Notes under the pieces: model-generated
What the model was told of the DNA's origin: nothing
The model's database searches: none
What the model saw: only the letters and a program-made list of their open reading frames with translations
Position numbers and translations under genes: made by a program
Origin: Haloglomus salinum
GTDB taxonomy: Archaea > Halobacteriota > Halobacteria > Halobacteriales > Haloarculaceae
Assembly (NCBI RefSeq): GCF_024298825.1
Contig: NZ_CP101153.1
Location: 2,294,001 to 2,358,000 of the forward strand
Length of the DNA: 64,000 bases
Reading direction: 5' to 3'
Shown here: positions 1 through 64,000 of the stretch, in pieces
Position numbering within the stretch: position 1 is the first letter of the stretch
How the letters are laid out: every line of letters starts with the position of its first letter

Positions 1-320
1 ACGGGATGCGCCTGCTACGTATCGCGCTGGTCTTCGTCCTCGCGCCGCTCCTGTTCGTCCCGTTCTACACGTTCGGTGGCCCGGCGTTCGCCACCACTAC
101 CGGCCAGTTGGACTCGCTCTCGGCACTGGCGACCCCCGCCGGGCAGGAGGTGCTGCTCGGCAATATCCACCTCAGCTACATCTCCTACACCACCATCGGC
201 TACGGGAACGAGGCACCGACCGCCATCGCCGGCCGGCTGATGGCCAGCAGCGAAGCCTTCCTCAGCACCGTGCTCGCCGCGCTGGTCGTCTACGCACTGG
301 TCAAGCGCTCGGAACTGTAG
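1..320 (+). CDS. C-terminal fragment of a potassium-channel-type membrane protein
   Basis: The reading frame is open at the window edge, so this is the 3' end of a longer gene; the first internal ATG is at 6. The visible part has a hydrophobic helix, then a pore loop with the TTIGYGN selectivity-filter signature of K+ channels, then a second helix ending in a short basic tail. This is the two-helix ion-channel domain. Its last 25 residues resemble the end of the channel protein at 26251-26871 (both have an ASSE-F motif before the last helix), so the missing N-terminus may be a pentapeptide-repeat region, which is inference. It ends 296 bp before the next gene. Confidence 0.7.
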   Translation, partial: GMRLLRIALVFVLAPLLFVPFYTFGGPAFATTTGQLDSLSALATPAGQEVLLGNIHLSYISYTTIGYGNEAPTAIAGRLMASSEAFLSTVLAALVVYALVKRSEL

Positions 321-616
321 CGGCTCTAGCGGCTCGGGAGCGATGATGTCGAGGCCTCTCTCGCTGACATCTACCAGCCATCCAGCGCGCCGGTGACTCC
401 CTCGTCCACTGCCGGGGCCCGGGGACGGGCCTCAGCTGCCCGAGCTGGGAGGCCGACCGGTCCCCGGCACGCGGCCAGCGTCGTCGCGGCGCTGCGAGGA
501 CGTGGTCCCGGTGTCCGGGCCCGCTCCGCGGCCCCCGTTCGCGAACCCGGTTCGATTTCGTGTTCGATGTTCCCCGAGTCGGAAGGACTTTCCCGCTCGC
601 ACGCCCGGTTCCGGAC

Positions 617-793
617 ATGAGCGAGTATACGGTCAGCGGGCGCTTCCAGGCCCGCGACGGCTGGCAGGAGTTCGAGACGAACGTGGAGGCCCCCAACGAG
701 GACGTCGCCCGCGAGCGGACGTACGCCAACGTCGGCTCCCGACACGGCAAGAAGCGTACGCAGGTCGAGCTCGAGGAGGTGCGTGCGGCATGA
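617..793 (+). CDS. rpl18a: 50S ribosomal protein L18Ae (LX)
   Basis: A 58-residue protein starting MSEYTVSGRFQARDG, the size and opening typical of the single-domain archaeal LX protein (L18Ae/L20e) of the large ribosomal subunit. The start at 617 is preferred over an in-frame ATG at 560 because family members begin with this strand. Its stop overlaps the pfdA start by four bases (ATGA). The order LX, prefoldin alpha, FtsY recurs in archaea, so the three are probably one transcript linking ribosome assembly, folding and targeting. Confidence 0.92.
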   Translation: MSEYTVSGRFQARDGWQEFETNVEAPNEDVARERTYANVGSRHGKKRTQVELEEVRAA

Positions 794-1266
794 GTCTCGG
801 TGGCGGCGGTGGCGGCGGCATGGACCAGCTGCAGCAGCAACTCCAGGCGCTCGAGCAGGAGAAGGAGGCCGTTCAGGAGGAAATCGAGGGCGTGCAGGCC
901 GACAAGACCGACATCGACGAGGCCATCGACGCGCTGGAGGAGCTTGAGACGAACGACACCGTGAAGGTGCCGCTCGGCGGCGACGCGTACGTCAGCGCCG
1001 AGCTCGGGAGCATCGAGGAGATCGTCGTCTCCATCGGCGGCGGCTTCGCCGCCGAGCGCGACCAGGAGGGCGCCATCGCCACGCTCGAGAGCAAGAAGGA
1101 CGTGCTCGACGAGCGAATCGCCGAGCTGGAGGCCGAGATCGACGAGATCGAGGAGCAGACCGAGCAGGTCGAGCAGAAGGCTCAGCAGGCCCAGCAGCAG
1201 CAGATGCAGCAGATGATGCAGCAGCAACAGCAGATGGAGGGCGGCGAGGGCGACGAGGACGAGTGA
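790..1266 (+). CDS. pfdA: Prefoldin alpha subunit
   Basis: A 158-residue subunit of the hexameric chaperone that holds unfolded proteins for the thermosome. Two long coiled-coil helices (about 10-55 and 95-145) flank a beta-hairpin region around VKVPLGGDAYVSAELG, the standard prefoldin alpha plan. A glycine run near the start and a glutamine/methionine-rich tail (QQQMQQMMQQQQQ) are typical of halophile versions. The start overlaps the rpl18a stop and ftsY follows after 4 bp, so the three genes are very likely co-translated. Confidence 0.93.
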   Translation: MSLGGGGGGGMDQLQQQLQALEQEKEAVQEEIEGVQADKTDIDEAIDALEELETNDTVKVPLGGDAYVSAELGSIEEIVVSIGGGFAAERDQEGAIATLESKKDVLDERIAELEAEIDEIEEQTEQVEQKAQQAQQQQMQQMMQQQQQMEGGEGDEDE

Positions 1267-1270
1267 CGCG

Positions 1271-2578
1271 ATGTTCGACGGACTGAAGGAGAAACTCGGG
1301 AAGTTCCGCGACGACGCTACCGAGGAGGCCGTCGAGGTCGAGGAGCCCGACGAGGAATCGGAAGCGGCGGCCGAGTCGGACGCCGCCGAGCCCGACGACC
1401 CTCCCGAGTCCGCTGACGCGGCGGCCGACGCCGCTCCCGGGTCCGCAGAAGCGGAAGCCGACGCCGAGCCGGAGGCCGGCACGGTCCCCGACGACGCCGC
1501 TACGGACGAGAGCGGGGGCGAAGGTGCGGAACCCTCCGCCGACGCGGTCGCCGAGGCCGCCGAGGCCGCGCCGGACGACGAGTCTGAGTCCGAATCCGAG
1601 TCCGGCCCCGAGCGCGACAGCGATGTCCCCGACGCGCTCTCGCGCCGGACGGAGGAGGTGACCGCCGGCTCCGCCGAGGAGACCGGCGGTGAGAGCCTCT
1701 TCGGCTCGGTCAAGCGCGCCGCGACCGGGAAGGCGCTCATCAAGCGCGAGGAGCTGCAGAAGCCCCTCGAGGAGCTGGAGATGGCGCTCATCCAGGGCGA
1801 CGTGGAGATGAGCGTCGCGCAGGCCATCACCGACCGCATCGAGGAGCAGCTGGTCGGCCAGACCCGGGCGCAGGTCCAGACCGGCGAGATCGTCGTCCAG
1901 CGCGCCATCGGTGACGCGCTCAAGGATGTCATCAGCGTCGGCCAGTTCGACTTCGACCAGCGCATCCAGGAGGCCGACAAGCCCGTCACCATCATCTTCA
2001 CCGGCGTCAACGGCGTCGGGAAGACCACCACCATCGCCAAGCTCGCGCGGCGCTTCCAGAACCAGGGGCTCACCCCCGTTATCGCCAACGGTGACACCTA
2101 CCGCGCCGGCGCCAACGAGCAGATCGAGGAGCACGCCGAGGCGCTCGACGCGAAGATTATCACGCACCAGCAGGGCGGTGACCCGGCGGCCGTCATCTAC
2201 GACGCCGTCGAGTACGCCGAGGCCAACGACGCCGACGTGGTGCTGGGCGACACCGCCGGTCGCCTGCACACCTCGAACGACCTGATGGCCCAGCTGGAGA
2301 AGATCGACCGCGTCGTCGACCCGGACATGACCATCTTCGTCGACGAGGCGGTCGCCGGACAGGACGCCACCCAGCGTGCGAAGCAGTTCAACGACGCCGC
2401 CGAGATCGACGGCGTCGTGCTGACGAAGGCCGACGCCGACTCGCAGGGCGGCGCCGCCGTGTCGATTGCCCACGTCACGGGCAAGCCCATCCTCTTCCTC
2501 GGGGTCGGGCAGGGGTACGAGGACCTCGAACGGTTCGACCCGGATGTCATCGTCGACCGCATCGTCGGCGAGGAGTGA
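1271..2578 (+). CDS. ftsY: Signal recognition particle receptor FtsY
   Basis: A 435-residue SRP-receptor GTPase that docks ribosome-SRP complexes at the membrane. Residues 1-140 are extremely acidic and low-complexity (Glu/Asp/Ala/Ser), as in haloarchaeal FtsY. The N domain covers about 145-230. The GTPase motifs are GVNGVGKT (245-252), DTYRAGA (275-281), DTAGR (327-331), TKAD (385-388) and GVGQGYEDL (411-419). It is the last gene of the LX-pfdA-ftsY group. No transmembrane segment is seen, so membrane contact is probably through the N-terminal region. Confidence 0.96.
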   Translation: MFDGLKEKLGKFRDDATEEAVEVEEPDEESEAAAESDAAEPDDPPESADAAADAAPGSAEAEADAEPEAGTVPDDAATDESGGEGAEPSADAVAEAAEAAPDDESESESESGPERDSDVPDALSRRTEEVTAGSAEETGGESLFGSVKRAATGKALIKREELQKPLEELEMALIQGDVEMSVAQAITDRIEEQLVGQTRAQVQTGEIVVQRAIGDALKDVISVGQFDFDQRIQEADKPVTIIFTGVNGVGKTTTIAKLARRFQNQGLTPVIANGDTYRAGANEQIEEHAEALDAKIITHQQGGDPAAVIYDAVEYAEANDADVVLGDTAGRLHTSNDLMAQLEKIDRVVDPDMTIFVDEAVAGQDATQRAKQFNDAAEIDGVVLTKADADSQGGAAVSIAHVTGKPILFLGVGQGYEDLERFDPDVIVDRIVGEE

Positions 2579-2628
2579 CTGGCCCGCGCGCTGCACTTTT
2601 GTCGATGCCGGGCCAACGCCCGCGTCGA

Positions 2629-3015
2629 ATGCCCGCAACGAACTCCAGCCGGATTCGCGAGTGGGTCACGGCCCAGCAGACCGTTGCGACGCTCGCCGCC
2701 ATCCTCGTCGCACTCCCAGCGGCGTACGCGTTCGAGACGGCGTTCGCCGGGTCGTCCGGGAGCTTCCTCATTCTGATGACGCTGGGTGTCGGGGTTCCGA
2801 TGGCCTACGACGAGTACTGGTCCAGTTACGACCGGATGCGGACGGCGGTGGGGTGGGTCCTCGTCGCCTGCGCGGTGGCTGCGGGGGCGTTCGTCGGCTG
2901 CTACCTCGTCGGGACGGGCCTCCTGTCACTCGACCCGTTCCTCGCCGGTGTCGGGGCCTTCCTCGTCACCGACCTCGGAGGACTCGCGCTGCTCCGGGCC
3001 CGGCAGCGCGAGTGA
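2629..3015 (+). CDS. Small membrane protein, unknown function
   Basis: A 128-residue protein with four predicted membrane helices, starting near residues 15, 43, 68 and 93, and an Arg-rich C-terminus. The start at 2629 is chosen because a TATA-like CTTTTG lies about 29 nt upstream, giving a leaderless message; ATGs at 2575 and 2605 would be too close to it. No catalytic motif is visible. It lies 50 bp after ftsY on the same strand, but the separate promoter suggests its own transcript. Confidence 0.7.
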   Translation: MPATNSSRIREWVTAQQTVATLAAILVALPAAYAFETAFAGSSGSFLILMTLGVGVPMAYDEYWSSYDRMRTAVGWVLVACAVAAGAFVGCYLVGTGLLSLDPFLAGVGAFLVTDLGGLALLRARQRE

Positions 3016-3047
3016 CTCCCCGCCCTTGGGTGTTCCGGCGTGTCGTC

Positions 3048-4052
3048 TCACAACCCGTGTTCCTCGCGCACCTCGTCCAGCCGCTCGCGTGCCCGGTCGC
3101 TGACCGCCTCGTCGGTCTCGACGGGGTCCCGGCCGTGCATCGTCTCGTGGACCATCGCGATGGAATCCGCGAGCGCATCGAGGCTGTAGCCGCCCTCGAG
3201 GACGAACGCGAGCGCGGCATCGAGGTCGTCACAGAGGTCGTCCAGCCGGCGGGTCATCGCGCCGTACCCCTCGGTCGAGACCCGCATCCGGGAGATGGGG
3301 TCGTGCTCGTGGGCGTCGAAGCCCGCGCTGACGATGAGGAGGTCCGGGTCGTACCGCTCCAGGGCAGGCCGAAGCGCCTCGTCGATGGCCGCGAGGTACT
3401 CGGCGTCGCCACAGCCACCCCGGTAGGGGACGTTCAGGATGGAACCTTCGCCCTCGTCGCGACCGGGTTCGTCGACGTGGCCGGTGCCGGGGAAGAGGCC
3501 GCGCTCGTGGATGGACGCGTAGAACACGTCGCCGCGCTCGTAGAACATCTTCTGGGTGCCGTTGCCGTGGTGGACGTCCCAGTCGAAGACAGCGACGCGG
3601 TCGACGTCGTCGCGCTGGAGGGCGTCGGTGGCCGCGACGCCGGCGTTGCCGAGGAAGCAGAAGCCCATCGCGTCGTCCGGTTCGGCGTGGTGGCCGGGCG
3701 GCCGGCCGATGGCGAAGGGGGTGTCGTGGCCCTGGTGGCCGTCGAGCGCCGCGTTGGCCGCCCACACCGAGAGCCCGGCGCTGGCACGAGCGGCCTCCCA
3801 GGTGGCGCCCACCGCCACGGTGTCGGCGTCCCAGGTACCGCCGCCGTCCGCGCAGAACTGCTCGACCTCGTCCAGATACGAGGGGTCGTGGACGCGTTCG
3901 AGCGCCTCGCGGGTCGCCAGCGAGCCCTCCTCGTACTCGACGCCGTGGAGACGCGAGAGGCGCCGGCGGATGGCCCGGAGCCGGTCCGAGGACTCCGGGT
4001 GCCGGGCGCCGGTCTCGTGTCGCAGACAGGCGTCGCGGTAGCCGAATCGCAT
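3048..4052 (-). CDS. Histone deacetylase family protein
   Basis: A 334-residue zinc hydrolase of the HDAC/acetoin-utilisation/acetylpolyamine amidohydrolase superfamily. Visible active-site elements are RPPGHH (117-122, catalytic His pair), DWDVHHGNG (157-165, zinc ligands D159 and H161), SAGFDAHEHDP with D246, and EGGYS with Tyr289. The start at 4052 is set by homology; the frame runs on upstream but is non-coding opposite the histone gene. Its ATG overlaps the histone stop (ATGA), so the two are translationally coupled. This context favours protein deacylation, possibly of chromatin or transcription proteins, over acetoin metabolism, but the substrate is not shown. Confidence 0.88.
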   Translation of the reverse strand: MRFGYRDACLRHETGARHPESSDRLRAIRRRLSRLHGVEYEEGSLATREALERVHDPSYLDEVEQFCADGGGTWDADTVAVGATWEAARASAGLSVWAANAALDGHQGHDTPFAIGRPPGHHAEPDDAMGFCFLGNAGVAATDALQRDDVDRVAVFDWDVHHGNGTQKMFYERGDVFYASIHERGLFPGTGHVDEPGRDEGEGSILNVPYRGGCGDAEYLAAIDEALRPALERYDPDLLIVSAGFDAHEHDPISRMRVSTEGYGAMTRRLDDLCDDLDAALAFVLEGGYSLDALADSIAMVHETMHGRDPVETDEAVSDRARERLDEVREEHGL

Positions 4053-4507
4053 CAGAAGTACTCTGCGAGTCTGAAGTAGACCGCCACATCCTCCTCCTTG
4101 ATGGTGCGGCGGTCGGCGTGTCGCGCGAGCACGGCCGCAGCGGCCGCCACGCGGTCGGCGTACCGTTCGAGGATGGTCGCCAGCGCGACCCGGGCGTCCA
4201 TCGCGACCCGATAGGAGTCGTCGATGTCGAGCCGGGCGATGCGGTCGACCGGCGCGATGGGCAGTTCCAGCCCCTCCGGGTCGCTGTTCGCGGGCACGTC
4301 CCCCTCGGCGAGGTCGGCGAAGTCCTCGGCCATCAGGGTCTTGCGACCGTCCTCGGTGGCGCGTTCGGCGGCCTCGACCGCCAGTGCGGCCCCACGGGAC
4401 TGGATACGGCGCGCGAGCTCCTCGGCCGCCTCTGCGCTCACGCGGAGGTCGCCCGCGCTCCGCCGGATGACGGTATCGACGGGGGCGAACGGTAGCTCGA
4501 CACTCAT
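4052..4507 (-). CDS. hstA: Archaeal histone with two fused histone folds
   Basis: A 151-residue chromatin protein made of two histone folds in one chain (about 5-66 and 82-147), each opening with a similar motif (LPFAPVDTVIRR, LPIAPVDRIARL) and closing with LMAEDF or IKEEDV. The doublet form is the one known from haloarchaea; most other archaeal histones are single folds of about 67 residues. The start at 4507 gives MSVELPFAP; an upstream ATG at 4537 adds only a basic stretch inside the likely promoter. The stop overlaps the deacetylase-family gene by four bases, so both are probably one message. Confidence 0.93.
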   Translation of the reverse strand: MSVELPFAPVDTVIRRSAGDLRVSAEAAEELARRIQSRGAALAVEAAERATEDGRKTLMAEDFADLAEGDVPANSDPEGLELPIAPVDRIARLDIDDSYRVAMDARVALATILERYADRVAAAAAVLARHADRRTIKEEDVAVYFRLAEYF

Positions 4508-4644
4508 ACCGCGTATCCGGTCCGTTCGACACTTCAACCCGTCGGTCGTGGGGTGTTCACAGGCCGCCCCCGTGACGACGGCGCTCCTCCCGGTTCCGGC
4601 CGGATGCCGGGACTGTTATCGGCACCCCCTGCGTCGGTGCCACC

Positions 4645-5031
4645 GTGCTTCCCGTACTCCAGTCCGAACTCCCGTTCGCGCTGGTCGCCGGCGGTGGCGT
4701 CCTCGTGCTCGTTCTGCTGTTGCTCGGCCGCGCCATGCTGGGTGGCGGCGACGGCAAGTACGACGACCCCGAGGCCCAGGCCGCCCACGAGGCGGCCCAG
4801 CGCCGTGACGAGAGCGAGGCCGCACCCGTCGGCTCCGAGCAGACGGCGGTCGTCACCGAGACGAACGACACCGGCCACGGCCGCGAGGCCGTCGTCAAGG
4901 TGAACGGGCTGGTCGTGTTCGTCGACCAGAACGTCCCCGACACGGTCGAGACCGGCGACACCATCCGACTCAAGGTCACCTCCCACAGCGAGAACGCGGC
5001 GCACGCGATGTTCGTCACGAAGGTGGAGTGA
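4645..5031 (+). CDS. Membrane-anchored TRAM-domain-like protein
   Basis: A 128-residue protein with one N-terminal membrane helix (about 10-30), an acidic linker, then a C-terminal beta-barrel-like segment (about 75-128) containing GLVVFVDQNVPDTVETGDTI and FVTKVE. That pattern resembles a TRAM domain, a small nucleic-acid-binding fold. The start is GTG at 4645, chosen because TGTTATCGG about 28 nt upstream forms a TATA box. Whether it binds RNA is unknown. It is a single-gene unit between the histone promoter and the aldehyde dehydrogenase. Confidence 0.7.
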   Translation: MLPVLQSELPFALVAGGGVLVLVLLLLGRAMLGGGDGKYDDPEAQAAHEAAQRRDESEAAPVGSEQTAVVTETNDTGHGREAVVKVNGLVVFVDQNVPDTVETGDTIRLKVTSHSENAAHAMFVTKVE

Positions 5032-5060
5032 GCGCCGCCGCTGTCGCGATGGGGTAACTG

Positions 5061-5076
5061 GATATATTTACTTTTA
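5061..5076 (+). promoter_or_regulatory. TATA-box region of the aldehyde dehydrogenase gene
   Basis: The AT-rich run gatatatttactttta stands out in GC-rich DNA and lies 50-65 nt before the start at 5126. It can serve as a TATA box with a leader of roughly 30 nt. No clear operator repeat is seen next to it. Confidence 0.6.
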
Positions 5077-5125
5077 TTGTGAAAATCCGGAATGAGTAAC
5101 CGGTAGTAGAAACAACACCCACTCG

Positions 5126-6673
5126 ATGCAGCGCGAGAACTTCCGCGGGAGCGCCGACGGCGTGAGCGAGTCGGTCCTCGAGACGCACCGGTCGACCGCC
5201 GAGGAGTTACTGGACGACGAGTACGGCCTGCTGATCGGCGGCGAGTGGGTCGAGGGCAGCGCGGAACCGGAGGCGGCTGTCGACGCTGTGACCGGCGAGG
5301 AACTGGCGACGTACCAGCGCGGGACGAGCGACGACGTGGACCGCGCGGTCGCGGCCGCCCAGGATGCGTTCGAGGGCGCGTGGGGGGACATGGACGGGCG
5401 CCAGCGCGCCGAGAAGCTCGAGGAGCTCGCCGACCGCATCGAGGAGCGGAAGGCCGACCTCGCGAAGATCGACCCGCTGGAGATGGGCAAGCCCAACCAG
5501 CTGTCGCTGTTCGCCGACTTCACCATCCTGCTGCGCCAGCTCCGACACTTCGCCTCGCTCGCCCGGACCGAGGACGCTGGCCGGAGTCCGAACACGAGCG
5601 GCGACAAGCTCGGCTACACGCAGCGCGAGCCGTACGGCGTCGTCGGGCAGATCAGCGCGTGGAACTTCCCCGCGATGTTCGTCGCGTGGAAGACCGCCCC
5701 CGCGCTCGCCGCGGGCAACACGGTCGTGTTCAAACCGTCTCCCCGCGCGGTGCTGTCGACGCTGGAACTCGCCGACCTCATGGACGACGTGCTGCCCGAG
5801 GGAACCGTCAACGTCGTCCCCGGCGACGGGCCGGAGGTCGGCGCCGCCATCAGCGAACACGACGACGTGCGGAAGGTGTCGCTGACCGGGTCCGAGCGCG
5901 CCGGCCGCGCCGTGATGCAGGGCGCTGCTGCGAACATGAAGGCCGTCTCCCTCGAGCTGGGTGGCAAGAGTCCCAATATCGTCTGCGCGGACGCCGACAT
6001 CGAGGACGCGACGGAGGGGGCGATGGTGGCGAGCTTCTTCAACGCCGGCCAGCAGTGCACGGAGGGCGCCCGCCTCTTCCTCCACGAGGCCATCGCCGAC
6101 GAGTTCCTGGAGACGTTCACGGAGAAGATGGAGCGGCTCGAACTGGGCGACCCGCTGGCGCCGAACACCACCGTCGGGCCGCTGGTCGACCACGAGCACC
6201 TCGAGACGGTGCAGGGCTACGTCGACACGGCCGTGGCCCAGGGAGCGGAGGTGCTCGCCGGCGGTGACGCGCCCGACATCGAGGGCTGTGGGGACGCCCC
6301 CTTCTTCGAGCCGACTGTGCTGACGAACGTCGACCACGACCACACGGTCGCCTGCGAGGAGGTGTTCGGGCCCGTCATCACGGTCCACGAGTGGAGCGAC
6401 CGCGACGAGATGGTCGCGCAGGCCAACGACACGGAGTACGGTCTCGCGAGCGCGGTGTGGACGACGGACCTCGAGACTGCCCACACGGTCGCCGACGACC
6501 TCGAAGCGGGCACCGTGTGGGTCAACTGCTACAACGAGATGGGCGAGGCGATGCCCCACGGCGGCTACAAGCGCTCGGGCATCGGCCGCGAACTCGACGA
6601 GGAGGCGTTCGAGGACTACCGTCGGACCAAATCGGTACTGGTGAACTTCGGCAAGCCTGCACGACTGGGATAG
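5126..6673 (+). CDS. NAD(P)-dependent aldehyde dehydrogenase
   Basis: A 515-residue member of the ALDH superfamily, which oxidises aldehydes to carboxylic acids. Landmarks are Asn180 in SAWNFP (oxyanion hole), LTGSERAG (Rossmann site), Glu277 in SLELGG (general base), the nucleophile Cys311 in GQQCTEGARLF, and EEVFGPV near the C-terminus. Length is normal. The substrate cannot be read from sequence; aliphatic or betaine-type aldehydes are possible. It stands alone with its own TATA region, and its neighbours do not suggest a pathway. Confidence 0.9.
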   Translation: MQRENFRGSADGVSESVLETHRSTAEELLDDEYGLLIGGEWVEGSAEPEAAVDAVTGEELATYQRGTSDDVDRAVAAAQDAFEGAWGDMDGRQRAEKLEELADRIEERKADLAKIDPLEMGKPNQLSLFADFTILLRQLRHFASLARTEDAGRSPNTSGDKLGYTQREPYGVVGQISAWNFPAMFVAWKTAPALAAGNTVVFKPSPRAVLSTLELADLMDDVLPEGTVNVVPGDGPEVGAAISEHDDVRKVSLTGSERAGRAVMQGAAANMKAVSLELGGKSPNIVCADADIEDATEGAMVASFFNAGQQCTEGARLFLHEAIADEFLETFTEKMERLELGDPLAPNTTVGPLVDHEHLETVQGYVDTAVAQGAEVLAGGDAPDIEGCGDAPFFEPTVLTNVDHDHTVACEEVFGPVITVHEWSDRDEMVAQANDTEYGLASAVWTTDLETAHTVADDLEAGTVWVNCYNEMGEAMPHGGYKRSGIGRELDEEAFEDYRRTKSVLVNFGKPARLG

Positions 6674-6743
6674 CGACGACCGCTGACCACACGGCCCTCC
6701 ACCGGTACGCGCCCTCGCGGGACCAGCTGTCGCCCCCCGGGCT

Positions 6744-7727
6744 TCAGGCCTCGTCTCCCCCCGTGAACCGGAGCCAGTAGTCGAAGTACGTCCCGTCGTA
6801 CAGCACCATCCGACGACCGTCGTCTGCCACGCCGGCGTCCTTCTCGATGTTCCCGTCGAGGTAGGCCCGCCGGTGGAGCGCCCGCAGGACCTCCCGGTAG
6901 CCGTCCGAGTAGGGGTGGCTCTCGCTGTACCCGCCGTTCTCGGCCTCGCGGAGCACGTCGCGTGCCGCCTGCGAGATGTCGGCACGCGAGAACCGCGCGT
7001 CGACGAACTGTGCGCGGATGACGGCCTCCAGTTGCTCGGGCGAGTCGGCGACCGGCTCCGCGGTCGCACGGTAGACCGGCTCGTGGAAGGTCTCGCGCGT
7101 CACCCCGACGGCGTACACCGTCTCGCGGTGGGTGACGTGGTCCGGGCCGTCCGCCCCGAGCAGGTCGCTGGTCTCGACGGCCGTCTCGTCGCGGTAGACG
7201 TAGCCGCCGCGCTGGACCAGTCCCCAGGGGGCTCCGCCCACGTTCCCCCGGGCGCGAGCCGCCTTGTAGGCGATGCGAACCGCACGCCGGTCGCCGTCCG
7301 GAAGCGATTCCATGGGAACCCCGTCAGGCGTGTCCTCCGAACCGGCATCCCCGGCCGCCGAGAGGCGAAGGACCGGATGGGTGACCGTCTCCTCGTCGAC
7401 GACGACCGCGCCGAGGCGGTAGTAGGTTCCCTCGTGCTCGACGTACTCCGGGTCGTCCGCGGTGGAGTAGAACGGCCGGCGGTACTGGCTGGTGTAGGCC
7501 TCGCCGTTCACGGCCGCCGCGAAGGCGTCCTCGTCGTCGGGCGACCGGGTCTCCGAGAGGTCGACGACGAACGACTCGCGGAGCGGTCCGTCCTCGCGGG
7601 AGAGCGAGAGCTCCAGCTCGCGTTCGGTCTCCCCACTGCGGAGGGAGTCGGTGCAGCCGGCCACGACGGCGGTCCCCGCAGCGAGCGTCGCGGACAGGAA
7701 CTGGCGCCGGGAGGGTGTCGCGTCCAT
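6744..7727 (-). CDS. Tat-exported lipoprotein, unknown function
   Basis: A 327-residue exported protein. The N-terminus has a twin-arginine motif (SRRQFLS) followed by a hydrophobic segment and a lipobox ending at Cys25 (AVVAGC), so it should be exported folded and lipid-anchored outside the cell. The mature part is acidic, with regularly placed YRLG, YVYRDETAVE and LYDGTYFDYWLRF segments but no enzyme motif I recognise. The start at 7727 is fixed by the signal peptide; the frame is open upstream but antisense to ribE. Convergent with the aldehyde dehydrogenase. Confidence 0.75.
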   Translation of the reverse strand: MDATPSRRQFLSATLAAGTAVVAGCTDSLRSGETERELELSLSREDGPLRESFVVDLSETRSPDDEDAFAAAVNGEAYTSQYRRPFYSTADDPEYVEHEGTYYRLGAVVVDEETVTHPVLRLSAAGDAGSEDTPDGVPMESLPDGDRRAVRIAYKAARARGNVGGAPWGLVQRGGYVYRDETAVETSDLLGADGPDHVTHRETVYAVGVTRETFHEPVYRATAEPVADSPEQLEAVIRAQFVDARFSRADISQAARDVLREAENGGYSESHPYSDGYREVLRALHRRAYLDGNIEKDAGVADDGRRMVLYDGTYFDYWLRFTGGDEA

Positions 7728-7883
7728 GCCTCGACTCGTCACTCCGGCACAAAGGACGTTCCCGTGACTCAAACAGCAGCTTGGGTGACGCGCGGTGACA
7801 CACATCAGCGGTCGGCCGCTGGCGACCGGATGGAGGCCTCCCCGAGCCGGCACCCTTTCGGCCGCCTCGCTCCAAGCCCGGGT

Positions 7884-8507
7884 ATGTTCACCGGCATCGT
7901 CGCGGAGACCGGCGAGATTCTCGCCCGGGAGGAGACCAACGAGGGGCTTCGGATGCGCGTCGCGGCCTCGTTCGCGGACGAACTCGAACACGGCGAGTCC
8001 ATCGCCGTCTCCGGTGCCTGCCTCACCGTCGAGGCCCACGACGACGAGTCCTTCGAGCTGTTCTGCTCCGAGGAGACCATCGAGCGCACCTATCTCGGGT
8101 CGCTCGCGGTTGGCGATGTCGTCAACCTCGAACGGGCGCTGCCTGCCGACGGGCGCTTCGACGGCCACTTCGTCCAGGGGCACGTGGACGGGACAGGCCG
8201 GGTGACGGGTATCGAGCAGGTGGGGGAAGACTGGACGTTCTCGTTCTCGCTGCCGCGCCCGCTCGCGAAGTACGTCGTCGAGAAGGGGTCCATCGCGGTC
8301 GACGGTATCTCCCTGACGGTCGCGCGACTGGAGACGCCAGGAACGGGCTACGAGGACGGCGCCGAGGGCGAGTTCGACGTGGCCGTCATCCCCGCGACCT
8401 ACGACCTGACGAACCTCCGGGAGAAGTCAGTGGGTGACCCTGTCCACCTCGAGGTCGACGTGGTCGCGAAGTACGTCGAGTCGCTCACCGAGGGGTACGT
8501 AGAGTAG
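7884..8507 (+). CDS. ribE: Riboflavin synthase (alpha-type, lumazine-binding repeats)
   Basis: A 207-residue enzyme converting two 6,7-dimethyl-8-ribityllumazine molecules into riboflavin and a pyrimidine. It opens with the hallmark MFTGIVAETG and has two homologous lumazine-binding barrels (about 1-95 and 96-195); the second contains GHFVQGHVDGTG and KGSIAVDGISLT. Length is normal for the bacterial-type enzyme, which haloarchaea use in place of the methanogen RibC type. The start at 7884 matches the conserved first residues. Divergent from the lipoprotein gene. Confidence 0.95.
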   Translation: MFTGIVAETGEILAREETNEGLRMRVAASFADELEHGESIAVSGACLTVEAHDDESFELFCSEETIERTYLGSLAVGDVVNLERALPADGRFDGHFVQGHVDGTGRVTGIEQVGEDWTFSFSLPRPLAKYVVEKGSIAVDGISLTVARLETPGTGYEDGAEGEFDVAVIPATYDLTNLREKSVGDPVHLEVDVVAKYVESLTEGYVE

Positions 8508-8616
8508 GGTGGGTGTCTGGCGGCTATCGATGTACCCCGAGATGACGTCGCACGTGTACGGAGCTGTCGCAGGGAGATAGCAAACGCCGCTCCTCTGCCC
8601 GTCGGGGGTACCCCTC

Positions 8617-8826
8617 CTACACCGATTTCTCGCTGATGCCGATGGAGAGGACGCCGATGACGACGGTGATGACGCCGACGGTTCCGAGGACGATCTGGAG
8701 CGACTCGGACTGGACTCCGGCGAAGGTGACCAGGCCGAGGATGAGCACTCCCGCGAGGAAGAGTACCGCGCCGCCGCCGACCTTCTCTTTCTCACCCAGT
8801 GCGTTGAACCGTTCGGTCACGCTCAT
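8617..8826 (-). CDS. Two-helix membrane protein, conserved small haloarchaeal type
   Basis: A 69-residue protein with a polar start (MSVTERFNALGEKEKVGGG) and two membrane helices separated by a short polar turn, ending GISEKSV. The start at 8826 is supported by TATA-like TCAAATAGG about 27 nt upstream on this strand. No function can be assigned. It is convergent with ribE and transcribed alone. Confidence 0.7.
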   Translation of the reverse strand: MSVTERFNALGEKEKVGGGAVLFLAGVLILGLVTFAGVQSESLQIVLGTVGVITVVIGVLSIGISEKSV

Positions 8827-9080
8827 AGGGAACCGTTCGTGCCACCACCTATTTGACGCCCGCGTTTCGGACCGACGAGGACCGGGCGACCCCCCTCTTC
8901 TCACCCGACCCGACGGCCGATTCCCCGTATCAGTTCGCTCAGTGCTACCGTCTATCACTTCTGCACTTGTCGAGAGGTTCTGATGGCATCCGTTTGGATA
9001 TTGGTTTCTGAGGTTGTCATACTATGAGATATTCTCCGAAAAAGTTATGACTACTGGTCTATTCGGTCGAAGTGTAACCG

Positions 9081-9275
9081 ATGCGTGCAGATACACTTCG
9101 GACGGCGGTGACCTTGTACGAGAACGGGACTGTCGACATCGCGGGGGCGGCTCGTTCGGTGGGGGTATCGCAGACGCGGATGCGCCGCTGTCTGCGGGCC
9201 AACGGGGTCACGGTGCGTACCCCGACTCCCGAGGAGGCCCCCTCGACCGGGGAAGCCGCTGTCGGGGTGCGGTAA
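9081..9275 (+). CDS. Mini helix-turn-helix protein
   Basis: A 64-residue protein whose residues 8-45 form a helix-turn-helix of the resolvase/Hin type (ALYENG-type opening, AARSVGVSQTRMRRCLRANG recognition region), followed by a short Pro/Glu-rich tail. It is essentially only a DNA-binding domain. An AT-rich stretch at 8990-9070 (including aaaaagttatgac) probably holds its promoter. Possible roles are a small local regulator or a partner of a larger protein; no target is visible. Convergent with the zinc-ribbon gene. Confidence 0.65.
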   Translation: MRADTLRTAVTLYENGTVDIAGAARSVGVSQTRMRRCLRANGVTVRTPTPEEAPSTGEAAVGVR

Positions 9276-9329
9276 CCGACCTCCGTGGAGCGTGGTGGCT
9301 CGGCGCCGCTGGCTCACTCCGGCGGTCGC

Positions 9330-9449
9330 TCACTCGCGCCGGACGGTGAGGTTCAGCAGGTTCGCTCCACAGTCCCTGCAGCGGCCAGGGTACCCCTGCG
9401 CCATCACGCGCGACCCGCACCCGACACACTCGTAGATTCGGACGGACAT
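9330..9449 (-). CDS. Rubrerythrin-like single zinc ribbon, 39 residues
   Basis: A very short gene reading MSVRIYECVGCGSRVMAQGY, then a second CxxC (CRDCG), ending NLTVRRE and TGA. The CxxC-x14-CxxC spacing resembles the rubredoxin-like half of rubrerythrin, a four-cysteine metal site seen in many tiny haloarchaeal proteins. Such proteins may bind Zn or Fe; their role is unknown. TATA-like GTTATGTCC lies upstream on this strand near 9470. The conserved spacing makes it more credible than its length would. Confidence 0.75.
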   Translation of the reverse strand: MSVRIYECVGCGSRVMAQGYPGRCRDCGANLLNLTVRRE

Positions 9450-9544
9450 ATGTTAGTTAATGACTCACAAGGACATAACCGTTGCGAGCGCGCCGTTCCG
9501 CCACTGTGACGTGAATTTAACCACGCGCCCCTCGAACGGCCGAT

Positions 9545-10003
9545 ATGTGCGCATTCGAGGATATGGCGGTCGGGTGGGGCGAGACCTACGGGAGCCACGA
9601 GATGACCACGGACGGCATCGTCGCATTCGCCGAGCAGTTCGACCCGCAGCCGATGCACACGGACCCGGAAGCCGCGGCAGAAACGCAGTACGGCGGGCTC
9701 ATCGCGAGCGGGCTGCACACGGTCGGCGTCGCCACCCGCTTGATGGTCGAGCACTTCCTCAACGACTCCACCAACCGCGGCGGCCTCGGCATCACGGACC
9801 TCACCTGGCACCGGCCGGTGCGTCCCGGTGACGTCCTCCGGGTGCGCCACGAGGTGGTCGAGCGCCGGGACTCGGAGGGCCACCCCGACGCCGGCGTCGT
9901 CGTCCGCGACATCGAGGTGCTGGCGGGCGACGGCGAGGGCGGCGACGAGACAGTCGTCTGCTCGTGGACGGTGGCCATCCTGATGGGGAAGCGCGAATCG
10001 TGA
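9545..10003 (+). CDS. MaoC-family (R)-hydratase/dehydratase-like protein
   Basis: A 152-residue single hot-dog fold protein of the MaoC family, which hydrates enoyl-CoA or related substrates. The segment FAEQFDPQPMHTDPEAA carries the Asp and His of the hydratase-2 motif, and YGGLIASGLHT follows as in the family. TATA-like GAATTTAACC lies about 27 nt before the ATG, so the message is probably leaderless. The next gene starts within its stop codon. The substrate is unknown; polyhydroxyalkanoate or acyl-CoA metabolism are candidates. Confidence 0.85.
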   Translation: MCAFEDMAVGWGETYGSHEMTTDGIVAFAEQFDPQPMHTDPEAAAETQYGGLIASGLHTVGVATRLMVEHFLNDSTNRGGLGITDLTWHRPVRPGDVLRVRHEVVERRDSEGHPDAGVVVRDIEVLAGDGEGGDETVVCSWTVAILMGKRES

Positions 10004-10272
10004 GCGACGCGTTCGACCGCGAGGCGCTCGAGGAACTGCACGACCACCTCGCGGCCACGGCCGAACGGCCCGTCGAGCGGACGGCGAGTCGATGGCTCGG
10101 GGAGGCCGAGGCCGTCGCCGCCGACGCCCGCCACATCGACGACCCCGCGGTCGCGCGCGAGCGCGTCGCCGAGGTCGCGGAACTCCTCGCGAACGTCGAG
10201 GGCACGGGGGACGCGGCGGCCGACGAACACGTCCGGGCGGCCGAGCGGCTGGCGTCCGAACTCGTCGAGTGA
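10000..10272 (+). CDS. Small acidic helical protein, unknown function
   Basis: A 90-residue, strongly acidic, Ala-rich protein predicted to be entirely helical, with amphipathic repeats such as REALEELHDHLAATAE. The GTG start at 10000 overlaps the stop of the MaoC-like gene (GTGA), which implies translational coupling and a shared role or partner. No known domain is recognised. Codon use is like the neighbours. Confidence 0.65.
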   Translation: MSDAFDREALEELHDHLAATAERPVERTASRWLGEAEAVAADARHIDDPAVARERVAEVAELLANVEGTGDAAADEHVRAAERLASELVE

Positions 10273-10280
10273 GGGCCCAC

Positions 10281-10616
10281 TCAGGGCCGTGTCGTCGCCC
10301 ACACCGCGAGTGCACCGAGCACGATGGCCGGCAGCAGCGGCAGGACGAGGAACGCGTCGCGTAGCGAGAGGCCCAGCGAGGCGACGAACCCCTGCGCCCG
10401 CGGGAGGAAGTACAGCGCGACGGGGATGACGACGAACGCGAACAGGATGGCGACGACCAGAATCCACCCGCGCCAGTCGAACTCGCGGGCGTCGCCGCGG
10501 GGGATGTCACCGGGCGCCGTGTCGCTCGCCGCCGACGGTCCACCCCCCTCGTCCGCCGCCTCCTCGTCCTCCCCGAAGGCCGCCGGGTCGTGGACGTACC
10601 CGTCGTCGTCGCTCAT
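10281..10616 (-). CDS. Acidic protein with two C-terminal membrane helices
   Basis: A 111-residue protein: residues 1-48 are disordered and acidic (MSDDDGYVHDPAAFGEDEEA), followed by helices at about 52-72 and 84-106. The start at 10616 is the natural beginning of the acidic segment; upstream in-frame sequence overlaps the corA end and looks antisense. No function is evident. It follows corA on the same strand after 50 bp and may share its transcript. Confidence 0.65.
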   Translation of the reverse strand: MSDDDGYVHDPAAFGEDEEAADEGGGPSAASDTAPGDIPRGDAREFDWRGWILVVAILFAFVVIPVALYFLPRAQGFVASLGLSLRDAFLVLPLLPAIVLGALAVWATTRP

Positions 10617-10666
10617 GCCTCGAGATTCGGCGCCAGCCACCTGAACCTGCCGTGTCGCGGCGACGC

Positions 10667-11653
10667 TCAGAGGTAGCCCTGCTCGTTGAAGTAGAGCGCG
10701 AGCACGGCGGCGACGCCGGTCATCCCGAACAGCGCGGCGTGGTAGGCGTACGGCCACCCGAGTTCGGGCATCGTCTCGAAGTTCATGCCGAACACGCCCG
10801 CGAAGAAGGTGAGCGGGAGGAAGATGACCGCGACGACGGTGAGCCGCTTCATCACCTCGTTGGTGGACTGGGAGAGCGTGTTGAGGTAGATATCCCGGGA
10901 GCCCCGGACCAGCTCGCGGTAGGTCTCGACGAGGTCGACCACCTGCACCAGGTGGTCGGCGACGTCCCGGAAGTACTTCTCCGTCTCCGGTGCGACCTGG
11001 TCGGGGTCCCCCCGGGCCAGCCCCCCGATGGCGTCGCGGGCGGGCCAGGCCAGCTTCCGGAACGCAAGCAGCTCCCGCCGGAGCCCGTTCACCCGTTCGA
11101 GCACCTCGATGTCCGTCGTGACGAGGACGAGCTCCTCCAGCGCCTCGATGCTGGTCTCGATGTCGTCGAGCACGTCGAAGTAGCCGTCGACGACTACGTC
11201 GAGGACACGATATGCGGTGAAGTCGGGGCCGCGCTGGAGCAGGCGCTCGTCCTCGCGGGCGAGGGCCTGCCGGACTCGGTCGACGGCGGGGAGCCGCGCG
11301 GTCGACATCGTCACGACCCAGTCCGGGCCGAAGAAGACGCCGACGGGGTCGTCCCGGACCACCTCGTCGAACGCGGGCGTCTCCGCGTCGTCGCGCAGGA
11401 GTTCGGTCGACTTCAGCAGGCAGAACGTGTAGCTCGGGAACTCCTCGACCGTCGGCTGGACGTTGTTGACGACGTCCTCGACGGCCAGCGCGTGGATGCC
11501 GAACGTCTCGGCGACGCGGTCGAACGTCTCGCGGTCGGTCTCGTGGGCCCGGACCCAGGTCGTCCCGTCGGCGTCGCGGGCCGCCCCGAGCGAGTCGCCG
11601 GCGTCGAACTCGCGGACGCCGTGCTCGCGGTCGAAGACGACGGCGTCCAGCAT
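10667..11653 (-). CDS. corA: Magnesium/cobalt transporter CorA
   Basis: A 328-residue homopentameric divalent-cation channel. It has a long alpha/beta cytoplasmic domain, a stalk helix, and two C-terminal membrane helices with the signature GMN (in VFGMNFETMPELGWPYAY) in the loop between them, ending in a basic-poor tail YFNEQGYL. Length is typical. Its ATG overlaps the stop of the upstream small membrane gene (ATGA), so the pair is an operon. Mg2+ supply is the usual role in the family. Confidence 0.92.
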   Translation of the reverse strand: MLDAVVFDREHGVREFDAGDSLGAARDADGTTWVRAHETDRETFDRVAETFGIHALAVEDVVNNVQPTVEEFPSYTFCLLKSTELLRDDAETPAFDEVVRDDPVGVFFGPDWVVTMSTARLPAVDRVRQALAREDERLLQRGPDFTAYRVLDVVVDGYFDVLDDIETSIEALEELVLVTTDIEVLERVNGLRRELLAFRKLAWPARDAIGGLARGDPDQVAPETEKYFRDVADHLVQVVDLVETYRELVRGSRDIYLNTLSQSTNEVMKRLTVVAVIFLPLTFFAGVFGMNFETMPELGWPYAYHAALFGMTGVAAVLALYFNEQGYL

Positions 11654-11904
11654 CAGGGTGCCTCCCCGCCGGTTTCGGCTGCTGCCGCCGCTTCGTCGGC
11701 TGTCTCGGCGGCGGCCGCCGCCTCCGAGGCAGTGGCGGTCAGGTCGTGGTCAGCGGCGAGGCCGACGGCCAGCATGGTCAGGCCCACCATCAGCCCCGGG
11801 AGCGTGAGTGCCCGCCCCGGGTACGGGGCGACCGTCGCGAGCGCGTAGCCGACCGTCGCGAGGACGGTCAGTCCCGCGCCGCCCAGCGTGACGCTGTCCA
11901 TCAT
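11653..11904 (-). CDS. Small membrane protein upstream of corA
   Basis: An 83-residue protein with two hydrophobic helices (about 8-27 and 34-52) and an Ala/Glu-rich repetitive tail (SEAAAAAETADEAAAAAETG). Two adjacent ATGs (11904 and 11901) could both start it. The stop overlaps the corA start, which suggests co-expression; a role as a CorA accessory protein is only inference from coupling. Confidence 0.65.
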   Translation of the reverse strand: MMDSVTLGGAGLTVLATVGYALATVAPYPGRALTLPGLMVGLTMLAVGLAADHDLTATASEAAAAAETADEAAAAAETGGEAP

Positions 11905-11964
11905 ACTCCGGTCGCGGATGGCTGGGAGAAAAGCGTTGTCGCGAGTGCCCCAGGTGGGCGGGTC

Positions 11965-12723
11965 TCAGACGAGGCCGTCGTCGGTCGGCGTGGCGGTGGC
12001 GCCGCCGGAGCCGCTCCCCTCGGTCGCGGTCGGGGTGCTGTCGCCGCCGTCACTGCTGCTGCCGTCGTCTCCGCCGTCGCTACTGCCGTCGTCACTACCG
12101 CTGCCGGGGTGCTGGACTCCGTTCAGGAGTGTGTCGACGTTCTCCTGCTCGCTGTCGAGCTGGGCCGGGTAGACCGCGATGGCGACGACGTAGTCGTCAC
12201 CGCTCCGGGTCTGGGCGATATGCATGAACACCTCGGTGTCCGTGCCCTGCGTCGTCTGGGCGTCGGCGCGGAACTTGCTGACGGTCACCTCGTCGCCGAG
12301 CATCGTCGCCGTCCGGTTCCCCTCGAACCGGACGTTGTCGATGGTGTCGTACTGGGCCTGGAGCTGCAGCGCCAGCTGCGTGTTGTTCAGGTCCGCGACG
12401 GGGTTGAACGGTCCCTGGCCGGCCACCTCGACCGCCGGCGTGGTGAACACGCTGAATCGGGCGACCTGCTGGTCACCGAACACCGGCAGGCTGGTCGAGC
12501 GGGCGTACTCCGTGAGCTGGTTCTTCACGACGACCTCCTGCCCGGCGAACGAGCGAGTGACCTCCTGTGTATCCTCGTTCGCCAGCGAGTAGCCCGTATC
12601 GGACTGTGCCGACTCCGAGACGGTCCCTCGCTCGGCGGTGAAGGTGGTCGCCCCGGAGAGGGCCGAACAGCCCGCAGTGATCGTCAGTAGCGCGAGTAAC
12701 GCGGCGACTGCACGTCGTGTCAT
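11965..12723 (-). CDS. Haloarchaeal lipoprotein, DUF6517-like
   Basis: A 252-residue secreted lipoprotein: signal peptide with lipobox TITAGC (Cys19), a globular middle (about 25-205), and a Ser/Gly/Asp-rich low-complexity tail (GSDDGSSDGGDDGSSSDGG) likely to be extended and glycosylated. The FTAERGTVSESAQSDTGYS opening resembles the haloarchaeal DUF6517 family, as I recall it. TATA-like GGACTTATCC sits about 28 nt upstream. Function is unknown; it is not coupled to cysS behind it. Confidence 0.75.
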   Translation of the reverse strand: MTRRAVAALLALLTITAGCSALSGATTFTAERGTVSESAQSDTGYSLANEDTQEVTRSFAGQEVVVKNQLTEYARSTSLPVFGDQQVARFSVFTTPAVEVAGQGPFNPVADLNNTQLALQLQAQYDTIDNVRFEGNRTATMLGDEVTVSKFRADAQTTQGTDTEVFMHIAQTRSGDDYVVAIAVYPAQLDSEQENVDTLLNGVQHPGSGSDDGSSDGGDDGSSSDGGDSTPTATEGSGSGGATATPTDDGLV

Positions 12724-12792
12724 CGGCTGTCGGTTCTCGATTGCCGGGGATAAGTCCGGTGGCCTGTGTCCGCCGGAACGCCGAACGGACGG

Positions 12793-14292
12793 TCAGGGAA
12801 GCCGGAATTCCGGCCCGTCGTCGGTGTCCTGCACCTCGACGCCGAGCGCCGCGAGGTCGTCGCGCAGCTGGTCGGCGCGCTCGTAGTCGCCGCGAGAGCG
12901 GGCGTCCTCGCGGGCGGCGAGGACGAGTTCGACGAGGTCCTCGGCCAGCTGGACGTCGCCGCCCCCGCCCGCGTCGCCGAGTTCGAAGCCCAGCACCTCG
13001 CCGCCCAGCTGCTCGAACGTCTCGACGGCGCGCCGGAGGCCGCGGTAGTCGTGGGGTTCCTCGGCGACGTGACGGTTCACGGCGCCCACGAGGTCCAGCA
13101 GCGCGGTCAGCGCCTCGCGCGTGTTGAAGTCGTCGTCCATCGCGGCGGCGAAGGCACCGTGCGCGTCGGCGACGGCCTCGCGGAGTGCCTCGTCCGTGAC
13201 GCTCGCGCGGGCGGCGGTCGAGTCGCAGCCACTCACCGCGGCCTCGTACCCGCGTTCGAGTCGCTCCCAGCGTTCGGCGGCCTCGTCGAGGGTCGCCGGC
13301 GAGAACACGGCCTCCGTGTTGTACGCGGCCGAGAGCGCCCACATCCGCGCGACGTTCGGCCCGCGCTCGCGGACGAGTCCCGAGACGGTCGAGAAGTTCC
13401 CCAGCGAGGAGGACATCTTCTCGCTCTCGTCCTCGCCGCTCTCGACCTGGACGAGGGCGGTGTGGAGCCAGTAGCGCGCGAACGTCTGGCCCGTCGCGGC
13501 CTCGCTCTGGGCGATCTCGTTCTCGTGGTGCGGGAACACGAGGTCGCGGCCGCCGACGTGGATGTCGATGGTGTCGTCGAGATGGGTCGTGGACATCGCC
13601 GAGCACTCGATGTGCCAGCCGGGGCGCCCCTCGCCCCACGGTGAGTCCCAGGTCTGTGCGCAGGCGGCGGCGTCCTCGGCGGGCGCGGCCTCGTCGTGGC
13701 GGTGCTCCGCGATGTCCTCCGGCCCGACGCCGTCGGCCTTCCAGAGCGCGAAGTCGGCCGGGTTGCGTTTCTCGCTCCGCTCGTCGGGGTCGCCCTGCGA
13801 TTCGAGTTCGTCCAGCGTCTGGTTCGAGAGCTTGCCGTAGTCCTCGAACGTGGTCACGTCGAAGTAGACCGAGCCGTTCGACTCGTAGGCGTGGCCCTCC
13901 TCGACCAGCCGCTCGACCATCGTGATGATTTCCCCGATGTGCTCGGAGACGCGGGGGTACACCTCCGCCCGCTTGAGGTTCAAGGCCCGCATATCCTCGA
14001 TGAGGTCGGCGATGTAGTGCTCCGCGACCTCGGCCTCGTCGTCGCCGGCCTCGCCGACGCGGGCGACGATCTTCTCGTTCACGTCGGTGAAGTTCTCCAC
14101 GTGGCGCACGTCGTAGCCCCGGTGCTCGAGCCACCGGTGCATGACGTCGACGTGGAGCCACGAGCGGGCGTGGCCCATGTGCGCGGGGTCGGAGGTGGTG
14201 AGGCCGCAGTAGTAGAGCAGGACCTCGTCCTCGTCGCGCGGCTCGAAGACCTCCTTCTCCCCCGTCAGCGTGTTCGTCACGCGGAGCGTCAT
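12793..14292 (-). CDS. cysS: Cysteine--tRNA ligase
   Basis: A 499-residue class I aminoacyl-tRNA synthetase charging tRNA-Cys. Signature elements: Cys29 in YYCGLTTSDPAHMGHA with the HIGH-type motif HMGH (38-41), Cys230 in HIECSAM and HHENE (255-259) as the zinc and substrate site, and KMSSS (292-296). The start at 14292 gives MTLRVTNTLTGEKE; GTTGAAATCCC about 29 nt upstream fits a TATA box, so the ATG at 14322 was rejected. Single-copy housekeeping gene. Confidence 0.96.
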   Translation of the reverse strand: MTLRVTNTLTGEKEVFEPRDEDEVLLYYCGLTTSDPAHMGHARSWLHVDVMHRWLEHRGYDVRHVENFTDVNEKIVARVGEAGDDEAEVAEHYIADLIEDMRALNLKRAEVYPRVSEHIGEIITMVERLVEEGHAYESNGSVYFDVTTFEDYGKLSNQTLDELESQGDPDERSEKRNPADFALWKADGVGPEDIAEHRHDEAAPAEDAAACAQTWDSPWGEGRPGWHIECSAMSTTHLDDTIDIHVGGRDLVFPHHENEIAQSEAATGQTFARYWLHTALVQVESGEDESEKMSSSLGNFSTVSGLVRERGPNVARMWALSAAYNTEAVFSPATLDEAAERWERLERGYEAAVSGCDSTAARASVTDEALREAVADAHGAFAAAMDDDFNTREALTALLDLVGAVNRHVAEEPHDYRGLRRAVETFEQLGGEVLGFELGDAGGGGDVQLAEDLVELVLAAREDARSRGDYERADQLRDDLAALGVEVQDTDDGPEFRLP

Positions 14293-14360
14293 GTCCCGGG
14301 ATTGCCCCGGTCGGGATTTCAACGATGCGGTCCGCGTGAACTGGTCGTGACCCGCCGGGC

Positions 14361-14846
14361 CTACAGCGTCTCTTCGACCACCCGGAGCGCCGTCGGGCCA
14401 TCGCGCCGGGGGACCACGACGACGGCGCTCTCGTCGGTCGCACCCGCCGCGTTCACGTCGATGTCGGCCAGTCGGAGGCGGTCGAGGACCTCGGCGAGCC
14501 CCGTCGGGTCGAGGTCGCCCGTGGCGACGATGCCGGTGTCGTCGCCGCCGGTCGGCGCGAGGATGACCCCGCCGACCGAGAGGACGGCGTCCGCGCGGTC
14601 GTCGGTCGGGCCGATGCCCGAGCGCATCTCGACGCGGGCGCTCGTCCCGGCGGTGGTGGGCTCGTACTCCCCGAGTTCGTCGGCGTAGCGGCGGAGGGCG
14701 GCGGCGACGGCCTCGTGGTCCTCATCGGTGTCGCCGAGGTCGAGAAAGCGGGCCGCGGCGGTGTAGTTGACCACGCCCGCCTGGAGCGCGGCGTGGAGGA
14801 AGGGCCGCTCCCGGACGGCCTCGCGCGTGTCGGCTGCCAGCGTCAT
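14361..14846 (-). CDS. Conserved haloarchaeal protein, possibly ACT-like
   Basis: A 161-residue protein with a helical N-terminal part (LHAALQAGVVNYTAAARFLD) and a C-terminal alternation of strands and helices (VGGVILAPTGGDD, IDVNAAGATDESAVVVV) reminiscent of an ACT-type ligand domain. The start at 14846 is the point where similarity to this haloarchaeal type begins, as I recall it. Function is unknown. It lies downstream of a long gene-free region filled with repeat elements. Confidence 0.65.
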   Translation of the reverse strand: MTLAADTREAVRERPFLHAALQAGVVNYTAAARFLDLGDTDEDHEAVAAALRRYADELGEYEPTTAGTSARVEMRSGIGPTDDRADAVLSVGGVILAPTGGDDTGIVATGDLDPTGLAEVLDRLRLADIDVNAAGATDESAVVVVPRRDGPTALRVVEETL

Positions 14847-14985
14847 GGTACGTGTGGCTCGGGGGAGCGTCGTCAACGTGTTGGTGGGGGCAGGACGTTC
14901 GTGATGGCGATGGAATCCGATGGAGCGCACTCGGCCGCTCCAACGACGACAGCGACGACAGCGACAGCGACGATGGAACCGGGTA

Positions 14986-15306
14986 GAAAGCCCCCGGCCG
15001 CTCGACCAGCCGCGGCTCGCTGCGCTCCTCGCGGTCCGGGCGTGCGGCGGCTCCCTCCGGTCGCCCCCGTTCCGGGCATTCGCTGCGGTGCTTGCATCGC
15101 CGGGGCTGGGTCGAGCGGCCGGCCCCTTTCAGTCCCGCCCTGGTGCCTGTTCGGCTGGGCGTCTGCACGTGGTGGTTCCAGCGAGGCGCAGGATCCCCAA
15201 ACCTCCCCGCGCTCGCGCCGAACGGGCTCCGGCACGCTCACTGACGTTCGCGGCCTCCGCTGGATGGCGCGAGCGCGCTTCCTGGTCTCGGAACCGGCTG
15301 ACCAGG
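14986..15306 (+). repeat. Dispersed intergenic element, copy 1
   Basis: About 320 bp beginning gaaagcccccggccgctcg, with an inner gctgcggtgcttgcatcg, then cccctttcagtcccgccctg, a tail with gtggttccagcg and aacctccccgcgc, and ending near ctcggaaccggctg. The same ordered blocks occur in inverse orientation at 39801-40140. No open frame or transposase is associated. Confidence 0.75.
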
Positions 15307-15404
15307 CAACCACCGCCGGGCCGGGAGCGCGTGGCCGAGCGCGGACGCGCGAGGCCCGCGCGACCCGGGGAAGGGCAGGGCCGCCGCGAGCCTCCACAGT
15401 CAGT

Positions 15405-15534
15405 ATCGGGTGGGAATGGAAGGGGCCGCGGGCTCGACCGTTCCCGGGCGACGCAAGCACCGCAGGGAGTGAGCGGAGCGAACGACTGAGGAGCGCAGCG
15501 AGCCCCGGAACGTCGAGCCCGCGGGGGCTTCCTA
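15405..15534 (-). repeat. Dispersed intergenic element, copy 2
   Basis: About 130 bp, inverted relative to copy 1. Read on the minus strand it starts ggaagcccccgcgggctcg, contains ctgcggtgcttgcgtcg and ends ccccttccattcccaccc. Its ends can pair with each other (gcgggctcgac with gtcgagcccgcgg). Confidence 0.7.
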
Positions 15535-15610
15535 TCTGTTCACCTCTTCGGTCTTGGAATCTGCCGTTAATTAAGAAATAATGTAGGGAATAAAGACGGA
15601 AATATCAATA

Positions 15611-16492
15611 TTACGCGATAACGAGCCACGCGCCGAACACGGCCAGCGCGCCGAGCGCGGTACTCCCGACGGCGTGCACGCGGAGCCGGTCGAGGAAGTG
15701 GTGGGCCTCGCCGTCCATGTCGTCCAGCTCGGCCACCTGCCCGACCTCCCCGCCAAGCTCGCACTCGGGCAGGAAGTCCATCGCGAGGTGGAGGAAGATA
15801 CCGGCGGCGAAGCCGAACACCGCCGCACTGACGTTCGCCGACAGCGGCGGCTGGATAGCGGCCACCGGGATGGCTGCGAGCGCGACGCCGGCCGCGGGGA
15901 GCAGCAACAGCGAGATGCGCTGTCCATCGTGGCGCAGGCGGCGGGCGGCCGCGTAGCCCGCCGGGCCCTTGTGCGAGACGATGGACAGCCCGAGCAGGAG
16001 GCCGGGGTCCGGGAGCGCGGCGTAGATGACGCCGATGATGAGCCCCGCGGCGAGCGAGTGCGCGGTGAGCTCGACCGCGGCGGAGTTGATGCCGTCGAGG
16101 TGCGAGAGGCGGTGGCTGGCGGTGTGGGAGGCGTAGCCCGCCAGCAGGCCCGCGGCGACGCCGAAGCCGCCGATCTGCCCGCCGAGACCGAACGCCTGTG
16201 GCAGGAGGAAGACGGCAGCGGAGGTGACCATCGCGCCCGCGGCGAGACCGTAGCCCCACACCAGCCCGAACGCGTCGCGCGTGCGGGCCGCGCGGTTCCC
16301 GAGCAGGGCAGCGCCGGCCATCGCGACGAACGCCACCCAGCCGACGATCAGCAGTTTCCACAGCTCTTCCGAGACGGCCAGCGCGGAGACGGCTAGCAGA
16401 CCGATGGCGGCCGCCACTCCGACCCTCGAGAGCCCGTCCAGACTCGCCGACAGCGTCGATTCGTCACCGTCCGTCCGTGTCTCCGCACTCAT
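15611..16492 (-). CDS. ZIP-family metal transporter
   Basis: A 293-residue membrane protein with about eight helices. Conserved pieces are HSLAAGLIIG (the ZIP helix IV metal site, HS-x3-G-x3-G) and SHKGPAGYAAARRL (helix V), which mark zinc/iron permeases. The start at 16492 (MSAETRTDGDE) gives an acidic cytoplasmic N-terminus. An AT-rich promoter (GTTATTAATTC on this strand, about 16548-16558) lies upstream; a metal-responsive regulator could bind here, but I see no clear operator. Zn or Mn uptake is the likely role. Confidence 0.85.
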   Translation of the reverse strand: MSAETRTDGDESTLSASLDGLSRVGVAAAIGLLAVSALAVSEELWKLLIVGWVAFVAMAGAALLGNRAARTRDAFGLVWGYGLAAGAMVTSAAVFLLPQAFGLGGQIGGFGVAAGLLAGYASHTASHRLSHLDGINSAAVELTAHSLAAGLIIGVIYAALPDPGLLLGLSIVSHKGPAGYAAARRLRHDGQRISLLLLPAAGVALAAIPVAAIQPPLSANVSAAVFGFAAGIFLHLAMDFLPECELGGEVGQVAELDDMDGEAHHFLDRLRVHAVGSTALGALAVFGAWLVIA

Positions 16493-16625
16493 CTTTGATA
16501 ACAACTCAAGTCCCTTCGTTAATAGAACTGTCGGAGGAAAGCTCACTGAATTAATAACTCTGGGTGGAACGAGCCCAAGCGGCCAGCTGCCGGTCGGCTC
16601 GGCGGTTCTCGCCGCTTCCGACGGC

Positions 16626-17312
16626 TCACCGCGTCGCTTGCTTCCACGCCCGCAGGTCCAGCACGCTGTCGTCCAGCTCCTCGGCCGGTGCCTCGGTCGC
16701 GGCCCAGTGGAACAGGTCGGCCACCTCCGCCGGGTCGCGGCCGGGCCCCTCGCCCGTGAGTTCGGTCGAGACCTGTCCGGGGTCGACGACGCCGACGGGG
16801 ATGTCGAGTTCGGCGGCGGACTGGCGGGCGACGGCCTCGGCCAGCGCCTTCGACACCGCGTAGCTCCCGAAGCCGGGTTTCGCGTCCCGGGCGATGCTTC
16901 CCGAGGGCACCAGCACCCGCGCGTCGTCGGCGAGGTGGGGGACGGACTCCCGTATCGTGGCGAACACGCCCCGCCCGTTCGTCCGGAGGTGCTCGTCGAA
17001 CGCGGCGTAGGACTCGTCGGCGAGCGGTGTCTCCCCGGGGTCACCGTGGTAGACGCCGGCGTTCGCGACCACGAGGTCGATGGGACCGCCCTCGCGGGCG
17101 GCCGTCTCGGCGAATCGCTCGACGTCGAACTCGTCGCGGACGTCCGCGCGCTGGGTCGTCGCCTCGCCGCCGGCCGAGACGATATCGGCGGCCACCTCGT
17201 GGAGCGGCTCCTCGTCGCGGGCACAGAGCGCGACGTGCGCCCCCGCCTCGCCGAACCGACGGGCGACGGCGGCGCCGATGCCGCGACTGCCACCCGTGAT
17301 GAGTACGTTCAT
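16626..17312 (-). CDS. Short-chain dehydrogenase/reductase
   Basis: A 228-residue NAD(P)-dependent oxidoreductase of the classical SDR family. It has TGGSRGIG (cofactor loop, residues 6-13), an NAG motif in VVANAGVYHGD, and an active site with a Ser in VPSGSIA and YAVSK (Tyr-x3-Lys). The start at 17312 places the glycine motif at the normal distance; an ATG nine codons upstream was rejected. The substrate is unknown. Confidence 0.88.
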   Translation of the reverse strand: MNVLITGGSRGIGAAVARRFGEAGAHVALCARDEEPLHEVAADIVSAGGEATTQRADVRDEFDVERFAETAAREGGPIDLVVANAGVYHGDPGETPLADESYAAFDEHLRTNGRGVFATIRESVPHLADDARVLVPSGSIARDAKPGFGSYAVSKALAEAVARQSAAELDIPVGVVDPGQVSTELTGEGPGRDPAEVADLFHWAATEAPAEELDDSVLDLRAWKQATR

Positions 17313-17421
17313 GACCCGGCGGACGGCCGGAGGAGGCATGGTCGTTTTCCCCGCGGCAGTCCAGGTCGCAGGTGAGCCGTGGCAGATGGTCCGGAGATTC
17401 TTCGACTAGAAGGAACGCCTC

Positions 17422-17540
17422 GGAAGCCCCTGGCCGCTCGACGCTCCGGGGCTCGCTGTCGTTCGAACGGCGGCGGAGCCGCCTTTCGTGATGACGAGAG
17501 ACGCCGCCAGCCGGCCAGCCCCTTCCATTCCCGCCCGAGA
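17422..17540 (+). repeat. Dispersed intergenic element, copy 3
   Basis: Starts ggaagcccctggccgctcg, followed by acgctccggggctcgctg, a short hairpin (ggcggcggagccgcc) and the end block cagccccttccattcccgcc. It lacks the tail of copies 1 and 5. Confidence 0.65.
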
Positions 17541-17662
17541 TGGCTTGTTCCGGGAAGCGCACGCACGCTCGGTCTCACGGGCCAGCGAAGAGAGACCCGT
17601 ATCCGGACACCAGCCGGAGCCGTGACGTAACGGCTAAGTTCGCGGCTCCTGATTCGGCACGT

Positions 17663-17761
17663 ATGCGACGGCTCGCGCACGCTCGGTCCCGCACGACGCC
17701 GAGCGGCGCGTCCCCCCGTCCGTTCTCGAAGGCCGGGAAGCGCAAGCGCACGCGTAGCTGA
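17663..17761 (+). CDS. Possible 32-residue basic peptide
   Basis: The frame reads MRRLAHARSRTTPSG and ends KAGKRKRTRS before TGA. GC is high at third positions, and GGCTAAGTTCG about 30 nt upstream could act as a TATA box. It lies 143 bp before dapA. There is no recognised family, and in such GC-rich DNA short Arg-rich frames arise by chance, so this is a weak call. Confidence 0.22.
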   Translation: MRRLAHARSRTTPSGASPRPFSKAGKRKRTRS

Positions 17762-17904
17762 TGGCTCGCGGCGGGTTGGCACCCCGTCACGGGCCGCATC
17801 CGGCCGCCCGAACTACAACTACATAGGGGAGCGACCCGAGGACCTCCCCACGAACGGCCGTTCGGTCCGCTCTGCGGCGCCGCGGCCACCGACACCACAC
17901 GAAC

Positions 17905-18804
17905 ATGACACACGACACCTTCGACGGCGTGTTCCCCGCGATGACCACGCCGTTCCACGAGGACGAGAGCATCGACTTCGAGACACTGCAGGCCAACGCT
18001 CGCCGACTGGAGACGGCAGGCGTCGACGGCGTCGTCCCCGTCGGGACGACCGGCGAGTCCGCGACGATGACTCACGACGAGCACGTCGAGGTCATCGAGG
18101 CGGTCGTCGAGGCCGTCGAGGACGTGCCCGTCATCGCGGGTAGCGGCTCGAACAACACCCGCGAGGCGCTGGAGCTCTCCCGGCGCGCCGAGGCTGCCGG
18201 CGCCGACGCACTGTTGCTCATCTCGCCGTACTACAACATCCCCGAACCGACCGGGATGGAGCGCCACTTCCGGCAGGTCGCCGACGAGGTGGACCTACCG
18301 CAGATCATCTACAACGTCCCCGGCCGGACCGGACGCAACATCGCCGTCGAGACCGCAGTGAATCTCGCCGAGCACGAGAACGTCGTCGGCTACAAGGCCG
18401 CCAGCGGCGACATGGGGCGCATCTGCGAGGTCATCGAGCGCACCCGCGACGAGCACTTCACCGTCCTCTCCGGTGACGACGGGATGACCCTGCCCGTCGT
18501 GGCGACGGGCGGCACCGGCTGTATCAGCGTCGCCGCGAATGTCGAACCCGAGCGGACCGTGGAGATGGTCCACGCAGCGCTCGCCGACGAGATGGACCGC
18601 GCCCGCGAACTCCACTACGAACTGGGGCCGCTGTTCCGCGCGCTGTTCGTCCAGACGAACCCCATCCCCATCAAGGAGGCCATGGAGATGCGGGGCCACC
18701 ACTCCCGGCGGATGCGCTCGCCGCTGTCGCTCCTGAGCGACGAGAACCGCGACCACCTCCGCGAGGTGCTGGCGGCCCTCGAACCCGTCGACGCCGAAGC
18801 ATGA
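17905..18804 (+). CDS. dapA: 4-hydroxy-tetrahydrodipicolinate synthase
   Basis: A 299-residue TIM-barrel aldolase condensing pyruvate with aspartate semialdehyde, the first committed step of lysine synthesis. The Schiff-base Lys164 lies in VVGYKAASGD, the proton-relay Tyr136 in IIYNVPGRTG, and GTTGE (47-51) forms the substrate site. Length is typical. dapB starts inside its stop codon, beginning the lysine gene cluster. Confidence 0.95.
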   Translation: MTHDTFDGVFPAMTTPFHEDESIDFETLQANARRLETAGVDGVVPVGTTGESATMTHDEHVEVIEAVVEAVEDVPVIAGSGSNNTREALELSRRAEAAGADALLLISPYYNIPEPTGMERHFRQVADEVDLPQIIYNVPGRTGRNIAVETAVNLAEHENVVGYKAASGDMGRICEVIERTRDEHFTVLSGDDGMTLPVVATGGTGCISVAANVEPERTVEMVHAALADEMDRARELHYELGPLFRALFVQTNPIPIKEAMEMRGHHSRRMRSPLSLLSDENRDHLREVLAALEPVDAEA

Positions 18805-19559
18805 AGGTGGTCGTCACTGGCGCGACCGGTCGGACCGGCGGCGAAGTGGCCCGCGAGGTCGCCGAGCGTGACCACGACCTCGTCCCCGTCTCGCGCGAGC
18901 CCGCGGGCACCGTCGCGGGGGCCGACCTCCAGCCACCGGAGGACCTGCCCGCACTGCTCGACGGCGCGGACGCGCTTGTCGACTTCACGGTCCCCGTCGC
19001 GAGCGGGGAGTACGTCGCGGAGGCAGCCGACGCGGGCGTCCCGGCCGTCGTCGGGACGACCGGCTTCGACGACGAGGGACTGGCGACGCTCCACGAGGCT
19101 GCCGAGTCCGCACCCGTCCTCAAGGCCTCGAACTTCGCACGGGGGGTGCACGCGCTCCTGAGCGTGGTTCGGGAGGCCGCGACCGCGCTCCCGGGCTACG
19201 ACGTCGAGCTCACGGAGACCCACCACAACGGCAAACGCGACGCACCGAGCGGGACCGCGAACACGCTACTCGACGAGCTCGACGACGCGCGCGGCGAGGC
19301 GCTCGACCGCACGTACGGGCGCGAGGGCGAGGACCCTCGCGAACCCGGGCAGGTGGGCGTCCACGTCCGGCGCGCGGGGAACGTGCGCGGGGAACACGAG
19401 GTCATGTTCGCCGACAACGACGAGGTGCTGAGCCTCACGCACCGCGCCGAGTCCCGCGGCGTCTTCGCCGCCGGCGCGGTCGACGCAGCCGAGTGGCTTC
19501 CCGGGCACGAGGCGGGCTGGTACGAGTTCGGGGACGTTATCGGGGACGGGGGTGACTGA
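18801..19559 (+). CDS. dapB: 4-hydroxy-tetrahydrodipicolinate reductase
   Basis: A 252-residue NAD(P)H enzyme acting directly after DapA. GATGRTGGEVAREV (7-20) is the nucleotide-binding loop; TETHHNGKRDAPSGTA carries the signature His pair (141-142) and Lys145 of the substrate site. The ATG overlaps the dapA stop (ATGA), so the two are coupled. Slightly shorter than the E. coli enzyme (about 273). Confidence 0.95.
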   Translation: MKVVVTGATGRTGGEVAREVAERDHDLVPVSREPAGTVAGADLQPPEDLPALLDGADALVDFTVPVASGEYVAEAADAGVPAVVGTTGFDDEGLATLHEAAESAPVLKASNFARGVHALLSVVREAATALPGYDVELTETHHNGKRDAPSGTANTLLDELDDARGEALDRTYGREGEDPREPGQVGVHVRRAGNVRGEHEVMFADNDEVLSLTHRAESRGVFAAGAVDAAEWLPGHEAGWYEFGDVIGDGGD

Positions 19560-19565
19560 CGACGC

Positions 19566-20399
19566 ATGAGCACGCTGGAAGCGGACGTGACGGAACTGGC
19601 AGCGCGGTACGATGCCGGCAACGTCGACGCGGTCGGAAGCGAGGAACTGGACACGCTGGAGGCCTTCCTCGATGCCCTCGAGTCGGGCGAGATTCGCGCC
19701 GCCGAACCCAGTGACGACGGATGGGAGGCGAACGAGTGGGTCAAGCGCGGCATCCTGCTCAACTTCGGTCTGCGCGACATCCAGGCCTTCGAGCACGGCG
19801 GCGTCACGTACCACGACGTGCTGCCGCTCCGCGAGACCGGCGACCTGCCCGAGCGCGGCACCCGGAACACGCCCACCGGCACCGTGGTCCGCCGGGGCGC
19901 GTACGTGGGTGCGGACGCCATCATGATGTCGCCCGCGTTCGTCAACATCGGCGCGTACGTCGGCGACGGGACGCTCGTGGACTCCTGTGACACGGTCGGT
20001 TCCTGTGCGCAGATCGGCGATGACGTGAAGCTGGGCGCGAACACGCTCATCGGCGGCGTCCTCGAACCCGTCGAGGCCGAGCCCGTCGTCGTCGAGGACG
20101 GCGTCTCGCTGGGCGCCGGCTGCCGGGTCACCTCGGGCTTCGAGGTCGGGGAGAACAGCGTCGTCGGCGAGAACACGCTCCTGACGCCCCGGATTCCCGT
20201 CTACGACCTCGTCGAGGAGGAGGTCATCTACGGCCGGCTCCCACCCGAGCGGCGGGCGTTCATCCGGTACGTCGAGTCCAGCGTCGGCGAACACGACCTG
20301 TTCGACGGCGGCGCGTACAAGCCGGCGGTCGTGGCGACCCACGTCGAGGAGTCGACGCTGGAGGCGACCGAGCGCGAGGACGCACTGCGGGACAACTGA
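19566..20399 (+). CDS. dapD: Tetrahydrodipicolinate N-succinyltransferase
   Basis: A 277-residue left-handed parallel beta-helix acyltransferase that commits the pathway to the succinylase branch. A helical N-terminal domain is followed by hexapeptide-repeat turns (NIGAYVGDGTLVDSCDTVGS, QIGDDVKLGANTLIGG). It starts 6 bp after dapB. A repeat element of about 245 bp separates it from lysA, so it may end the first transcript of the cluster. Confidence 0.93.
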   Translation: MSTLEADVTELAARYDAGNVDAVGSEELDTLEAFLDALESGEIRAAEPSDDGWEANEWVKRGILLNFGLRDIQAFEHGGVTYHDVLPLRETGDLPERGTRNTPTGTVVRRGAYVGADAIMMSPAFVNIGAYVGDGTLVDSCDTVGSCAQIGDDVKLGANTLIGGVLEPVEAEPVVVEDGVSLGAGCRVTSGFEVGENSVVGENTLLTPRIPVYDLVEEEVIYGRLPPERRAFIRYVESSVGEHDLFDGGAYKPAVVATHVEESTLEATEREDALRDN

Positions 20400-20747
20400 G
20401 ACTCAGTATGGTTTCCACTCGAACGCACAGCGACGACGGACAACGGCGGAGCCTCGGAAGCCCTCGCGCTCTCGACTCGCGCGCCTCGCTGCGCGCTTCG
20501 GCCTCGCTTCGCGCTTCGGCCTCGCTTCGCTCGGCCTGCAGTGCTTGCGTCGTCCTCAGAATCGAAGATTCTGCTGGGCTGCGGGAGAGCGAAGCTCTCC
20601 CGAACGGCGTGCTTCGTCGAGAGGATTGTCGGCTCCGCCGACAATCTATTAGCTGGCGGCTTCGCCGCCAGCCGCGCTCGCCCTTCCAGTCCGCCAGGAC
20701 ATCGCCTGTCACACCGAGCGACGCTACTTGCTGGAGAGGTGCGTGCC
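20400..20747. other. Repeat-filled gap inside the lysine gene cluster
   Basis: This 348-bp gap between dapD and lysA is almost entirely filled by dispersed element copy 4. Its presence may separate expression of dapABD from lysA-dapFE or reflect insertion into an operon. A purine-rich patch (ctggagaggt) lies 8-17 nt before the lysA ATG and could assist ribosome binding. Confidence 0.6.
20456..20700 (+). repeat. Dispersed intergenic element, copy 4 (hairpin-rich)
   Basis: Begins ggaagccctcgcgctctcg, continues through a Ser/Arg-like run (cgcttcggcctcgcttcgcg, repeated), then tgcagtgcttgcgtcgtcct, and four near-perfect hairpins at 20557-20573 (cagaatc/gattctg), 20583-20601 (gggagag/ctctccc), 20624-20646 and 20652-20672. 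It ends cgcccttccagtccgcc. The first two hairpins form the shared module also seen at 40.0 and 57.9-58.0 kb. Confidence 0.75.
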
Positions 20748-22064
20748 ATGCCTGATGGCGAGGGCTGGCCGTCGACGACGGAGAACCCGGCTGTTCGGCG
20801 GCTGTCGGACTGGCCGGCGGAGCCCCTGCGCGACCTGGCCGACGAGTACGAGACACCGCTGTACGTGCAGGACCTGGACCGCGTGAAGGCCAACGCCTCG
20901 CGGTTGCGGTCGGCGTTCCCGGATGCGGACCTGAGCTACGCGGTGAAGGCCAACACGACGCGGCCGGTGCTGGAGACCCTCGCCGACCGCGGCGTCGGCG
21001 CCGAGTGCGCGGCCGCGGGCGAGGTGAAGCGGTCGCTGGCGGCCGGCTTCCCCGCGAGTCGAGTCCGGTACACGGCGGTCAACCCGCCGGCCCGGGACCT
21101 CGACTACGTCTGTGGGCTGGACGCCGCGGACGAGATGGTCCTCACGGTCGGCGCGATGGACACCCTGAACCGGGTCGCACAGCGCGACTTCGAGGGCCGG
21201 CTCTGCGTCCGCGTGAACCCGGGCGTCGGCGCGGGCCACCACGCGAAGGTCTCGACCGGCGCGGAGCCGAAGTTCGGCGTCCCCTACGACCGGACGGCGG
21301 CCGTCGTCGAACGGGCGCTCGACCACGGCTTCGAGGTCGTGGGGCTCCACGCCCACGCCGGGAGCGGCATCTCCGGCGATGACCTCTCGGCCCACCGCGA
21401 GCTCGTCCGGCGGATGGGCGCGCTCACGGGCGAGGTGGACGAGGCGCTCGACTTCGTCGCCGTCGGCGGCGGGTTCGGCGTCCCGTACCACGAGGACGAG
21501 CCGCCGCTCGACCTCGACACGGTGGCCGAGGCGACCCGTGAGGCGTACCGCGAGGGGTGGCTGGAGGCCGTGGCGGGCGACGATAGTGAAGACGCGCCGG
21601 CGCCGCCACAGCTCGCCATCGAGCCCGGGCGCTACTTCGTCGCGGACGCGGCCGTCCTCCTGACGACCGTCAATACGGTCAAGCCGACGCCGGAGACGAC
21701 CGTCGTCGGCGTCGACGCCGGGATGACGACCCTGGTTCGGCCGGCGATGTACGACGCCTTCCACGAGATGCGGAGCCTGGAACCGGATGTCCCGCGGCGC
21801 GACACCGTCGCCTGTGATGTCTCGGGGCCGGTCTGCGAGACCGCAGATGTCCTCGCCCGGGACCGGCCGCTGCCGGACCCGTCGCGCGGCGACCTGCTCG
21901 CGGTCGGGAACGCCGGCGCGTACGGCTACGAGATGGCCAGCAACTACAACTCTCGGCCGCGGCCGGCGGTGGTCGCGCTGGAGCACGGCGAGCCACGGCT
22001 CGCGGCACGACGCGAACGGCTCCCCGAATTAACCCGCCTAGAGTCAGAAGCGGAGGACTCTTGA
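20748..22064 (+). CDS. lysA: Diaminopimelate decarboxylase
   Basis: A 438-residue PLP enzyme making L-lysine from meso-diaminopimelate. The barrel starts with ETPLYVQDLDRVKANASRLR and the PLP Lys67 lies in LSYAVKANTTRP; EPGRYFVADA and GAYGYEMASNYNSRPRPA are family motifs of the second domain. The start at 20748 (MPDGEGWPSTTEN) begins after the repeat element; upstream in-frame sequence is repeat DNA. Confidence 0.95.
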   Translation: MPDGEGWPSTTENPAVRRLSDWPAEPLRDLADEYETPLYVQDLDRVKANASRLRSAFPDADLSYAVKANTTRPVLETLADRGVGAECAAAGEVKRSLAAGFPASRVRYTAVNPPARDLDYVCGLDAADEMVLTVGAMDTLNRVAQRDFEGRLCVRVNPGVGAGHHAKVSTGAEPKFGVPYDRTAAVVERALDHGFEVVGLHAHAGSGISGDDLSAHRELVRRMGALTGEVDEALDFVAVGGGFGVPYHEDEPPLDLDTVAEATREAYREGWLEAVAGDDSEDAPAPPQLAIEPGRYFVADAAVLLTTVNTVKPTPETTVVGVDAGMTTLVRPAMYDAFHEMRSLEPDVPRRDTVACDVSGPVCETADVLARDRPLPDPSRGDLLAVGNAGAYGYEMASNYNSRPRPAVVALEHGEPRLAARRERLPELTRLESEAEDS

Positions 22065-22144
22065 GCGCGTCTCACATCTAGCCCTCAACGAGCGACGTGT
22101 CAGACGGTCTCACGGGTCGGCACGTCACCCCACGCGAGGACACG

Positions 22145-23110
22145 ATGGTACACATCCAGAAATACCACGGAACGGGCAACGACTTCGTCGTCGTGGACGC
22201 CGCCGAGCGGGTCGGCGACCGGCGGGCGTTCGCACGAGCACTCTGCGACCGAACGACCGGAATCAGCCACCCGGACAGCCCCCACATCGGGGCGGACGGC
22301 GTGCTCTTCCTCCATCTCGAGACGGAGTACGCCTCCCCGCGCGTCGTGATGACGCTCGTCCAGCCGGACGGGTCCGTCGCCGCGATGTGTGGCAACGGCG
22401 CGCGCTGTGCGGCCCGCTGGGCCGCCGAACGCACCGGGAGCGACGAGGTGATGATCGATACGCAGTCCGGGACCCGTCGCGCGGTCATCGCACGAGAGGC
22501 CCCGGACGACGGCAACCGTGGCCACGGTGACGACCGCGGGTTCGGCGACGATGTCACCATCGAGATGGGTCGTCCGCGGTTCCTCCCGGGCGTGGTCCCG
22601 GTCCAGACGGCCGAACCGCTCGTCCAGGAACACGTCGAGGGGCTCACCGTCACGGCCGTCAACACGGGCGTCCCGCACGCGGTCTCCTTCGTCGAGGACG
22701 TGGACGCGGTCGACCTCGAGGACATCGCGCCGGCGGTCCGACACGCCGACGTGTTCCCGGAGGGCGCGAATGTGACCCTCGCCTCGCGCGTGGCCCCGAC
22801 TGGCGACGAGGACGCGGCCTTCCGCCAGCGGACCTACGAGCGCGGCGTCGAGGGTGAGACGGATTCCTGCGGGACAGGTGCGGTCGCCATCGCGGCGGTC
22901 GCCCACCGACTCGGCCGAATCGGAACCGGCGAGACCGTCCGGGTCACCCCGCCGGGTGGTGACCTGTTCGTCACCGTCACCGACGACGATGCGCTCCTTC
23001 GCGGGCCAGCAGTCTTCGAGTTCGAGGCCGAGGTCCCGGAGCCGGGCGTGGGGCCGGACGCCGAACTGGATGTCGACCTGACGGATGCGGGTACCAACAC
23101 GGGCGACTAG
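22145..23110 (+). CDS. dapF: Diaminopimelate epimerase
   Basis: A 321-residue PLP-independent racemase converting LL- to meso-diaminopimelate. The two catalytic cysteines are Cys82 in AAMCGNGARC and Cys242 in ETDSCGTGAVAIA, and KYHGTGNDFVVVD opens the protein as in the family. The start at 22145 gives this opening; an ATG 16 codons upstream is unlikely. dapE starts 4 bp after its stop. The acidic stretch around 123-140 is a halophile-type insertion. Confidence 0.95.
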   Translation: MVHIQKYHGTGNDFVVVDAAERVGDRRAFARALCDRTTGISHPDSPHIGADGVLFLHLETEYASPRVVMTLVQPDGSVAAMCGNGARCAARWAAERTGSDEVMIDTQSGTRRAVIAREAPDDGNRGHGDDRGFGDDVTIEMGRPRFLPGVVPVQTAEPLVQEHVEGLTVTAVNTGVPHAVSFVEDVDAVDLEDIAPAVRHADVFPEGANVTLASRVAPTGDEDAAFRQRTYERGVEGETDSCGTGAVAIAAVAHRLGRIGTGETVRVTPPGGDLFVTVTDDDALLRGPAVFEFEAEVPEPGVGPDAELDVDLTDAGTNTGD

Positions 23111-23114
23111 ACGC

Positions 23115-24221
23115 GTGAGTGCTGCCCCCCGGTTCGACCCGCTCGCCTTCCACGAGCGTGCCGTCCGGACCGCCTCCCACGAGTCGGTCGGGGCGATGCG
23201 CGACCTGCTCGTCGAGACGCTGGCCGACGCGGGTGTCGACCCACGTGTCGACGACGCCGGCAACACGCTCGCCGTCCGCGAGGGCGACGGCGACGGCCCG
23301 CACCTGGTTCTCAACACGCACATCGACACCGTGCCGCCGCACGTGCCATTCACGCTCGACGCGGACGGGGCCATCGTTCGCGGGCGCGGCGCCTGCGACG
23401 CGAAGGGACCGCTGGCGGCGCTGGTCGACGCCTTCCTCGACGCGCCCGTCGAGCGTGGCCGGCTGACGCTGGCCATCACGCCGGACGAGGAGACCACCTC
23501 GGCCGGCGCGGACGCGCTGGCGTTCGGCGACGACCCACTCCGGGCGGACGGCTACATCGTCGGGGAGCCGACCGGCCTGGACGTCTGCACGGCCGGCAAG
23601 GGTCGGTTCGAGGGGACGCTGACGGTGACGGGCGAGGCCGCACACGCCGCCGAACCCGAATCCGGGACGAACGCGCTCCGGGCGCTGCCACCGCTGCTGG
23701 CGGCGCTGGACACGTTCGATGCCGAACGGGGCCCCGGGACGGACCCACAGCTGGGCGCGCCGACGCTGACCGCGACGACCGTCGATGGTGGCGAGGCCAT
23801 CAACCAGGTGCCCGCCGAGGTCCGGGTCGGCATCGACCGCCGGAGCGTCCCGCCGGAGACAGCCGACGGCTTCGAGCGGGCGCTGAACGAGCACCTCCGG
23901 GCAGCCGCGATGGACGACGCGGGCGCCGCGTTCGCGCTGACCGAGCGCGAGACCCCGTTCCTCGAGGCGTGGACGACCGACCCGGACGAGCCGCTGGCCG
24001 AGGCGCTGGTCGACGCCTCCGGCGGCGACGTGCGCGCGTTCGGCGCCGCCTGCGAGGCCTCCTACTTCGCTGCGGACGCGCCGACGGTCGTCTTCGGTCC
24101 CGGCGTTCTGGCGGACGAGGAGGGGGCCGTCGCCCACGCCGACCGCGAGTACGTCCGCCGTGAGGAGATCACGGCGGCGGCCGACGCCGTCCGCGAGACG
24201 CTCGCGTCGCTGCTGGGGTAG
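23115..24221 (+). CDS. dapE: Succinyl-diaminopimelate desuccinylase-type M20 amidohydrolase
   Basis: A 368-residue di-zinc peptidase-family M20 hydrolase. Metal ligands and catalytic residues are visible: His69 and Asp71 in LNTHIDTVPP, Asp95 in GACDAKGPLA, Glu125/Glu126 in PDEETTS, and Glu151 in GEPTGLDV. The GTG start at 23115 follows dapF by 4 bp; a longer frame from 23085 would run inside dapF. Family members also include acetylornithine deacetylases, but the cluster makes DapE the best call. Confidence 0.88.
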   Translation: MSAAPRFDPLAFHERAVRTASHESVGAMRDLLVETLADAGVDPRVDDAGNTLAVREGDGDGPHLVLNTHIDTVPPHVPFTLDADGAIVRGRGACDAKGPLAALVDAFLDAPVERGRLTLAITPDEETTSAGADALAFGDDPLRADGYIVGEPTGLDVCTAGKGRFEGTLTVTGEAAHAAEPESGTNALRALPPLLAALDTFDAERGPGTDPQLGAPTLTATTVDGGEAINQVPAEVRVGIDRRSVPPETADGFERALNEHLRAAAMDDAGAAFALTERETPFLEAWTTDPDEPLAEALVDASGGDVRAFGAACEASYFAADAPTVVFGPGVLADEEGAVAHADREYVRREEITAAADAVRETLASLLG

Positions 24222-24411
24222 GGCGAACAGGCGGTACTGTGGCCGAGTCCGGCGCGCGTCGCACCACACACCAGCAGCCGCGCACCAGGCAGCGTTCAGG
24301 GCACACGGGCCTTGCTCCCGTTCCGGTACTTGAACCTACGCCGGGTGGGTCCTGTGGCACCCACTTGGTCAGAACATCGGCTTCGAGACCGGAGAGCAGT
24401 CCCTTCAGAGA

Positions 24412-24939
24412 TTACAACGGCATCGGGTCGCCGGACCCCTCGTCACCGCCCGCGCCCCGGGCCGACGCGAGCATCTCGGAGACGGGCGGCTGGTAGTCGT
24501 AGCCCGGGACCACACCCTCCATGTACGTCCCCTCGACGTACTCGGCGAACGCCTTCGCGATGGCGGCGGCGCGGTCGGAGTCCCCGGACTCGAACCGGTA
24601 GGTCGCGACCGCGTCGCCGGCCTCCTCGGTCACGTCTAGGTCGATATCCACGGAGTCACGGACCGCCCCGGGGGCGTCCTCCAGCCGGAGCGCCAGCGTG
24701 TCGAACCACCCCTCTTCGACGGTGGGGCCGACCTCGTCAGCTGTCGCCGTCGAGAGCATCGGCGCCCGGACCTCCAGCTCGTAGGTCAGCGCCCACTCGG
24801 GCTCGCCGCCGTCGCGCGCGGTGACGGTGGCCTCGAACTTCGTGGTCGTCAGCACGAACGCCGGCCCGCCTGCCGCTCGCTCGTATGCGTCGTGTGCGTC
24901 GAACGCCCGGGCCGCCGCGGCCGGTAACTCGTCAGGCAT
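24412..24939 (-). CDS. Haloarchaeal conserved protein, DUF5813-like
   Basis: A 175-residue acidic protein: an N-terminal helix (LPAAAARAFDAHDAYERA), then a mixed strand/helix domain with FVLTTTKFEATVTA and ALTYELEVRAPML, ending VPGYDYQPPVSEML and a disordered tail. The opening resembles the haloarchaeal DUF5813 family, as I recall it. Function is unknown. Divergent from the SPFH gene and convergent with dapE. Confidence 0.7.
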   Translation of the reverse strand: MPDELPAAAARAFDAHDAYERAAGGPAFVLTTTKFEATVTARDGGEPEWALTYELEVRAPMLSTATADEVGPTVEEGWFDTLALRLEDAPGAVRDSVDIDLDVTEEAGDAVATYRFESGDSDRAAAIAKAFAEYVEGTYMEGVVPGYDYQPPVSEMLASARGAGGDEGSGDPMPL

Positions 24940-25015
24940 CACCGTGTCGTAGACGGGGGAGTGACAAGAGCGCGTCGGGGCCAACCTTCAAGCACCGTTC
25001 GCCCGAAGGCGCCGT

Positions 25016-26239
25016 ATGGCCCTCCCTCTGTTCCCGGCACAGGCGGGCGTCGTCGGTGGTATCGTCACGCTGGTCATCCTGGCCATCGCCATCGTCGCCG
25101 TCTACAAATCCGTCGTCATCGTGCAGGCGTACGAGCGGAAGGTGTGGACGCTGTTCGGGCAGTACCGCGGCATCAAGGAGCCCGGCATCTCGTTCATCCC
25201 ACCGTTCGTCTCCGCCACCTACGCGTTCGATATGCGCACGCAGACACTCGACGTGCCCCGGCAGGAGGCCATCACCCGCGACAACTCGCCCGTGACGGCC
25301 GACGCCGTTGTCTACATCAAGGTGATGGACGCCAAGAAGGCCTTCCTCGAGGTCGACAACTACAAACGCGCCGTTTCCAACCTCGCCCAGACCACCCTGC
25401 GTGCGGTGCTGGGCGACATGGAACTCGACGACACGCTGAACAAGCGCGGCGAGATCAACGCCCGCATCCGGAAGGAACTGGACGAACCCACCGACGAGTG
25501 GGGGGTCCGGGTCGAGTCCGTCGAGGTCCGCGAGGTCAATCCCTCGCAGGACGTCCAGCAGGCGATGGAGCAGCAGACCTCCGCCGAGCGCCGCCGCCGT
25601 GCCATGATTCTCGAGGCACAGGGTGAGCGCCGGTCGGCCATCGAGAAGGCCGAGGGTGACAAGCAGTCCGACATCATCCGGGCACAGGGGGAGAAGCAGT
25701 CACAGATTCTCGAGGCACAGGGGGACTCCATCTCGACCGTGCTCCGCGCCAAATCCGCCGAGTCGATGGGCGAGCGCGCGGTCATCGAGAAGGGGATGGA
25801 GACGCTGGAGTCCATCGGCCAGAACGAGTCCACGACGTTCGTCCTGCCGCAGGAACTCACCTCGCTCGTCGGGCGCTACGGCAAGCACCTGACCGGCAGC
25901 GACGTGCAGGGCGACGGCCAGGAACTGGAGGCGCTCGACTTCGACGCGGAGACGCGTGAACTGCTCGGCCTCGACGATATCGAGGAGATACTCGGGCAGA
26001 TCGAGCAGGAGACCGAGATGGACGTCGAGCAGATGGAGGCCGAGGCCCAGGCCATCAAGGAGGGCGAGGACGCCGCCGACATCCGCGATCCCGACGAGGT
26101 CATCGAGGAGATGGACCAGGAGATGGGCGAGGACATCGACGTCGGCGCGGGCGACAACACCGGGGCGGCGACGCCGGAGCGGGACACCGAAGACACGGGT
26201 GCCGACAGCGACGGCGAGCGCGAACCCGAGACGGAGTAA
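25016..26239 (+). CDS. SPFH (stomatin/prohibitin) domain membrane protein
   Basis: A 407-residue protein: an N-terminal membrane helix (about 10-35), the SPFH/band-7 domain (about 40-200, with KEPGISFIPPFVS and VRVESVEVREVNPSQDVQQA), a heptad coiled coil (about 180-260, with repeated EAQG/RAQG units), and a long very acidic C-terminus (about 300-407). SPFH proteins form ring scaffolds at membrane microdomains and often control proteases. No NfeD-type partner gene adjoins it, unlike many stomatin operons. Confidence 0.88.
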   Translation: MALPLFPAQAGVVGGIVTLVILAIAIVAVYKSVVIVQAYERKVWTLFGQYRGIKEPGISFIPPFVSATYAFDMRTQTLDVPRQEAITRDNSPVTADAVVYIKVMDAKKAFLEVDNYKRAVSNLAQTTLRAVLGDMELDDTLNKRGEINARIRKELDEPTDEWGVRVESVEVREVNPSQDVQQAMEQQTSAERRRRAMILEAQGERRSAIEKAEGDKQSDIIRAQGEKQSQILEAQGDSISTVLRAKSAESMGERAVIEKGMETLESIGQNESTTFVLPQELTSLVGRYGKHLTGSDVQGDGQELEALDFDAETRELLGLDDIEEILGQIEQETEMDVEQMEAEAQAIKEGEDAADIRDPDEVIEEMDQEMGEDIDVGAGDNTGAATPERDTEDTGADSDGEREPETE

Positions 26240-26250
26240 TCCCGTCGCGG

Positions 26251-26871
26251 CTACCGCTGGACCGACCGGGTCAACGCGAAGACGAACAGGGCGATGAGGA
26301 AGCCGCCCAGGAACCCTTCTGACGAGGCAAGCAGTCGGACGGGGAGCGTCGCGCCACGCGGGACGCCGCCGAAGATGAGGCTCACGAACGACTGGAGACT
26401 GAATGTCAGGTTCTCGAGCACGACGGTCACGAGCGACGCGTCCGGTCGCGTCACGGCTCCCAGGCCGGCGAACACCGCCCCGTACCCGGCTACGAGCAGC
26501 AGGGAGACCACGACCGTTCTGAGCGGGCGCTCGCCGTAGCCACAGCTCAGTCCGAACAGCGCGTTGGTGACCCAGCCGCCGGCCGCCCGCAGCCGGTCGG
26601 CGGCGGTCTCGCCCGCCCCGACCGCATCCCGTTTGAGCCGACGGCGGTAGCGCATCTCCCGGACGAAGAACTGCGAGGCCGCGGTCCGGTCGCCGGTGGC
26701 GTCGGCCCCACGACGGGCCTTGAGATACGTCGACTCCAGCACCTTCGGCTCGAGGTCGGTATCGACGCCCCGGCCGCGGCCAGGGTCGTGAACCCGGTGG
26801 AGGTTCCACGTCTCGCCGAGTGCGCCGCGGTGGTCCTCGAACGCGAACCCGTCGAACGAGGTCCGGGCCAC
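26251..26871 (-). CDS. C-terminal ion-channel part of a split pentapeptide-repeat protein
   Basis: The frame continues directly from the upstream pentapeptide gene, separated only by TAG (26872-26874); a GTG at 26871 follows the stop at once. The 206 residues carry a linker with ESTYLKARRGADATGDRTAA, two membrane helices and a pore-loop region. The selectivity filter is abnormal: SFVSLIFGGVPRG replaces the usual T-x-G-Y-G type, so K+ selectivity is doubtful. It may be expressed as a separate polypeptide by stop-start coupling or be the dead end of a broken gene. Confidence 0.6.
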   Translation of the reverse strand: MARTSFDGFAFEDHRGALGETWNLHRVHDPGRGRGVDTDLEPKVLESTYLKARRGADATGDRTAASQFFVREMRYRRRLKRDAVGAGETAADRLRAAGGWVTNALFGLSCGYGERPLRTVVVSLLLVAGYGAVFAGLGAVTRPDASLVTVVLENLTFSLQSFVSLIFGGVPRGATLPVRLLASSEGFLGGFLIALFVFALTRSVQR

Positions 26872-28080
26872 CTAGAGGTGGTCGAACGGCACCACTCCCG
26901 AGTCACCGCCGACGATGGTGATGTCGGCGATGGCCCCGTCGGTGCAGTCGAAGACGATACGTTCGTCGTCGGGCAGGTGGAGCTTGCCGTCGGCGATGGT
27001 GGCGTCCGTACAGTCGACGACGACGCGCTCCTCGGCCGACCGGTCCGGCCCCGGCACGAGTCCCGAGCAGTCGAGCCCCCCGTCGATGCCGGCGCCCCGG
27101 AGTCCGAGGTCACCGACGAGCGTCGCCCCGGCGAACTCCACGCCCGACCGGAACGTGGCGTTCCTGAACTGGAGGTCCGCTCGCGGTCCGGACCGGTGCC
27201 GTCGTCCGCCGTGGATACCGACGAACCAGGTCCGGTCGGCGAACGTGGCGTCGAGGAAGTCCGTGCCACCCTCGAAGCGACAGTCGGTGAAGTGGGCCTC
27301 CTCGTCGAAGCGCGCGCCACCGAACCCTGCATCCCCCTCGAAACGGGTGTGGCGGAACCACGCGTCGCCGCCGAACTCGACGCGCCGGAACCCGGCGGCC
27401 CCGCGGCAGCGAGCCCCCGCGAATCGGACCGTGCCGTCGAAGACGGCTCCGCTCGCGCGAACCTCGCCGAACGAACAGGCGTCGAGTCGGAGTCCCGTCC
27501 CGAACCGGGCGTCCGAGAGGTCGGCCCGGCCCGAGACGGTACAGAACCGAAGGTCGACGGGGCGGTTGTACGCTGGGTGGTGGACGTAGCCGGCGAGGTC
27601 GAGGTGGTCGAACGACGCCCCGACGACGACGTGGCGTGCCGGGTCGTCGGCCGACAGCGCCTCGTGGAGCGCGTCCCGGACCGCCGCGGGTGACGCGTCG
27701 CCGTGGAAGACACACCGGTCGCGCCCATCGGTCGCGGGGTGCGGACACTCGGTCGGCAGGTCCTCGTCCGTGCGGTCGTTGCTCCCGCGGCGGACGAGCA
27801 GGTCGACGACGTCGTCAACCGTCCGCCCGAGGGTCTCGGCGTCCGCGTCGGCGACGACGCTGGCGGCGCCCCGACCCAGCAGGTCCTCGTCGACCGGAGT
27901 GTCCGCCGGGAGCGCCTCGCGGAGCCGTTGCCGTCCTCTCTCGACCCCGTTCCCCTCCTGGTCCGCCCCGTTGAACCCCTCGGGAGCCGTGCAGAACGCC
28001 CGGACCGTCACCAGCTCGTCCGCGAGTGCGACCAGATGGTCGCGCCACTCCTCGTCGGCGAAGTACGTGCAGCTGTCCAT
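26872..28080 (-). CDS. Pentapeptide-repeat protein (N-terminal part of a split channel gene)
   Basis: A 402-residue protein. The first 150 residues are a mixed domain including a Cys/His segment (ECPHPATDGRDRCVFHGDAS); from about 170 onward tandem pentapeptide repeats of the A(D/N)LxF type appear (ADLSDARFG, VRFAGARCRGAAGFRRVEFG), which build a right-handed beta-helix. It ends FDHL at an in-frame TAG, after which the frame continues into the channel domain at 26251-26871. In haloarchaea these parts are commonly fused, so the stop looks recent; a sequencing error is also possible. Confidence 0.65.
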   Translation of the reverse strand: MDSCTYFADEEWRDHLVALADELVTVRAFCTAPEGFNGADQEGNGVERGRQRLREALPADTPVDEDLLGRGAASVVADADAETLGRTVDDVVDLLVRRGSNDRTDEDLPTECPHPATDGRDRCVFHGDASPAAVRDALHEALSADDPARHVVVGASFDHLDLAGYVHHPAYNRPVDLRFCTVSGRADLSDARFGTGLRLDACSFGEVRASGAVFDGTVRFAGARCRGAAGFRRVEFGGDAWFRHTRFEGDAGFGGARFDEEAHFTDCRFEGGTDFLDATFADRTWFVGIHGGRRHRSGPRADLQFRNATFRSGVEFAGATLVGDLGLRGAGIDGGLDCSGLVPGPDRSAEERVVVDCTDATIADGKLHLPDDERIVFDCTDGAIADITIVGGDSGVVPFDHL

Positions 28081-28199
28081 CCGCTCGACGGTGCCGGGGG
28101 CGTGGACAACACTGTTTCGGCGGGCGCCGGCCGTGGGGTTCTGTATCCCCGTGCATCACCGCCGACGGGCTTTTATCGGGTGTGCGCCTTGACCCGACA

Positions 28200-28823
28200 A
28201 TGAGCCAGGAGTCGGTCGACGAGGAGAAACGGGCCACTCTCCGCAGGTTCGCCGCGGTCGGCGCCGGCGGCCCACTGGCTCGACTCGCCGGCTCCGACGC
28301 GGATGCGGACGACCACGAGACCACTAGCGAGGTCCCCGCGGCCATCCGCGGCTACCTCGCCACCACGCCCGGCGCGCACTTCTCGAAGCTCCGCGACGAC
28401 CTGCAGCTCGGGACGGGGGAAGCCCAGTACCACCTCCGCCGCCTGGTCGAGCGCGACGCCGTCGACTCCTGGAAGGACGGCGACTACCGCCGATACGCCC
28501 CTGCCGGCCGGTTCTCCGACTTCGAGCGGCGCGCGCTGGGCTTCCTCCGACGCGATACCGCCCGCGGCCTCGTCGTGGGCCTCCTCCGGGAGCCGGACGC
28601 GACCGGCGCGGAACTCGCCGACCGCCTCGGCGTCTCGGCCCCCACCGTCAGCAAGTACGCCGCCGAACTCGCGGAGGCGGGCCTGCTGGACCGCTCGGAC
28701 GGCTACGACCTCACGCGCCCGGAGACGACGCTGTTGCTCCTGGTGCGGTACGCCGACTCCTTCGGCCCCGACGCCGTTGCGCTTGCCGCTGACGCCGACG
28801 AACTCGTCGAATATTCGGGCTAA
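28200..28823 (+). CDS. Winged-helix transcriptional regulator with two HTH domains
   Basis: A 207-residue protein. A 45-residue polar N-terminus precedes two winged-helix domains: one about 48-105 (AHFSKLRDDLQLGTGEAQYH) and one about 120-175 (TGAELADRLGVSAPTVSKYA). This tandem arrangement recurs in haloarchaeal regulators. The start at 28200 is supported by TTTTATC about 27 nt upstream (leaderless). The target is unknown; the divergent gene is the pentapeptide/channel gene, a natural candidate. Confidence 0.8.
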   Translation: MSQESVDEEKRATLRRFAAVGAGGPLARLAGSDADADDHETTSEVPAAIRGYLATTPGAHFSKLRDDLQLGTGEAQYHLRRLVERDAVDSWKDGDYRRYAPAGRFSDFERRALGFLRRDTARGLVVGLLREPDATGAELADRLGVSAPTVSKYAAELAEAGLLDRSDGYDLTRPETTLLLLVRYADSFGPDAVALAADADELVEYSG

Positions 28824-28877
28824 CAGCGAGAGAACCCACGAGAGTGGCGGATTATAGATGAATGGCGCCAGCTGTCC

Positions 28878-29138
28878 TCAGACCGTGACTTTCCACGTCG
28901 TGCCCGAGGAGTAGCCCCACTTCTCGACCTCGAACGGGGCGGCCTCCGTCACGGCGCGCATGTTCGCGCCGACCTCCTTCGCGCTCATGTCCAGCGCCTC
29001 GCCGATGAGCCGCGACTTGAAGTAGGCCGTCCCGTCGGCCTCCGTCCGGAGATAGTCGACGATGCGCTGCTGTTTCTCGTTCAGGTCCTCGGTGAGGTCG
29101 GTCTCGGTCTCCGCGGTCTGTGCCGCCGTCGCGCTCAT
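28878..29138 (-). CDS. Small winged-helix-like haloarchaeal protein
   Basis: An 86-residue acidic protein with LNEKQQRIVDYLRTEADGTA, FKSRLIGEALDMSAKEVGAN and a C-terminal strand pair (KWGYSSGTTWKVTV), which fits a single winged-helix fold. The start at 29138 gives MSATAAQTAETETD; longer frames run into the promoter. The role may be regulatory, but no target is visible. Convergent with the two-HTH regulator. Confidence 0.7.
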   Translation of the reverse strand: MSATAAQTAETETDLTEDLNEKQQRIVDYLRTEADGTAYFKSRLIGEALDMSAKEVGANMRAVTEAAPFEVEKWGYSSGTTWKVTV

Positions 29139-29624
29139 ACCACACCGGATGGGAGAGACACGGATAGTGGGTTTGGTACGGTGGGTTAATCGAGTGGTAG
29201 AGGACTCAGAACGCACTTTAGGACGATTTATCGGGCTACCAGATTACCAACGGGACCCCTCGCGGCGCGGTGGTTGGTACGACAGAGAAACTGTCGACGA
29301 TACGGTGCTGTCATGTAGTGGCTGCATACGCGCGAGCAGGGCGGGACTCCGTCCCGCTTGCAGTCGGACGTAGTCCGACGACGAAGCGAGCGCGTTTGGG
29401 TTCGAGACGGCTTCGCCGTCTCGTCCTCCCGAAAATCTCCGATTTTCGGAGACACCAGCCCGAGCGACCGGAGGGAGCGAGGGCTGGCATTTTTTCTGAA
29501 TGTTTTTTGGCGTCATCAGAACGCGAAGCGTTCTGATTGCCCGTGGAATCGCTCCGCGATTCCACGACGGCGAGCGGTGGCCGGAGGCCACCCGAGCCGT
29601 CAAAAAAGCTCGCGGTGAAGAAGC
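29139..29624. other. Gene-free region between a small wHTH gene and PAN
   Basis: About 485 bp. The right 300 bp is the hairpin element 29334-29607. The left part is a promoter-like region for the 28878-29138 gene. Open frames here are palindrome artefacts. Confidence 0.6.
29334..29607. repeat. Hairpin-array element downstream of PAN
   Basis: A run of short near-perfect hairpins: 29403-29423, 29429-29449, a longer one at 29455-29487 (ccagccc/gggctgg) followed by T6, a second T6 at 29503-29508, then 29516-29536 (tcagaacg/cgttctga), 29543-29565 (gtggaatcg/cgattccac) and 29576-29592. A T6 on the minus strand follows the PAN stop within about 20 nt. The pair of T-tracts around ctgaatg matches a pair at 57946-57962. 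Confidence 0.75.
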
Positions 29625-30845
29625 TCAGTGGAACGCGATGGGCGTCCCGAGTTCGTCGCCCTCGTGGTCGATCTTCGCCATCGCCTCGTCGAAGTCCTCG
29701 CGGCGGACCTCGGTGCGGTCGTCGCGGATGGCGAACATGCCGGCCTCCGTCGACAGCGACTCCAGTTCCGCGCCGGTGAAGCCCTCGGTGGCCTCGGCCA
29801 GCGACGCGAGGTCCACGTCGTCGGAGAGGTTCATGTCGCGCGTGTGGATCTTGAGAATCTCCGTGCGGCCCTCGTCGTTGGGTTCGGGCACCTCGATGAG
29901 GCGGTCGAAGCGGCCCGGCCGGAGGATAGCGCGGTCGAGCATGTCGAAGCGGTTGGTGGCGGCGATGATGGAGATGTCCCCACGCTGGTCGAAGCCGTCC
30001 ATCTCCGAGAGCAGCTGCATCATCGTCCGCTGGACCTCGGCATCGCCCGACGTTTTGGACTCCGTGCGCTTCGAGGCGATGGCGTCGATCTCGTCGATGA
30101 AGATGATGGCGGGCTCGCGCTCCTCGGCGAGTTCGAACAGGTCCCGGACGAGCCGGGCCCCCTCGCCGATGAACTTCTGGACGAGTTCGGAGCCGGCCAT
30201 CTTGATGAACGTCGCGTCGGTCTGGTTGGCGACCGCTTTGGCCAGCATCGTCTTCCCGGTCCCCGGCGGGCCGTGCAGCAGGACGCCGGTGGGCGGTTCG
30301 ATGCCGACGGTCTCGAACACCTCGGGGTTGGTGAGTGGGTCCTCGACGGCCTCGCGGACCTCGATGATCTGTTCCTCGAGCCCGCCGATATCGTCGTAGG
30401 TGACCGTCGGGGAGGCGTCGACCTGCATCGCCTGTGCCCGGGCGTCCTTCTCGGTATCGAGGACGGTCTGGATGGCGAACGAGTCGTTGATGGCGACGCG
30501 GTCGCCGGCCTCGAGCTTGTCGGCGAGCCGCGGGGAGACATCCGTGAGGACCTCCTGGTTGTTGCCGTGCTGTTTGAGGACGACCTCGTCGTCGGCGATC
30601 TCCTCGACGGTGGCGAGATAGAGCGAGGAGGTCTTCAGCGCCTCGTTCTCCCGCTGGAGCTTGTCGACCTCCTCCCGGAGCTCGGACTGGCGGTCCTGGG
30701 CGGCGTCGAGCTGACTCGTCAGCTCCTCGTGGACGCGCGTGACCTCGGCGAAGTGGTCCTCCAGCGCGGCCAGCCGCTCGTCGGGCCCCATATCCGGGTC
30801 CAGGTCGAGCGTGGGTTGGTCTGGTAGTGAGGGACTACGCGACAT
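29625..30845 (-). CDS. pan: Proteasome-activating nucleotidase (PAN)
   Basis: A 406-residue AAA+ unfoldase of the archaeal proteasome. It has an N-terminal coiled coil (about 22-75), an OB domain (about 75-140), and the ATPase with GPPGTGKT (192-199), DEID (251-254), and the second region of homology around RFDRLIEVP. The C-terminus is IAFH: the usual HbYX docking motif has Phe in place of Tyr. Its stop is followed closely by a T-tract and the hairpin element, a likely terminator. Downstream of pepF on the same strand. Confidence 0.95.
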
Positions 30846-30977
30846 CAGGTGTATGCAAGTTGGGCGTTCTCGTTAGAAGTGTCTTTGGGTTGCTACAGGT
30901 ACCCATACCAAGTGCAGGGGGGGCGAACGCCCGTTCGAGCAGCCCTGGCGAGCGGTGTCCGTCGCGACCCGCGGTCC

Positions 30978-32771
30978 CTACGTCAGCGACTCGAACTCCG
31001 CGACGAGGTCGCCATACGCGTCGATAGCGTGCTCGACGGGGTCGGGCGAGGCCATGTCCACGCCGGCGCCACGCAGGAGTTCGAGCGGATACTCCCGTGA
31101 GCCCTTCGAGAGGAACTCGCGGTAGTCGGCAGCCGCGGGCTCGCCCTCCTCCATGATGCGGTCGACCAGCGCGTTCGCCGCCGAGATGCCGGTCGCGTAC
31201 TGGTAGACGTAGAACCCGTAGTAGAAGTGGGGGATGCGCATCCACTCCCGCCGGATGCCGTCGTCCAAGGCCATCGGCTCGTAGTACTCGGCCTTGAGGT
31301 CACCGTAGATTTCGTCGCAGACATCCGGCGTGATGGCCTCGCCGTCCTCGGCGAGTTCGTGGGTCCGGTGCTCGAAGTCCGCGAACATCGTCTGGCGGAA
31401 CAGCGTCGAGCGGAACCGCTCGAGGTACTCGTCGAGGACGTGCCGGCGGAACTCCTCGTCCTCGACCGTCTCGAGCAGGTGCTCGGTGAGCAGCGCCTCG
31501 TTCACGGTGGAGGCGACCTCGGCGACGAAGATCTCGTAGCCCGAGTAGACGTGTGGCTGTGTCTCGCTGGTCAGTTCGGAGTGCAGCGAGTGGCCGAGTT
31601 CGTGGGCCAGCGTGTACATCGAGGTGATGTCGTCCTGGTAGTTCATCAGGATGTACGGCTGGCTGTCGTAGGTCCCACCGGAGTAGGCGCCCGAGCGCTT
31701 GTTCGCGGTCTCGTAGACGTCGACCCAGCGCGAGTCCAGGCCCTCGGCCACACGAGACTGGTAGTCCTCGCCCAGTGGGGCGACCGCCTCGACGACGTGG
31801 TCGCGGGCTTCCTCGTAGGGGACCTCGACCTCGCCCTCGGCGAGCGGGGTGTAGAGGTCCCAGCTCCGGAGTTCGTCGACCCCGAGTACGTCGCGCTTGA
31901 GTTCGGCGTGCCGGTGGAGGGTGTCGAGGTTGGCCTCGACGGTGTCGACGAGGTTGTCGTACACCCCGACCGGGATATTGGCGTCGTCGAGGCTCGCCGC
32001 ACGAGCGGTGTCGTAGTTCCGGGCCCGGGCCAGCTTGATATCGGCCTTGACACTGTTCTTGTACGCCGTACCGACGGCGTTCCGGAGGCCAGCCCACTCG
32101 TCGTAGAAGGTCTCGCTGACCCGCTGGCGGAAGTCGCGGTCGCGGTTCTTGAGCAGGGTGGTGAAGTTCGAGAGTGTGGGGCGGACCTCGCTCCCGTCGG
32201 GCTTCTCGACCGGCGGGAACTCCATGTCCGCGTTCGTCAGCATGTTGTACACCTCGCCGCCCGCACCCGTGACCTCCGAGAGGTCCGCCAGTAGCTCCTC
32301 GACCTCCGAGGAACGGGTGTGGGGCTTCATCCGGAGCACGTCGTCGAAGTAGTGCTCGTACTGCTCGAGTGCGGGGTTCTCCTCGACGAACGCCTGCAAC
32401 TCCTCGCGGGTGCACTGCTGTAGCTCGGGCTCGATGAACGAGGCGGCCGAGGACGCGTCGGCCGACAGCGACTGCGCCCGCGCCGACAGCGCCTGGTAGT
32501 GCTGGTCGGCGGTGTCCTCGTCGCTTCGCATGCGCGCGTACGCGGAGACATCCGCCACCTCGCGCATGATCTCCTCGCGTGTCTCGAGGACCGCCTCGAG
32601 CGCGTCGGCGTCGGCCGTGACGCGCCCCTCGTACGCCTCGAGGTCGTCGAGGCGCTCGTTCACCGCCTCGAACGCCTCCTCCCACTCACCGTCGCTTGCG
32701 AACAGGGAGTCGAGGTCCCACTTGTACTGCTCGTCGACCTCCTCCCGTTCCGGAACGTCCGCGGCACTCAT
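30978..32771 (-). CDS. pepF: Oligoendopeptidase F (M3B metallopeptidase)
   Basis: A 597-residue cytoplasmic zinc peptidase cutting short peptides, such as proteasome products. The zinc motif HELGH is at about 390-394 and the third ligand region follows in YSGYEIFVAEVASTVNEALL. DEQYKWDLDSLF is the conserved opening. Length is typical. It lies just upstream of PAN on the same strand (132-bp gap), a sensible functional pair in protein turnover, though the gap leaves room for a PAN promoter. Confidence 0.94.
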   Translation of the reverse strand: MSAADVPEREEVDEQYKWDLDSLFASDGEWEEAFEAVNERLDDLEAYEGRVTADADALEAVLETREEIMREVADVSAYARMRSDEDTADQHYQALSARAQSLSADASSAASFIEPELQQCTREELQAFVEENPALEQYEHYFDDVLRMKPHTRSSEVEELLADLSEVTGAGGEVYNMLTNADMEFPPVEKPDGSEVRPTLSNFTTLLKNRDRDFRQRVSETFYDEWAGLRNAVGTAYKNSVKADIKLARARNYDTARAASLDDANIPVGVYDNLVDTVEANLDTLHRHAELKRDVLGVDELRSWDLYTPLAEGEVEVPYEEARDHVVEAVAPLGEDYQSRVAEGLDSRWVDVYETANKRSGAYSGGTYDSQPYILMNYQDDITSMYTLAHELGHSLHSELTSETQPHVYSGYEIFVAEVASTVNEALLTEHLLETVEDEEFRRHVLDEYLERFRSTLFRQTMFADFEHRTHELAEDGEAITPDVCDEIYGDLKAEYYEPMALDDGIRREWMRIPHFYYGFYVYQYATGISAANALVDRIMEEGEPAAADYREFLSKGSREYPLELLRGAGVDMASPDPVEHAIDAYGDLVAEFESLT

Positions 32772-32824
32772 AGCGCGACCTAACGGTGGGGTCGTGGTAA
32801 ACGCATCGTCCGGGCTGATACCCC

Positions 32825-33820
32825 CTACGGTTTGGGGGCAGCCTTCTGGAGGGCGGTTTCGGCAACGTTCCCCCCGTAGTCCGCCGCCCGGGTGAGCGAG
32901 TCCACGACCAGCCCCAGGAGCTGGGCCTGCTGTGGGTCGAGGTCGCGGATGAGGGCGTCGACCTCGCGGGCCTGCGCGTCGATATCCTCGATCTGTCGAC
33001 GAGCATCGTTGGCCATCGCCGTCGCCTCGTCGGAGTCGTCCTCCAGCAGCGCGTCCATTGCGGTCTCGATGACCTCGACGGCGGCCGCATGGAGCTCCTC
33101 GAGCGCGGCGGCCGCGTCCTCGGGGACGGTCTCCAGTTCACGGCTGTGCGTGGCGATCTTCGTGGCGTGGTCGGCCACGCGCTCGAGCTGGCGCGCCGAG
33201 GAGTGGTAGTCGAAGCAGGTCTCGCGGTCCAGTCCCACGTCGGCGGCGGCAGCGGGGTCCCGGAGCACCGAGCGGAACACGCGCGAGACCATCGACCAGA
33301 GCCGGTCCACGTCGTCGTCGCGCTGGATGACGTCGGCCGCGAGGTCGTCGTCGTCCTCGACGAGCGCGGCGACGCTGTCGTTGAGCATCGTCACGGCGAC
33401 GAGCCGCATCCGAGTGATGGCGTTGTGGAGCGACAGCTCCGAGGAGTCCAGCAGGTCCTGCAGTCGCACGCGTTCGGAGGTCTCACCGATGACCTCCAGC
33501 CCGACCAGCGACTGGACGGCGTCGCGGATGGTGCGGCGCTGGGCCGCGGTCACGCGCGTCGACTCCAACGTGATGATGTCGAACCCGCTGACGTACATCG
33601 TGACGACCGCGCGCATGAGGTCGCGGTCCTCGAGCCCACCGATGTCCAGCGTTCCCTCGACCTTCTCCTCCTCGCGGCGCGGCGTCAGGAGGAGGGCGTC
33701 CTCTTCGGGATGGAACTCCACGACGCTCCCGCCACTGACCCCGTTCTCGGTCGCCCAGTCCTTCGGGAGCGAGACGGTGAACGTCGACCCGCCCGTCACC
33801 TGCACCTTGCGCGTCTCCAT
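32825..33820 (-). CDS. PhoU-type phosphate regulator with AbrB DNA-binding domain
   Basis: A 331-residue protein fusing an N-terminal SpoVT/AbrB swapped-hairpin domain (about 1-50, VQVTGGSTFTVSLPKDWA) to two PhoU-type three-helix repeats (about 95-195 and 200-325, with FDYHSSARQLERVADHATKI). It lies divergently next to pstS, so it probably senses phosphate status and acts at the shared intergenic region. Haloarchaea are known to encode such AbrB-PhoU fusions beside pst genes. The promoter lies at 33844-33870. Confidence 0.88.
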   Translation of the reverse strand: METRKVQVTGGSTFTVSLPKDWATENGVSGGSVVEFHPEEDALLLTPRREEEKVEGTLDIGGLEDRDLMRAVVTMYVSGFDIITLESTRVTAAQRRTIRDAVQSLVGLEVIGETSERVRLQDLLDSSELSLHNAITRMRLVAVTMLNDSVAALVEDDDDLAADVIQRDDDVDRLWSMVSRVFRSVLRDPAAAADVGLDRETCFDYHSSARQLERVADHATKIATHSRELETVPEDAAAALEELHAAAVEVIETAMDALLEDDSDEATAMANDARRQIEDIDAQAREVDALIRDLDPQQAQLLGLVVDSLTRAADYGGNVAETALQKAAPKP

Positions 33821-33950
33821 AGCCGACGGTGTGTGCCACCGGGTAATAAAATATGGTCCTTTCTATATACATTTGAGTTCATCTCTGGTCTGTGCCGGAG
33901 GTCCTCCGACAGGGGACGGATGGCCGCCGTTCGTGGGCCATCCGGATGTG

Positions 33951-33972
33951 GATGTATATGCATCTATACATC
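33951..33972. promoter_or_regulatory. Perfect inverted repeat, candidate phosphate operator
   Basis: gatgtata and tatacatc are exact reverse complements separated by 6 bp. The site lies between the regulator's TATA boxes and those of pstS, so a dimeric factor such as the AbrB-PhoU protein could bind it. The role is inferred from position only. Confidence 0.5.
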
Positions 33973-34320
33973 TGTATACTGCCGTCTCGTCAGCAGAACG
34001 TATGTGGGTGTTGCCGAATATTCTGATATATAGATATGGCTCGGGGTGCAGAGTTCGTAGCATCCTCCCGCTCCGGAACTCCACTGTATTCCGCGATAGT
34101 ACGACAGGAGCGCGACGCAGTATCCCGGCGGGAACCACCGACCACGGTGGGGGATTACCAACTGCGATGGGGGTGCCGGCCTGGAATCGTCGTGGGAACG
34201 AGGATACACGACGGGTTCAGCCACGGAACCGGCCGCGTTCCTCCGGGCGCTGTCCTGGGGTTCGGGCCGGATGACTTCGTCACGCCCGCCGGCCGAGCGC
34301 GACTGTGTGAGAACATTTCT

Positions 34321-34350
34321 CTATATAGGTGACATAGTAGGATATTTACT
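34321..34350 (+). promoter_or_regulatory. TATA boxes of the pst operon
   Basis: ctatataggt (34321-34330) and gatatttact (34341-34350) stand out. The second is centred about 28 nt before the ATG at 34374, the spacing expected for a leaderless transcript; the first would give a leader of about 20 nt. Confidence 0.65.
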
Positions 34351-34373
34351 TCGACTGTTGATACGGTCTGGTG

Positions 34374-35456
34374 ATGTCGGATCGCCCTGTCAGCCGCCGC
34401 GCACTCCTCGCGGGCGCGGCTGGCACTGCCGCCTCGCTCGCGGGCTGTATCAGCACGAGTCCACAGCCGCCCGGCGCCAGCGCCGCCACCGACGACGGCG
34501 GCGGTGGCGGGTCGACGGCCGTTCTCAAGCTCGGCGGGTCATCGACTGTGTACCCGATAGCGAACCGCGGAGGGTCGTTCTGGAACTCGAACCCACCGCC
34601 GTCCGACGAGGAGTACTGGGGCCCGTCCGAGTACGGAATCGCGACCAACGACCGACTCGCCGACTACTTCGCCGGCAAGTACGGGTTCGAGGCGACTGGC
34701 GACTCCTCGCCGCCGTTCCGCGTCTCGGTCGGCCTGAGCCACTCCGGCACCGGCCTGGAGAAGGTCGAGGCCGGACAGGTCGACATCGGGAACGCCTCGG
34801 CACCGGTCGCCGCGGAATTCCCGGGCCGCTCCGAGGAGGAGCTCTCGAAGTTCACGAATCACGTCGTCGGCGTCGACGCCCAGCCCATCGTGGTGAGCAA
34901 GGAGATCTACGACGCGGGCGTCACGGAACTCACCGGCGAGCAGGTCCGGGCCATCTACCGCGGCGAGGTCACCTCGTGGAGCGAAATCGGCGCGTACGAC
35001 GGCCCTGACCGGGATATTCAGGCTATCGGTCGCTCCGTCGGGTCGGGGACGGACACCGCCTTCCGCGCGAACCTGCTCGGCGCGCCCGACGCCGACATGT
35101 CCGGCGTCGACATCCGGCGCGGCCAGAACCAGCAGGTGAAAGCCACGGTCAGCCGGTCGGACAACGCCATCGCGTACATGGCACTGGCCTTCGTCGACCA
35201 GCAGGCGGCCCCGGCCATCTCGCTGACGTTCGAGGGCACCACCTACACGCCCGGAGAGAACCTCTCGGACCCCGGGTACCCGCTCGCGCGTGACCTCCAC
35301 TGCTACACCTGGGACGGCACCTCGAAGAAGGAGGCCGCCTTCCTGCACATGCTCATCAGCGACTTCGGCCAGCAGAACTTCGTCGCGTTCGCGGGCTACT
35401 CGAAGCTGACCGACGAACGGCAGCAGGAAGAACTCGACAAACTCCCGGACCAATGA
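34374..35456 (+). CDS. pstS: Phosphate ABC transporter substrate-binding protein PstS
   Basis: A 360-residue Tat lipoprotein: SRRALLAGAAGTAASLAGC ends in lipobox Cys25. After a Gly/Asp linker, LKLGGSSTVYPIAN is the PstS phosphate-site opening, and GSGTDTAFRANL gives further phosphate-contacting residues. It captures phosphate outside the cell and hands it to PstCA. The ATG at 34374 is preferred to the GTG one codon earlier. The pstC start overlaps its stop. Confidence 0.93.
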   Translation: MSDRPVSRRALLAGAAGTAASLAGCISTSPQPPGASAATDDGGGGGSTAVLKLGGSSTVYPIANRGGSFWNSNPPPSDEEYWGPSEYGIATNDRLADYFAGKYGFEATGDSSPPFRVSVGLSHSGTGLEKVEAGQVDIGNASAPVAAEFPGRSEEELSKFTNHVVGVDAQPIVVSKEIYDAGVTELTGEQVRAIYRGEVTSWSEIGAYDGPDRDIQAIGRSVGSGTDTAFRANLLGAPDADMSGVDIRRGQNQQVKATVSRSDNAIAYMALAFVDQQAAPAISLTFEGTTYTPGENLSDPGYPLARDLHCYTWDGTSKKEAAFLHMLISDFGQQNFVAFAGYSKLTDERQQEELDKLPDQ

Positions 35457-36496
35457 GCACGCACACGAGTCGCCTCGACCGGGTCCGCGACGCCGACCAC
35501 GGGCTCAAGCTCGTCGGGAGCGTCGGCGGTGTCGCCATCGCCGCCGCGCTGGTCGCGTTCCTCGTCGCGCCGGCACTCACCCTCTACCCGCTGCTGGCGT
35601 TCGTCGCCGTCGTCGGCTACGGGTGGGTCCGCTACCAGGAGTCGACCGCCCGGTTCCTGATGTTCCTCACGACGGTGTCGACGGTCATCATCCTCGGTCT
35701 CATCACCGTCTATCTCCTCATCCGCTCGCTCCCGGCCTTCGGTGAACTCGGCATCGACATGTTCACCGGGACGGAGTTCGGCGCGGCCGGCTACTCGCTG
35801 GTCCCGATGATATGGGGCACACTGCTGACGACGCTCATCGCGATGCTCATCGCCGGGCCGCTCGGAATCGCTGGCGCGCTGTTCCTCGCCGAGATTGCTC
35901 CCGGCTGGGTCCGGGAACTGCTCAAGCCCGCCGTCGAGGTGCTGGCGGGTATCCCCTCCATCGTCTACGGCTTCCTCGGGCTGGTCGTGCTGAGCCAGTA
36001 CCTGTTCGACCAGTTCGACATGCCCGTCTTCGGGAGCCTGCTCGCCGTCGGCCTCGTCGTCGGCGTGATGGCGCTCCCGACGGTCATCTCCGTGGCCGAG
36101 GACGCCATCACCAGCGTCCCCGACAGCATGAAGGACGGCTCGCTCGCGCTCGGCGCGACCGACTGGCAGACCATCAAGAGCGTCACCGTCCCGACCTCGT
36201 TCTCTGGTGTCTCCGCGGCAGTCATCCTCGGTGTCGGCCGGGCGGTGGGCGAGACGATGGCCGCGACGGTCATCCTCGCCAACATCGCCGACCTGCCGGA
36301 CCCGCTGTACGACGTCTTCGGCAACACCGTCACGCTGACCAGCCTCATCGCCAGCCAGTACGGCAACGCCAGCGGCCTCCAGATGTCGGTGCTGTTCGCT
36401 GCCGGCGTCGTGCTGTTCGTGACGGTGATGACGCTCTCCATCGGTTCGCAGTACGTCGAGATTCGCATGGAGCGCAAGCTCGGAGGTCGACAATGA
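35453..36496 (+). CDS. pstC: Phosphate ABC transporter permease PstC
   Basis: A 347-residue inner permease with about seven membrane helices and the EAA-type loop around VAEDAITSVPDSMKDGSLAL-GATDW that docks the ATPase. It starts in the pstS stop (ATGA) and pstA starts in its own stop, so the operon is tightly coupled. LAGIPSIVYGFLGL is a conserved Pst permease motif shared with PstA. Confidence 0.93.
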   Translation: MSTHTSRLDRVRDADHGLKLVGSVGGVAIAAALVAFLVAPALTLYPLLAFVAVVGYGWVRYQESTARFLMFLTTVSTVIILGLITVYLLIRSLPAFGELGIDMFTGTEFGAAGYSLVPMIWGTLLTTLIAMLIAGPLGIAGALFLAEIAPGWVRELLKPAVEVLAGIPSIVYGFLGLVVLSQYLFDQFDMPVFGSLLAVGLVVGVMALPTVISVAEDAITSVPDSMKDGSLALGATDWQTIKSVTVPTSFSGVSAAVILGVGRAVGETMAATVILANIADLPDPLYDVFGNTVTLTSLIASQYGNASGLQMSVLFAAGVVLFVTVMTLSIGSQYVEIRMERKLGGRQ

Positions 36497-38115
36497 GTAC
36501 GGACACACGCGCACTCGTCGCGACGGAATCGTCGACGCTGGAACTGGCCGGCGGGGGGCTCGTCGCCCTCTCGCTCCTGCTGGTCGCCGGGGGCCTCGTC
36601 GGGCTGTTCGGGCTCGTCCCGGTCGCCGCGACCGTCGGTGGCGTCCCGTTCGCCACGCTGCTGGGCGCCGGCCTGCTGGTGCTGGGTGCCGGCGTCCTCG
36701 GTATCGGCGCCGCCTCGCGGACGGGGCTCGTGACGACCGAACCGAGCCGGAGCGCCGGACTGCTCGCCGGCGGCGTCTTCGCACTGTTCGGCCTCGTCGT
36801 CGGTGGGCTCATCGGCGCGTTCGCACTCGGCCTGTCGACGTTCTGGCCGGTGACGGCACTGCTCGTCGGGGGCGCCGCGGGCGCGGCCACGGTCCTCCCA
36901 CGCGAGGACCTCGGGAGCACGCTCGTCCCGGGGAGCGTCGCCATCGTCTCCGGGCTGACCTTCCTGTCGGGGCTGGTCGGTCCGGGCTGGTCGTGGCCCG
37001 TCGGCGACCTCTCGGCGACGCTGTACGCCGAGGTCGCCATCCCGCTGCTGGCGGCCGTCGCCGGCCTGCTGGCCGCCTGGACCGCGGCGAAGGCGTACGG
37101 CGGCTTCGGGAGCCGCGGGCGACAGCTCGGCGCGTACCTCCTCATCGGCGCGAACGCGGCCTGGATGGTCGCGCTGCTGGTGGGGCTGGTCGCGTACGTG
37201 CTCGTACAGGGATTCGCCCCGATGACCCGGGGACTCCGGTTCGGGCTGTTCGTCCAGCCCTGGACCTGGTTCTACTTCCCGCCCATCGAGGAGTACGTCG
37301 TCATCAGCGGCCCCGTAGTCTGGTTCTACTGGCCGTTCGTGATGGAGGGCGTGGCGCTGACGAACGAGATAAACGGCGTCCTGCCGGCCATCGCGGGGAC
37401 GTTCTGGCTGGTCCTCGGGGCGGTGACGTTCGCCGTGCCGCTGGGGGTCGGTGCGGCCGTCTTCCTCACGGAGTACGCCGAGCAGGGCCGGTTCACCGGG
37501 CTCGTCGAGGTCTCGACGAACGGGCTCTGGTCGACCCCGAGTATCGTCTACGGCCTGTTCGGCCTCGCCTTCCTCGTCCCGCGACTCGGGAACACGACCT
37601 CCATCCTCGCGGGCCAGCTCGTGCTCGGGTTCATGCTGCTCCCGCTGGTGGTCATCACCTCGCGGGAGGCGCTCAAGAGCGTCCCCGACGCCTACCGTGA
37701 CGCCTCGGCGGCGCTGGGCGTGAGCAAGTGGGAGACCATCAAGAGCGTCGTCCTGCCGGCGGCCATCCCGGGGGTCATCACGGGCATCATCCTCGGGGTC
37801 GGCCGCATCGCGGGCGAGACCGCCCCCATCCTGCTGGTGATGGTGTCGGACCCGTTCCCCAGTGCGGCGGCACAGGTCGTCCAGGGGTCGTTCCGCTTCA
37901 CGGGCTCGTTCCCGTTCGTGGCGGCCCCGACCGTGGACCTGGTGCAGTCGTCCTCGGCGCTCCCCTACCAGCTGTACGCCGTCATCAGCGCCGGACTCGA
38001 CCAGAACATGGACTTCGCCTGGGGAACGGCGCTCGTGTTGCTTCTCGTGGTGCTGAGCTTCTACGCGGTCGGAATCGCGTCGCGGGTCTACTTCCGGAGG
38101 AAACTCAACCAATGA
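36493..38115 (+). CDS. pstA: Phosphate ABC transporter permease PstA, with long N-terminal extension
   Basis: A 540-residue protein; typical bacterial PstA is about 280-300. The C-terminal 300 residues are the permease proper, with [20 protein letters not shown] and the EAA loop [20 protein letters not shown]. The first about 230 residues form an additional membrane domain of roughly six to seven helices rich in Gly/Val/Leu. The extension has no recognised motif. It overlaps pstC and pstB by four bases each. Confidence 0.9.
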
Positions 38116-39050
38116 GCGAATCATCACTCACCGACAGCGAGATGGAGACCGGAGAACTGGACGAGAGCACCGCCGGCATCGACGCCTCGACGACCACGAC
38201 CGACGGGGAGACCGAGGAGGAGGTCCGGGCGGAGTGGACCGACTACAGCTTCGACGGCGAGCCGAAGATCTCCGTCGAGGACCTCGATGTCTGGTACGGC
38301 GACGACCACGCCATCCAGAGCGTCTCGATGGACATCCCCGAGGAGTCCGTGACGGCGCTCATCGGCCCCTCGGGCTGTGGGAAGTCGACGTTCCTGCGGA
38401 GCATCAACCGCATGAACGACCGCATCAACATCGCCCGGACGGAGGGGCGGGTCGCCATCGACGGGCAGGATATCTACCAGGACGGCACCGACCTGGTCGA
38501 GCTCCGCAAGCGCGTCGGGATGGTGTTCCAGTCGCCGAACCCGTTCCCCAAATCCATCCGCGACAACATCGCCTACGGCCCGCGCAAGCACGGCGACATC
38601 GAGCGCGGCCTGCTCGCCCGGCTCCTCGGGCGTGACGAGAAAGCGGAGGAGGACCGACTCGTCGAGCGCTCGCTCCGGCAGGCGGCGCTGTGGGACGAGG
38701 TGAGCGACCGCCTCGACGACAACGCCATCGGCCTCTCCGGCGGCCAACAGCAGCGCCTCTGCATCGCGCGCTGTCTCGCGGTCGACCCAGAGGTCATCCT
38801 GATGGACGAGCCGGCCTCCGCGCTCGACCCCGTCGCCACCTCGAAGATCGAGGACCTCATCGAGGAGCTGTCCGAGGACTACACGGTCGTCGTCGTCACG
38901 CACAACATGCAGCAGGCGGCCCGCATCTCCGACCAGACCGCCGTCTTCCTCACGGGTGGCGAACTGGTCGAGTACGGCGACACCGACCAGATATTCGAGA
39001 ACCCGGAGAGCCAGCGCGTCGAGGACTACATCACCGGCAAGTTCGGGTAA
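38112..39050 (+). CDS. pstB: Phosphate ABC transporter ATP-binding protein PstB
   Basis: A 312-residue ABC ATPase. After an acidic halophile-type N-terminus (about 1-50), it has GPSGCGKST (Walker A), the Q-loop [18 protein letters not shown] (signature), [11 protein letters not shown] (Walker B) and THNMQQA (H-loop; His and Asn typical of PstB). It powers phosphate import through PstC/PstA. Its ATG overlaps the pstA stop. Confidence 0.95.
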
Positions 39051-39051
39051 C

Positions 39052-39720
39052 GTGCCCCGCGAGGAGTTCCAGGCCGAACTCGACGACCTCCGAACGGCTA
39101 TCGTCGAGCTGGGCCGCACGGTGCTGGCAGGGTTCGAGCGAGCCGCCGCCGCGCTCGTCGAGAACGACGCCGAGGCCGCCCGCGCCGTCGTCAGCGGTGA
39201 CGCGACGGTCAACCAGCGCTACCTCGACCTGGAGTCGCGATGCATCGACCTCCTGGCGCTCCAGCAGCCCGTCGCCGGCGACCTCCGGTTCGTCGCGTCC
39301 TCGTTCAAGATCCTCACCGACATCGAGCGCATCGGCGACCTCGCGGTCAACCTCGCCGAGCGCGCGCTGGCGAAGCGCGAGGACTACCTCCCCGAGGTGA
39401 ACGTCGACGACCTCACCGGCATCGCCGCGGAGATGCTCGACCGCGCACTGGACGCGTACGCGGCCGGTAACGCCGACGCCTGCCGCGCGGTCGCGGACCA
39501 GGACGACGAACTCGACGGCCTCTGCGAGCGCGTCGCCGGCCTCGTCATGGAGGACCTCGTCGGCCGAGAGGTCGGCCACGAGATGGCGGACGACCTGCTG
39601 GCCGGCGTCCGCCGCCTGCTGCTCACGGTCCGGGACATCGAACGCGTCGGCGACCACGCCGTCAACATCGCCGCGCGGACGCTGTACATGGTCGAAGGGA
39701 CCGAGACGTTGTTGTATTAG
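39052..39720 (+). CDS. phoU: Phosphate transport regulator PhoU
   Basis: A 222-residue protein of two three-helix PhoU repeats; FKILTDIERIGDLAVNLAER and VRDIERVGDHAVNIAARTLY are the metal-binding E/D-x-x-x-D type motifs of each repeat. The start is GTG at 39052, 1 bp after the pstB stop. PhoU links transporter activity to regulation. This is a second PhoU beside the AbrB-fused one; a long gene-free region follows. Confidence 0.92.
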   Translation: MPREEFQAELDDLRTAIVELGRTVLAGFERAAAALVENDAEAARAVVSGDATVNQRYLDLESRCIDLLALQQPVAGDLRFVASSFKILTDIERIGDLAVNLAERALAKREDYLPEVNVDDLTGIAAEMLDRALDAYAAGNADACRAVADQDDELDGLCERVAGLVMEDLVGREVGHEMADDLLAGVRRLLLTVRDIERVGDHAVNIAARTLYMVEGTETLLY

Positions 39721-39800
39721 ACCGAGAATTTCTCTCGTATATTCTGCACAGCGAGATTTCTGCTATGATTGAGCACTAAAACGGAAATCTCGAAGAGAAT

Positions 39801-40140
39801 CATCAGGCTGGTTCCGAGAACAGGAAGCGCGCGAGCGCCCACCACCGAGACCGCGACCGGGGGGAGCGTGTCGAGGCAATCGGCGCTCGCGCGGGGAGGT
39901 GTGGGGACCCCGCACTCCGCTGGAACCGCCACACGCGAAGCCCGGTGCAACCAGCAACAGGGCGGGACTGAAAGGGGCCGGGCGCTCGGCGGTTCCCCGG
40001 CGTTCGGGAGAGCGAAGCTCTCCCGCAGCCCATCAGAAATCTCCGATTTCTGAGGACGACGCAAGGACCGCAGCGAGCGAACGAAGTGAGCGACCGAGGA
40101 CCGTGGCGAGCCGCGGGACCCCGAGCGGCCGGGGGCTTTC
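39801..40140 (-). repeat. Dispersed intergenic element, copy 5
   Basis: Read on the minus strand it runs gaaagcccccggccgctcgg, a cgctgcggtccttgcgtcgt block, the two-hairpin module (40034-40052 and 40006-40024), cccctttcagtcccgccctg, cggttccagcgg, cacctccccgcgc and ctcggaaccagcctg. Blocks and order match copy 1 at 14986-15306, which lacks the hairpin module. Confidence 0.78.
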
Positions 40141-40298
40141 AGCGGCCATTGGTCTCCGTCCGATGGCTGCCCCCGTGCGGCACCGTCCCTCGCGCCAACG
40201 TTCCGAAGCCCTTAGAAGCCCGAACCGAGAAGATAGCTCCAACTCGTCGGTCGCGGGCACCGACGGGCACCTGCTACGGCAGGATGGAATGTGGCCAG

Positions 40299-40334
40299 CG
40301 GGGGCGAAGCCCCCGGAGAGGCGGCGCAGCCGCC
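40299..40334. other. Two hairpins in the rpl15e leader
   Basis: cgggggcgaagcccccg (40299-40315) and ggcggcgcagccgcc (40320-40334) are perfect stem-loops 37-72 nt before the rpl15e start. They could act in the mRNA leader, for instance in ribosomal-protein autoregulation, or be further members of the hairpin family. The transcription start is not known. Confidence 0.5.
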
Positions 40335-40370
40335 GATGGGCTGAACCACGCAACGCCCGCGGTGACACAC

Positions 40371-40961
40371 ATGACACGAAGCTTCTATTCGCACATCCGG
40401 GAGGCCTGGAACTCCCCGAAGGAGGGCAAGCTCGCGGAACTGCAGTGGCAGCGCCAGCAGGAGTGGCGCAACCAGGGCGCCATCGAGCGCATCGAGCGGC
40501 CCACCCGACTGGACCGCGCGCGCTCGCTGGGCTACAAGGCAAAGCAGGGTATCGTCGTGGCCCGCGTCGCCGTCCGGAAGGGCGGGGCGCGCAAGCAGCG
40601 GTTCAAGGCCGGCCGGCGCTCGAAGCGCCAGGGTGTCAACAAGATCACCCGCCGGAAGTCCATCCAGCGCATCGCCGAGGAGCGCGCTGGCCGGAAGTTC
40701 CGGAATCTGCGGGTCCTGAACTCCTACTGGGTCGGCGAGGACGGCTCGAAGAAGTGGCACGAGGTCATCCTCGTGGACCCCGAGCACCCCGCCATCGAGA
40801 ACGACGACGACCTCAACTGGATCTGCGACAGCAGCCAGCGCGGGCGCGCCTACCGCGGGCGCACCTCCGCGGGCCAGAAGGGTCGTGGCCAGCAGGGTCG
40901 CGGCAAGGGGACCGAGCACACGAAGCCGAGCCTCGGTGCGGACCGACGGCGCGGCAAATAA
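40371..40961 (+). CDS. rpl15e: 50S ribosomal protein L15e
   Basis: A 196-residue archaeal/eukaryotic-type large-subunit protein. It is strongly basic, with [38 protein letters not shown] and the C-terminal [20 protein letters not shown] stretch typical of eL15. Length matches the family (about 190-200). The start at 40371 follows the conserved opening. It is monocistronic with a hairpin-containing leader. Confidence 0.96.
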
Positions 40962-41082
40962 CGGTACCGGCGGCTTCCTGCGGTTTTCTCGTCCGACCCA
41001 GCGACAGCGACGACCGCACGCTGGCGGCAGTCCCGCCGGGACTCGGACCACCACCGAGACCGTCACCGGTGGTCCCGGAAGT

Positions 41083-41088
41083 GTTATC
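41083..41088 (+). promoter_or_regulatory. TATA box of the ArsR-type regulator
   Basis: gttatc within gtgttatctg is centred about 27 nt before the ATG at 41112, indicating a leaderless transcript for the regulator and the reductase behind it. Confidence 0.55.
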
Positions 41089-41111
41089 TGAAGACTTGCT
41101 CAAGCGAAGAT

Positions 41112-41519
41112 ATGGGCGACGCCGAACTGGCGGTCAACACCGACCGTCTCCGACGGTTGCTGGGCGACCAGCTGGAGGACTGCTGTGACAGCGATGTCGA
41201 CGAGCGGGTCGCGGAGCTCCGTGCGCTGGAGCGCGAGACCACCGCGCCCGGCGGCGATCTGACGGCGCTCCAGGCACTCGGCGGCGAGACGCGCTACCGA
41301 CTCGCCCGGCTGCTCGTGGCCGGCGGGGAGCGCTGTGTCTGTGAACTCGCACCGCTCGTCGACGTCTCCGAATCCGCGGTGAGCCACGCACTCTCCTCGC
41401 TGGCCGACGCCGGGCTGGTCGAGCGACGGAAGGCGGGCCGCTGGCGGTACTACCGCGCGACCGACCGCGCGACCGCGCTGCTGGATGCGCTCGACGCGAC
41501 CCGGGAGGTGCCGGCATGA
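41112..41519 (+). CDS. ArsR/SmtB-family metal(loid)-responsive repressor
   Basis: A 135-residue regulator with a winged helix at about 50-115. RCVCELAPLVDVSESAVSHA holds the CVCEL metal-binding motif (75-79) in helix alpha-3 and the recognition helix of ArsR proteins. An unusual N-terminal extension has a Cys pair (24-25). Its stop overlaps the start of the reductase gene (ATGA), so they form an operon and the protein probably represses itself until As(III)/Sb(III) binds. Confidence 0.85.
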   Translation: MGDAELAVNTDRLRRLLGDQLEDCCDSDVDERVAELRALERETTAPGGDLTALQALGGETRYRLARLLVAGGERCVCELAPLVDVSESAVSHALSSLADAGLVERRKAGRWRYYRATDRATALLDALDATREVPA

Positions 41520-41944
41520 GCCGCCGGACGCTGGGGTTCGTCTGCGTGCAGAACGCCGGCCGCTCGCAGATGTCGACCGCCTTCGCCGAGCGCGAGCGCG
41601 GGCACCGCGGACTGGCTGACGAGGTCGACATCGTCACCGGCGGCACCGACCCCGCCGACGAGGTCCATCCGGAGGTCGTCGAGGTCATGGCCGAACTCGA
41701 TATCGACCTCGCGGACCGCACCCCGCGCGCCGTGAGCGACGCGGAACTCGACGCCTGTGACGTGGTCGCGACGATGGGCTGCTCGACGCTGTCGCTCTCG
41801 GTCGATACCGAGGTCCGGGACTGGGCGCTCGCGGACCCGCACGGTCGGGACGTCGAACGCGTGCGCGAGATCCGCGACGAGATAGAAGGGCTCGTCGTCG
41901 ACCTGTTCGACGAGGTCGAGGCCGACCTCGCCGCCGAGCAGTAA
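41516..41944 (+). CDS. Low-molecular-weight phosphatase/arsenate reductase-type protein
   Basis: A 142-residue protein with the phosphate-binding loop Cys10-x5-Arg16 (CVQNAGRS) directly after the first strand, and a late WALADPHGRD with the general-acid Asp of LMW phosphatases. Pairing with an ArsR regulator favours arsenate reduction (ArsC, thioredoxin or mycothiol type) over tyrosine phosphatase activity. No arsenite exporter is visible next to it. Confidence 0.82.
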   Translation: MSRRTLGFVCVQNAGRSQMSTAFAERERGHRGLADEVDIVTGGTDPADEVHPEVVEVMAELDIDLADRTPRAVSDAELDACDVVATMGCSTLSLSVDTEVRDWALADPHGRDVERVREIRDEIEGLVVDLFDEVEADLAAEQ

Positions 41945-42173
41945 CGACCGCGAGCCGCCATCTCTCCCCACGTCCGTCTCCTGCGAGCCGATTCATTCCC
42001 CCCATCGCTCGACCCACGGGATAATACCCCACCTCACAAATGTGGGGGACCACCTACCGTGGTGGCTCCGTAGAAACGAGTATGAACTCGCCGAAGGTTC
42101 GTCTTGAATCGTCACACAGCGTCTCCAGTCGGGGGCAGGTACCACGAAACGGCAGCTATCGGAGAGTTGGCCG
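41945..42173. other. Intergenic region with two hairpins
   Basis: 229 bp. ccccac/gtgggg (42026-42046) and an adjacent ccacctaccgtggtgg palindrome form stem-loops; gataatacc before them is AT-richer. They may end the ars-type transcript or start the next gene. No gene seen. Confidence 0.4.
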
Positions 42174-43493
42174 ATGACGGAGACGGTTCCGTTCACGCCG
42201 CTGGACGAGGCGGTCCTCCACCTCGAGGAGGAGCTCGAGCCGTGGAACGTTCAGATAGAGGTCGGGTCGGCGACCAGCCTGGACGCCGAGCGACTGTACG
42301 ACGCGGTCGAGGCGGCCGCGGCGGCGCACCCACTCGCCCGGGCGCGCCTGCGCGACTACGGCGCCCTCGACGACGAGTACGTCTGGGAGATTCCCGACGA
42401 GCCCGACACGGTGCCGCTGAAGCGGACCGAGGCGGCCGACACCGAGGCGCTGGCGGCCCTCCGGACGCAGTTCTACAGTCCCCGCGTCGAACTGCGCGAG
42501 TCGCCGCCGTTCCGGGTGGCGCTGGCCCGCGGCGGCGGCATCGACGGCGGTGACCGGCTCATGGTCTGTGGCAGCCACGTCGCGATGGACGGCGTCGGGA
42601 CGCTCCGGCTCGCACGCTCGGTCTGTCAGGCCTACCGCGGCGACCCGGTCGACGAGGACCCCGTGGGGCTGGCGGAGTCGCGCGCCGTGCTGGCGGAGAG
42701 CGGCCCGAGTTCGCTCGCCGAGGCCGGCACCCGGCTCGCGGAGGGGCTGGGTCGGCTCCCGGACGCGCTGGACGAGCCGACTCGCGTGGCCGTCGACGGC
42801 GGCACCGACGAGTCCGGGTGGGGGTTCGTCCACCGGGAACTGGACGACGACCTCGTCGCGACCGTCGTGGGGAACCGGCCGGACAGGGTGTCGGTCAACG
42901 ACTGCTTCCTCGCGGCGCTCCACCTCGCCATCGACGGCTGGAACGCCGACCACGGCGAGGAGCGCGACCGAATCAGCCTGATGATGCCGGTCAACGCCCG
43001 GCAGCCGGAGTGGTTCTACGAGACGGTCGGGATGTACGCCCCGTTCGTCAGCATCGATACGAAGCCCCGCCACCGGACGAGTCCGGGCGCGGCCGTCGAG
43101 CGCGTTGTCGGGCAGACCAGCCGGCACAAGCGTCACGACGGCGCCGGCTGGGTCACGGACGCACTGGGCCCGCTCTCGTCGAGCCTCCCGGTCGGCATCA
43201 AGCGCCTCGTGCCGGGGCTGCTCGGCGCGACGCAGTACCGTTTCGTCGACAGCGCCGTCGTCTCGAACCTGGGTCGGGCCCCCGAACTCCCCGCGCTCGG
43301 CGGCGATGACGACGCGACGGACCTCTGGTTCTCGCCCCCATCGATGATGCCGCTCGGTGTCGGCTTCGGCGTCGCGACCCTGGATGGCCACGTGCGGCTG
43401 GTCACCCGGTACAGTCAGCAGCAGTTCGACCGCGATGCCGCACAGCGGTTCACGGACCGCTACCTCGACCGCCTCGGTGCGACGGTCCCGTGA
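42174..43493 (+). CDS. Stand-alone condensation/acyltransferase-domain protein
   Basis: A 439-residue protein of the chloramphenicol-acetyltransferase-like superfamily (NRPS condensation, PapA5, wax-ester synthase types). The catalytic HxxxDG motif is SHVAMDGVGT (His at about 142). The C-terminal half has VSVNDCFLAALHLAIDGWN and a DFGWG-like region. No carrier protein or NRPS gene is nearby, so it likely transfers an acyl group to a small alcohol or amine, possibly in lipid modification. Substrate unknown. Confidence 0.8.
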   Translation: MTETVPFTPLDEAVLHLEEELEPWNVQIEVGSATSLDAERLYDAVEAAAAAHPLARARLRDYGALDDEYVWEIPDEPDTVPLKRTEAADTEALAALRTQFYSPRVELRESPPFRVALARGGGIDGGDRLMVCGSHVAMDGVGTLRLARSVCQAYRGDPVDEDPVGLAESRAVLAESGPSSLAEAGTRLAEGLGRLPDALDEPTRVAVDGGTDESGWGFVHRELDDDLVATVVGNRPDRVSVNDCFLAALHLAIDGWNADHGEERDRISLMMPVNARQPEWFYETVGMYAPFVSIDTKPRHRTSPGAAVERVVGQTSRHKRHDGAGWVTDALGPLSSSLPVGIKRLVPGLLGATQYRFVDSAVVSNLGRAPELPALGGDDDATDLWFSPPSMMPLGVGFGVATLDGHVRLVTRYSQQQFDRDAAQRFTDRYLDRLGATVP

Positions 43494-43566
43494 CGCGTTC
43501 GGGAAGCGTTTCGAGAGCGGGCGGGAGCGCCGGCGCTACCTCCGCGCGGTCGGGCTCGGCGACCAG

Positions 43567-43974
43567 TTACCGCCCGACATCTCCGGTTTCGGGGCCGAAC
43601 TCGTCGATGCGTTCGTGGACGTAGGCGGTCCACTCGTCGAGCGTCTCGTGCATCAGTTCGCGGGCTTCCGAAAGCGGTGTGGCGGTGTACTGGTAGACGT
43701 GCCCGCCCGAGTCGAGCAGGCGGCGTTCGCGGGTGGCGAGGTTCTTCTCACGGAGCGTCGTGAGCGAGCGGTTCACGTTCGAGCGGTCACGGTCCAGCGT
43801 GTCCGCCAGCTCGGCGACCGTGCTGCCGGGGGTCTCGAGCAGTACGAGGTAGGTTCGTGCCTCGTGGTGCTGGACACCGAAGACGCAGGCCATCACGTCC
43901 GTGACTCCCGGCTCGTCGTCGATCATCAGCTCCCGGAACCGACTCGGGTCGGGGTCAGACGCGGAGGAATCCAT
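43567..43974 (-). CDS. TrmB/MarR-like helix-turn-helix regulator
   Basis: A 135-residue protein with a winged helix at about 38-105: ETPGSTVAELADTLDRDRSN then NRSLTTLREKNLATRERRLL, followed by a C-terminal helix. EARTYLVLLE is typical of TrmB-type proteins. TATA-like GATTTATTCC lies about 30 nt upstream of the start at 43974. Convergent with the condensation-domain gene; target unknown. Confidence 0.78.
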   Translation of the reverse strand: MDSSASDPDPSRFRELMIDDEPGVTDVMACVFGVQHHEARTYLVLLETPGSTVAELADTLDRDRSNVNRSLTTLREKNLATRERRLLDSGGHVYQYTATPLSEARELMHETLDEWTAYVHERIDEFGPETGDVGR

Positions 43975-44153
43975 CTGTGCCCGATTCTACCGTCGAGACC
44001 GGAATAAATCCCGCCGTTACCTCGAGTTCACCTGGAATCGTCCGCGCTCCCCGCCCAGGTCCGGTGTCCCCACCCTCCGAGAAGCGGGGGAACGGACGCC
44101 GCCGCCCAGTGCCGCCACGGGCGCCGGCGCTCGTGGGCCGATGGACTGTCCCG

Positions 44154-46955
44154 TCAGGCCTCCAGCTTCTGCTTGAGGATGTCGGGCGCCGCGGCCAGCG
44201 CGTCGTCCAGCGCGTCGGCGTCGGGGCCACCACCCTGCGCGAAGTCCGGCGGACCGCCACCGCCGCCGCCGACCCGCCCCGCGAGGTCGGCGACGACCTC
44301 GCCGGCGTTGATACCGACGGCGTCCGGGACGGCGACGACGAACGTGGCGCCGTCGACGCCCGACCCGATGACCGCGACCTTCCCTTCCTCGGCCAGCGCG
44401 TTCGCGGTCGCGCGGAGTTCGTCCATGTCGGCGTCGAGCCGCTGGACCACGGCCGTCGTCCCGCCGAGGTCGACCTCCTCGCCGGACTCACCGCCCTGGG
44501 CACGGGCCTCGGCGAGCTGCTCTTTCAGCTCGTCGATGCGCTTGCCCCTCTCTTTCCACTCGTCGAAGAACCGCTCGGCCGTGTCGGGGACCTCCTGGGG
44601 GTCCACGTCGAGCGTCTCGGCCGCATCGTACAGGGCGTCCTCGGTGCGCTGGGTGGCCTCGATGGCGGCGTCGCCGGCCGCGAAGACGAGCCGTTCGACG
44701 CCGTCCTGGACCCGCTCCGTACCTAGCACTTTGATGGTCCCGATCTCCCCGGTCCGCTCGACGTGGGTACCCGCACAGGCCTGTACGTCCTCGCCGACGG
44801 TGATGACACGGACCTCCGTGCCGGCGGGGATACCCCCCTGGAACAGGTCGAAGCCGTACTTCGCCTGCGCGTCGTTCCGGTCGAGCCACTCCTGTCTCAC
44901 GGAGAGGTTCTCCCGGATGATGTCGTTCGCGACCCGCTCGATGGCCTTGACCTGCTCGCGGTCGATGCGGTCGTAGTGGGTCACGTCCAGCCGCGAGGAG
45001 TCGGTCCCCTTCTGTGCCCCGGCCTGCCGGATGTGGTCGCCGAGCACCTCGCGGGCGGCGTGCCCGATGACGTGCGTCGCAGTGTGGTGGGCCATCAGCC
45101 GGCGGCGGCGGGTGCCGTCGACCTGCCCGCGGACGAACTCACCCTTGCCGGGGTCGGCGTCGGTCCGGTGGAGGACCACGCCGTCGACCTCCTGTACGTC
45201 GCGCACCTCGGCGGTGACGTCCTCGGTCGAGAGGGTGCCGGTGTCGGCCGGCTGGCCACCGCCCTCCGGGTAGAACATCGTCTGGTCCAGCGCCACGTCG
45301 TACAGCGTCTCGTCCTCGCCGCCCGCGTCGGGACGTTCGATGACGTCCAGGACGACAGCCTCGAACTCCGTGCGGTCCTGGTCCTCGTAGAACAGCTTGT
45401 CCGTCTCCGGGAGGTCGGCGACCTGCTCGTCGATGCCCTCCGAGTCGTCGTCGAAGGCCGTCCCGCCGCCGTGGCGCGAGGCCACCAGCGAGTAGAAATC
45501 GTCGGGGACCTCGACCGCGGCGCCGCGCTGGACCGCGATCTCCTCGACCATGTCCGGCTGGATGCCGTGGCTGTCGTACAGCTCGATGACCTCTTCCAGC
45601 GGGATGGGCTCGTCACGCTCGGCGTAGTCGTCGGCCAGCTGCTCGACGCGGCGGCCGCCCCGCTCCAGCGTCTCGCGGTACTTCTCGACCTCCGTCCGGA
45701 CGATATCCCGGACGGTGTCGCGGTTCTGGTAGCCCAGGCGCTCGGCCTGCATGTCGACGAGCTCGTCCAGCGGGGCGTCGACGCCGACGCTGTCGACGAG
45801 TCGCTTCGTCCGCCGGAGCACCATCCGCGCCAGGTAGCCCGTCCCCGCGTTGGAGGGGACGATGCCGTCGCCCAGCATGTACGCCAGCGTCCGGCAGTGG
45901 TCGGCGATAGCGTAGATCTCCTCCAGCGGCTCCATCAATGCCTCCAGCCGCTCGACGTCCACGTCGAGTCGCTCGGCGATCTCCCGGCGGGCCGTCGCCA
46001 TGTCCTCGGCCTCGTCGATGTCCATCCGGCCGGCCAGCTTGGCGGCCCGGTGGACGAGGTCCTCCTGGGCCTCGGTGTGCTCGATGCCGGCGTTTGCCTT
46101 GAGGAAGTCGATGGTCTCGGGGTAGACGGCCTCGTAGACGGTGGGCGTGCCCTGGCTCATCCAGGTCCAGCGCTCCAGCCCGTAGCCCGTGTCCACGATG
46201 TACGTGTCCATCGGGCTGTAGCGGTTGCCGTCCTTCAGCTCGTACTCCCCGTCGGGGTCCTGCTCCATCGACATGAAGACGAGCGTCGCCAGCTCGGCTC
46301 CCTTGTAGATGACCTCGATAGCGGGGCCGGCGTTGCCGCCGCCGACCCACGGGTCCTCGATGTAGGTTATCTCCTCGAGGTCCGCACCCAGCTCCTCGAA
46401 CAGCCCCTCGCAGAGTTCGACGGTCCGGTCCTTCCAGTAGACCTCGCCCTCGTACGCGTACTGCTCGGGGTCCTCGATGTCCTCGCGGGCGTTGAACGCG
46501 TGGTGGGCCATCATCTCGAACGCCATCGTGTGCCGGCCCGTCTTGCCGACGTTGTCGATGTCCTGCATCCGGATGCAGGGCTGGGAGATACACAGCGGGT
46601 TGGCCGGTGGCGGGGTCTTGCCACTCGTGACGAGCGGCTGGAAGTCGTAGATGGAGGCCTGTGTCAGCAACACGTCGTCACGCCAGCGGTTCGCCGCGAC
46701 CGGGTACGGCTCGATGCGCTCGTGGTCGTGGTCCTCGAAGTACGAGAGGAACGCCTCCCGCATCTCCGAGAGGGAGCGTTCCTCCTCGAACCCCGGGTCG
46801 TCGATGAAGCCGTACTCCTCGCAGGGGGGCTCACCGCACAGCTCGCGGCCCTCGTCTCGCGTCCAGAAGTGGTCGCCGCACTCCGGACACTCCCGCCGGA
46901 CGAACCCCTCCTCCCGGAAGTACTCCAGTTGATACTCCTCCGTGAGGTCACTCAT
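44154..46955 (-). CDS. alaS: Alanine--tRNA ligase
   Basis: A 933-residue class II synthetase with editing. An archaeal-type N-terminal zinc-finger extension ([20 protein letters not shown], about 22-41) precedes the catalytic core ([20 protein letters not shown] region). The editing domain has [11 protein letters not shown] and [13 protein letters not shown] zinc ligands; the C-Ala/DHHA1 domain ends [16 protein letters not shown]. All expected regions are present. It is a single gene with a separate upstream region of 243 bp. Confidence 0.97.
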
Positions 46956-47198
46956 TACAGGTACGTGGCCCGGGTTCGGCCAAAAGGGTTCCGAAGGGGT
47001 GGGTTGGCTTCGAGACGGGCTGAACGTTCGGTTCCTCCCGGAACCTCCGTTCGGCGGCTGCTGGATCCGTGGATGTCACTCTCACGGCACACCTTCCGGA
47101 ATATCGGCCCCCACGGCAACAACGACGGATATCCTGGGAACGTTCCCCCATACTCCGCGACGCGCTGGAGCCGAACCGGGTACGTTACCGAAACTCGG
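46956..47198. other. Intergenic region between alaS and the helicase gene
   Basis: 243 bp between two minus-strand genes. It contains a 12-bp palindrome (gggaacgttccc, 47136-47147) and an alaS promoter region. No gene was found. Confidence 0.4.
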
Positions 47199-49415
47199 TC
47201 ATGGGCGCGGGGGAGCTCCGTCGTAGGCGTCCAGCTCCTGGTAGAAGTTCAGCATCGCGAACTTGAGTTTCTCCGGCGACACGTCCACGAGTTCCTCGCG
47301 CTCCTCCTCGGGGAACGTGTCGTGCACCGAGTACCGGCCGAGGTCGTCGGCCCGCGAGCCCGCGTAGCGCTCGTCGACCAGGGCCCGCACCCCGAAGTCC
47401 TCCGGCGAGCGGACGACGCGCCCGAGCGCCTGCCGCGTCTTCCGCACCGTCGGAATCTCGACGGCGTAGCGCCAGCCCTGGTCCTCGCTGCCGAACGCGC
47501 CCGCGAACGCCTCCTCGACGGCCTCCATCCGGTCGTCGAGGTGCGGATACGGCACCCCGACCACGAGGACGGTTCGGGCGTCGTCGCCGTCGTAGCTCAC
47601 GCCCTCGGCGAGCGTGCCCCACAGGGAGGTGAACAGCACCCCGTTGTCGCCCGCCGTGAACCGCTCGCGGAGGTCCTCGGCGCGCTCGCCGGGCCGGTCG
47701 AGGTACGGCGTCGAATCGGTCCCGACGCGGTCGTAGTAGCGCTCGGCCTCGGCGTACGAGGGACAGAAGACGAGCGTGTTGCCCGGCGTGAAGCGCACGG
47801 CGTCCTCGATGGTCCCCGCCACGGTCGACTGCACGCCCGGGTCGTCGCGCTTGCTGGCGAACAGCGCGGGCGAGGTGACCGCGAAGGTGCGCCGGCGCTC
47901 GGGCGGGAACTGGAGCCCGTAGGCCATCGTCACGGGGTCCTCGAGGCCTAGCACGTCGCGCTGGACGTCGAACGGCCGGAGCGTCGCGCTCATCAGGACG
48001 GAGGCGTGCAGGTCGTCGAACAGCGGCTCCGTGACCTGTCGCGGGATGCAGGTGTACAGCTCCGCGCGGCCGCGGACGCCGGCCTCGGTTCGGCGGACGC
48101 TGACGACGGGATACGTGCCCGGCTCCGCGGAGCCGTCCATCCAGTCGTCGATGAACGCGGCCGCGGCGAGCGTCTGGCACTCCTTGCGCGTCGTCGTCTC
48201 GCCCTCCTTGTACGCCTCCTGGTAGGACTGGTCGAGCGTCTGGCCCAGGTTCAGGGCGTGTTCGAGGTCCTGCTTGTAGCCCGGCCCCTCGTAGCGCTCG
48301 AGGAAGGCCATTGTCAGGTCGTCGCGGCCCGTGTCGGCGTCGATGGTCACGTCCTCCCAGTCCTCGCCGAGGGACTCGCGGGCGCCGAAGCCCATCCCGG
48401 CCTCGTAGATGTCGACGAGCGCGTCGTGGAACGCGCGGACGACGCGCTCGGTGGCCTCGGCCCGGAAGTCGTCGGTCTCGTCGAGTTCGTCCAGTGCGCT
48501 CGCCAGCGTCACCTCGTTACACGTGCGGGTGGCGTGGTCGCGTGCGGCGTCCTCGATGTTGTGGGCCTCGTCGAACACCGCCACGATGTCCTCCGGGTCC
48601 CGGTCCAGCCACCGGAAGAACTGCTCGCGGATGTTCGGGTCGAGCAGGTGGTGGTAGTTGCAGACGACGAGGTCGACCCCCTCCATCCCCTCCTTCAGCA
48701 GTTCGTACCCGCACAAGCCGGCCTCGTGGGCGGCGTCGTAGATCTCGTCGGGCGTGCGCACGTCCGCGTACAGCCAGTCGTAGAAGTCGCTCGTGTCCTG
48801 GGTCAGGTTCCGGTGGTAGCGGTCACAGACCGTTGCATCGGCCTGCACCTCGTCGAGCTGGTCCTCGGCGGACTGGAGCTCGTCCAGTACGGCCGCACGA
48901 GCCTCCGCGATATCGCTGCCGCCGGCCGCCGGCTCGGTCGCTCCCCCTCCGGCCGCGGTCCCACCGTCCTCGTCGTTCGCGGCCTCCCGGAGTTCAGCGG
49001 CCTGCTGTTCAAGCGCCGCCACCTCCTCGGCCTGGTCGACGACCTCCCTGGTCGCGTCGCGGAGCGCCTGGCACTCCTTGTAGTCGACGTCGATGTGGCA
49101 CATCGACCCCTTGCCCCGGAAGACGACGGTCCTGATGGGCTCGCCCGTGTTGATGGCCCGGGCTTCCTCGATGAACTGGCGGGTCTGCTGGTGGACGTTG
49201 GTCGTGATGACGACGGTCTTGTTCGCGGCCCGGCCGTACTCCAGCGCCGGTGCGAGCGCCGCGAGCGTCTTGCCCGTCCCGCAGGCCCCCTCGAACAGCA
49301 CGTCCCGCTCCGTGACCAGGGCCTCGCGGATGGTCTCCATCGCGTCGTGCTGGTGGTCGTACGGCTGGTCGTACGGGAAGAAGCGCAGGTAGCCCGGGCC
49401 GTCACTCGTCGCCAC
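47199..49415 (-). CDS. Rad3/XPD-type ATP-dependent DNA helicase
   Basis: A 738-residue superfamily 2 helicase. Walker A is GACGTGKT (about 43-50), the Walker B is DEAHN, and HEL2 motifs include LVFCPSYAEAERYY and QALGRVVRSPEDFG. Four cysteines in GSMCHIDVDYKEC, VCDRYHRN and GLCGYELLK can bind an Fe-S cluster as in XPD/DinG. The GTG start at 49415 is chosen because CTTTTGCC lies about 27 nt upstream; a TTG at 49442 is possible. An Ala/Gly-rich insert (about 148-165) is halophile-type. Likely in DNA repair. Confidence 0.88.
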   Translation of the reverse strand: MATSDGPGYLRFFPYDQPYDHQHDAMETIREALVTERDVLFEGACGTGKTLAALAPALEYGRAANKTVVITTNVHQQTRQFIEEARAINTGEPIRTVVFRGKGSMCHIDVDYKECQALRDATREVVDQAEEVAALEQQAAELREAANDEDGGTAAGGGATEPAAGGSDIAEARAAVLDELQSAEDQLDEVQADATVCDRYHRNLTQDTSDFYDWLYADVRTPDEIYDAAHEAGLCGYELLKEGMEGVDLVVCNYHHLLDPNIREQFFRWLDRDPEDIVAVFDEAHNIEDAARDHATRTCNEVTLASALDELDETDDFRAEATERVVRAFHDALVDIYEAGMGFGARESLGEDWEDVTIDADTGRDDLTMAFLERYEGPGYKQDLEHALNLGQTLDQSYQEAYKEGETTTRKECQTLAAAAFIDDWMDGSAEPGTYPVVSVRRTEAGVRGRAELYTCIPRQVTEPLFDDLHASVLMSATLRPFDVQRDVLGLEDPVTMAYGLQFPPERRRTFAVTSPALFASKRDDPGVQSTVAGTIEDAVRFTPGNTLVFCPSYAEAERYYDRVGTDSTPYLDRPGERAEDLRERFTAGDNGVLFTSLWGTLAEGVSYDGDDARTVLVVGVPYPHLDDRMEAVEEAFAGAFGSEDQGWRYAVEIPTVRKTRQALGRVVRSPEDFGVRALVDERYAGSRADDLGRYSVHDTFPEEEREELVDVSPEKLKFAMLNFYQELDAYDGAPPRP

Positions 49416-49508
49416 ACCGGCGGGTTGTTCGCTCTCGGGCAAAAGGGTTCGTGCGGCGGAGTGGAAGTGGTCGTGGCCGGTGGTCGGCCCGGCGCCGCGA
49501 CGGCGCAG

Positions 49509-50765
49509 TCAGTCGCGGCGGATGACCAGCAGCGCCACGGCCAGCAGCCCGCCTACCGCGGCCAGCGGACCGAATCCGGGACCAGACCCGGCCGTGGGCG
49601 TCACCGGTCCCGCGTCCTGTTGCTGCTGGTTCTGTTGCTGATTCCGTTGTTGCTGGTTCTGCTGCTGTTGCTGCTGTGGTTCGGGCGTGGCGGTCGGTGT
49701 CGCCGGGTCGCTGCTGGCGGGGGAGGGTGTCGGCGTGGCGGTCGGCGTCGACTGGCCGCTCGGCTCCGGGGTCGGCGTGGCGGTCGGTGTCGCCGGGTCA
49801 CTGCTGGCGGGTGAGGGCGTCGGCGTCGACTGGCCGCTCCGCTCTGGCGTCGCTGTCGCGGTCGGCGTCGAGCCGCTGGGCGGTGGGGTCGCGGTCGGCG
49901 TCGAGCCGCCGCCACCACCCCCACCACCGCCGCTGGACGGGTCCTCTCCCCGTTTGTAGTACGTGCCGTCCTCGGTCCGGCAGGTCCACTCCTTGTCGGT
50001 GATGCCGGTCGTCCCGCTCGGCATGACGCCCGCCGCGGGACAGGTCTGTGGCGGCGGACCCAGTTTCTCGATGGCGGCCTGGCGGCTGTCACAGCCCTCG
50101 CAGATGTAGACGTAGTCCGTGACAGCGACGGCGAAATCCGTCTGTGTGTCCATCATGGTCGAGCCATTGCTCCGTGCGTACGCCCGGTACCAGCCCGGCT
50201 CGGACGGGTTCTTCTGGCAGCCGTTCAGCCCGGCGATGACCTGGTCCTCGACGTTGATCTTGATGGGGCCACCGGCTAGCTTCTCCTCCTTGTAGTAGCC
50301 GGTGTAGATGCCGTCCGAACGGAACTTCAGCACCTTGGCTGCCGACAGGAGCGAGACGTCGGTCTCGGTTCCCCCGTTGTCGTTCCCCCGGTCGACACCG
50401 TAGGCGGCGGCGTTGCTCGCGGTACAGCTACTCCAGCTGAAATCGGGCTGGTAGAGGATGTTCCAGTGGAGCCGGATGTCCTCCTGGAATCCCGAGGCGT
50501 AGAGGGCGAAGCCGGACGACGCGCCCGGATTGTGGTTCTTCACGCCGAACGTGAAATTCCCCACGTACTGCATCTCCTCGTCGTCCTGCCGGCCGGCGAC
50601 GAACTTCCCGCCGCCGCCCTTCGCGAGCGCGGTGCCGTTGTCCAGCCGCTCGTCCTGTACCTGCAGCCGTTGCTCCGCCGTGGCGCCCGTCCCGCCGGCG
50701 GTCACCACCGGTGCGACTAGGACCACGGAGACCATGATAGCGAGTGCCACGTTGGTGTGTTGCAC
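49509..50765 (-). CDS. PGF-CTERM surface protein with repetitive Thr/Pro and Gln-rich stalk
   Basis: A 418-residue secreted protein: a signal peptide (about 1-25), a globular domain (about 30-270, with several Cys: QPDFSWSSCTASNAA, ICEGCDSRQAAIEK, WTCRTEDGTYYKRG), a Gly9 linker, Thr/Pro/Ser repeats, a Gln/Asn-rich stretch, and the archaeosortase signal GSGPGFGPLAAVGGLLAVA ending in RRD. The start is GTG at 50765 with ggagg about 8 nt before it. The stalk is expected to be O-glycosylated and the chain cell-surface anchored. Ligand unknown. Confidence 0.8.
   Translation of the reverse strand: MQHTNVALAIMVSVVLVAPVVTAGGTGATAEQRLQVQDERLDNGTALAKGGGGKFVAGRQDDEEMQYVGNFTFGVKNHNPGASSGFALYASGFQEDIRLHWNILYQPDFSWSSCTASNAAAYGVDRGNDNGGTETDVSLLSAAKVLKFRSDGIYTGYYKEEKLAGGPIKINVEDQVIAGLNGCQKNPSEPGWYRAYARSNGSTMMDTQTDFAVAVTDYVYICEGCDSRQAAIEKLGPPPQTCPAAGVMPSGTTGITDKEWTCRTEDGTYYKRGEDPSSGGGGGGGGGSTPTATPPPSGSTPTATATPERSGQSTPTPSPASSDPATPTATPTPEPSGQSTPTATPTPSPASSDPATPTATPEPQQQQQQNQQQRNQQQNQQQQDAGPVTPTAGSGPGFGPLAAVGGLLAVALLVIRRD
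49684..49851 (-). repeat. 90-bp imperfect tandem repeat inside the PGF-CTERM gene
   Basis: Two units start ggcgtggcggtcggtgtcgc at 49684 and 49774; the second lacks 12 bp internally. They encode SGQSTPT..PSPASSDPATPT units of the stalk. In-frame unit number may vary between strains. Confidence 0.8.
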
Positions 50766-50968
50766 GTCGCCTCCCTCTGGTGGTTCCGGCGAAACCTTTC
50801 TGCCGGGGAAAGCCGGGGATTTTTACTGAATGATTAGTCTGCCCGTTGCCCCGGACACCGTACCACGAACGCCGCCGTGGTGACCGTCTCCGGCGCCCGC
50901 AAGCGCCCCGTGATACCACGCCGCGACCCACCGCAAGACCGTTGCCGCGGGGGTCGCAAGTGGGGGGC

Positions 50969-51628
50969 ATGACAGGGGACGACGACGAAGCCGAGGTGGA
51001 GCCGCCGCGGACGTTCGTGGAACCGTTCCTGGAGCGTGAGCGCGCCGCACGGGACGTGCTCGACGAACTGGAGGCGGACCTCCTCGTGGGGGAGACAGAG
51101 AGCGTCCGCGAGCGTCTTCGGGAGATGGCCCACACGGACCACGACACCTTTCTCACGCTGTGTCTCTGCTGTAACGGCAACGACCAGTTCTTCGCGGACG
51201 TGGCCGAGCAGTTCGACGAGGAGACCGCCGACCGACTGGGTCGGCTGGGCGAGTCCCACGACCAGCTCGCCGACGCGTTCCGCATCGTCCGAGAGGAGGT
51301 GGACATGGGTCGGGAGAACCCCGTGACGGGCGTGAACTTCTCGGGTGCGTACCGCGAGCGCGAGCAGGTGCCGCTCATCCGCTACCAGCTCTACTCCGGT
51401 AGCGTCGAACTGCTGGAGTCACGGGAGTCGCCCGACGAACTCCTCCAGGTCGCGTCCTTCCTCGTCGGTGCGACCTCGGAGACCCTGGAGAACGCCGTCG
51501 AACACGGCGACACCGTCAACACCGAGGAGCTGAGCGACCTGCTCGACCGCCGGGACGACCTCGAGACGCGGCTGGGCGAACTGGAGGACACGCTCGACGA
51601 CCTGCGGACCCAGCCGATAGAGGACTGA
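50969..51628 (+). CDS. Acidic helical protein, unknown function
   Basis: A 219-residue, very acidic, mostly helical protein. LTLCLCCNGNDQFFADVAEQ contains three clustered cysteines (possible metal or redox site), and the C-terminal 40 residues are heptad-like (LLDRRDDLETRLGELEDTLD), suggesting coiled-coil association. I do not recognise the family. The start at 50969 begins the acidic segment MTGDDDEAEVEPP; upstream sequence is promoter-like. Divergent from the PGF-CTERM gene. Confidence 0.7.
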   Translation: MTGDDDEAEVEPPRTFVEPFLERERAARDVLDELEADLLVGETESVRERLREMAHTDHDTFLTLCLCCNGNDQFFADVAEQFDEETADRLGRLGESHDQLADAFRIVREEVDMGRENPVTGVNFSGAYREREQVPLIRYQLYSGSVELLESRESPDELLQVASFLVGATSETLENAVEHGDTVNTEELSDLLDRRDDLETRLGELEDTLDDLRTQPIED

Positions 51629-51706
51629 ACCGGGATGTTACGCCTGATGTCGGACCTGCCGGCAAAACCAGCTTTCCGCCAGTGAACCGATAGGTTCGAC
51701 GAGAAT

Positions 51707-52654
51707 CTACACCTCGGGTTCGACGTAGACCTTCCGGATGCCGGAGTGATGCTCCATGAGGGTGTCCTCGATAGCGGTGATGCGGTCGTCGATCTCCTCG
51801 GTTCCGAGCGTCTCGCCGAACTCGACATCGGCCATCACGACGACCTTCTCGGGCCCGAAGTAGACGGTCCGGAAATCGACAACACGGTCGACACCGTCCC
51901 AGCTGGCGACGATTCCACGGAGTTCGGCCTCGTCTTCACGGGGTATCGACTCGCCGAGCAGGAGCCGCTTGTTCTCCCAGGCCAGCGCCACTGCAAAGCC
52001 CATCAGCATCACTCCGATGAGGGTCGCCGCGATGGCGTCGTAGATCGGGTTCTGGGTGATACGAGAGAGGTAGACGCCGAACAGCGCGATACCGGCGCCG
52101 GCCATCGCGATGAAGTCCTCGGTGAGCGCCGTCAGCACGGTCACATCGGAGGTCTTCTTGAACGCCTCCCGGAGGCCACTCCAGTCGTTCTCCTCGATCT
52201 GTCGGCTCATGTTGGCGTACGCCTTCTTGAACGCCCACGCCTCGAAGACGATGGCGCCGATGAGGACGGCGTAGTTGACGAAGATGGCGTCGAAGGTGAT
52301 GTTCACGACCGGCAGCGTCGCGTTCCCCGTGGCGGGCGGGTGCGGGTGGCGGATGGCGTCGACACCGTGTTTCAGGCTCTCCCAGCCGGCGATACCGAAC
52401 AGGAAGACGCTGACGAGGAAGGAGTAGAAGAACTGCGCCTTCCCGTAGCCGAACGGGTGCTCCCGGGAGGCGTCCTTCCCGCTGTAGCGGATGCCGATGA
52501 GGAGGAACACCTGGTTCCCGGTGTCGGAGATGGAGTGGTAGGTCTCCGAGAGCATCGCGGCGCTTCCGGTCAGGAGGAACCCGACGAACTTCAGAATCGC
52601 GATGAGCCCGTTAGCGACGAGCGCGGCGAGGACGACGGATTTGCTGCTTGCCAT
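51707..52654 (-). CDS. Cation diffusion facilitator transporter
   Basis: A 315-residue CDF-family metal/H+ antiporter: six membrane helices and a C-terminal cytoplasmic domain (about 220-315). SETYHSISDTGNQ in helix 2 gives the metal-site His and Asp; a second site lies near LTEDFIAMAG in helix 5. SREHPFGYGKAQFFY is the conserved inter-helix loop. Exports Zn, Co or Mn in the family; specificity not clear here. TAT-like signals are weak. Confidence 0.87.
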   Translation of the reverse strand: MASSKSVVLAALVANGLIAILKFVGFLLTGSAAMLSETYHSISDTGNQVFLLIGIRYSGKDASREHPFGYGKAQFFYSFLVSVFLFGIAGWESLKHGVDAIRHPHPPATGNATLPVVNITFDAIFVNYAVLIGAIVFEAWAFKKAYANMSRQIEENDWSGLREAFKKTSDVTVLTALTEDFIAMAGAGIALFGVYLSRITQNPIYDAIAATLIGVMLMGFAVALAWENKRLLLGESIPREDEAELRGIVASWDGVDRVVDFRTVYFGPEKVVVMADVEFGETLGTEEIDDRITAIEDTLMEHHSGIRKVYVEPEV

Positions 52655-52738
52655 CGGTTGTGCGAGGCCTCACGCGACGGTGCAAAAGACCTTGTCGTCC
52701 GACCGGGGCTTTAGTCATCCCCCGTCGAACGCCCGCCC

Positions 52739-53272
52739 ATGCTAACCGTCATCTCCGACACGCACGGCACCGACGACCCGCGCCTCGACGGCCGGACCGC
52801 GACCGCGGTCGCCGACGCCGAGGCTGTCGTCCACGCCGGGGACTTCACCACCGAGCGGGTCCTCGACGCCGTCCACGACGCCGCCGGCACCCTCCATGCG
52901 GTGTACGGCAACCGTGACACTCCCGGCGTGACCGACCGCCTGCCGGCGCGACGTGTCCTCGACTACGGCGGCGTGCGGTTCGTCGTCGTTCACGGGCACG
53001 AACACAGCGAGCAGGCGCTCTCGCTGGCGGCCCGTGAGGCCGGCGCGGACTGTGTCGTCGTGGGCCACTCCCATCGGCCGACGCTGCGGGCGCTCGGGGA
53101 GGTGACGCTGCTCAACCCGGGGAGTCACGCCGACCCCCGGCGGTACCAGCCGGCCCACGCCGAACTCGAGGCCGACGGGGACGGGCTGGCCGGGCGGCTC
53201 GTCCAGCCGGACGGGACGCTGCTGGAGGCGTTCAGAATCGACCGGAGCGCGGGGCCAGCGGGGACCGAGTGA
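52739..53272 (+). CDS. YfcE-type metallophosphoesterase
   Basis: A 177-residue calcineurin-like phosphodiesterase. Metal ligands are in SDTHG (6-10), HAGDF, GNRD, HGHEH and GHSHRP, the complete five-motif set in order. Members act on phosphodiesters such as cyclic nucleotides or are pseudo-enzymes. TATA-like GGCTTTAGTC sits about 28 nt upstream of the ATG. Divergent from the CDF gene. Confidence 0.88.
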   Translation: MLTVISDTHGTDDPRLDGRTATAVADAEAVVHAGDFTTERVLDAVHDAAGTLHAVYGNRDTPGVTDRLPARRVLDYGGVRFVVVHGHEHSEQALSLAAREAGADCVVVGHSHRPTLRALGEVTLLNPGSHADPRRYQPAHAELEADGDGLAGRLVQPDGTLLEAFRIDRSAGPAGTE

Positions 53273-53448
53273 CGGCCCCGCGACCGGGCGATGCACCGAA
53301 CCGGGGGACGGTAGGGGAGAGGGCCGAAGGGGGGACCGGCCTGGAGGGCCGAAGCGTTCGGCGCACCATCCGCTACAGTGGGATATAGAAAATAGTCGCC
53401 GGAAGCTCAAAGAGACGCTTTACCAACGAGAGGGGCGCTCGCGGCGAT

Positions 53449-54462
53449 TCAGCGGTAGGTGAGTGCGACCGCGACGCCCAGCACGATGGCGCCGCCGAGG
53501 AAGAACGCCACGCCCGGGGGGAGCCCCATGGCCGGGTCGCCAGCCCCAGCAGCCGCCTCGGTCGTCATCCGGACCGTCTCCGTCACCGTCTCGTTGACCG
53601 GGGTCGGCGTCGGGGTCGCACCCGTCGCGGCACCGTCGGCCGCCGCCTGTGTGGCGGTCGATGTCGCTTCGGGGGCCTGAGTCGCGGTATCCATCGCGGT
53701 CGGCTCGGCGGTAGGCTGTGGCGTCCCGGCCGGCGTGGCCGTCACCGACGGGTCCGCGGTCGCGGTGGCGCTGCCACCATCGCCTCCGGCGCCGCCGCCG
53801 GCAGCCGCCGTCTCGGTGGCGGTAGCGCTCTCGTCTCCCGTGTTGAAGATACCCACGTCGCCACCGCCGCTGGTCGTCTCCGGAGGCGGTGTCCGAGAGG
53901 GTGTCTGCCCGGGCGTCTGCGTGGGCGTTCCCGCTCCGGTCGCGTTGCCCGACAGGTCACTGCCGCCCGCGCCACCACCGTCCGCACCGCTCGAGCCGGT
54001 GCCGAACAGCGATGGCGCGAGGCGGCCGACGCCGCGGCCGAACACCTCCTGTACCGCGACCGCACCGAACAGGAGCGCGAAGAGGCCCCCCACCAGTCGC
54101 CGGAGCGCCGCACGGATACCCGAGGCCTGGTCCTCGCGACCGGCGAAGATGACCAGCGGCTTGTCCGCCGGCGCGTAGACGTCCATCTCGCGGCCCTTCT
54201 CGGAGTAGGCGGTGCCGACGACCTCGATGGCGCCGGCGTCGGAGAGCCGTTCGAGATGGTACTGGGCGTTCTGGAGGGTCGTATCGACCTCGTCGGCGAG
54301 TTTCGACGGCGGCAGGGGCTCCTCGTGGAGCGACGACAACATCTCGCGCGCGGTGTCGGAGGAGAGCGCACGCATCAGCGCGTCCGCCTCGTCGCTGTCG
54401 AGGCCGACCACCCGTGGGTTCTCCTCGACGGACACCTCCGGGCTGGAGGGCAGGAGGCTCAT
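53449..54462 (-). CDS. Membrane-anchored winged-helix protein with Thr-rich stalk
   Basis: A 337-residue protein. A winged helix (about 25-95: LHEEPLPPSKLADEVDTTLQ, NAQYHLERLSDAGAIEVVGT) is followed by a membrane helix (about 122-140), a long Thr/Ala/Gly/Pro-rich region (about 150-310), and a final membrane helix (about 313-335). The predicted topology puts the DNA-binding domain in the cytoplasm and the stalk outside. This suggests a one-component signal-sensing regulator, which is inference. The start at 54462 excludes a long antisense-like upstream frame. Confidence 0.72.
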   Translation of the reverse strand: MSLLPSSPEVSVEENPRVVGLDSDEADALMRALSSDTAREMLSSLHEEPLPPSKLADEVDTTLQNAQYHLERLSDAGAIEVVGTAYSEKGREMDVYAPADKPLVIFAGREDQASGIRAALRRLVGGLFALLFGAVAVQEVFGRGVGRLAPSLFGTGSSGADGGGAGGSDLSGNATGAGTPTQTPGQTPSRTPPPETTSGGGDVGIFNTGDESATATETAAAGGGAGGDGGSATATADPSVTATPAGTPQPTAEPTAMDTATQAPEATSTATQAAADGAATGATPTPTPVNETVTETVRMTTEAAAGAGDPAMGLPPGVAFFLGGAIVLGVAVALTYR

Positions 54463-54597
54463 CACCCGTTCAAACCGGGTGGTCGCGCATGAATCTTGTG
54501 TGCGCACGGTCCACTGTGACGGCGCACAGGGCTCCGGACCGGGAGACTGGCCGCAGGTGTCGAAACGCCTTTGCGCGCGCCGGCACCACCGGCGCGT

Positions 54598-54732
54598 ATG
54601 GTACAGGTGGACCCGGTACTGGTCGCCATCGTCCTGGTGCTGCTGTTCATCGTGTTCGCCCTCTTCCTCCTGTTCCGGCGCACGATGAAGGGGTTCACCG
54701 ACGGCCTCCGCGAGGGACAGCGCCGCGACTAG
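54598..54732 (+). CDS. 44-residue single-helix membrane protein
   Basis: The frame reads MVQVDPVLVAIVLVLLFIVF, then LFLLFRRTMKGF and ends EGQRRD before TAG. One membrane helix with a basic cytoplasmic tail. A CG-rich inverted repeat (cgccggcaccaccggcg) lies just upstream and CCTTTGCG about 30 nt before the ATG can act as a TATA box. Codon use is good and such small proteins recur in haloarchaea. Role unknown. Confidence 0.65.
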   Translation: MVQVDPVLVAIVLVLLFIVFALFLLFRRTMKGFTDGLREGQRRD

Positions 54733-54762
54733 CCCGCCGGCGGTCGGCGCCACCGACCCGCT

Positions 54763-55674
54763 TCAGCGCAGGTCCCGGTCCCGCTCCCAGGCGCACAGCA
54801 GGTCGGCCAGCGTCCGGAGCGTCGGCACCGCCACACCGTGTGCGTCGGCGCGGTCGAGCGCCGTCCCGAGGATGGCATCGACCTCCGTCCGCCGCCCGGC
54901 GAGCACGTCCTGTTGCATCGAGGAGGTGTTCGCAGCGGTCGCGGCCGCGACCCGTTCGACGGCCGCCGTCGCCGCCCCGTCCCCGAGGTCGACCCCCTCG
55001 GCCCGGGCGACGCGAGCCACCTCGCGCGCCGCACGCCGGGCCACGTCGTTGCCCGGGCCGTCCAGCAGGGCCCCGTTCTCGACCCGGGCGAGCGCGGTCG
55101 GGGCGTTGATGCCGGCGTTGACGGCCAGTTTCTCCCACAGCCGCCGGGGCATATCCGCCGCAACCGTCGTCTCGATTCCGGCTTCGGTGAAGCCGTCCCC
55201 CACGCGGTCGGCGGCGGTCGAGGGGCCGCCGTCGCGTGCGCCCAGCACCACCTCGCCGACGCCCGTACACCGGACGGTCCCCGGCTCGGGTGACATCGCG
55301 CCGTAGGTGCAGGTACCCGCGAGCACCTCACAGTCGTCGGCCAGCGCGTCGGCCAGCACCGCCTCGTTGCCCAGGCCGTTCGAGAGCGACAGTGCCGCAT
55401 CGAGGTCCGTCCCCGCGGCTGCGAGGTCCCGTGCCGCCGCTGCGGTGTCGAACGCCTTCGTCGTCACGAGCGCGCAGTCGAACCGCCCGCCGGGCACGTC
55501 CGCGCGGGCGTCCGGGTGCACGTATGTCTCGATGGCCCCCTCGACGGTGAGCCCGGAGTCGCGGACGGCGTCGACGTGTGGCTCGCGGCCGACGAGGGTC
55601 ACGTCGTGCGCGCGAGCCAGCAATCCCCCGAGCAGGCTGCCCAGCGAGCCCGCGCCGACGACGAGGAACTCCAT
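54763..55674 (-). CDS. panE: Ketopantoate reductase (2-dehydropantoate 2-reductase)
   Basis: A 303-residue NADPH enzyme of coenzyme A synthesis. GAGSLGSLLG (7-16) is the nucleotide loop, SLSNGLGNEA the middle motif, and RLWEKLAVNAGINAPTALAR holds the catalytic Lys and Asn. Length matches PanE/ApbA. It stands alone on the minus strand; pantoate kinase or phosphopantothenate synthetase genes are not nearby. Confidence 0.92.
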   Translation of the reverse strand: MEFLVVGAGSLGSLLGGLLARAHDVTLVGREPHVDAVRDSGLTVEGAIETYVHPDARADVPGGRFDCALVTTKAFDTAAAARDLAAAGTDLDAALSLSNGLGNEAVLADALADDCEVLAGTCTYGAMSPEPGTVRCTGVGEVVLGARDGGPSTAADRVGDGFTEAGIETTVAADMPRRLWEKLAVNAGINAPTALARVENGALLDGPGNDVARRAAREVARVARAEGVDLGDGAATAAVERVAAATAANTSSMQQDVLAGRRTEVDAILGTALDRADAHGVAVPTLRTLADLLCAWERDRDLR

Positions 55675-55765
55675 ACCCGCGGGTCCGGGCGAGCGAGTAA
55701 AGGCGTGTCGTCAGCGACGTGGGCGGAGGAACGGGGTGGCGGTGACAGCCGACACGACGGCCGAG

Positions 55766-56065
55766 TTAGTCCTGTGCCCAGTAGTAGAGCTCCTCCTCGG
55801 CCGCGCCACAGGAGGGACACTGGCTGGGCATCTCGTCGAGGTTGCCGATCTCGCCGCACTCCCAGCACCGCCAGTGGAGCTCCTTGTGCCCGGACCGCGC
55901 GTCGGCCTCGTGGTCGACGGACATCGCCGTCACCCCTTCCGACGTGGCCACGTAGAACCCGTGCTCGTCGAGGCCGCGTACCCGACCGAGTTCGTTCCCG
56001 TCCTCGTCGTACACGGTCTCGCCGAACGGTACTTGCCGCTCGGTGTCTGCCTGTTCGCTGGACAT
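55766..56065 (-). CDS. Small rubredoxin-like zinc protein
   Basis: A 99-residue protein: an N-terminal beta part (ETVYDEDGNELGRVRGLDEH) and a C-terminal zinc ribbon, WRCWECGEIGNLDEMPSQCPSC, with four Cys (CxxC-x12-CxxC), ending ELYYWAQD. A rubredoxin-like site of this kind binds Zn or Fe. The start at 56065 gives MSSEQADTERQ. Probably cytoplasmic; function unknown. Confidence 0.75.
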   Translation of the reverse strand: MSSEQADTERQVPFGETVYDEDGNELGRVRGLDEHGFYVATSEGVTAMSVDHEADARSGHKELHWRCWECGEIGNLDEMPSQCPSCGAAEEELYYWAQD

Positions 56066-56150
56066 GATGCACGGTACCATACGGCGTGCTGCGGCAAAAA
56101 GCTATCCGCGCCCACGGCGCGACGGCCGAGGCAGACGCCGCCCGCGGCGC

Positions 56151-56567
56151 TCACTCCTCGGTGGTCGTCTGGTCGAGGTCCTTCTCGCCGAGGTGGATGG
56201 CCGCACCGTCCTGGGCCACCTTCTCCGCGAGCACCGCGCACTTGACCCGCATGGGGTTCACGTCGATGCCCAGCAGTTCGAAGATGTCGTCGCGGTCCAT
56301 CTCGCGGATCTCGTCGAGCGTCTTCCCGTGGAGGTCCTGCGAGAGCATGCTGGCCGAGGCCTGCGAGATGGCACAGCCGTCCCCGACGAAGGAGACCCGC
56401 TCGACCGTCTCCCCGTCGTCGTCGAGCTTCACGTACATCTTGATCGTATCGCCGCACATCGGGTTCTCCCCGACGTGTTCGAAGTCCGCGTCCTCGAGCT
56501 CCCCGTAGTTGCGCGGGTTCTTGTAGTGGTCGAGGATTTGCTGGCGATACATGTCACGGCCGCTCAT
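56151..56567 (-). CDS. sufU: Iron-sulfur cluster assembly scaffold SufU/IscU
   Basis: A 138-residue scaffold on which Fe-S clusters are built. Ligands are Cys38 and Asp40 in NPMCGD, Cys65 in GDGCAISQASASML and Cys110 in VKCAVL, in the canonical order; the GDGCAIS loop is SufU-like. Start at 56567 gives MSGRDMYRQQILDHYKNPRN; an internal Met six residues on is possible. No Suf gene cluster adjoins it. Confidence 0.9.
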   Translation of the reverse strand: MSGRDMYRQQILDHYKNPRNYGELEDADFEHVGENPMCGDTIKMYVKLDDDGETVERVSFVGDGCAISQASASMLSQDLHGKTLDEIREMDRDDIFELLGIDVNPMRVKCAVLAEKVAQDGAAIHLGEKDLDQTTTEE

Positions 56568-56676
56568 TGTCGTCCGTGGGTAGTGGACTGCGGCGCAAAA
56601 GGCTTCGCTTCCGGACACCGCTGCCCACGACACACGGGGTCGCAAGGCACATACGCCCCGCTGCCGACCCGCAGGT

Positions 56677-57120
56677 ATGAGCGACGGGGACGTCGAGGCG
56701 GACGGAGATGCCGAGAGCGACGGGGGGCTCTCGGCCGAGGGCGACTTCATGCTCATCTTCGGGCTCTCGGCGGCAGTCGTCACCGGACTCTACGCCCTCG
56801 GCGGCGGCCTCCCGACGGCCCTCCTCCTGGGCACCATCGCGTCGGTCGCCTCGCTGGGCGCCGTCGTCGCCGACCTCACCCGCCCCGACTTCCGCCCCTC
56901 GACCGGCCTCCACAGCCTCATCACGCTGTCGGCCGCTGCCGGCGCGCTCGTCGCGTACGTCTACAGCAACGCCCTCCTCACCGCGACCGGCCTCGGCGTC
57001 GTGGCCATCGCCAACGCCGGCCGCGTCTTCGAGGTCGACTTCCGCGACGAGGACTCGCTGCTCGACCCGCTGGAGGAGGAGGAGGAGGACGCGGATTCCG
57101 AGAGCCGAGAGGCCGAATAA
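56677..57120 (+). CDS. Three- to four-helix membrane protein with acidic ends
   Basis: A 147-residue protein: an acidic N-terminus (MSDGDVEADGDAESDG), four hydrophobic helices between about 24 and 120, and a Glu/Asp-rich tail (LEEEEEDADSESREAE). No motif is recognised. Its stop is followed by a strongly AT-rich stretch (57121-57190) that can act as a transcription terminator. Confidence 0.7.
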   Translation: MSDGDVEADGDAESDGGLSAEGDFMLIFGLSAAVVTGLYALGGGLPTALLLGTIASVASLGAVVADLTRPDFRPSTGLHSLITLSAAAGALVAYVYSNALLTATGLGVVAIANAGRVFEVDFRDEDSLLDPLEEEEEDADSESREAE

Positions 57121-57190
57121 CCAATAAATTATAAATTTTGGCTGATTATTCTACGTATAATATACAAATTACGATTCATCAGATATTATG
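57121..57190. other. AT-rich island after 56677-57120
   Basis: About 70 bp of mostly A/T (ataaattataaattttggc, attattctacgtataatata) in a genome that is otherwise GC-rich. It lies between convergent genes, so it most likely serves as a terminator region; a cryptic promoter is also possible. Confidence 0.45.
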
Positions 57191-57218
57191 CGCACGGGAG
57201 GGAACCGAACTGCACACG

Positions 57219-57659
57219 TCAGGACGGGGCAGCTTCGGCTGCTGGTCCCCGCACACGCCGCTCGACGAGTCCGCTACCGACTGCCAACCCGAGCACCACC
57301 GGCCAGCCGACCAGGTAGATGTCGAACGGAGTTCCGGGGAGTAGCGTGACCGACTGCCGGAGAAGCACCCACATCCGGTAGACGGCGACGGCGAACGCCG
57401 TAAAAACGACCAGCGACGGCGTCGCGAGTCGGTATCGGACGGCGGAGACGGCTACCACCGCGCCGACGACGAACGCCCCGCCGAACGCGTAGACGAGCCA
57501 CGGGCCGACCTGGACGGTGAACAGCCCCGCCGCCAGCCCGTCGAATCCACCGTAGACGAGGAACCACGTCGTCAGGAGTAGCGACACGTACAGCACCCCG
57601 CCGGTCGCGGCCAGCCGCTCGTTCCCCCGCAAGCCGCGCAACAGGCCTGATTTACTCAT
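57219..57659 (-). CDS. Four-helix membrane protein, unknown function
   Basis: A 146-residue hydrophobic protein with about four membrane helices starting near residues 20, 45, 70 and 110. MSKSGLLRGLRGNERLAA gives a basic start (positive inside). No recognised domain. Start at 57659; the frame is open upstream but runs into repeat DNA. It follows the rpo genes on the same strand after the hairpin element, and is not part of the normal rpo operon. Confidence 0.65.
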   Translation of the reverse strand: MSKSGLLRGLRGNERLAATGGVLYVSLLLTTWFLVYGGFDGLAAGLFTVQVGPWLVYAFGGAFVVGAVVAVSAVRYRLATPSLVVFTAFAVAVYRMWVLLRQSVTLLPGTPFDIYLVGWPVVLGLAVGSGLVERRVRGPAAEAAPS

Positions 57660-58090
57660 GGGCGCGTGAACGAGACTAGCAGAACGCACTGGGGTAGCTC
57701 TTGGGTCGAAATCCAGCGGCTGGTTACGCGGGGAGCGGGAACCGACTCCCTGTGAAGACGGACCCGTTGCTCCCGTGCGAGGAGCCACTGCGGTTCACTC
57801 CCTGTATACCGCGCCGCAGGCGCGGTTTCACTCCTCCGAGACGAGTGTCCTGCTGCTCGGAAGAGCGTAGCTCTTCCGTACCCATCAGAAATCGAAGATT
57901 TCTGAGGATGGCCGCAGGCCAGCAGGTCCGAGTCGAGGAGGAGCCTTTTTTGAACGTTTTTTGCGCAAGTGGTTCGCGCAGAGCGCCGTTCGGGAGAGCG
58001 GAGCTCTCCCGCAGCCCATCAGAAATCGAAGATTTCTGAGGACGGCGAAGCCGGCGCACAAGCGAACCCGCAGCGGAAAAAAGCTCGAGT
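57660..58090. other. Gene-free region downstream of rpoA2
   Basis: About 430 bp, mainly occupied by the hairpin-array element at 57825-58083 and followed by an upstream region of the 57219-57659 gene. In other haloarchaea nusA and ribosomal genes S12 and S7 follow rpoA2; none is present here. Confidence 0.6.
57825..58083. repeat. Hairpin-array element downstream of rpoA2
   Basis: Two copies of the two-hairpin module: 57859-57877 with 57886-57904, and 57992-58010 with 58020-58038. Between them T6 tracts at 57946-57962 (ttttttgaacgttttttg) match the pair at 29490-29508. On the minus strand a T6 lies just after the rpoA2 stop (58077-58082 read as A on the plus strand). Confidence 0.78.
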
Positions 58091-59941
58091 TCAGTCGTCG
58101 GCCGGGCCGCCGCTCTCGCCGGTCTGCTTCGCGCCCATCCGCAGGTTGACATCGCCGGTGCCCAGCTTGATGGGCTTGCCGACGATGACGTTCTCCGTGA
58201 CGCCGTTGAGGTCGTCGACCTCGCCGTGGATGGCCGCGTCCAGCAGGTGGTTGACCGTGACCTCGAACGCGGCGCGGGCGAGCACGGACTGCTTGTTGCC
58301 GGAGATGCCGTGCCGGCCGATGGACTCGATGGTGCCGCGGTTCGTCATGATGTCCGCGACCAGCATCAGGTGGCGGATGTTCACGTCGTCGAGGCCCTGC
58401 TCCTCGAGGGTGTTCATCGTCTCCTCGATGATGGCCTCGCGGGCGGCCTCGATGCCGAGTTCCGCGCGGATCTCGTGGATATTGTTACACGTGGTCCGGG
58501 AGGCGTCGACGCCCTCGATCTTGAGCGCGTCGCCGAAGGCACTCCCCTCCGTGTAGAGGACGAACTCCTCCTCGGCGTCGAGTTCCTCGGCGATCTCCTC
58601 GTCGTCGATCTCCTCCTTCCGGATGACGACGCGGGACACCTCGTCGATGCCCTTGAACACGATGTCGCGCAGCTCCTCGACCTGCTGGAGCAGGTCCCGG
58701 TAGGAGGGGTCCTCCGGGCCGAACTCGATGGCCGAGCCGTCCGTGCCGACCATCGTGCTGGTCTCGACGCTGAGCTTCTTCTCGATGGTAGAGGCGATCT
58801 CCTCGACGATCTCGGCGGTTTCGTCGACCGTGGGCCAGCGCTCGTGGAGCGTGTCCTCGTTGAGGTCGATGCGGACGATCATGTCCGCGACGTTCGTCGA
58901 CACGTCACCGAGCGCGAGGATACGCGTGGCCTCGATGCCCCAGACGACCTCGTGAGCGCGCTCGCGGTCGACCGCGTACTCGTCCTCGAGGTGGACCGTC
59001 ATCATCGGCGTGTCCGGGGTCTTCCGGGCGTCCACCAGCTCGATGAGCCGGGGCAGCCCCTGCGTGACGTCAATCTCCGCGACGCCCGCGTAGTGGAAGG
59101 TGTTCATCGTGTTGTGCGTGACGACACCCTCTGCAGTCGTGAACGTCTCCAGCCCCGCGACAGAGAGGTCGTAGACGTACTCGTGGTCGCTGGTGACCGT
59201 CTCGACGGAGTCGATGCGGTCCCAGGCGACATCCGCTGCGATGACGTTCTCAACCGGGGCAGATACGGCCGTACCGCCGTCCGCAGCGACCGTCCGGTCG
59301 AGTGCCGTGGCGTCGATACGGCAACTCTCCGCAACGAAGTCCCCGACAACAGGCAGTTCGTCACCAGCATCCAGCGTTTCGGCATCGACAGGTCGAATCT
59401 CACCGGCCTGCCGCGTGACGAACGAGTGAGCCTTCGTCGCTCGAATCGAGCGGCCGGACTCCAGCTCGAACCGAAGCAGTTCGTCGGGCGTCTCGTGCCG
59501 ACTCACCTCCTCGATAGCCTTCCAGCGCATCCGCTCGTCACGGTCCAGGCTCGGCACCTCGATGCCTTCGGGAGCCAGCGCGACCTCGTGGTCGTCGATG
59601 GACCGCGACTCGCGAGGCTCGACCAGCGAGTCCACGAACGGGCCGATCTCGACCACGTCGGTTTCTCCATCCCGGCGAACGATTACCTCCTCGTCGGCCG
59701 GAACAGACATCTGCGTTCCCGGCTCCCCGATGGACTGCGCGGAGACGGTGCCGACGGGGTCGAGCGGGTCGACGCGCGTCTCGAGGTAGCGCGACTCGAC
59801 CGCCTGGGCGATCTCGTCGACCTTCTCCGTGGGCACGTCGCGGCCCTCGATGGCCTCGTACACCTCCTCCTTGAGCCGCCGCGGAAGCTCGGTGTCCTCG
59901 ACGAGCGCCTCGGCGTCGTCGGAGACGTCGAAATCAGTCAT
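58091..59941 (-). CDS. rpoA2: RNA polymerase subunit A'' with mini-intein
   Basis: A 616-residue precursor; without the intein the mature subunit is 417 residues, normal for archaeal A''. The host reads through [16 protein letters not shown] (residues 63-78) and resumes at [12 protein letters not shown] (278-289), a highly conserved region of the catalytic core. The C-terminal half has [20 protein letters not shown] and a conserved [18 protein letters not shown]. It overlaps rpoA1 by 8 bp. Protein splicing is required to make the functional subunit. Confidence 0.96.
59111..59707 (-). other. Mini-intein within rpoA2 (199 residues)
   Basis: Residues 79-277 of the precursor. It begins with Ser ([17 protein letters not shown]), has block B in [14 protein letters not shown] (Thr and His), block F in [17 protein letters not shown], and ends VVTHN with Thr as the +1 host residue. 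There is no LAGIDADG-type endonuclease domain, so it cannot home by itself. The site lies in GEPGTQM/TMNTFH, a known A'' insertion site. Confidence 0.93.
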
Positions 59942-62906
59942 CCGACTCCACCTCCGTGCTCGTCCCGGCGGTGCGGCCGGTCTTCCAGGAGTCCTGGTGC
60001 TCCGAGATGTTCGTCTCGACGGCCTCGCGCGAGAGGAACTGCTCCTTCTCGGCCTCGTCGGCGAACTCCTCGTCCATCACGCGCTCGGTGATGGCCTCCA
60101 CGTCGATGTCGTTGTCGTCGTCCGAGGAGACCTGCACCGGAGAGGTGCCGTCCTCGCCGAACTCGAACTGGACGATGGTGTCCGACGTATCGCGGACGGT
60201 GCCGTCGTACTGTGTCTCCAGTTCCGACAGCGCGTTGATGAGCCGGCGCTGGAGGTAGCCGGACTTCGAGGTCCGGACGGCGGTGTCGACCAGCCCCTCG
60301 CGGCCACCCATCGCGTGGAAGAAGAACTCCCGCGGGGTCAGGCCGTTCCGGTAGGAGTTCTCCACGAAGCCGTGGGCGTCGGCCGACAGGTCGTCGGGCA
60401 GGTAGTGCGAGAGCGTGCGGCCCTCGTAGCCACGGTTGATGCGCTCGCCCCGCACGGCCTGCTGGCCGACGCAGCCGGCCATCTGGGTCAGGTTCAGCAT
60501 CGACCCACGCGCGCCGGACCGGGCCATGACGACGGCCGGGTTGTCGTCGTCGAAGTAGTCCTCCGCGATGTCGCCGGCGGAGTCACGCGCCTTGCCCAGC
60601 GTCTGCATGATCTTCATCTCCAGCGTCTCGTCGACGGTCCGACCGGGGAGCGATTCGAGCTCGCCGGCGTCGTACGTCGAGATGAGTTCCTGGACCCGCT
60701 CCTCGGCGTTCTCGATGGCCTCGTCGATCTGGGCCTCGGCCTCGGGCTCGATGGACTCGTCGTCGATGGCCAGCGAGAACCCGAAGTGCATGATGGACCG
60801 CATCGCCAGCGTCGCGACCTCGTTGACGAACTGGCGGGCCCGCGTGTTCGAGTGGAGCTTGCAGATGGTGTCGACGATTTCGCCGCCGAACGCGCCGACG
60901 GCGTCCTCGTCGATGGTCCCCTCGGTGAGCTGGCCGTCCTCGATGAGGACGGTGTCGCCGGCGCTGGAGGTGAACTCCAGGTCGAGGTCGTCCGGCAGGA
61001 GTTCCGAGAACACCGTCCGGCCGGTCCAGTACGGCTCGCCGGTCTCCTCGTCCTCGCCGTCTGCCTCGGGCAGTTCGTCGATGGACGTGGCCCGAAGCAG
61101 GTCCAGTGCCTGCGTCTCGTTGAAGTGCGGGTTCTCGTGTGTGAGGAGATAGGTCCCGCTGATGTGGTCCTGGATGGCCCCGATGATGTTCTCCCCGAAG
61201 CGGGGGCTGAGAATCTGCTCCTGGACCCGCATCAGGACCCGTGCCTCCGCACGCGCCTCCTCGTTCTGGAGCGCGTGCATGTTCATCTCGTCGCCGTCGA
61301 AGTCGGCGTTGTACGGCGGACAGACGACCGTGTTCAGGCGGAACGTCTTGTACGGCATCACGACCACCTCGTGGGCCATGATTGACATCCGGTGGAGCGA
61401 CGGCTGCCGATTGAAGATGACGATGTCACCGTCGATGAGGTGACGCGCGACCTCCCAGCCGGGCTCGACCTTCTCGGCGAGCTCCTCGCAGTTCTTCTCG
61501 GTCACCTTGAGTCGTCGGCCGTCCGGTCGTCGGACGTAGTTGGCACCCGGGTGGCCTTCGGGCCCGTTCGAGACGTATCGGCGGGCGTCATCCAGGTTCC
61601 GGGCGTTGACGTTCATCGTCTGGGTCATCTCGCTGGCGACGCGCTCGGGGACGCCGACCTCGTTGAGTGAGAGGGTCGGGTCCGGCGAGATGACCGTCCG
61701 GGCGGAGAAGTTGACACGCTTGCCGGACAGCGAGCCACGGAAGCGGCCCTCCTTGCCCTTCAGGCGCTGGGAGAGGGTCTTCAGCGGCCGGCCCGAGCGG
61801 TGGCGGGCCGGCGGCGTCCCGGATATCTCGTTGTCCATGAACGTGGTCACGTGGTACTGGAGCAGCTCCCAGAGGTCCTCGATGATGAGCTGGGGCGCAC
61901 CCGCCTCGCGGTTCTCCATGAACCGCTGGTTGATGCGGATGATGTCGACCAGCTTGTGCGTGAGGTCGTCCTCGGAGCGCTGGCCGTTGTCCAGCGTGAT
62001 GGACGGTCGCGCGGTGACCGGCGGGACCGGCAGCACCGTCAGGATGATCCACTCCGGCCGGGACTTGCTGGGGTCGATACCCAGCGTCTCGATGTCCTCG
62101 TCCGGGATATCCTCGAACCAGTCCCGGATGTCGCTGGGCATCAGCTTGTTCATGTCCTCCTCGGTGAGGTCGATGGAGAGGGCCTTCTCGATCTTCTTGC
62201 GCATGTCCTCCTTCGGCCGGAACTCGGCCGAGAGGATCTCGTTGATGCGCGAGACCTCGATGCCGGTCTCCTCGGAGAGCTCCTGGGGCGGCATCGGCTC
62301 ACGCTCGGTCTCCTCGTCCTCGTCCAGCTGCGTCACGGGGCGGCCCTCCATCGCGGCCGCGACCATCTCGGAGTACTCCGAATGGAGCACGTCCTGGACC
62401 TCGTAGTAGGTGGTCGGCTTCTCGTGCTGGATGTCGTACTGGACCTCGCCACAGTGCGGACAGCGGTCCTTCTTGCGGGCCTGCCGGATGGCGGCCTTCG
62501 TCACGTCGTTCAAGTCCTCGCCGAGCTGGCGGGTCCGGGTGAGCTGCGAGCGGAACTCCTGGGCCTCGTCCTCGGTCAGACAGAGCCGGGAGCAGTCCCG
62601 GCACGTGCCCCGGAGCAGCCGCCGGATGAGCTTCGAGAACCCGACGTGGATGACCGGTGCGGCCAGCTCGATGTGGCCGAAGTGGCCGTTACACGAGCCG
62701 CTGTGCTTGCCGCAGGTCTTGCACTCCAGTCCGGGGTCGATGACGCCCAGCCGCGGGTCCATCAGCCCCATGTCGATGGGGAAGCCGTCGTCGTCGTACG
62801 TGTCGGCGGTGATGACCTTCGTGGCCGACATCTCGCGGTACTCCTCGGGGTCCATCAGCCCGAAGCTGAGCGACCCGATCTCCTTGGGGGATTGGCCTGT
62901 TGACAT
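59934..62906 (-). CDS. rpoA1: RNA polymerase subunit A'
   Basis: A 990-residue large catalytic subunit, N-terminal part of the beta'-like chain. Zinc site C62-x2-C65-x6-C72-x2-H75 lies in [18 protein letters not shown]; a second site uses CRDCSRLC and CPHCGE. The catalytic Mg loop [10 protein letters not shown] begins at residue 533. Bridge-helix and trigger-loop parts lie at about 750-840. It overlaps rpoA2 and follows rpoB1 by 21 bp. No intein was seen. Confidence 0.97.
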
Positions 62907-62927
62907 TGTGGGTGGGGTAGAGCGTGG

Positions 62928-64000
62928 TTAGACCGCGTCCGCCAGTTCGACGCGCGGGGCGATGCCGAGCGCCTTCATCTCGTCGAGGAGGAGCTTGAAC
63001 GCGTAGCTCATCTCCACCTCGTGGACGTCCGTCTCCTCGCCGCAGTTGGGGCAGTAGACACGGCGCTGCTCGACGTTCTCGACCGCCGTCATGCCACACT
63101 GGGCACAGACGTAGATCTCCTCGCGGTCGGACTCGTCCAGCAGCCGCTCCTTCAGGGCGAGGGCCGCGCCGTGCCCGATGAGCACGTCGCGCTCCATCTC
63201 CCCGACACGGAGGCCACCCTCGCGGGCACGCCCCTCCGTGGGCTGGCGGGTCAGCACCTGCACCGGGCCGCGCGAGCGGGCGTGGATCTTGTTCGAGACC
63301 ATGTGGTAGAGCTTCTGGTAGAAGATGGTCCCGACGAAGATCTCGGCCTCGATACGCTCGCCCGTGACCCCGGAGTACATGACCTCCTTCCCGGAGTCCT
63401 TGAAGCCGCGGTCGACGAGCGCCTCGCGGAGTTCGTCCTCGTCCTCGCCCGTGAAGGCGGTGCCGTCGACACGGCGCCCTTCCAGCGAGCCGACCTTGCC
63501 GCCCAGCATCTCCAGCACGTGGCCGACCGTCATCCGGGAGGGCAGCGCGTGCGGGTTGATGATGAGGTCCGGCACCACACCCTCCTGGGTGAACGGCATG
63601 TCCTCCTGCGGTGCGATGTGGCCGACGACACCCTTCTGGCCGTGCCGCGACGCGAACTTGTCGCCCATCTCCGGGATGCGCTCGTCGCGCACGGAGACCT
63701 TCGACAGCTTCGAGCCGTCCTCGCCCTCCATCAGCGTGACCGTGTCGACGACGCCGCTCTCGCCCGAGCGCATGGTGACGGAGGTCTCGCGGCGTTTCTG
63801 CGGGCTGAGTCCGCCCATGTCGTCGGGCTCTTCGAGGAACCGCGGCGGGGAGGTCTTGCCCAGGAGGACGTCGTTCTCGCCGACGTCGGTCTCGGGGTTG
63901 ACGAGGCCGTCCTCGTCGAGGTGGGTGTAGGCGTCCTCACCGCGAGCGCCGCGCACCTCGTCGTCGGGAATCTCGAAGCGGTCCTCCTGGCCGCCGGGGT
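62928..64000 (-). CDS. rpoB1: RNA polymerase subunit B' (C-terminal fragment)
   Basis: The frame is open to the window edge, so the N-terminus lies outside. The visible 357 residues are the C-terminal part of the B' subunit: [20 protein letters not shown] and [18 protein letters not shown] of the hybrid-binding region, [20 protein letters not shown] and the zinc ribbon [22 protein letters not shown]. It ends [13 protein letters not shown], 21 bp before rpoA1. No intein is present in the visible part. Confidence 0.96.

Follow-up and report, generated by a model that had tools for sequence, protein, structure and literature searches.

The stretch of DNA analysed here, referred to as the window, comprises 64,000 nucleotides (positions 2294001-2358000) of a 4.19-Mb haloarchaeal chromosome. 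The nearest named relatives of the source genome are Haloglomus halophilum and H. irregulare. The lysine genes of the window are arranged in the order dapA, dapB, dapD, lysA, dapF and dapE. The dapA and dapB genes overlap by 4 nt and dapB is separated from dapD by 6 nt, but the gap between dapD and lysA measures 348 bp. An initial sequence-only reading had described an otherwise compact lysine operon that is interrupted by a repeat element, and this description was confirmed. The tight spacing that it reported for both halves of the cluster applies to dapA, dapB and dapD, but not to lysA and dapF, which are about 80 nt apart (lysA ends at 22064 and the likely dapF ATG is near 22145). A repeat is indeed present in the gap, but the unit proper does not fill all 348 bp, as had been assumed (Table 1).

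Table 1. Features at the dapD-lysA junction (window positions)
Feature	Position	Strand	Details
dapD, upstream gene	19566..20399	+	stop TGA 20397-20399
Bridging ORF, 115 aa	20408..20755	+	ATG 8 nt past dapD stop; TGA 20753-20755, 8-nt overlap with lysA start
Repeat unit, right-type	20456..20693	+	5' arm GGAAGCCCTCGCGC, 3' arm GCGCTCGCCCTTCCAGTCC
18-bp tandem duplication relative to H. halophilum	20494..20535	+	from alignment; placement inside the duplication arbitrary
Twin-hairpin module A, 54 bp	20553..20606	+	absent at orthologous site of G001, flanking bases joined there
Twin-hairpin module B (hairpins 20624-20646 and 20652-20672)	20620..20673	+	same place in L143, L147 and L149 units
Beginning of the middle region of the element (truncated ahead of lysA)	20694..20725	+	from alignments
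lysA, downstream gene	20748..22064	+	start ATG 20748

The gap copy contains one right-type unit only; the second unit is missing. A unit of the family is about 110 nt long and reads, in this order, GAAAG or GAAG, stem, conserved box, inner hairpin, second box, other stem arm, and CTTTCAGTCC or CTTCGAGTCC. In full copies, which total about 550 bp, a middle region is flanked by a pair of facing units, each an inverted copy of the other. A shorter class also exists. At least 31 facing pairs were present among the source-genome matches listed, and our own reading of the matches in other genera identified head-to-head units 27-37 nt apart at nine loci. Inspection by eye of the source-genome matches listed did not reveal a gene-carrying autonomous copy between two units. 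All 37 unit clusters examined (pooled from 61 matches minus four weak ones) were intergenic, 13 of them in divergent, 8 in convergent and 16 in tandem arrangement, with no orientation preference. Within the window, a full-length copy (left unit, middle, right unit) lies at 14986-15532 between two minus-strand genes, and a weak unit (17422-17531, 37.6 bits) lies upstream of dapA, so that the dap operon has a unit both before and inside it.

With the 348-bp gap as query, at least 65 matches were found in the source genome (40 of 145 candidates scored). A covariance model built from 25 units, with a seed (A3) that excludes units with nested modules, raised this number to at least 106 (150 of 11,245 candidates scored). 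As the scoring covered a subset of the candidates, all genome match counts are lower bounds. On the gap copy, model R1 scored the core alone (20501-20554, 35.7 bits), and on the orthologous gaps it recovered the whole unit in G001 (55.2) and H. halophilum (50.9). Model matches occurred in at least 45 of 59 relatives and at least 34 of 43 genera, and in at least 17 of 19 genomes of Halobacteriales versus none of 101 others of the phylum. Parts of the element were also found on 21 plasmid records, all with haloarchaeal names among those listed, none of which had a single place covering 80% of the query. A scan of the window with Rfam at the gathering threshold gave no match in the gap. Its sole match in the window was the eL15 ribosomal protein leader (RF03144, 40270-40352), which lies near a unit with a nested type-A twin-hairpin module (39965-40140). 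A structured repeat that is so abundant in one genome and matched in most tested genera of the order is thus present in the window without an Rfam match. Searches of the literature for the repeat family brought up no description among the records listed, and with sequence strings no haloarchaeal case was present among the 20 listed of 121 hits.

Of the four strong hairpins that had been reported in the gap, three are perfect, with stems of 9-10 bp and 3-nt loops (20582-20602, 20624-20646 and 20652-20672). The fourth (20557-20573), the twin of the first of these, is weaker, with a stem of 7 bp. The hairpins make up two twin-hairpin modules, A and B, nested in the gap unit. Twin hairpins were above chance in the window (8 versus 0 in mononucleotide shuffles). 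Most of the nested hairpins close with C(GNA)G or the complement of it, and GNA loops are described as making DNA minihairpins unusually stable (PMC4686876). In hairpins that have a triloop and a stem of at least 8 bp, GNA/TNC loops accounted for 14 of 17 in the window and 48 of 64 in the window together with the fetched repeat loci; in other source-genome stretches totalling 400 kb, the figure was 12 of 34. A genome-wide GNA-loop bias was therefore rejected, the bias being a property of the repeat loci. The comparison stretches, which contained 2 model matches to units, were placed by hand across the genome, avoiding loci already sampled, and are thus neither random nor a basis for an estimate of unit density. 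One hairpin with a GAA loop in the gap reads TTC in the H. halophilum copy, the result expected of loop inversion. The same GNA/TNC triloops also occur in twin hairpins at 29403-29592 and 57858-58039, outside any model-found unit. Imperfect repeats of about 53 nt (GGCGTGGCGGTCGG...) occupy window positions 49684-49862, and a unit in L151 (3010-3172) has its 5' end repeated in tandem with a 54-nt period.

The stems of the units co-vary. In the seed set, 13 of the 25 pairs had changed on both sides, and 95.7% were standard pairs, versus 82.7% in shuffles and 34-45% when the arms were slid. G-T occupied 1 of 400 cells of the main stem. In an alignment of 61 matches from congeners and other genera, the 963 ungapped cells of the main stem comprised 926 Watson-Crick pairs, 7 G-T, 15 A-C and 15 other mismatches; fitting this alignment to the model favours pairing in general, without preference for any type of mismatch. 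Covariation this clean would be called a conserved RNA by an RNA-motif search. Selection on RNA should, however, tolerate G-U pairs, and their near absence points to DNA hairpin pairing or hairpin-templated copying, rather than RNA pairing. We rejected the reading of the unit as an RNA gene, as G-T was rarer than A-C outside the source genome (7 versus 15 of 963) and nearly absent from the seed set (1 of 400).

Other copies of the family have moved recently, as judged from sequence comparison. A 471-bp copy in L131 has empty orthologous sites in G001, G002 and G003, and near-identical copies were found at unrelated sites (L121 and L131, 94%; L212 and L213, 98.9% over 457 bp; L217 and L218, 96% over 424 bp). 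Transposition and recombination between intergenic regions may both account for such copies, and we prefer neither. At the recent copies and at the empty site, the flanks have diverged and no target duplication could be recognised. Four genomes that are all 99% complete and carry 22-62 units (G037, G058, G005 and G026) gave no match to PF01797 (Y1/RAYT), and dependence on RAYT was rejected because a Y1 transposase was not found in such complete, high-copy genomes. The source genome has 3 PF01797 matches, none of them close to a listed unit. All of its 13 PF07282 and 9 PF01385 matches are more than 1 kb from any listed unit, the nearest IS605-type gene being about 3 kb away.

The family is best read as transposase-free mobile palindromic repeats that resemble PATEs and REPINs, yet depart from each in at least one defining feature. 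PATEs, the palindrome-associated transposable elements of Haloquadratum walsbyi (PMC3119063), are also haloarchaeal, transposase-free and high in copy number, with heterogeneous outer ends and palindromes near both ends. The latter is true of the full copies here, the gap copy having one unit only. No target duplication is seen in PATEs, and with the diverged flanks of our copies none could be recognised here. PATEs, as portrayed there, lack terminal inverted repeats, whereas here the units at the two ends mirror each other as inverted copies, and the present family is spread over a whole order. PATE palindromes are further related to IS605-type transposons, and in the present comparison, which concerned gene proximity in the source genome, no listed unit lies within 1 kb of an IS605-type gene. 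The same source describes the small mobile repeats SMR-A of Haloquadratum, which insert without target duplication inside near-terminal PATE palindromes (PMC3119063). The twin-hairpin modules similarly sit inside unit stems, but they measure about 50 bp and consist of two adjacent hairpins, whereas SMR-A are about 110 bp long with inverted ends. REPINs or BIMEs with RAYT (PMC3116915) share the inverted doublets of palindromes, mobility, intergenic location and singlets as remnants, and inverted doublets were indeed found here. A comparison by size sets REP palindromes, given as 20-40 bp with a GTAG or CGTC tag (PMC3733652), apart from our units of about 110 nt, and REPINs differ in having a cognate RAYT (Y1) transposase, which several of the 99% complete high-copy genomes do not show.

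The recent insertion that had been suggested for the gap copy was not supported by comparison with related genomes. The dapD-lysA gap measures 348, 330, 309, 156 and 82 nt in five Haloglomus genomes, and in each of them the unit is retained at least at its 5' end. In G022 and G063, which come from a different genus, the gap is 97 nt long and has a short match to the 3' end of the unit, a shorter look-alike that rests on about 24 aligned bases. These remnants indicate that the gap copy is old and predates the genus Haloglomus. Within the genus, the hairpins vary in presence and loop. The 18-bp duplication is found in the source strain only, and module A was likelier gained in the ancestor of the source strain and H. 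halophilum than lost exactly, although the polarity is unproven. Among 78 dapD-lysA loci, an exact 4-nt overlap was found in 28 and a gap of at most 61 nt in 52, which points to a tight ancestral junction; the seven loci of this clade are included, and some genomes, such as that behind L010 and L039, are represented by two loci. The occurrence of the same gap in distant genera had been named as an observation that would refute the initial reading, and the outcome was mixed. In most genera the two genes overlap or are a short distance apart, yet in Haloterrigena salina (L074, 3918-4171) the gap contains a complete head-to-head unit pair, which represents an independent insertion at the same junction.

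It had also been proposed that the repeat attenuates or splits transcription. Intrinsic terminators of archaea are recognised by a U-rich tract. No run of T in the gap is longer than three, and no clear AT-rich promoter-like box precedes lysA, so that lysA is probably reached by read-through from dapD. The bridging ORF described below likewise argues for continued translation, and the proposal was not supported. An attenuator or RNA-processing element that lowers or tunes lysA expression relative to dapD might be suspected from the strong hairpins and from the folding of the gap as single-stranded RNA, which was modestly better than in dinucleotide shuffles (z of -2.5 and -2.3 for the two strands). 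Such a role is improbable in view of the missing U-tract, the stems that co-vary with hardly any G-U, the differences in hairpin presence and loop among congeners, and the lack of a 3'-end preference of other copies. A separate lysA promoter, marked by the hairpins and the unit and splitting the operon, appears very improbable. By eye, an AT-richer stretch directly precedes lysA after a long gap in Haloterrigena salina and Natrinema zhouii, but nothing comparable precedes lysA in Haloglomus, where only a TATTA in module B (20647-20651), about 97 nt upstream, could pass as a weak promoter box.

An ORF bridges the gap between dapD and lysA in all seven genomes of the clade, starting 5, 8 or 11 nt past the dapD stop and overlapping lysA by 4 or 8 nt; these genomes are not independent, since five are congeners and the junctions of G022 and G063 are nearly the same. 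Elsewhere, gaps of 10-450 nt hold such an ORF at only 1 of 14 loci (L279, 9 aa; 0 of 13 in a first set and 1 of 3 in a second). This count omits L274 and L275 (23-nt gap, no bridge), which represent the same junction as L029, L274 and L029 being the same genome, and becomes 1 of 16 if they are included. In dinucleotide shuffles, a bridging ORF arose with a chance of 0.010-0.063 per genome. When the frame was shifted, five of six genomes lost it in every trial, and in G001 a shift of 1-2 nt left it in 40 of 80 trials. Indels of 18 and 54 nt are among those that separate congeners at the junction, and the ORF stays in frame across the net differences in gap length. The bridging peptide is poorly conserved.

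DNA rich in GC contains few stops, and the open frame might be a by-product of such sequence in an inert intergenic repeat, with lysA using its own ribosome entry on a read-through mRNA. The purine-rich GGAGAGG upstream of lysA and the exclusively intergenic, orientation-indifferent placement of the clusters fit this explanation. We nevertheless consider it rather unlikely, given the contrast between the clade and the other loci, the low chance of a bridge in shuffles and the in-frame indels.

We lean instead, with restrained confidence, towards the reading that the gap holds a truncated right-type unit from an old insertion, that it is transcribed through, and that lysA is coupled to dapD via the bridging ORF. 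A transposase-free mobile palindromic element would have entered the junction before the Haloglomus species diverged and broken an overlap of dapD and lysA. It would then have decayed in some lineages and gained nested twin-hairpin modules in others, while being read through within the dap operon transcript. The bridging ORF would relay ribosomes from dapD to lysA, by termination-reinitiation twice over. Of this, the family membership of the unit, its conservation at the junction, the mobility of other members and the presence and frame of the ORF are shown, and read-through, translation of the ORF and coupling are inferred. In Haloferax volcanii, genes are coupled where they overlap briefly or lie very close together, and reinitiation falls to 40-60% at a distance of 13/14 nt and is lost or nearly lost at 22-23 nt (PMC10666635). 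By these limits, the bridging starts at +5 to +11 would be within reach, but gaps of 82-348 nt would not, and the proposed overlaps with lysA are similarly short. The system proposed here would differ in that an extra ORF relays ribosomes across a long gap. The bridging ORF would offer a simple, testable case of an operon surviving a mobile insertion. More tentatively, as a joint proposition that we regard as possible but somewhat short of probable, the operon may have restored the repeat-broken coupling by means of an open ORF, later hairpin insertions and duplications at the junction may have been filtered for multiples of three, and the repeat may represent a hitherto undescribed family that spans the order and keeps its stems as DNA hairpins, as the Watson-Crick-only co-variation and the GNA triloops of the nested hairpins would suggest. 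In Natrinema zhouii (L112), an apparent small AbrB-type gene, identified by eye, lies in the dapD-lysA gap instead.

Follow-up and report, generated by a model that had tools for sequence, protein, structure and literature searches.

We propose that a double-hairpin module carried by Haloglomus salinum is very probably a non-autonomous mobile DNA element, in which a conserved spacer links two inverted C(GNA)G-type triloop hairpins and CGTT and GGACG mark the outer ends. In the window, by which we mean the whole 64,000-nucleotide stretch of DNA that was analysed, the initial annotation had placed four such double hairpins at 20557-20601, 40006-40052, 57859-57904 and 57992-58038; all four were recovered, with coordinates shifted by at most 1 nt. 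In their common orientation they follow the layout CGTT[C GGGAGAGC-nnn-GCTCTCCC G]CAGCCCA[T CAGAAATC-nnn-GATTTCTG A]GGACG, that is CGTT, a 9-bp triloop hairpin, CAGCCCA, a second 9-bp triloop hairpin and GGACG. The right end GGACG is complementary to the left end CGTTC apart from a single G-T pair, and it contains the second copy of the target CG. Beyond those first listed, the window has four related double hairpins, at 20624-20672, 29341-29379, 29403-29449 and 29515-29566. The features of the window are as follows.

20551..20606, minus strand: module copy 1 (CGTTC...GGACG), with an orthologous copy in Haloglomus halophilum (G002)
20624..20672: double hairpin of another type (GATTGTCGGC.../GCTGGCGGC...), adjoining copy 1
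29341..29379: double hairpin (GCGGGAC.../GTCGGAC...)
29403..29449: double hairpin (CGAGACGGC.../CCGAAAATC...), a relative by covariance model (L016, 1389-1444)
29511..29568: sister-family element, CGTC[ATCAGAACGC-GAA-GCGTTCTGAT]TGCC[CGTGGAATCGC-TCC-GCGATTCCACG]ACG (29515-29566 in the list above)
40001..40058, plus strand: module copy 2, intergenic; the orthologous site in H. halophilum is empty, with a single CG
40005..40025, plus strand: hairpin 1 of copy 2, CGGGAGAGC-GAA-GCTCTCCCG, 9 bp, triloop
40026..40032, plus strand: conserved spacer CAGCCCA linking the two hairpins of copy 2
40033..40053, plus strand: hairpin 2 of copy 2, TCAGAAATC-TCC-GATTTCTGA, 9 bp, triloop
40054..40058, plus strand: conserved right end GGACG of copy 2
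57854..57910, plus strand: module copy 3, with decayed ends TGCTC...GGATG and spacer TACCCA, bearing the ggaagag/ctcttcc paired change
57987..58044, plus strand: module copy 4, about 50 nt past the rpoA2 stop

Perfect double hairpins (stem of at least 7, loop of 3-5, gap of 3-14) number 8 in the window, compared with 1 in 20 Markov-shuffled windows pooled (about 0.05 expected), and folding z-scores of the window copies range from -3.2 to -6.0 for DNA and from -3.1 to -5.2 for RNA. The surroundings of these hairpins are themselves repetitive. The sister-family element at 29511 has the CGTC tag on both ends and sits within a T6...A6 flanked composite; in this genus, double hairpins are nested in such larger intergenic composites (TTTTTT...module...AAAAAA) at 29480-29620, 57940-58085, L004, L008 and L011. 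The T6/A6 composite has nested arms (gaacgTTTTTTgcg ... AAAAAAgctcg), is repeated genome-wide and resembles a bidirectional terminator cassette. At 39900-40150, copy 2 is flanked by two other haloarchaeal repeat motifs, GGGACTGAAAGGGGC and ACGCAAGCACCGCAGCGAGCGAACGAAGTGAGC, which also surround modules of other genera (L144, L150, L174, L183).

The family extends well outside this strain. As the initial annotation had suggested, a covariance model of the four window copies was scanned over other genomes, and it finds matches in 37 of 39 (the organism's own genome plus relatives), with a maximum of 123 in one genome. Within the 4.19-Mb genome of H. salinum itself there are 42 matches at E<=0.1, some of which are both strands of one copy. 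Sampling across the phylum gave a match in 21 of 22 Halobacteriales genomes, compared with 4 of 97 others. Weak matches also occur in two genomes outside the order, from a non-halobacterial family: G045 has 15 (best E 3e-7) and G053 has 7 (best E 6e-6), which may represent a distant relative of the double-hairpin family. We also scanned 84,980 bacterial and archaeal species genomes across GTDB with a sequence pattern in which hairpin 1 was left free, and found at least 114 stretches. All 80 of 80 loci among the matches listed are from Halobacteria, and the genera among them include Haloarcula, Haloferax, Natrialba, Natrinema, Halorubrum and Halorussus. The strict pattern has 0 matches in viral contigs, while 24 plasmid records have matches, the named ones being haloarchaeal. 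Given that triloop palindromes are abundant in haloarchaeal intergenic DNA, one could argue that GC-rich hairpins, frequent in these organisms, have arisen by mere chance and form no family. This explanation has practically no probability: it is already refuted by a conserved spacer and conserved ends in more than 130 distinct copies, and the 8 double hairpins of the window also stand against it.

Several lines of comparison indicate that the module moves. In an alignment of the window with its syntenic counterpart in H. halophilum (about 91% identity), copy 2 (40001-40058) is cleanly missing from the relative; the junction reads CCCGG-CG[TTC...GGACG]ACGCAAG in the window and CACGG-CG-ACGCAAG in H. 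halophilum. Copies 3 and 4 lie within a 989-nt stretch beside rpoA2 (57102-58091), in place of which two congeners, G001 and H. halophilum, have 119-140 nt. Among the fetched loci, an empty-site homologue that runs unbroken through the junction exists for 76 of 151 copies, almost always with one CG at that point; independent insertions number about 45-70 rather than 151, as most same-site copies descend from one transposon-borne insertion, and some empty sites could be precise deletions. The neighboring rpoA2 gene (RNA polymerase A'', 58094-59941, minus strand) contains an intein (Pfam Intein_splicing, residues 126-277), and rpoA2 of H. halophilum is about 0.9 kb longer at this position, so that intein size probably varies between the congeners.

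Insertion takes place at CG, after CGRCG, and filled sites show CG at both junctions where the empty site shows one. Over 45 site groups, G is found at position -2 in 76% (35% of control CGs) and a purine at -1 in 82% (50% in control CGs), while the right side of the target carries a weaker NCG. The second CG may be either a 2-bp duplication or a part of the element. Most copies add a net 54-60 bp. The two hairpins move together: a perfect first hairpin lies beside 142 of the 162 right-hand hairpins, and almost all of the remaining 20 adjoin an imperfect one. A search of 1.5 Mb for half-elements standing alone, as traces of an autonomous parent, gave none that was convincing. One reading of these junctions is site-specific recombination with a 2-bp CG crossover, by an IS607-like serine recombinase or a DEDD/IS110-like enzyme rather than an HUH enzyme. 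A 2-bp core predicts a CG common to both element ends and the empty target, which is what we find, and CG is palindromic as well; however, the target preference is unequal between the two sides, and we consider this reading unlikely, if still deserving serious weight.

The module has inserted into both transposons and host genes. Many copies lie inside other mobile elements: IS605-type ends and DDE transposase genes, both assigned by motif recognition, and tnpB genes, assigned by Pfam. For instance, copies at L044, L048, L052, L060 and L009/L039/L042/L045 are within hairpins that resemble IS605 ends; the overall preference for hairpin targets is weak (13% versus 5%). Gene-breaking copies exist, with a net length of 56 nt. 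At one tnpB site, 20 of 20 copies have a net length of 57 or 60 nt despite differing arms, and as these members were gathered by DNA pattern the result is free of selection for spanning open reading frames. An annotated Salinigranum TnpB contains 19 extra residues from the module. We considered whether the module belongs to the TnpB omega RNA and rejected this, given that the module occupies differing places in each element, occurs in unrelated genes and has empty sites.

In-frame copies with Pfam domains on both sides were identified in NadC (quinolinate phosphoribosyltransferase), an AidB-like acyl-CoA dehydrogenase, two histidine kinases, a UvrD/PD-(D/E)XK (UvrD/RecB-like) protein, a MinD/ParA-type ATPase, TnpB and the tryptophan synthase beta chain TrpB. 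The host-gene cases were found via spanning open reading frames, and their multiple-of-three lengths therefore partly reflect the search; a GC3-based coding test (12/143) had too little power. The TrpB insert, VRKT-E-SSAAHQNA-RSED, occurs in two genera (Natrialba hulunbeirensis and Haloferax profundi), and the protein reads GLFHAFRDD[VRKTTESSSAAHQNAERSED]DVAFYGAEG where insert-free relatives have GLF(H/D)AFRDDDVAFYGAEG. In NadC, the segment is missing from 15 other genomes, in which the flanking halves are adjacent or nearly so, and the total insert of about 37 residues exceeds the module. The NadC (L119) and AidB-like (L189) loci also share the flanks GCGAGGCG...CCTCGGATA...GCGAGC, and a larger in-frame composite of about 110-160 nt may move as one in these two genes. 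We propose that in-frame copies survive because lengths of 54, 57 or 60 nt would add 18-20 tolerated residues. An insert spliced out of the RNA is disfavored in coding genes, as the copies examined are multiples of 3 and stop-free and several encode a similar peptide. Separately, twelve modules from different genomes, including L033, L036, L050, L124, L125 and L152, form a cluster with flanks like TTTTTCATGAA|CG|TTTTTGCG, in which a T-run comes directly after the hairpin. It is possible that these modules have been adopted as transcription terminators.

The initial annotation had taken paired stem changes as a sign of selection for structure, in RNA or in cruciform DNA. The four window copies by themselves are thin evidence, with one true paired substitution (G-C to A-T, ggaagag/ctcttcc) and one base pair lost in the second stem, but across the family the paired changes are confirmed. 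Over 134 distinct modules, Watson-Crick pairing reaches 96.3% in hairpin 1 and 97.5% in hairpin 2; exchanging arms between copies at random lowers these values to 63.8% and 82.0%. Up to four pair types occur at single stem positions. Covariation across many copies and occurrence outside this strain, the two tests named by the initial annotation, are thus both borne out. Stem registers were trimmed for maximal pairing before real and shuffled counts alike, and the anchors of the pattern scan lie outside hairpin 1, so the pairing of this hairpin was not built in by the search. Of 268 hairpins, 247 have a 3-nt loop. GNA triplets or the complement TNC predominate among the loops and are closed by C-G. 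C(GNA)G triloops, for example GCGAAGC, are unusually stable as DNA mini-hairpins.

The module structure is conserved as DNA, not RNA, which leaves DNA of the two options first offered; in addition, the family is mobile rather than a fixed regulatory structure. Three observations lead to the DNA-level reading: G-U pairs are not in excess, loops are freely inverted and the two strands are close to equivalent. There are 25 G-T pairs and 20 A-C pairs (p=0.55); A-C is the counterpart of G-U on the other strand, and the lack of a G-T excess therefore argues against selection on the RNA of one strand. Loops of hairpin 2 have no orientation preference (46:39), and those of hairpin 1 prefer GNA (51:17), a hint of strand dependence among copies that are not independent. 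The first-hairpin loop of copy 1 differs between orthologs, GAA in the window against TTC in H. halophilum, with the remainder of the module identical: this hairpin arm has flipped. A structured RNA spread by duplication and selected in transcripts, whether a 3' UTR structure, a processing site or a small RNA, would account for the strong pairing, the thermodynamic stability as RNA and the T-runs that adjoin many intergenic copies. Yet A-C pairs are not exceeded by G-T pairs, loop triplets occur in either orientation and are inverted between orthologs, copies occupy the coding frames of genes such as TrpB and NadC and lie within transposons, Rfam gives no match and empty sites are precise. We therefore regard an RNA of this kind as very unlikely.

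We next compared the DNA element with published families. The initial annotation recognised none, and with respect to Rfam this holds: the sole match in the window is the eL15-Euryarchaeota ribosomal protein leader (RF03144, 40270-40352, plus strand, 38.7 bits), and the nine module loci searched contain nothing. We also found no description of the haloarchaeal double-hairpin family in the open-access literature searched, although an earlier one could still exist. The module is nevertheless close to the dimers of CGTC-tagged REPs (PMC3733652) and, in its habit, to the SMRs of Haloquadratum (PMC3119063).

The CGTC-tagged REPs, as Di Nocera et al. 2013 (PMC3733652) describe them, are short palindromes tagged CGTC (variants TGTC and CCTC) that mostly form inverted head-to-head dimers; they are chiefly intergenic, also occur within genes, notably repair genes, and some dimers lie inside larger palindromes. 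That study places them in five bacterial phyla, does not report them from Archaea and knew of no dedicated transposase in 2013 (PMC3733652). The tag, the inverted-dimer layout and the gene insertions are shared with the module, and so, perhaps, is the missing transposase. Its hairpin-2 unit is CGTCC plus hairpin in nearly all copies, the hairpin-1 unit having CGTT, and the 142 of 162 right units with a perfect left hairpin give the head-to-head dimer. The two differ in stem and loop. According to the same account, REP stems are 8-9 bp with complementary A/T at positions 1-2 (PMC3733652), whereas the module has 9-10 bp with T-A,C-G (hairpin 2) or C-G,variable (hairpin 1) as its first two pairs; the AT-AT stem base is matched by the sister family at 29511 and not by the main family. 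REP loops are given there as 4-5 nt, compared with the triloop of the module (5 nt if the closing C-G is counted), and the REP tail CCA has no exact match. Because two defining features, loop size and stem base, were examined and differ, we do not file the module under CGTC REPs. Precise insertion junctions are seen for the module, and none are described for CGTC REPs in the accessible part of PMC3733652.

Other families share single traits with the module. SMR-A of Haloquadratum walsbyi are, according to Dyall-Smith et al. 2011, mobile inverted-repeat units without a transposase that reach high copy number and target the near-terminal palindromes of IS605-type elements and PATEs; their mobilization is called "enigmatic" (PMC3119063). 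The haloarchaeal host and the near-terminal IS605 palindromes as targets are common to both; by description, SMR-A are about 110 bp compared with 54-60 bp for the module. They are further described there as ending in conspicuous inverted repeats and as causing no duplication of the target, unlike the module with its CG at both junctions and one in the empty site, and in-frame gene insertions, found for the module, receive no mention in the accessible part of PMC3119063. REPINs/BIMEs with RAYT (TnpA-REP) have an inverted hairpin dimer as the mobile unit, a GTAG tag and a linked dedicated Y1 transposase (PMC3116915, PMC2817692); the mobile hairpin dimer is shared, and the tag and linked Y1 transposase are features of REPINs/BIMEs. 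In a second domain of life, the module is in frame in otherwise intact genes as are elements of Rickettsia, a likeness of habit only. Rickettsia palindromic elements (RPE) are palindromic repeats that occur in frame within protein-coding genes and are translated as an extra peptide. They are bacterial, and RPE-1 is longer than the module. RPE-4 and RPE-6 are CGTC REPs according to PMC3733652. By analogy, the module appears to work like bacterial REP dimers and Rickettsia palindromic elements.

How the module is mobilized can be addressed from its target. In IS200/IS605 single-strand transposition, the target and the right cleavage site are related. Since the target GRCG is stronger on one side and resembles the right end GGACG, a Y1-HUH/IS200-type single-strand reaction would fit best. 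Mobilization would require folded hairpins, single-stranded or cruciform, and would proceed in trans through a putative recombinase or transposase that recognises them. In a survey of Y1 transposases, the IS200-type subclass alone was seen in Archaea (PMC6006769). The 30 Y1_Tnp loci scanned contain no transposase or parent transposon with matching ends; modules are concentrated near several of these loci, but inside the ends or tnpB of those elements. A resident Y1_Tnp was rejected as the mobilizer, as it correlates only weakly with module counts (rho 0.37) and is undetected in 16 of 39 genomes, including two rich in modules (G026 with 42 matches and G029 with 34).

A special case of this single-strand reaction is a terminal-only PATE, in which the end hairpins of an IS200/IS605 element are fused, the core is deleted and TnpA still mobilizes the remainder. 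The size is close to that of the 52-bp terminal-only PATEs of Haloquadratum (PMC3119063), the GRCG target motif is similar to the right end and modules cluster near several of the 30 Y1_Tnp loci. However, none of those loci holds an IS605-type element bearing these two ends, modules near tnpA sit in the ends or tnpB of elements with other ends, hairpin 2 is essentially never seen without hairpin 1 and many copies are in genomes without detectable Y1_Tnp. We find this origin rather improbable. Going beyond the non-autonomous element itself, we suggest tentatively, as a possibility well short of an even chance, that one class-wide archaeal family is spread by an unrecognised system that acts on pairs of GNA-triloop DNA hairpins and chooses CGRCG targets, that the same system may explain bacterial CGTC REPs and that some of the 18-20-residue inserts in archaeal enzymes may be host-adopted.

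The haloarchaeal family offers dozens of clean pairs of empty and filled sites, exact junctions, a target motif and tractable hosts (Haloferax, Haloarcula, Natrialba), and together these make the mobilization question testable. A palindromic mobile element that adds about 20 predicted residues to archaeal biosynthetic and DNA-handling genes extends the Rickettsia phenomenon to another domain, and annotation pipelines take in such module-derived inserts silently. If the proposal of a common system is true, the mover of bacterial CGTC REPs, reported as unknown in 2013, may be explained by the same system.
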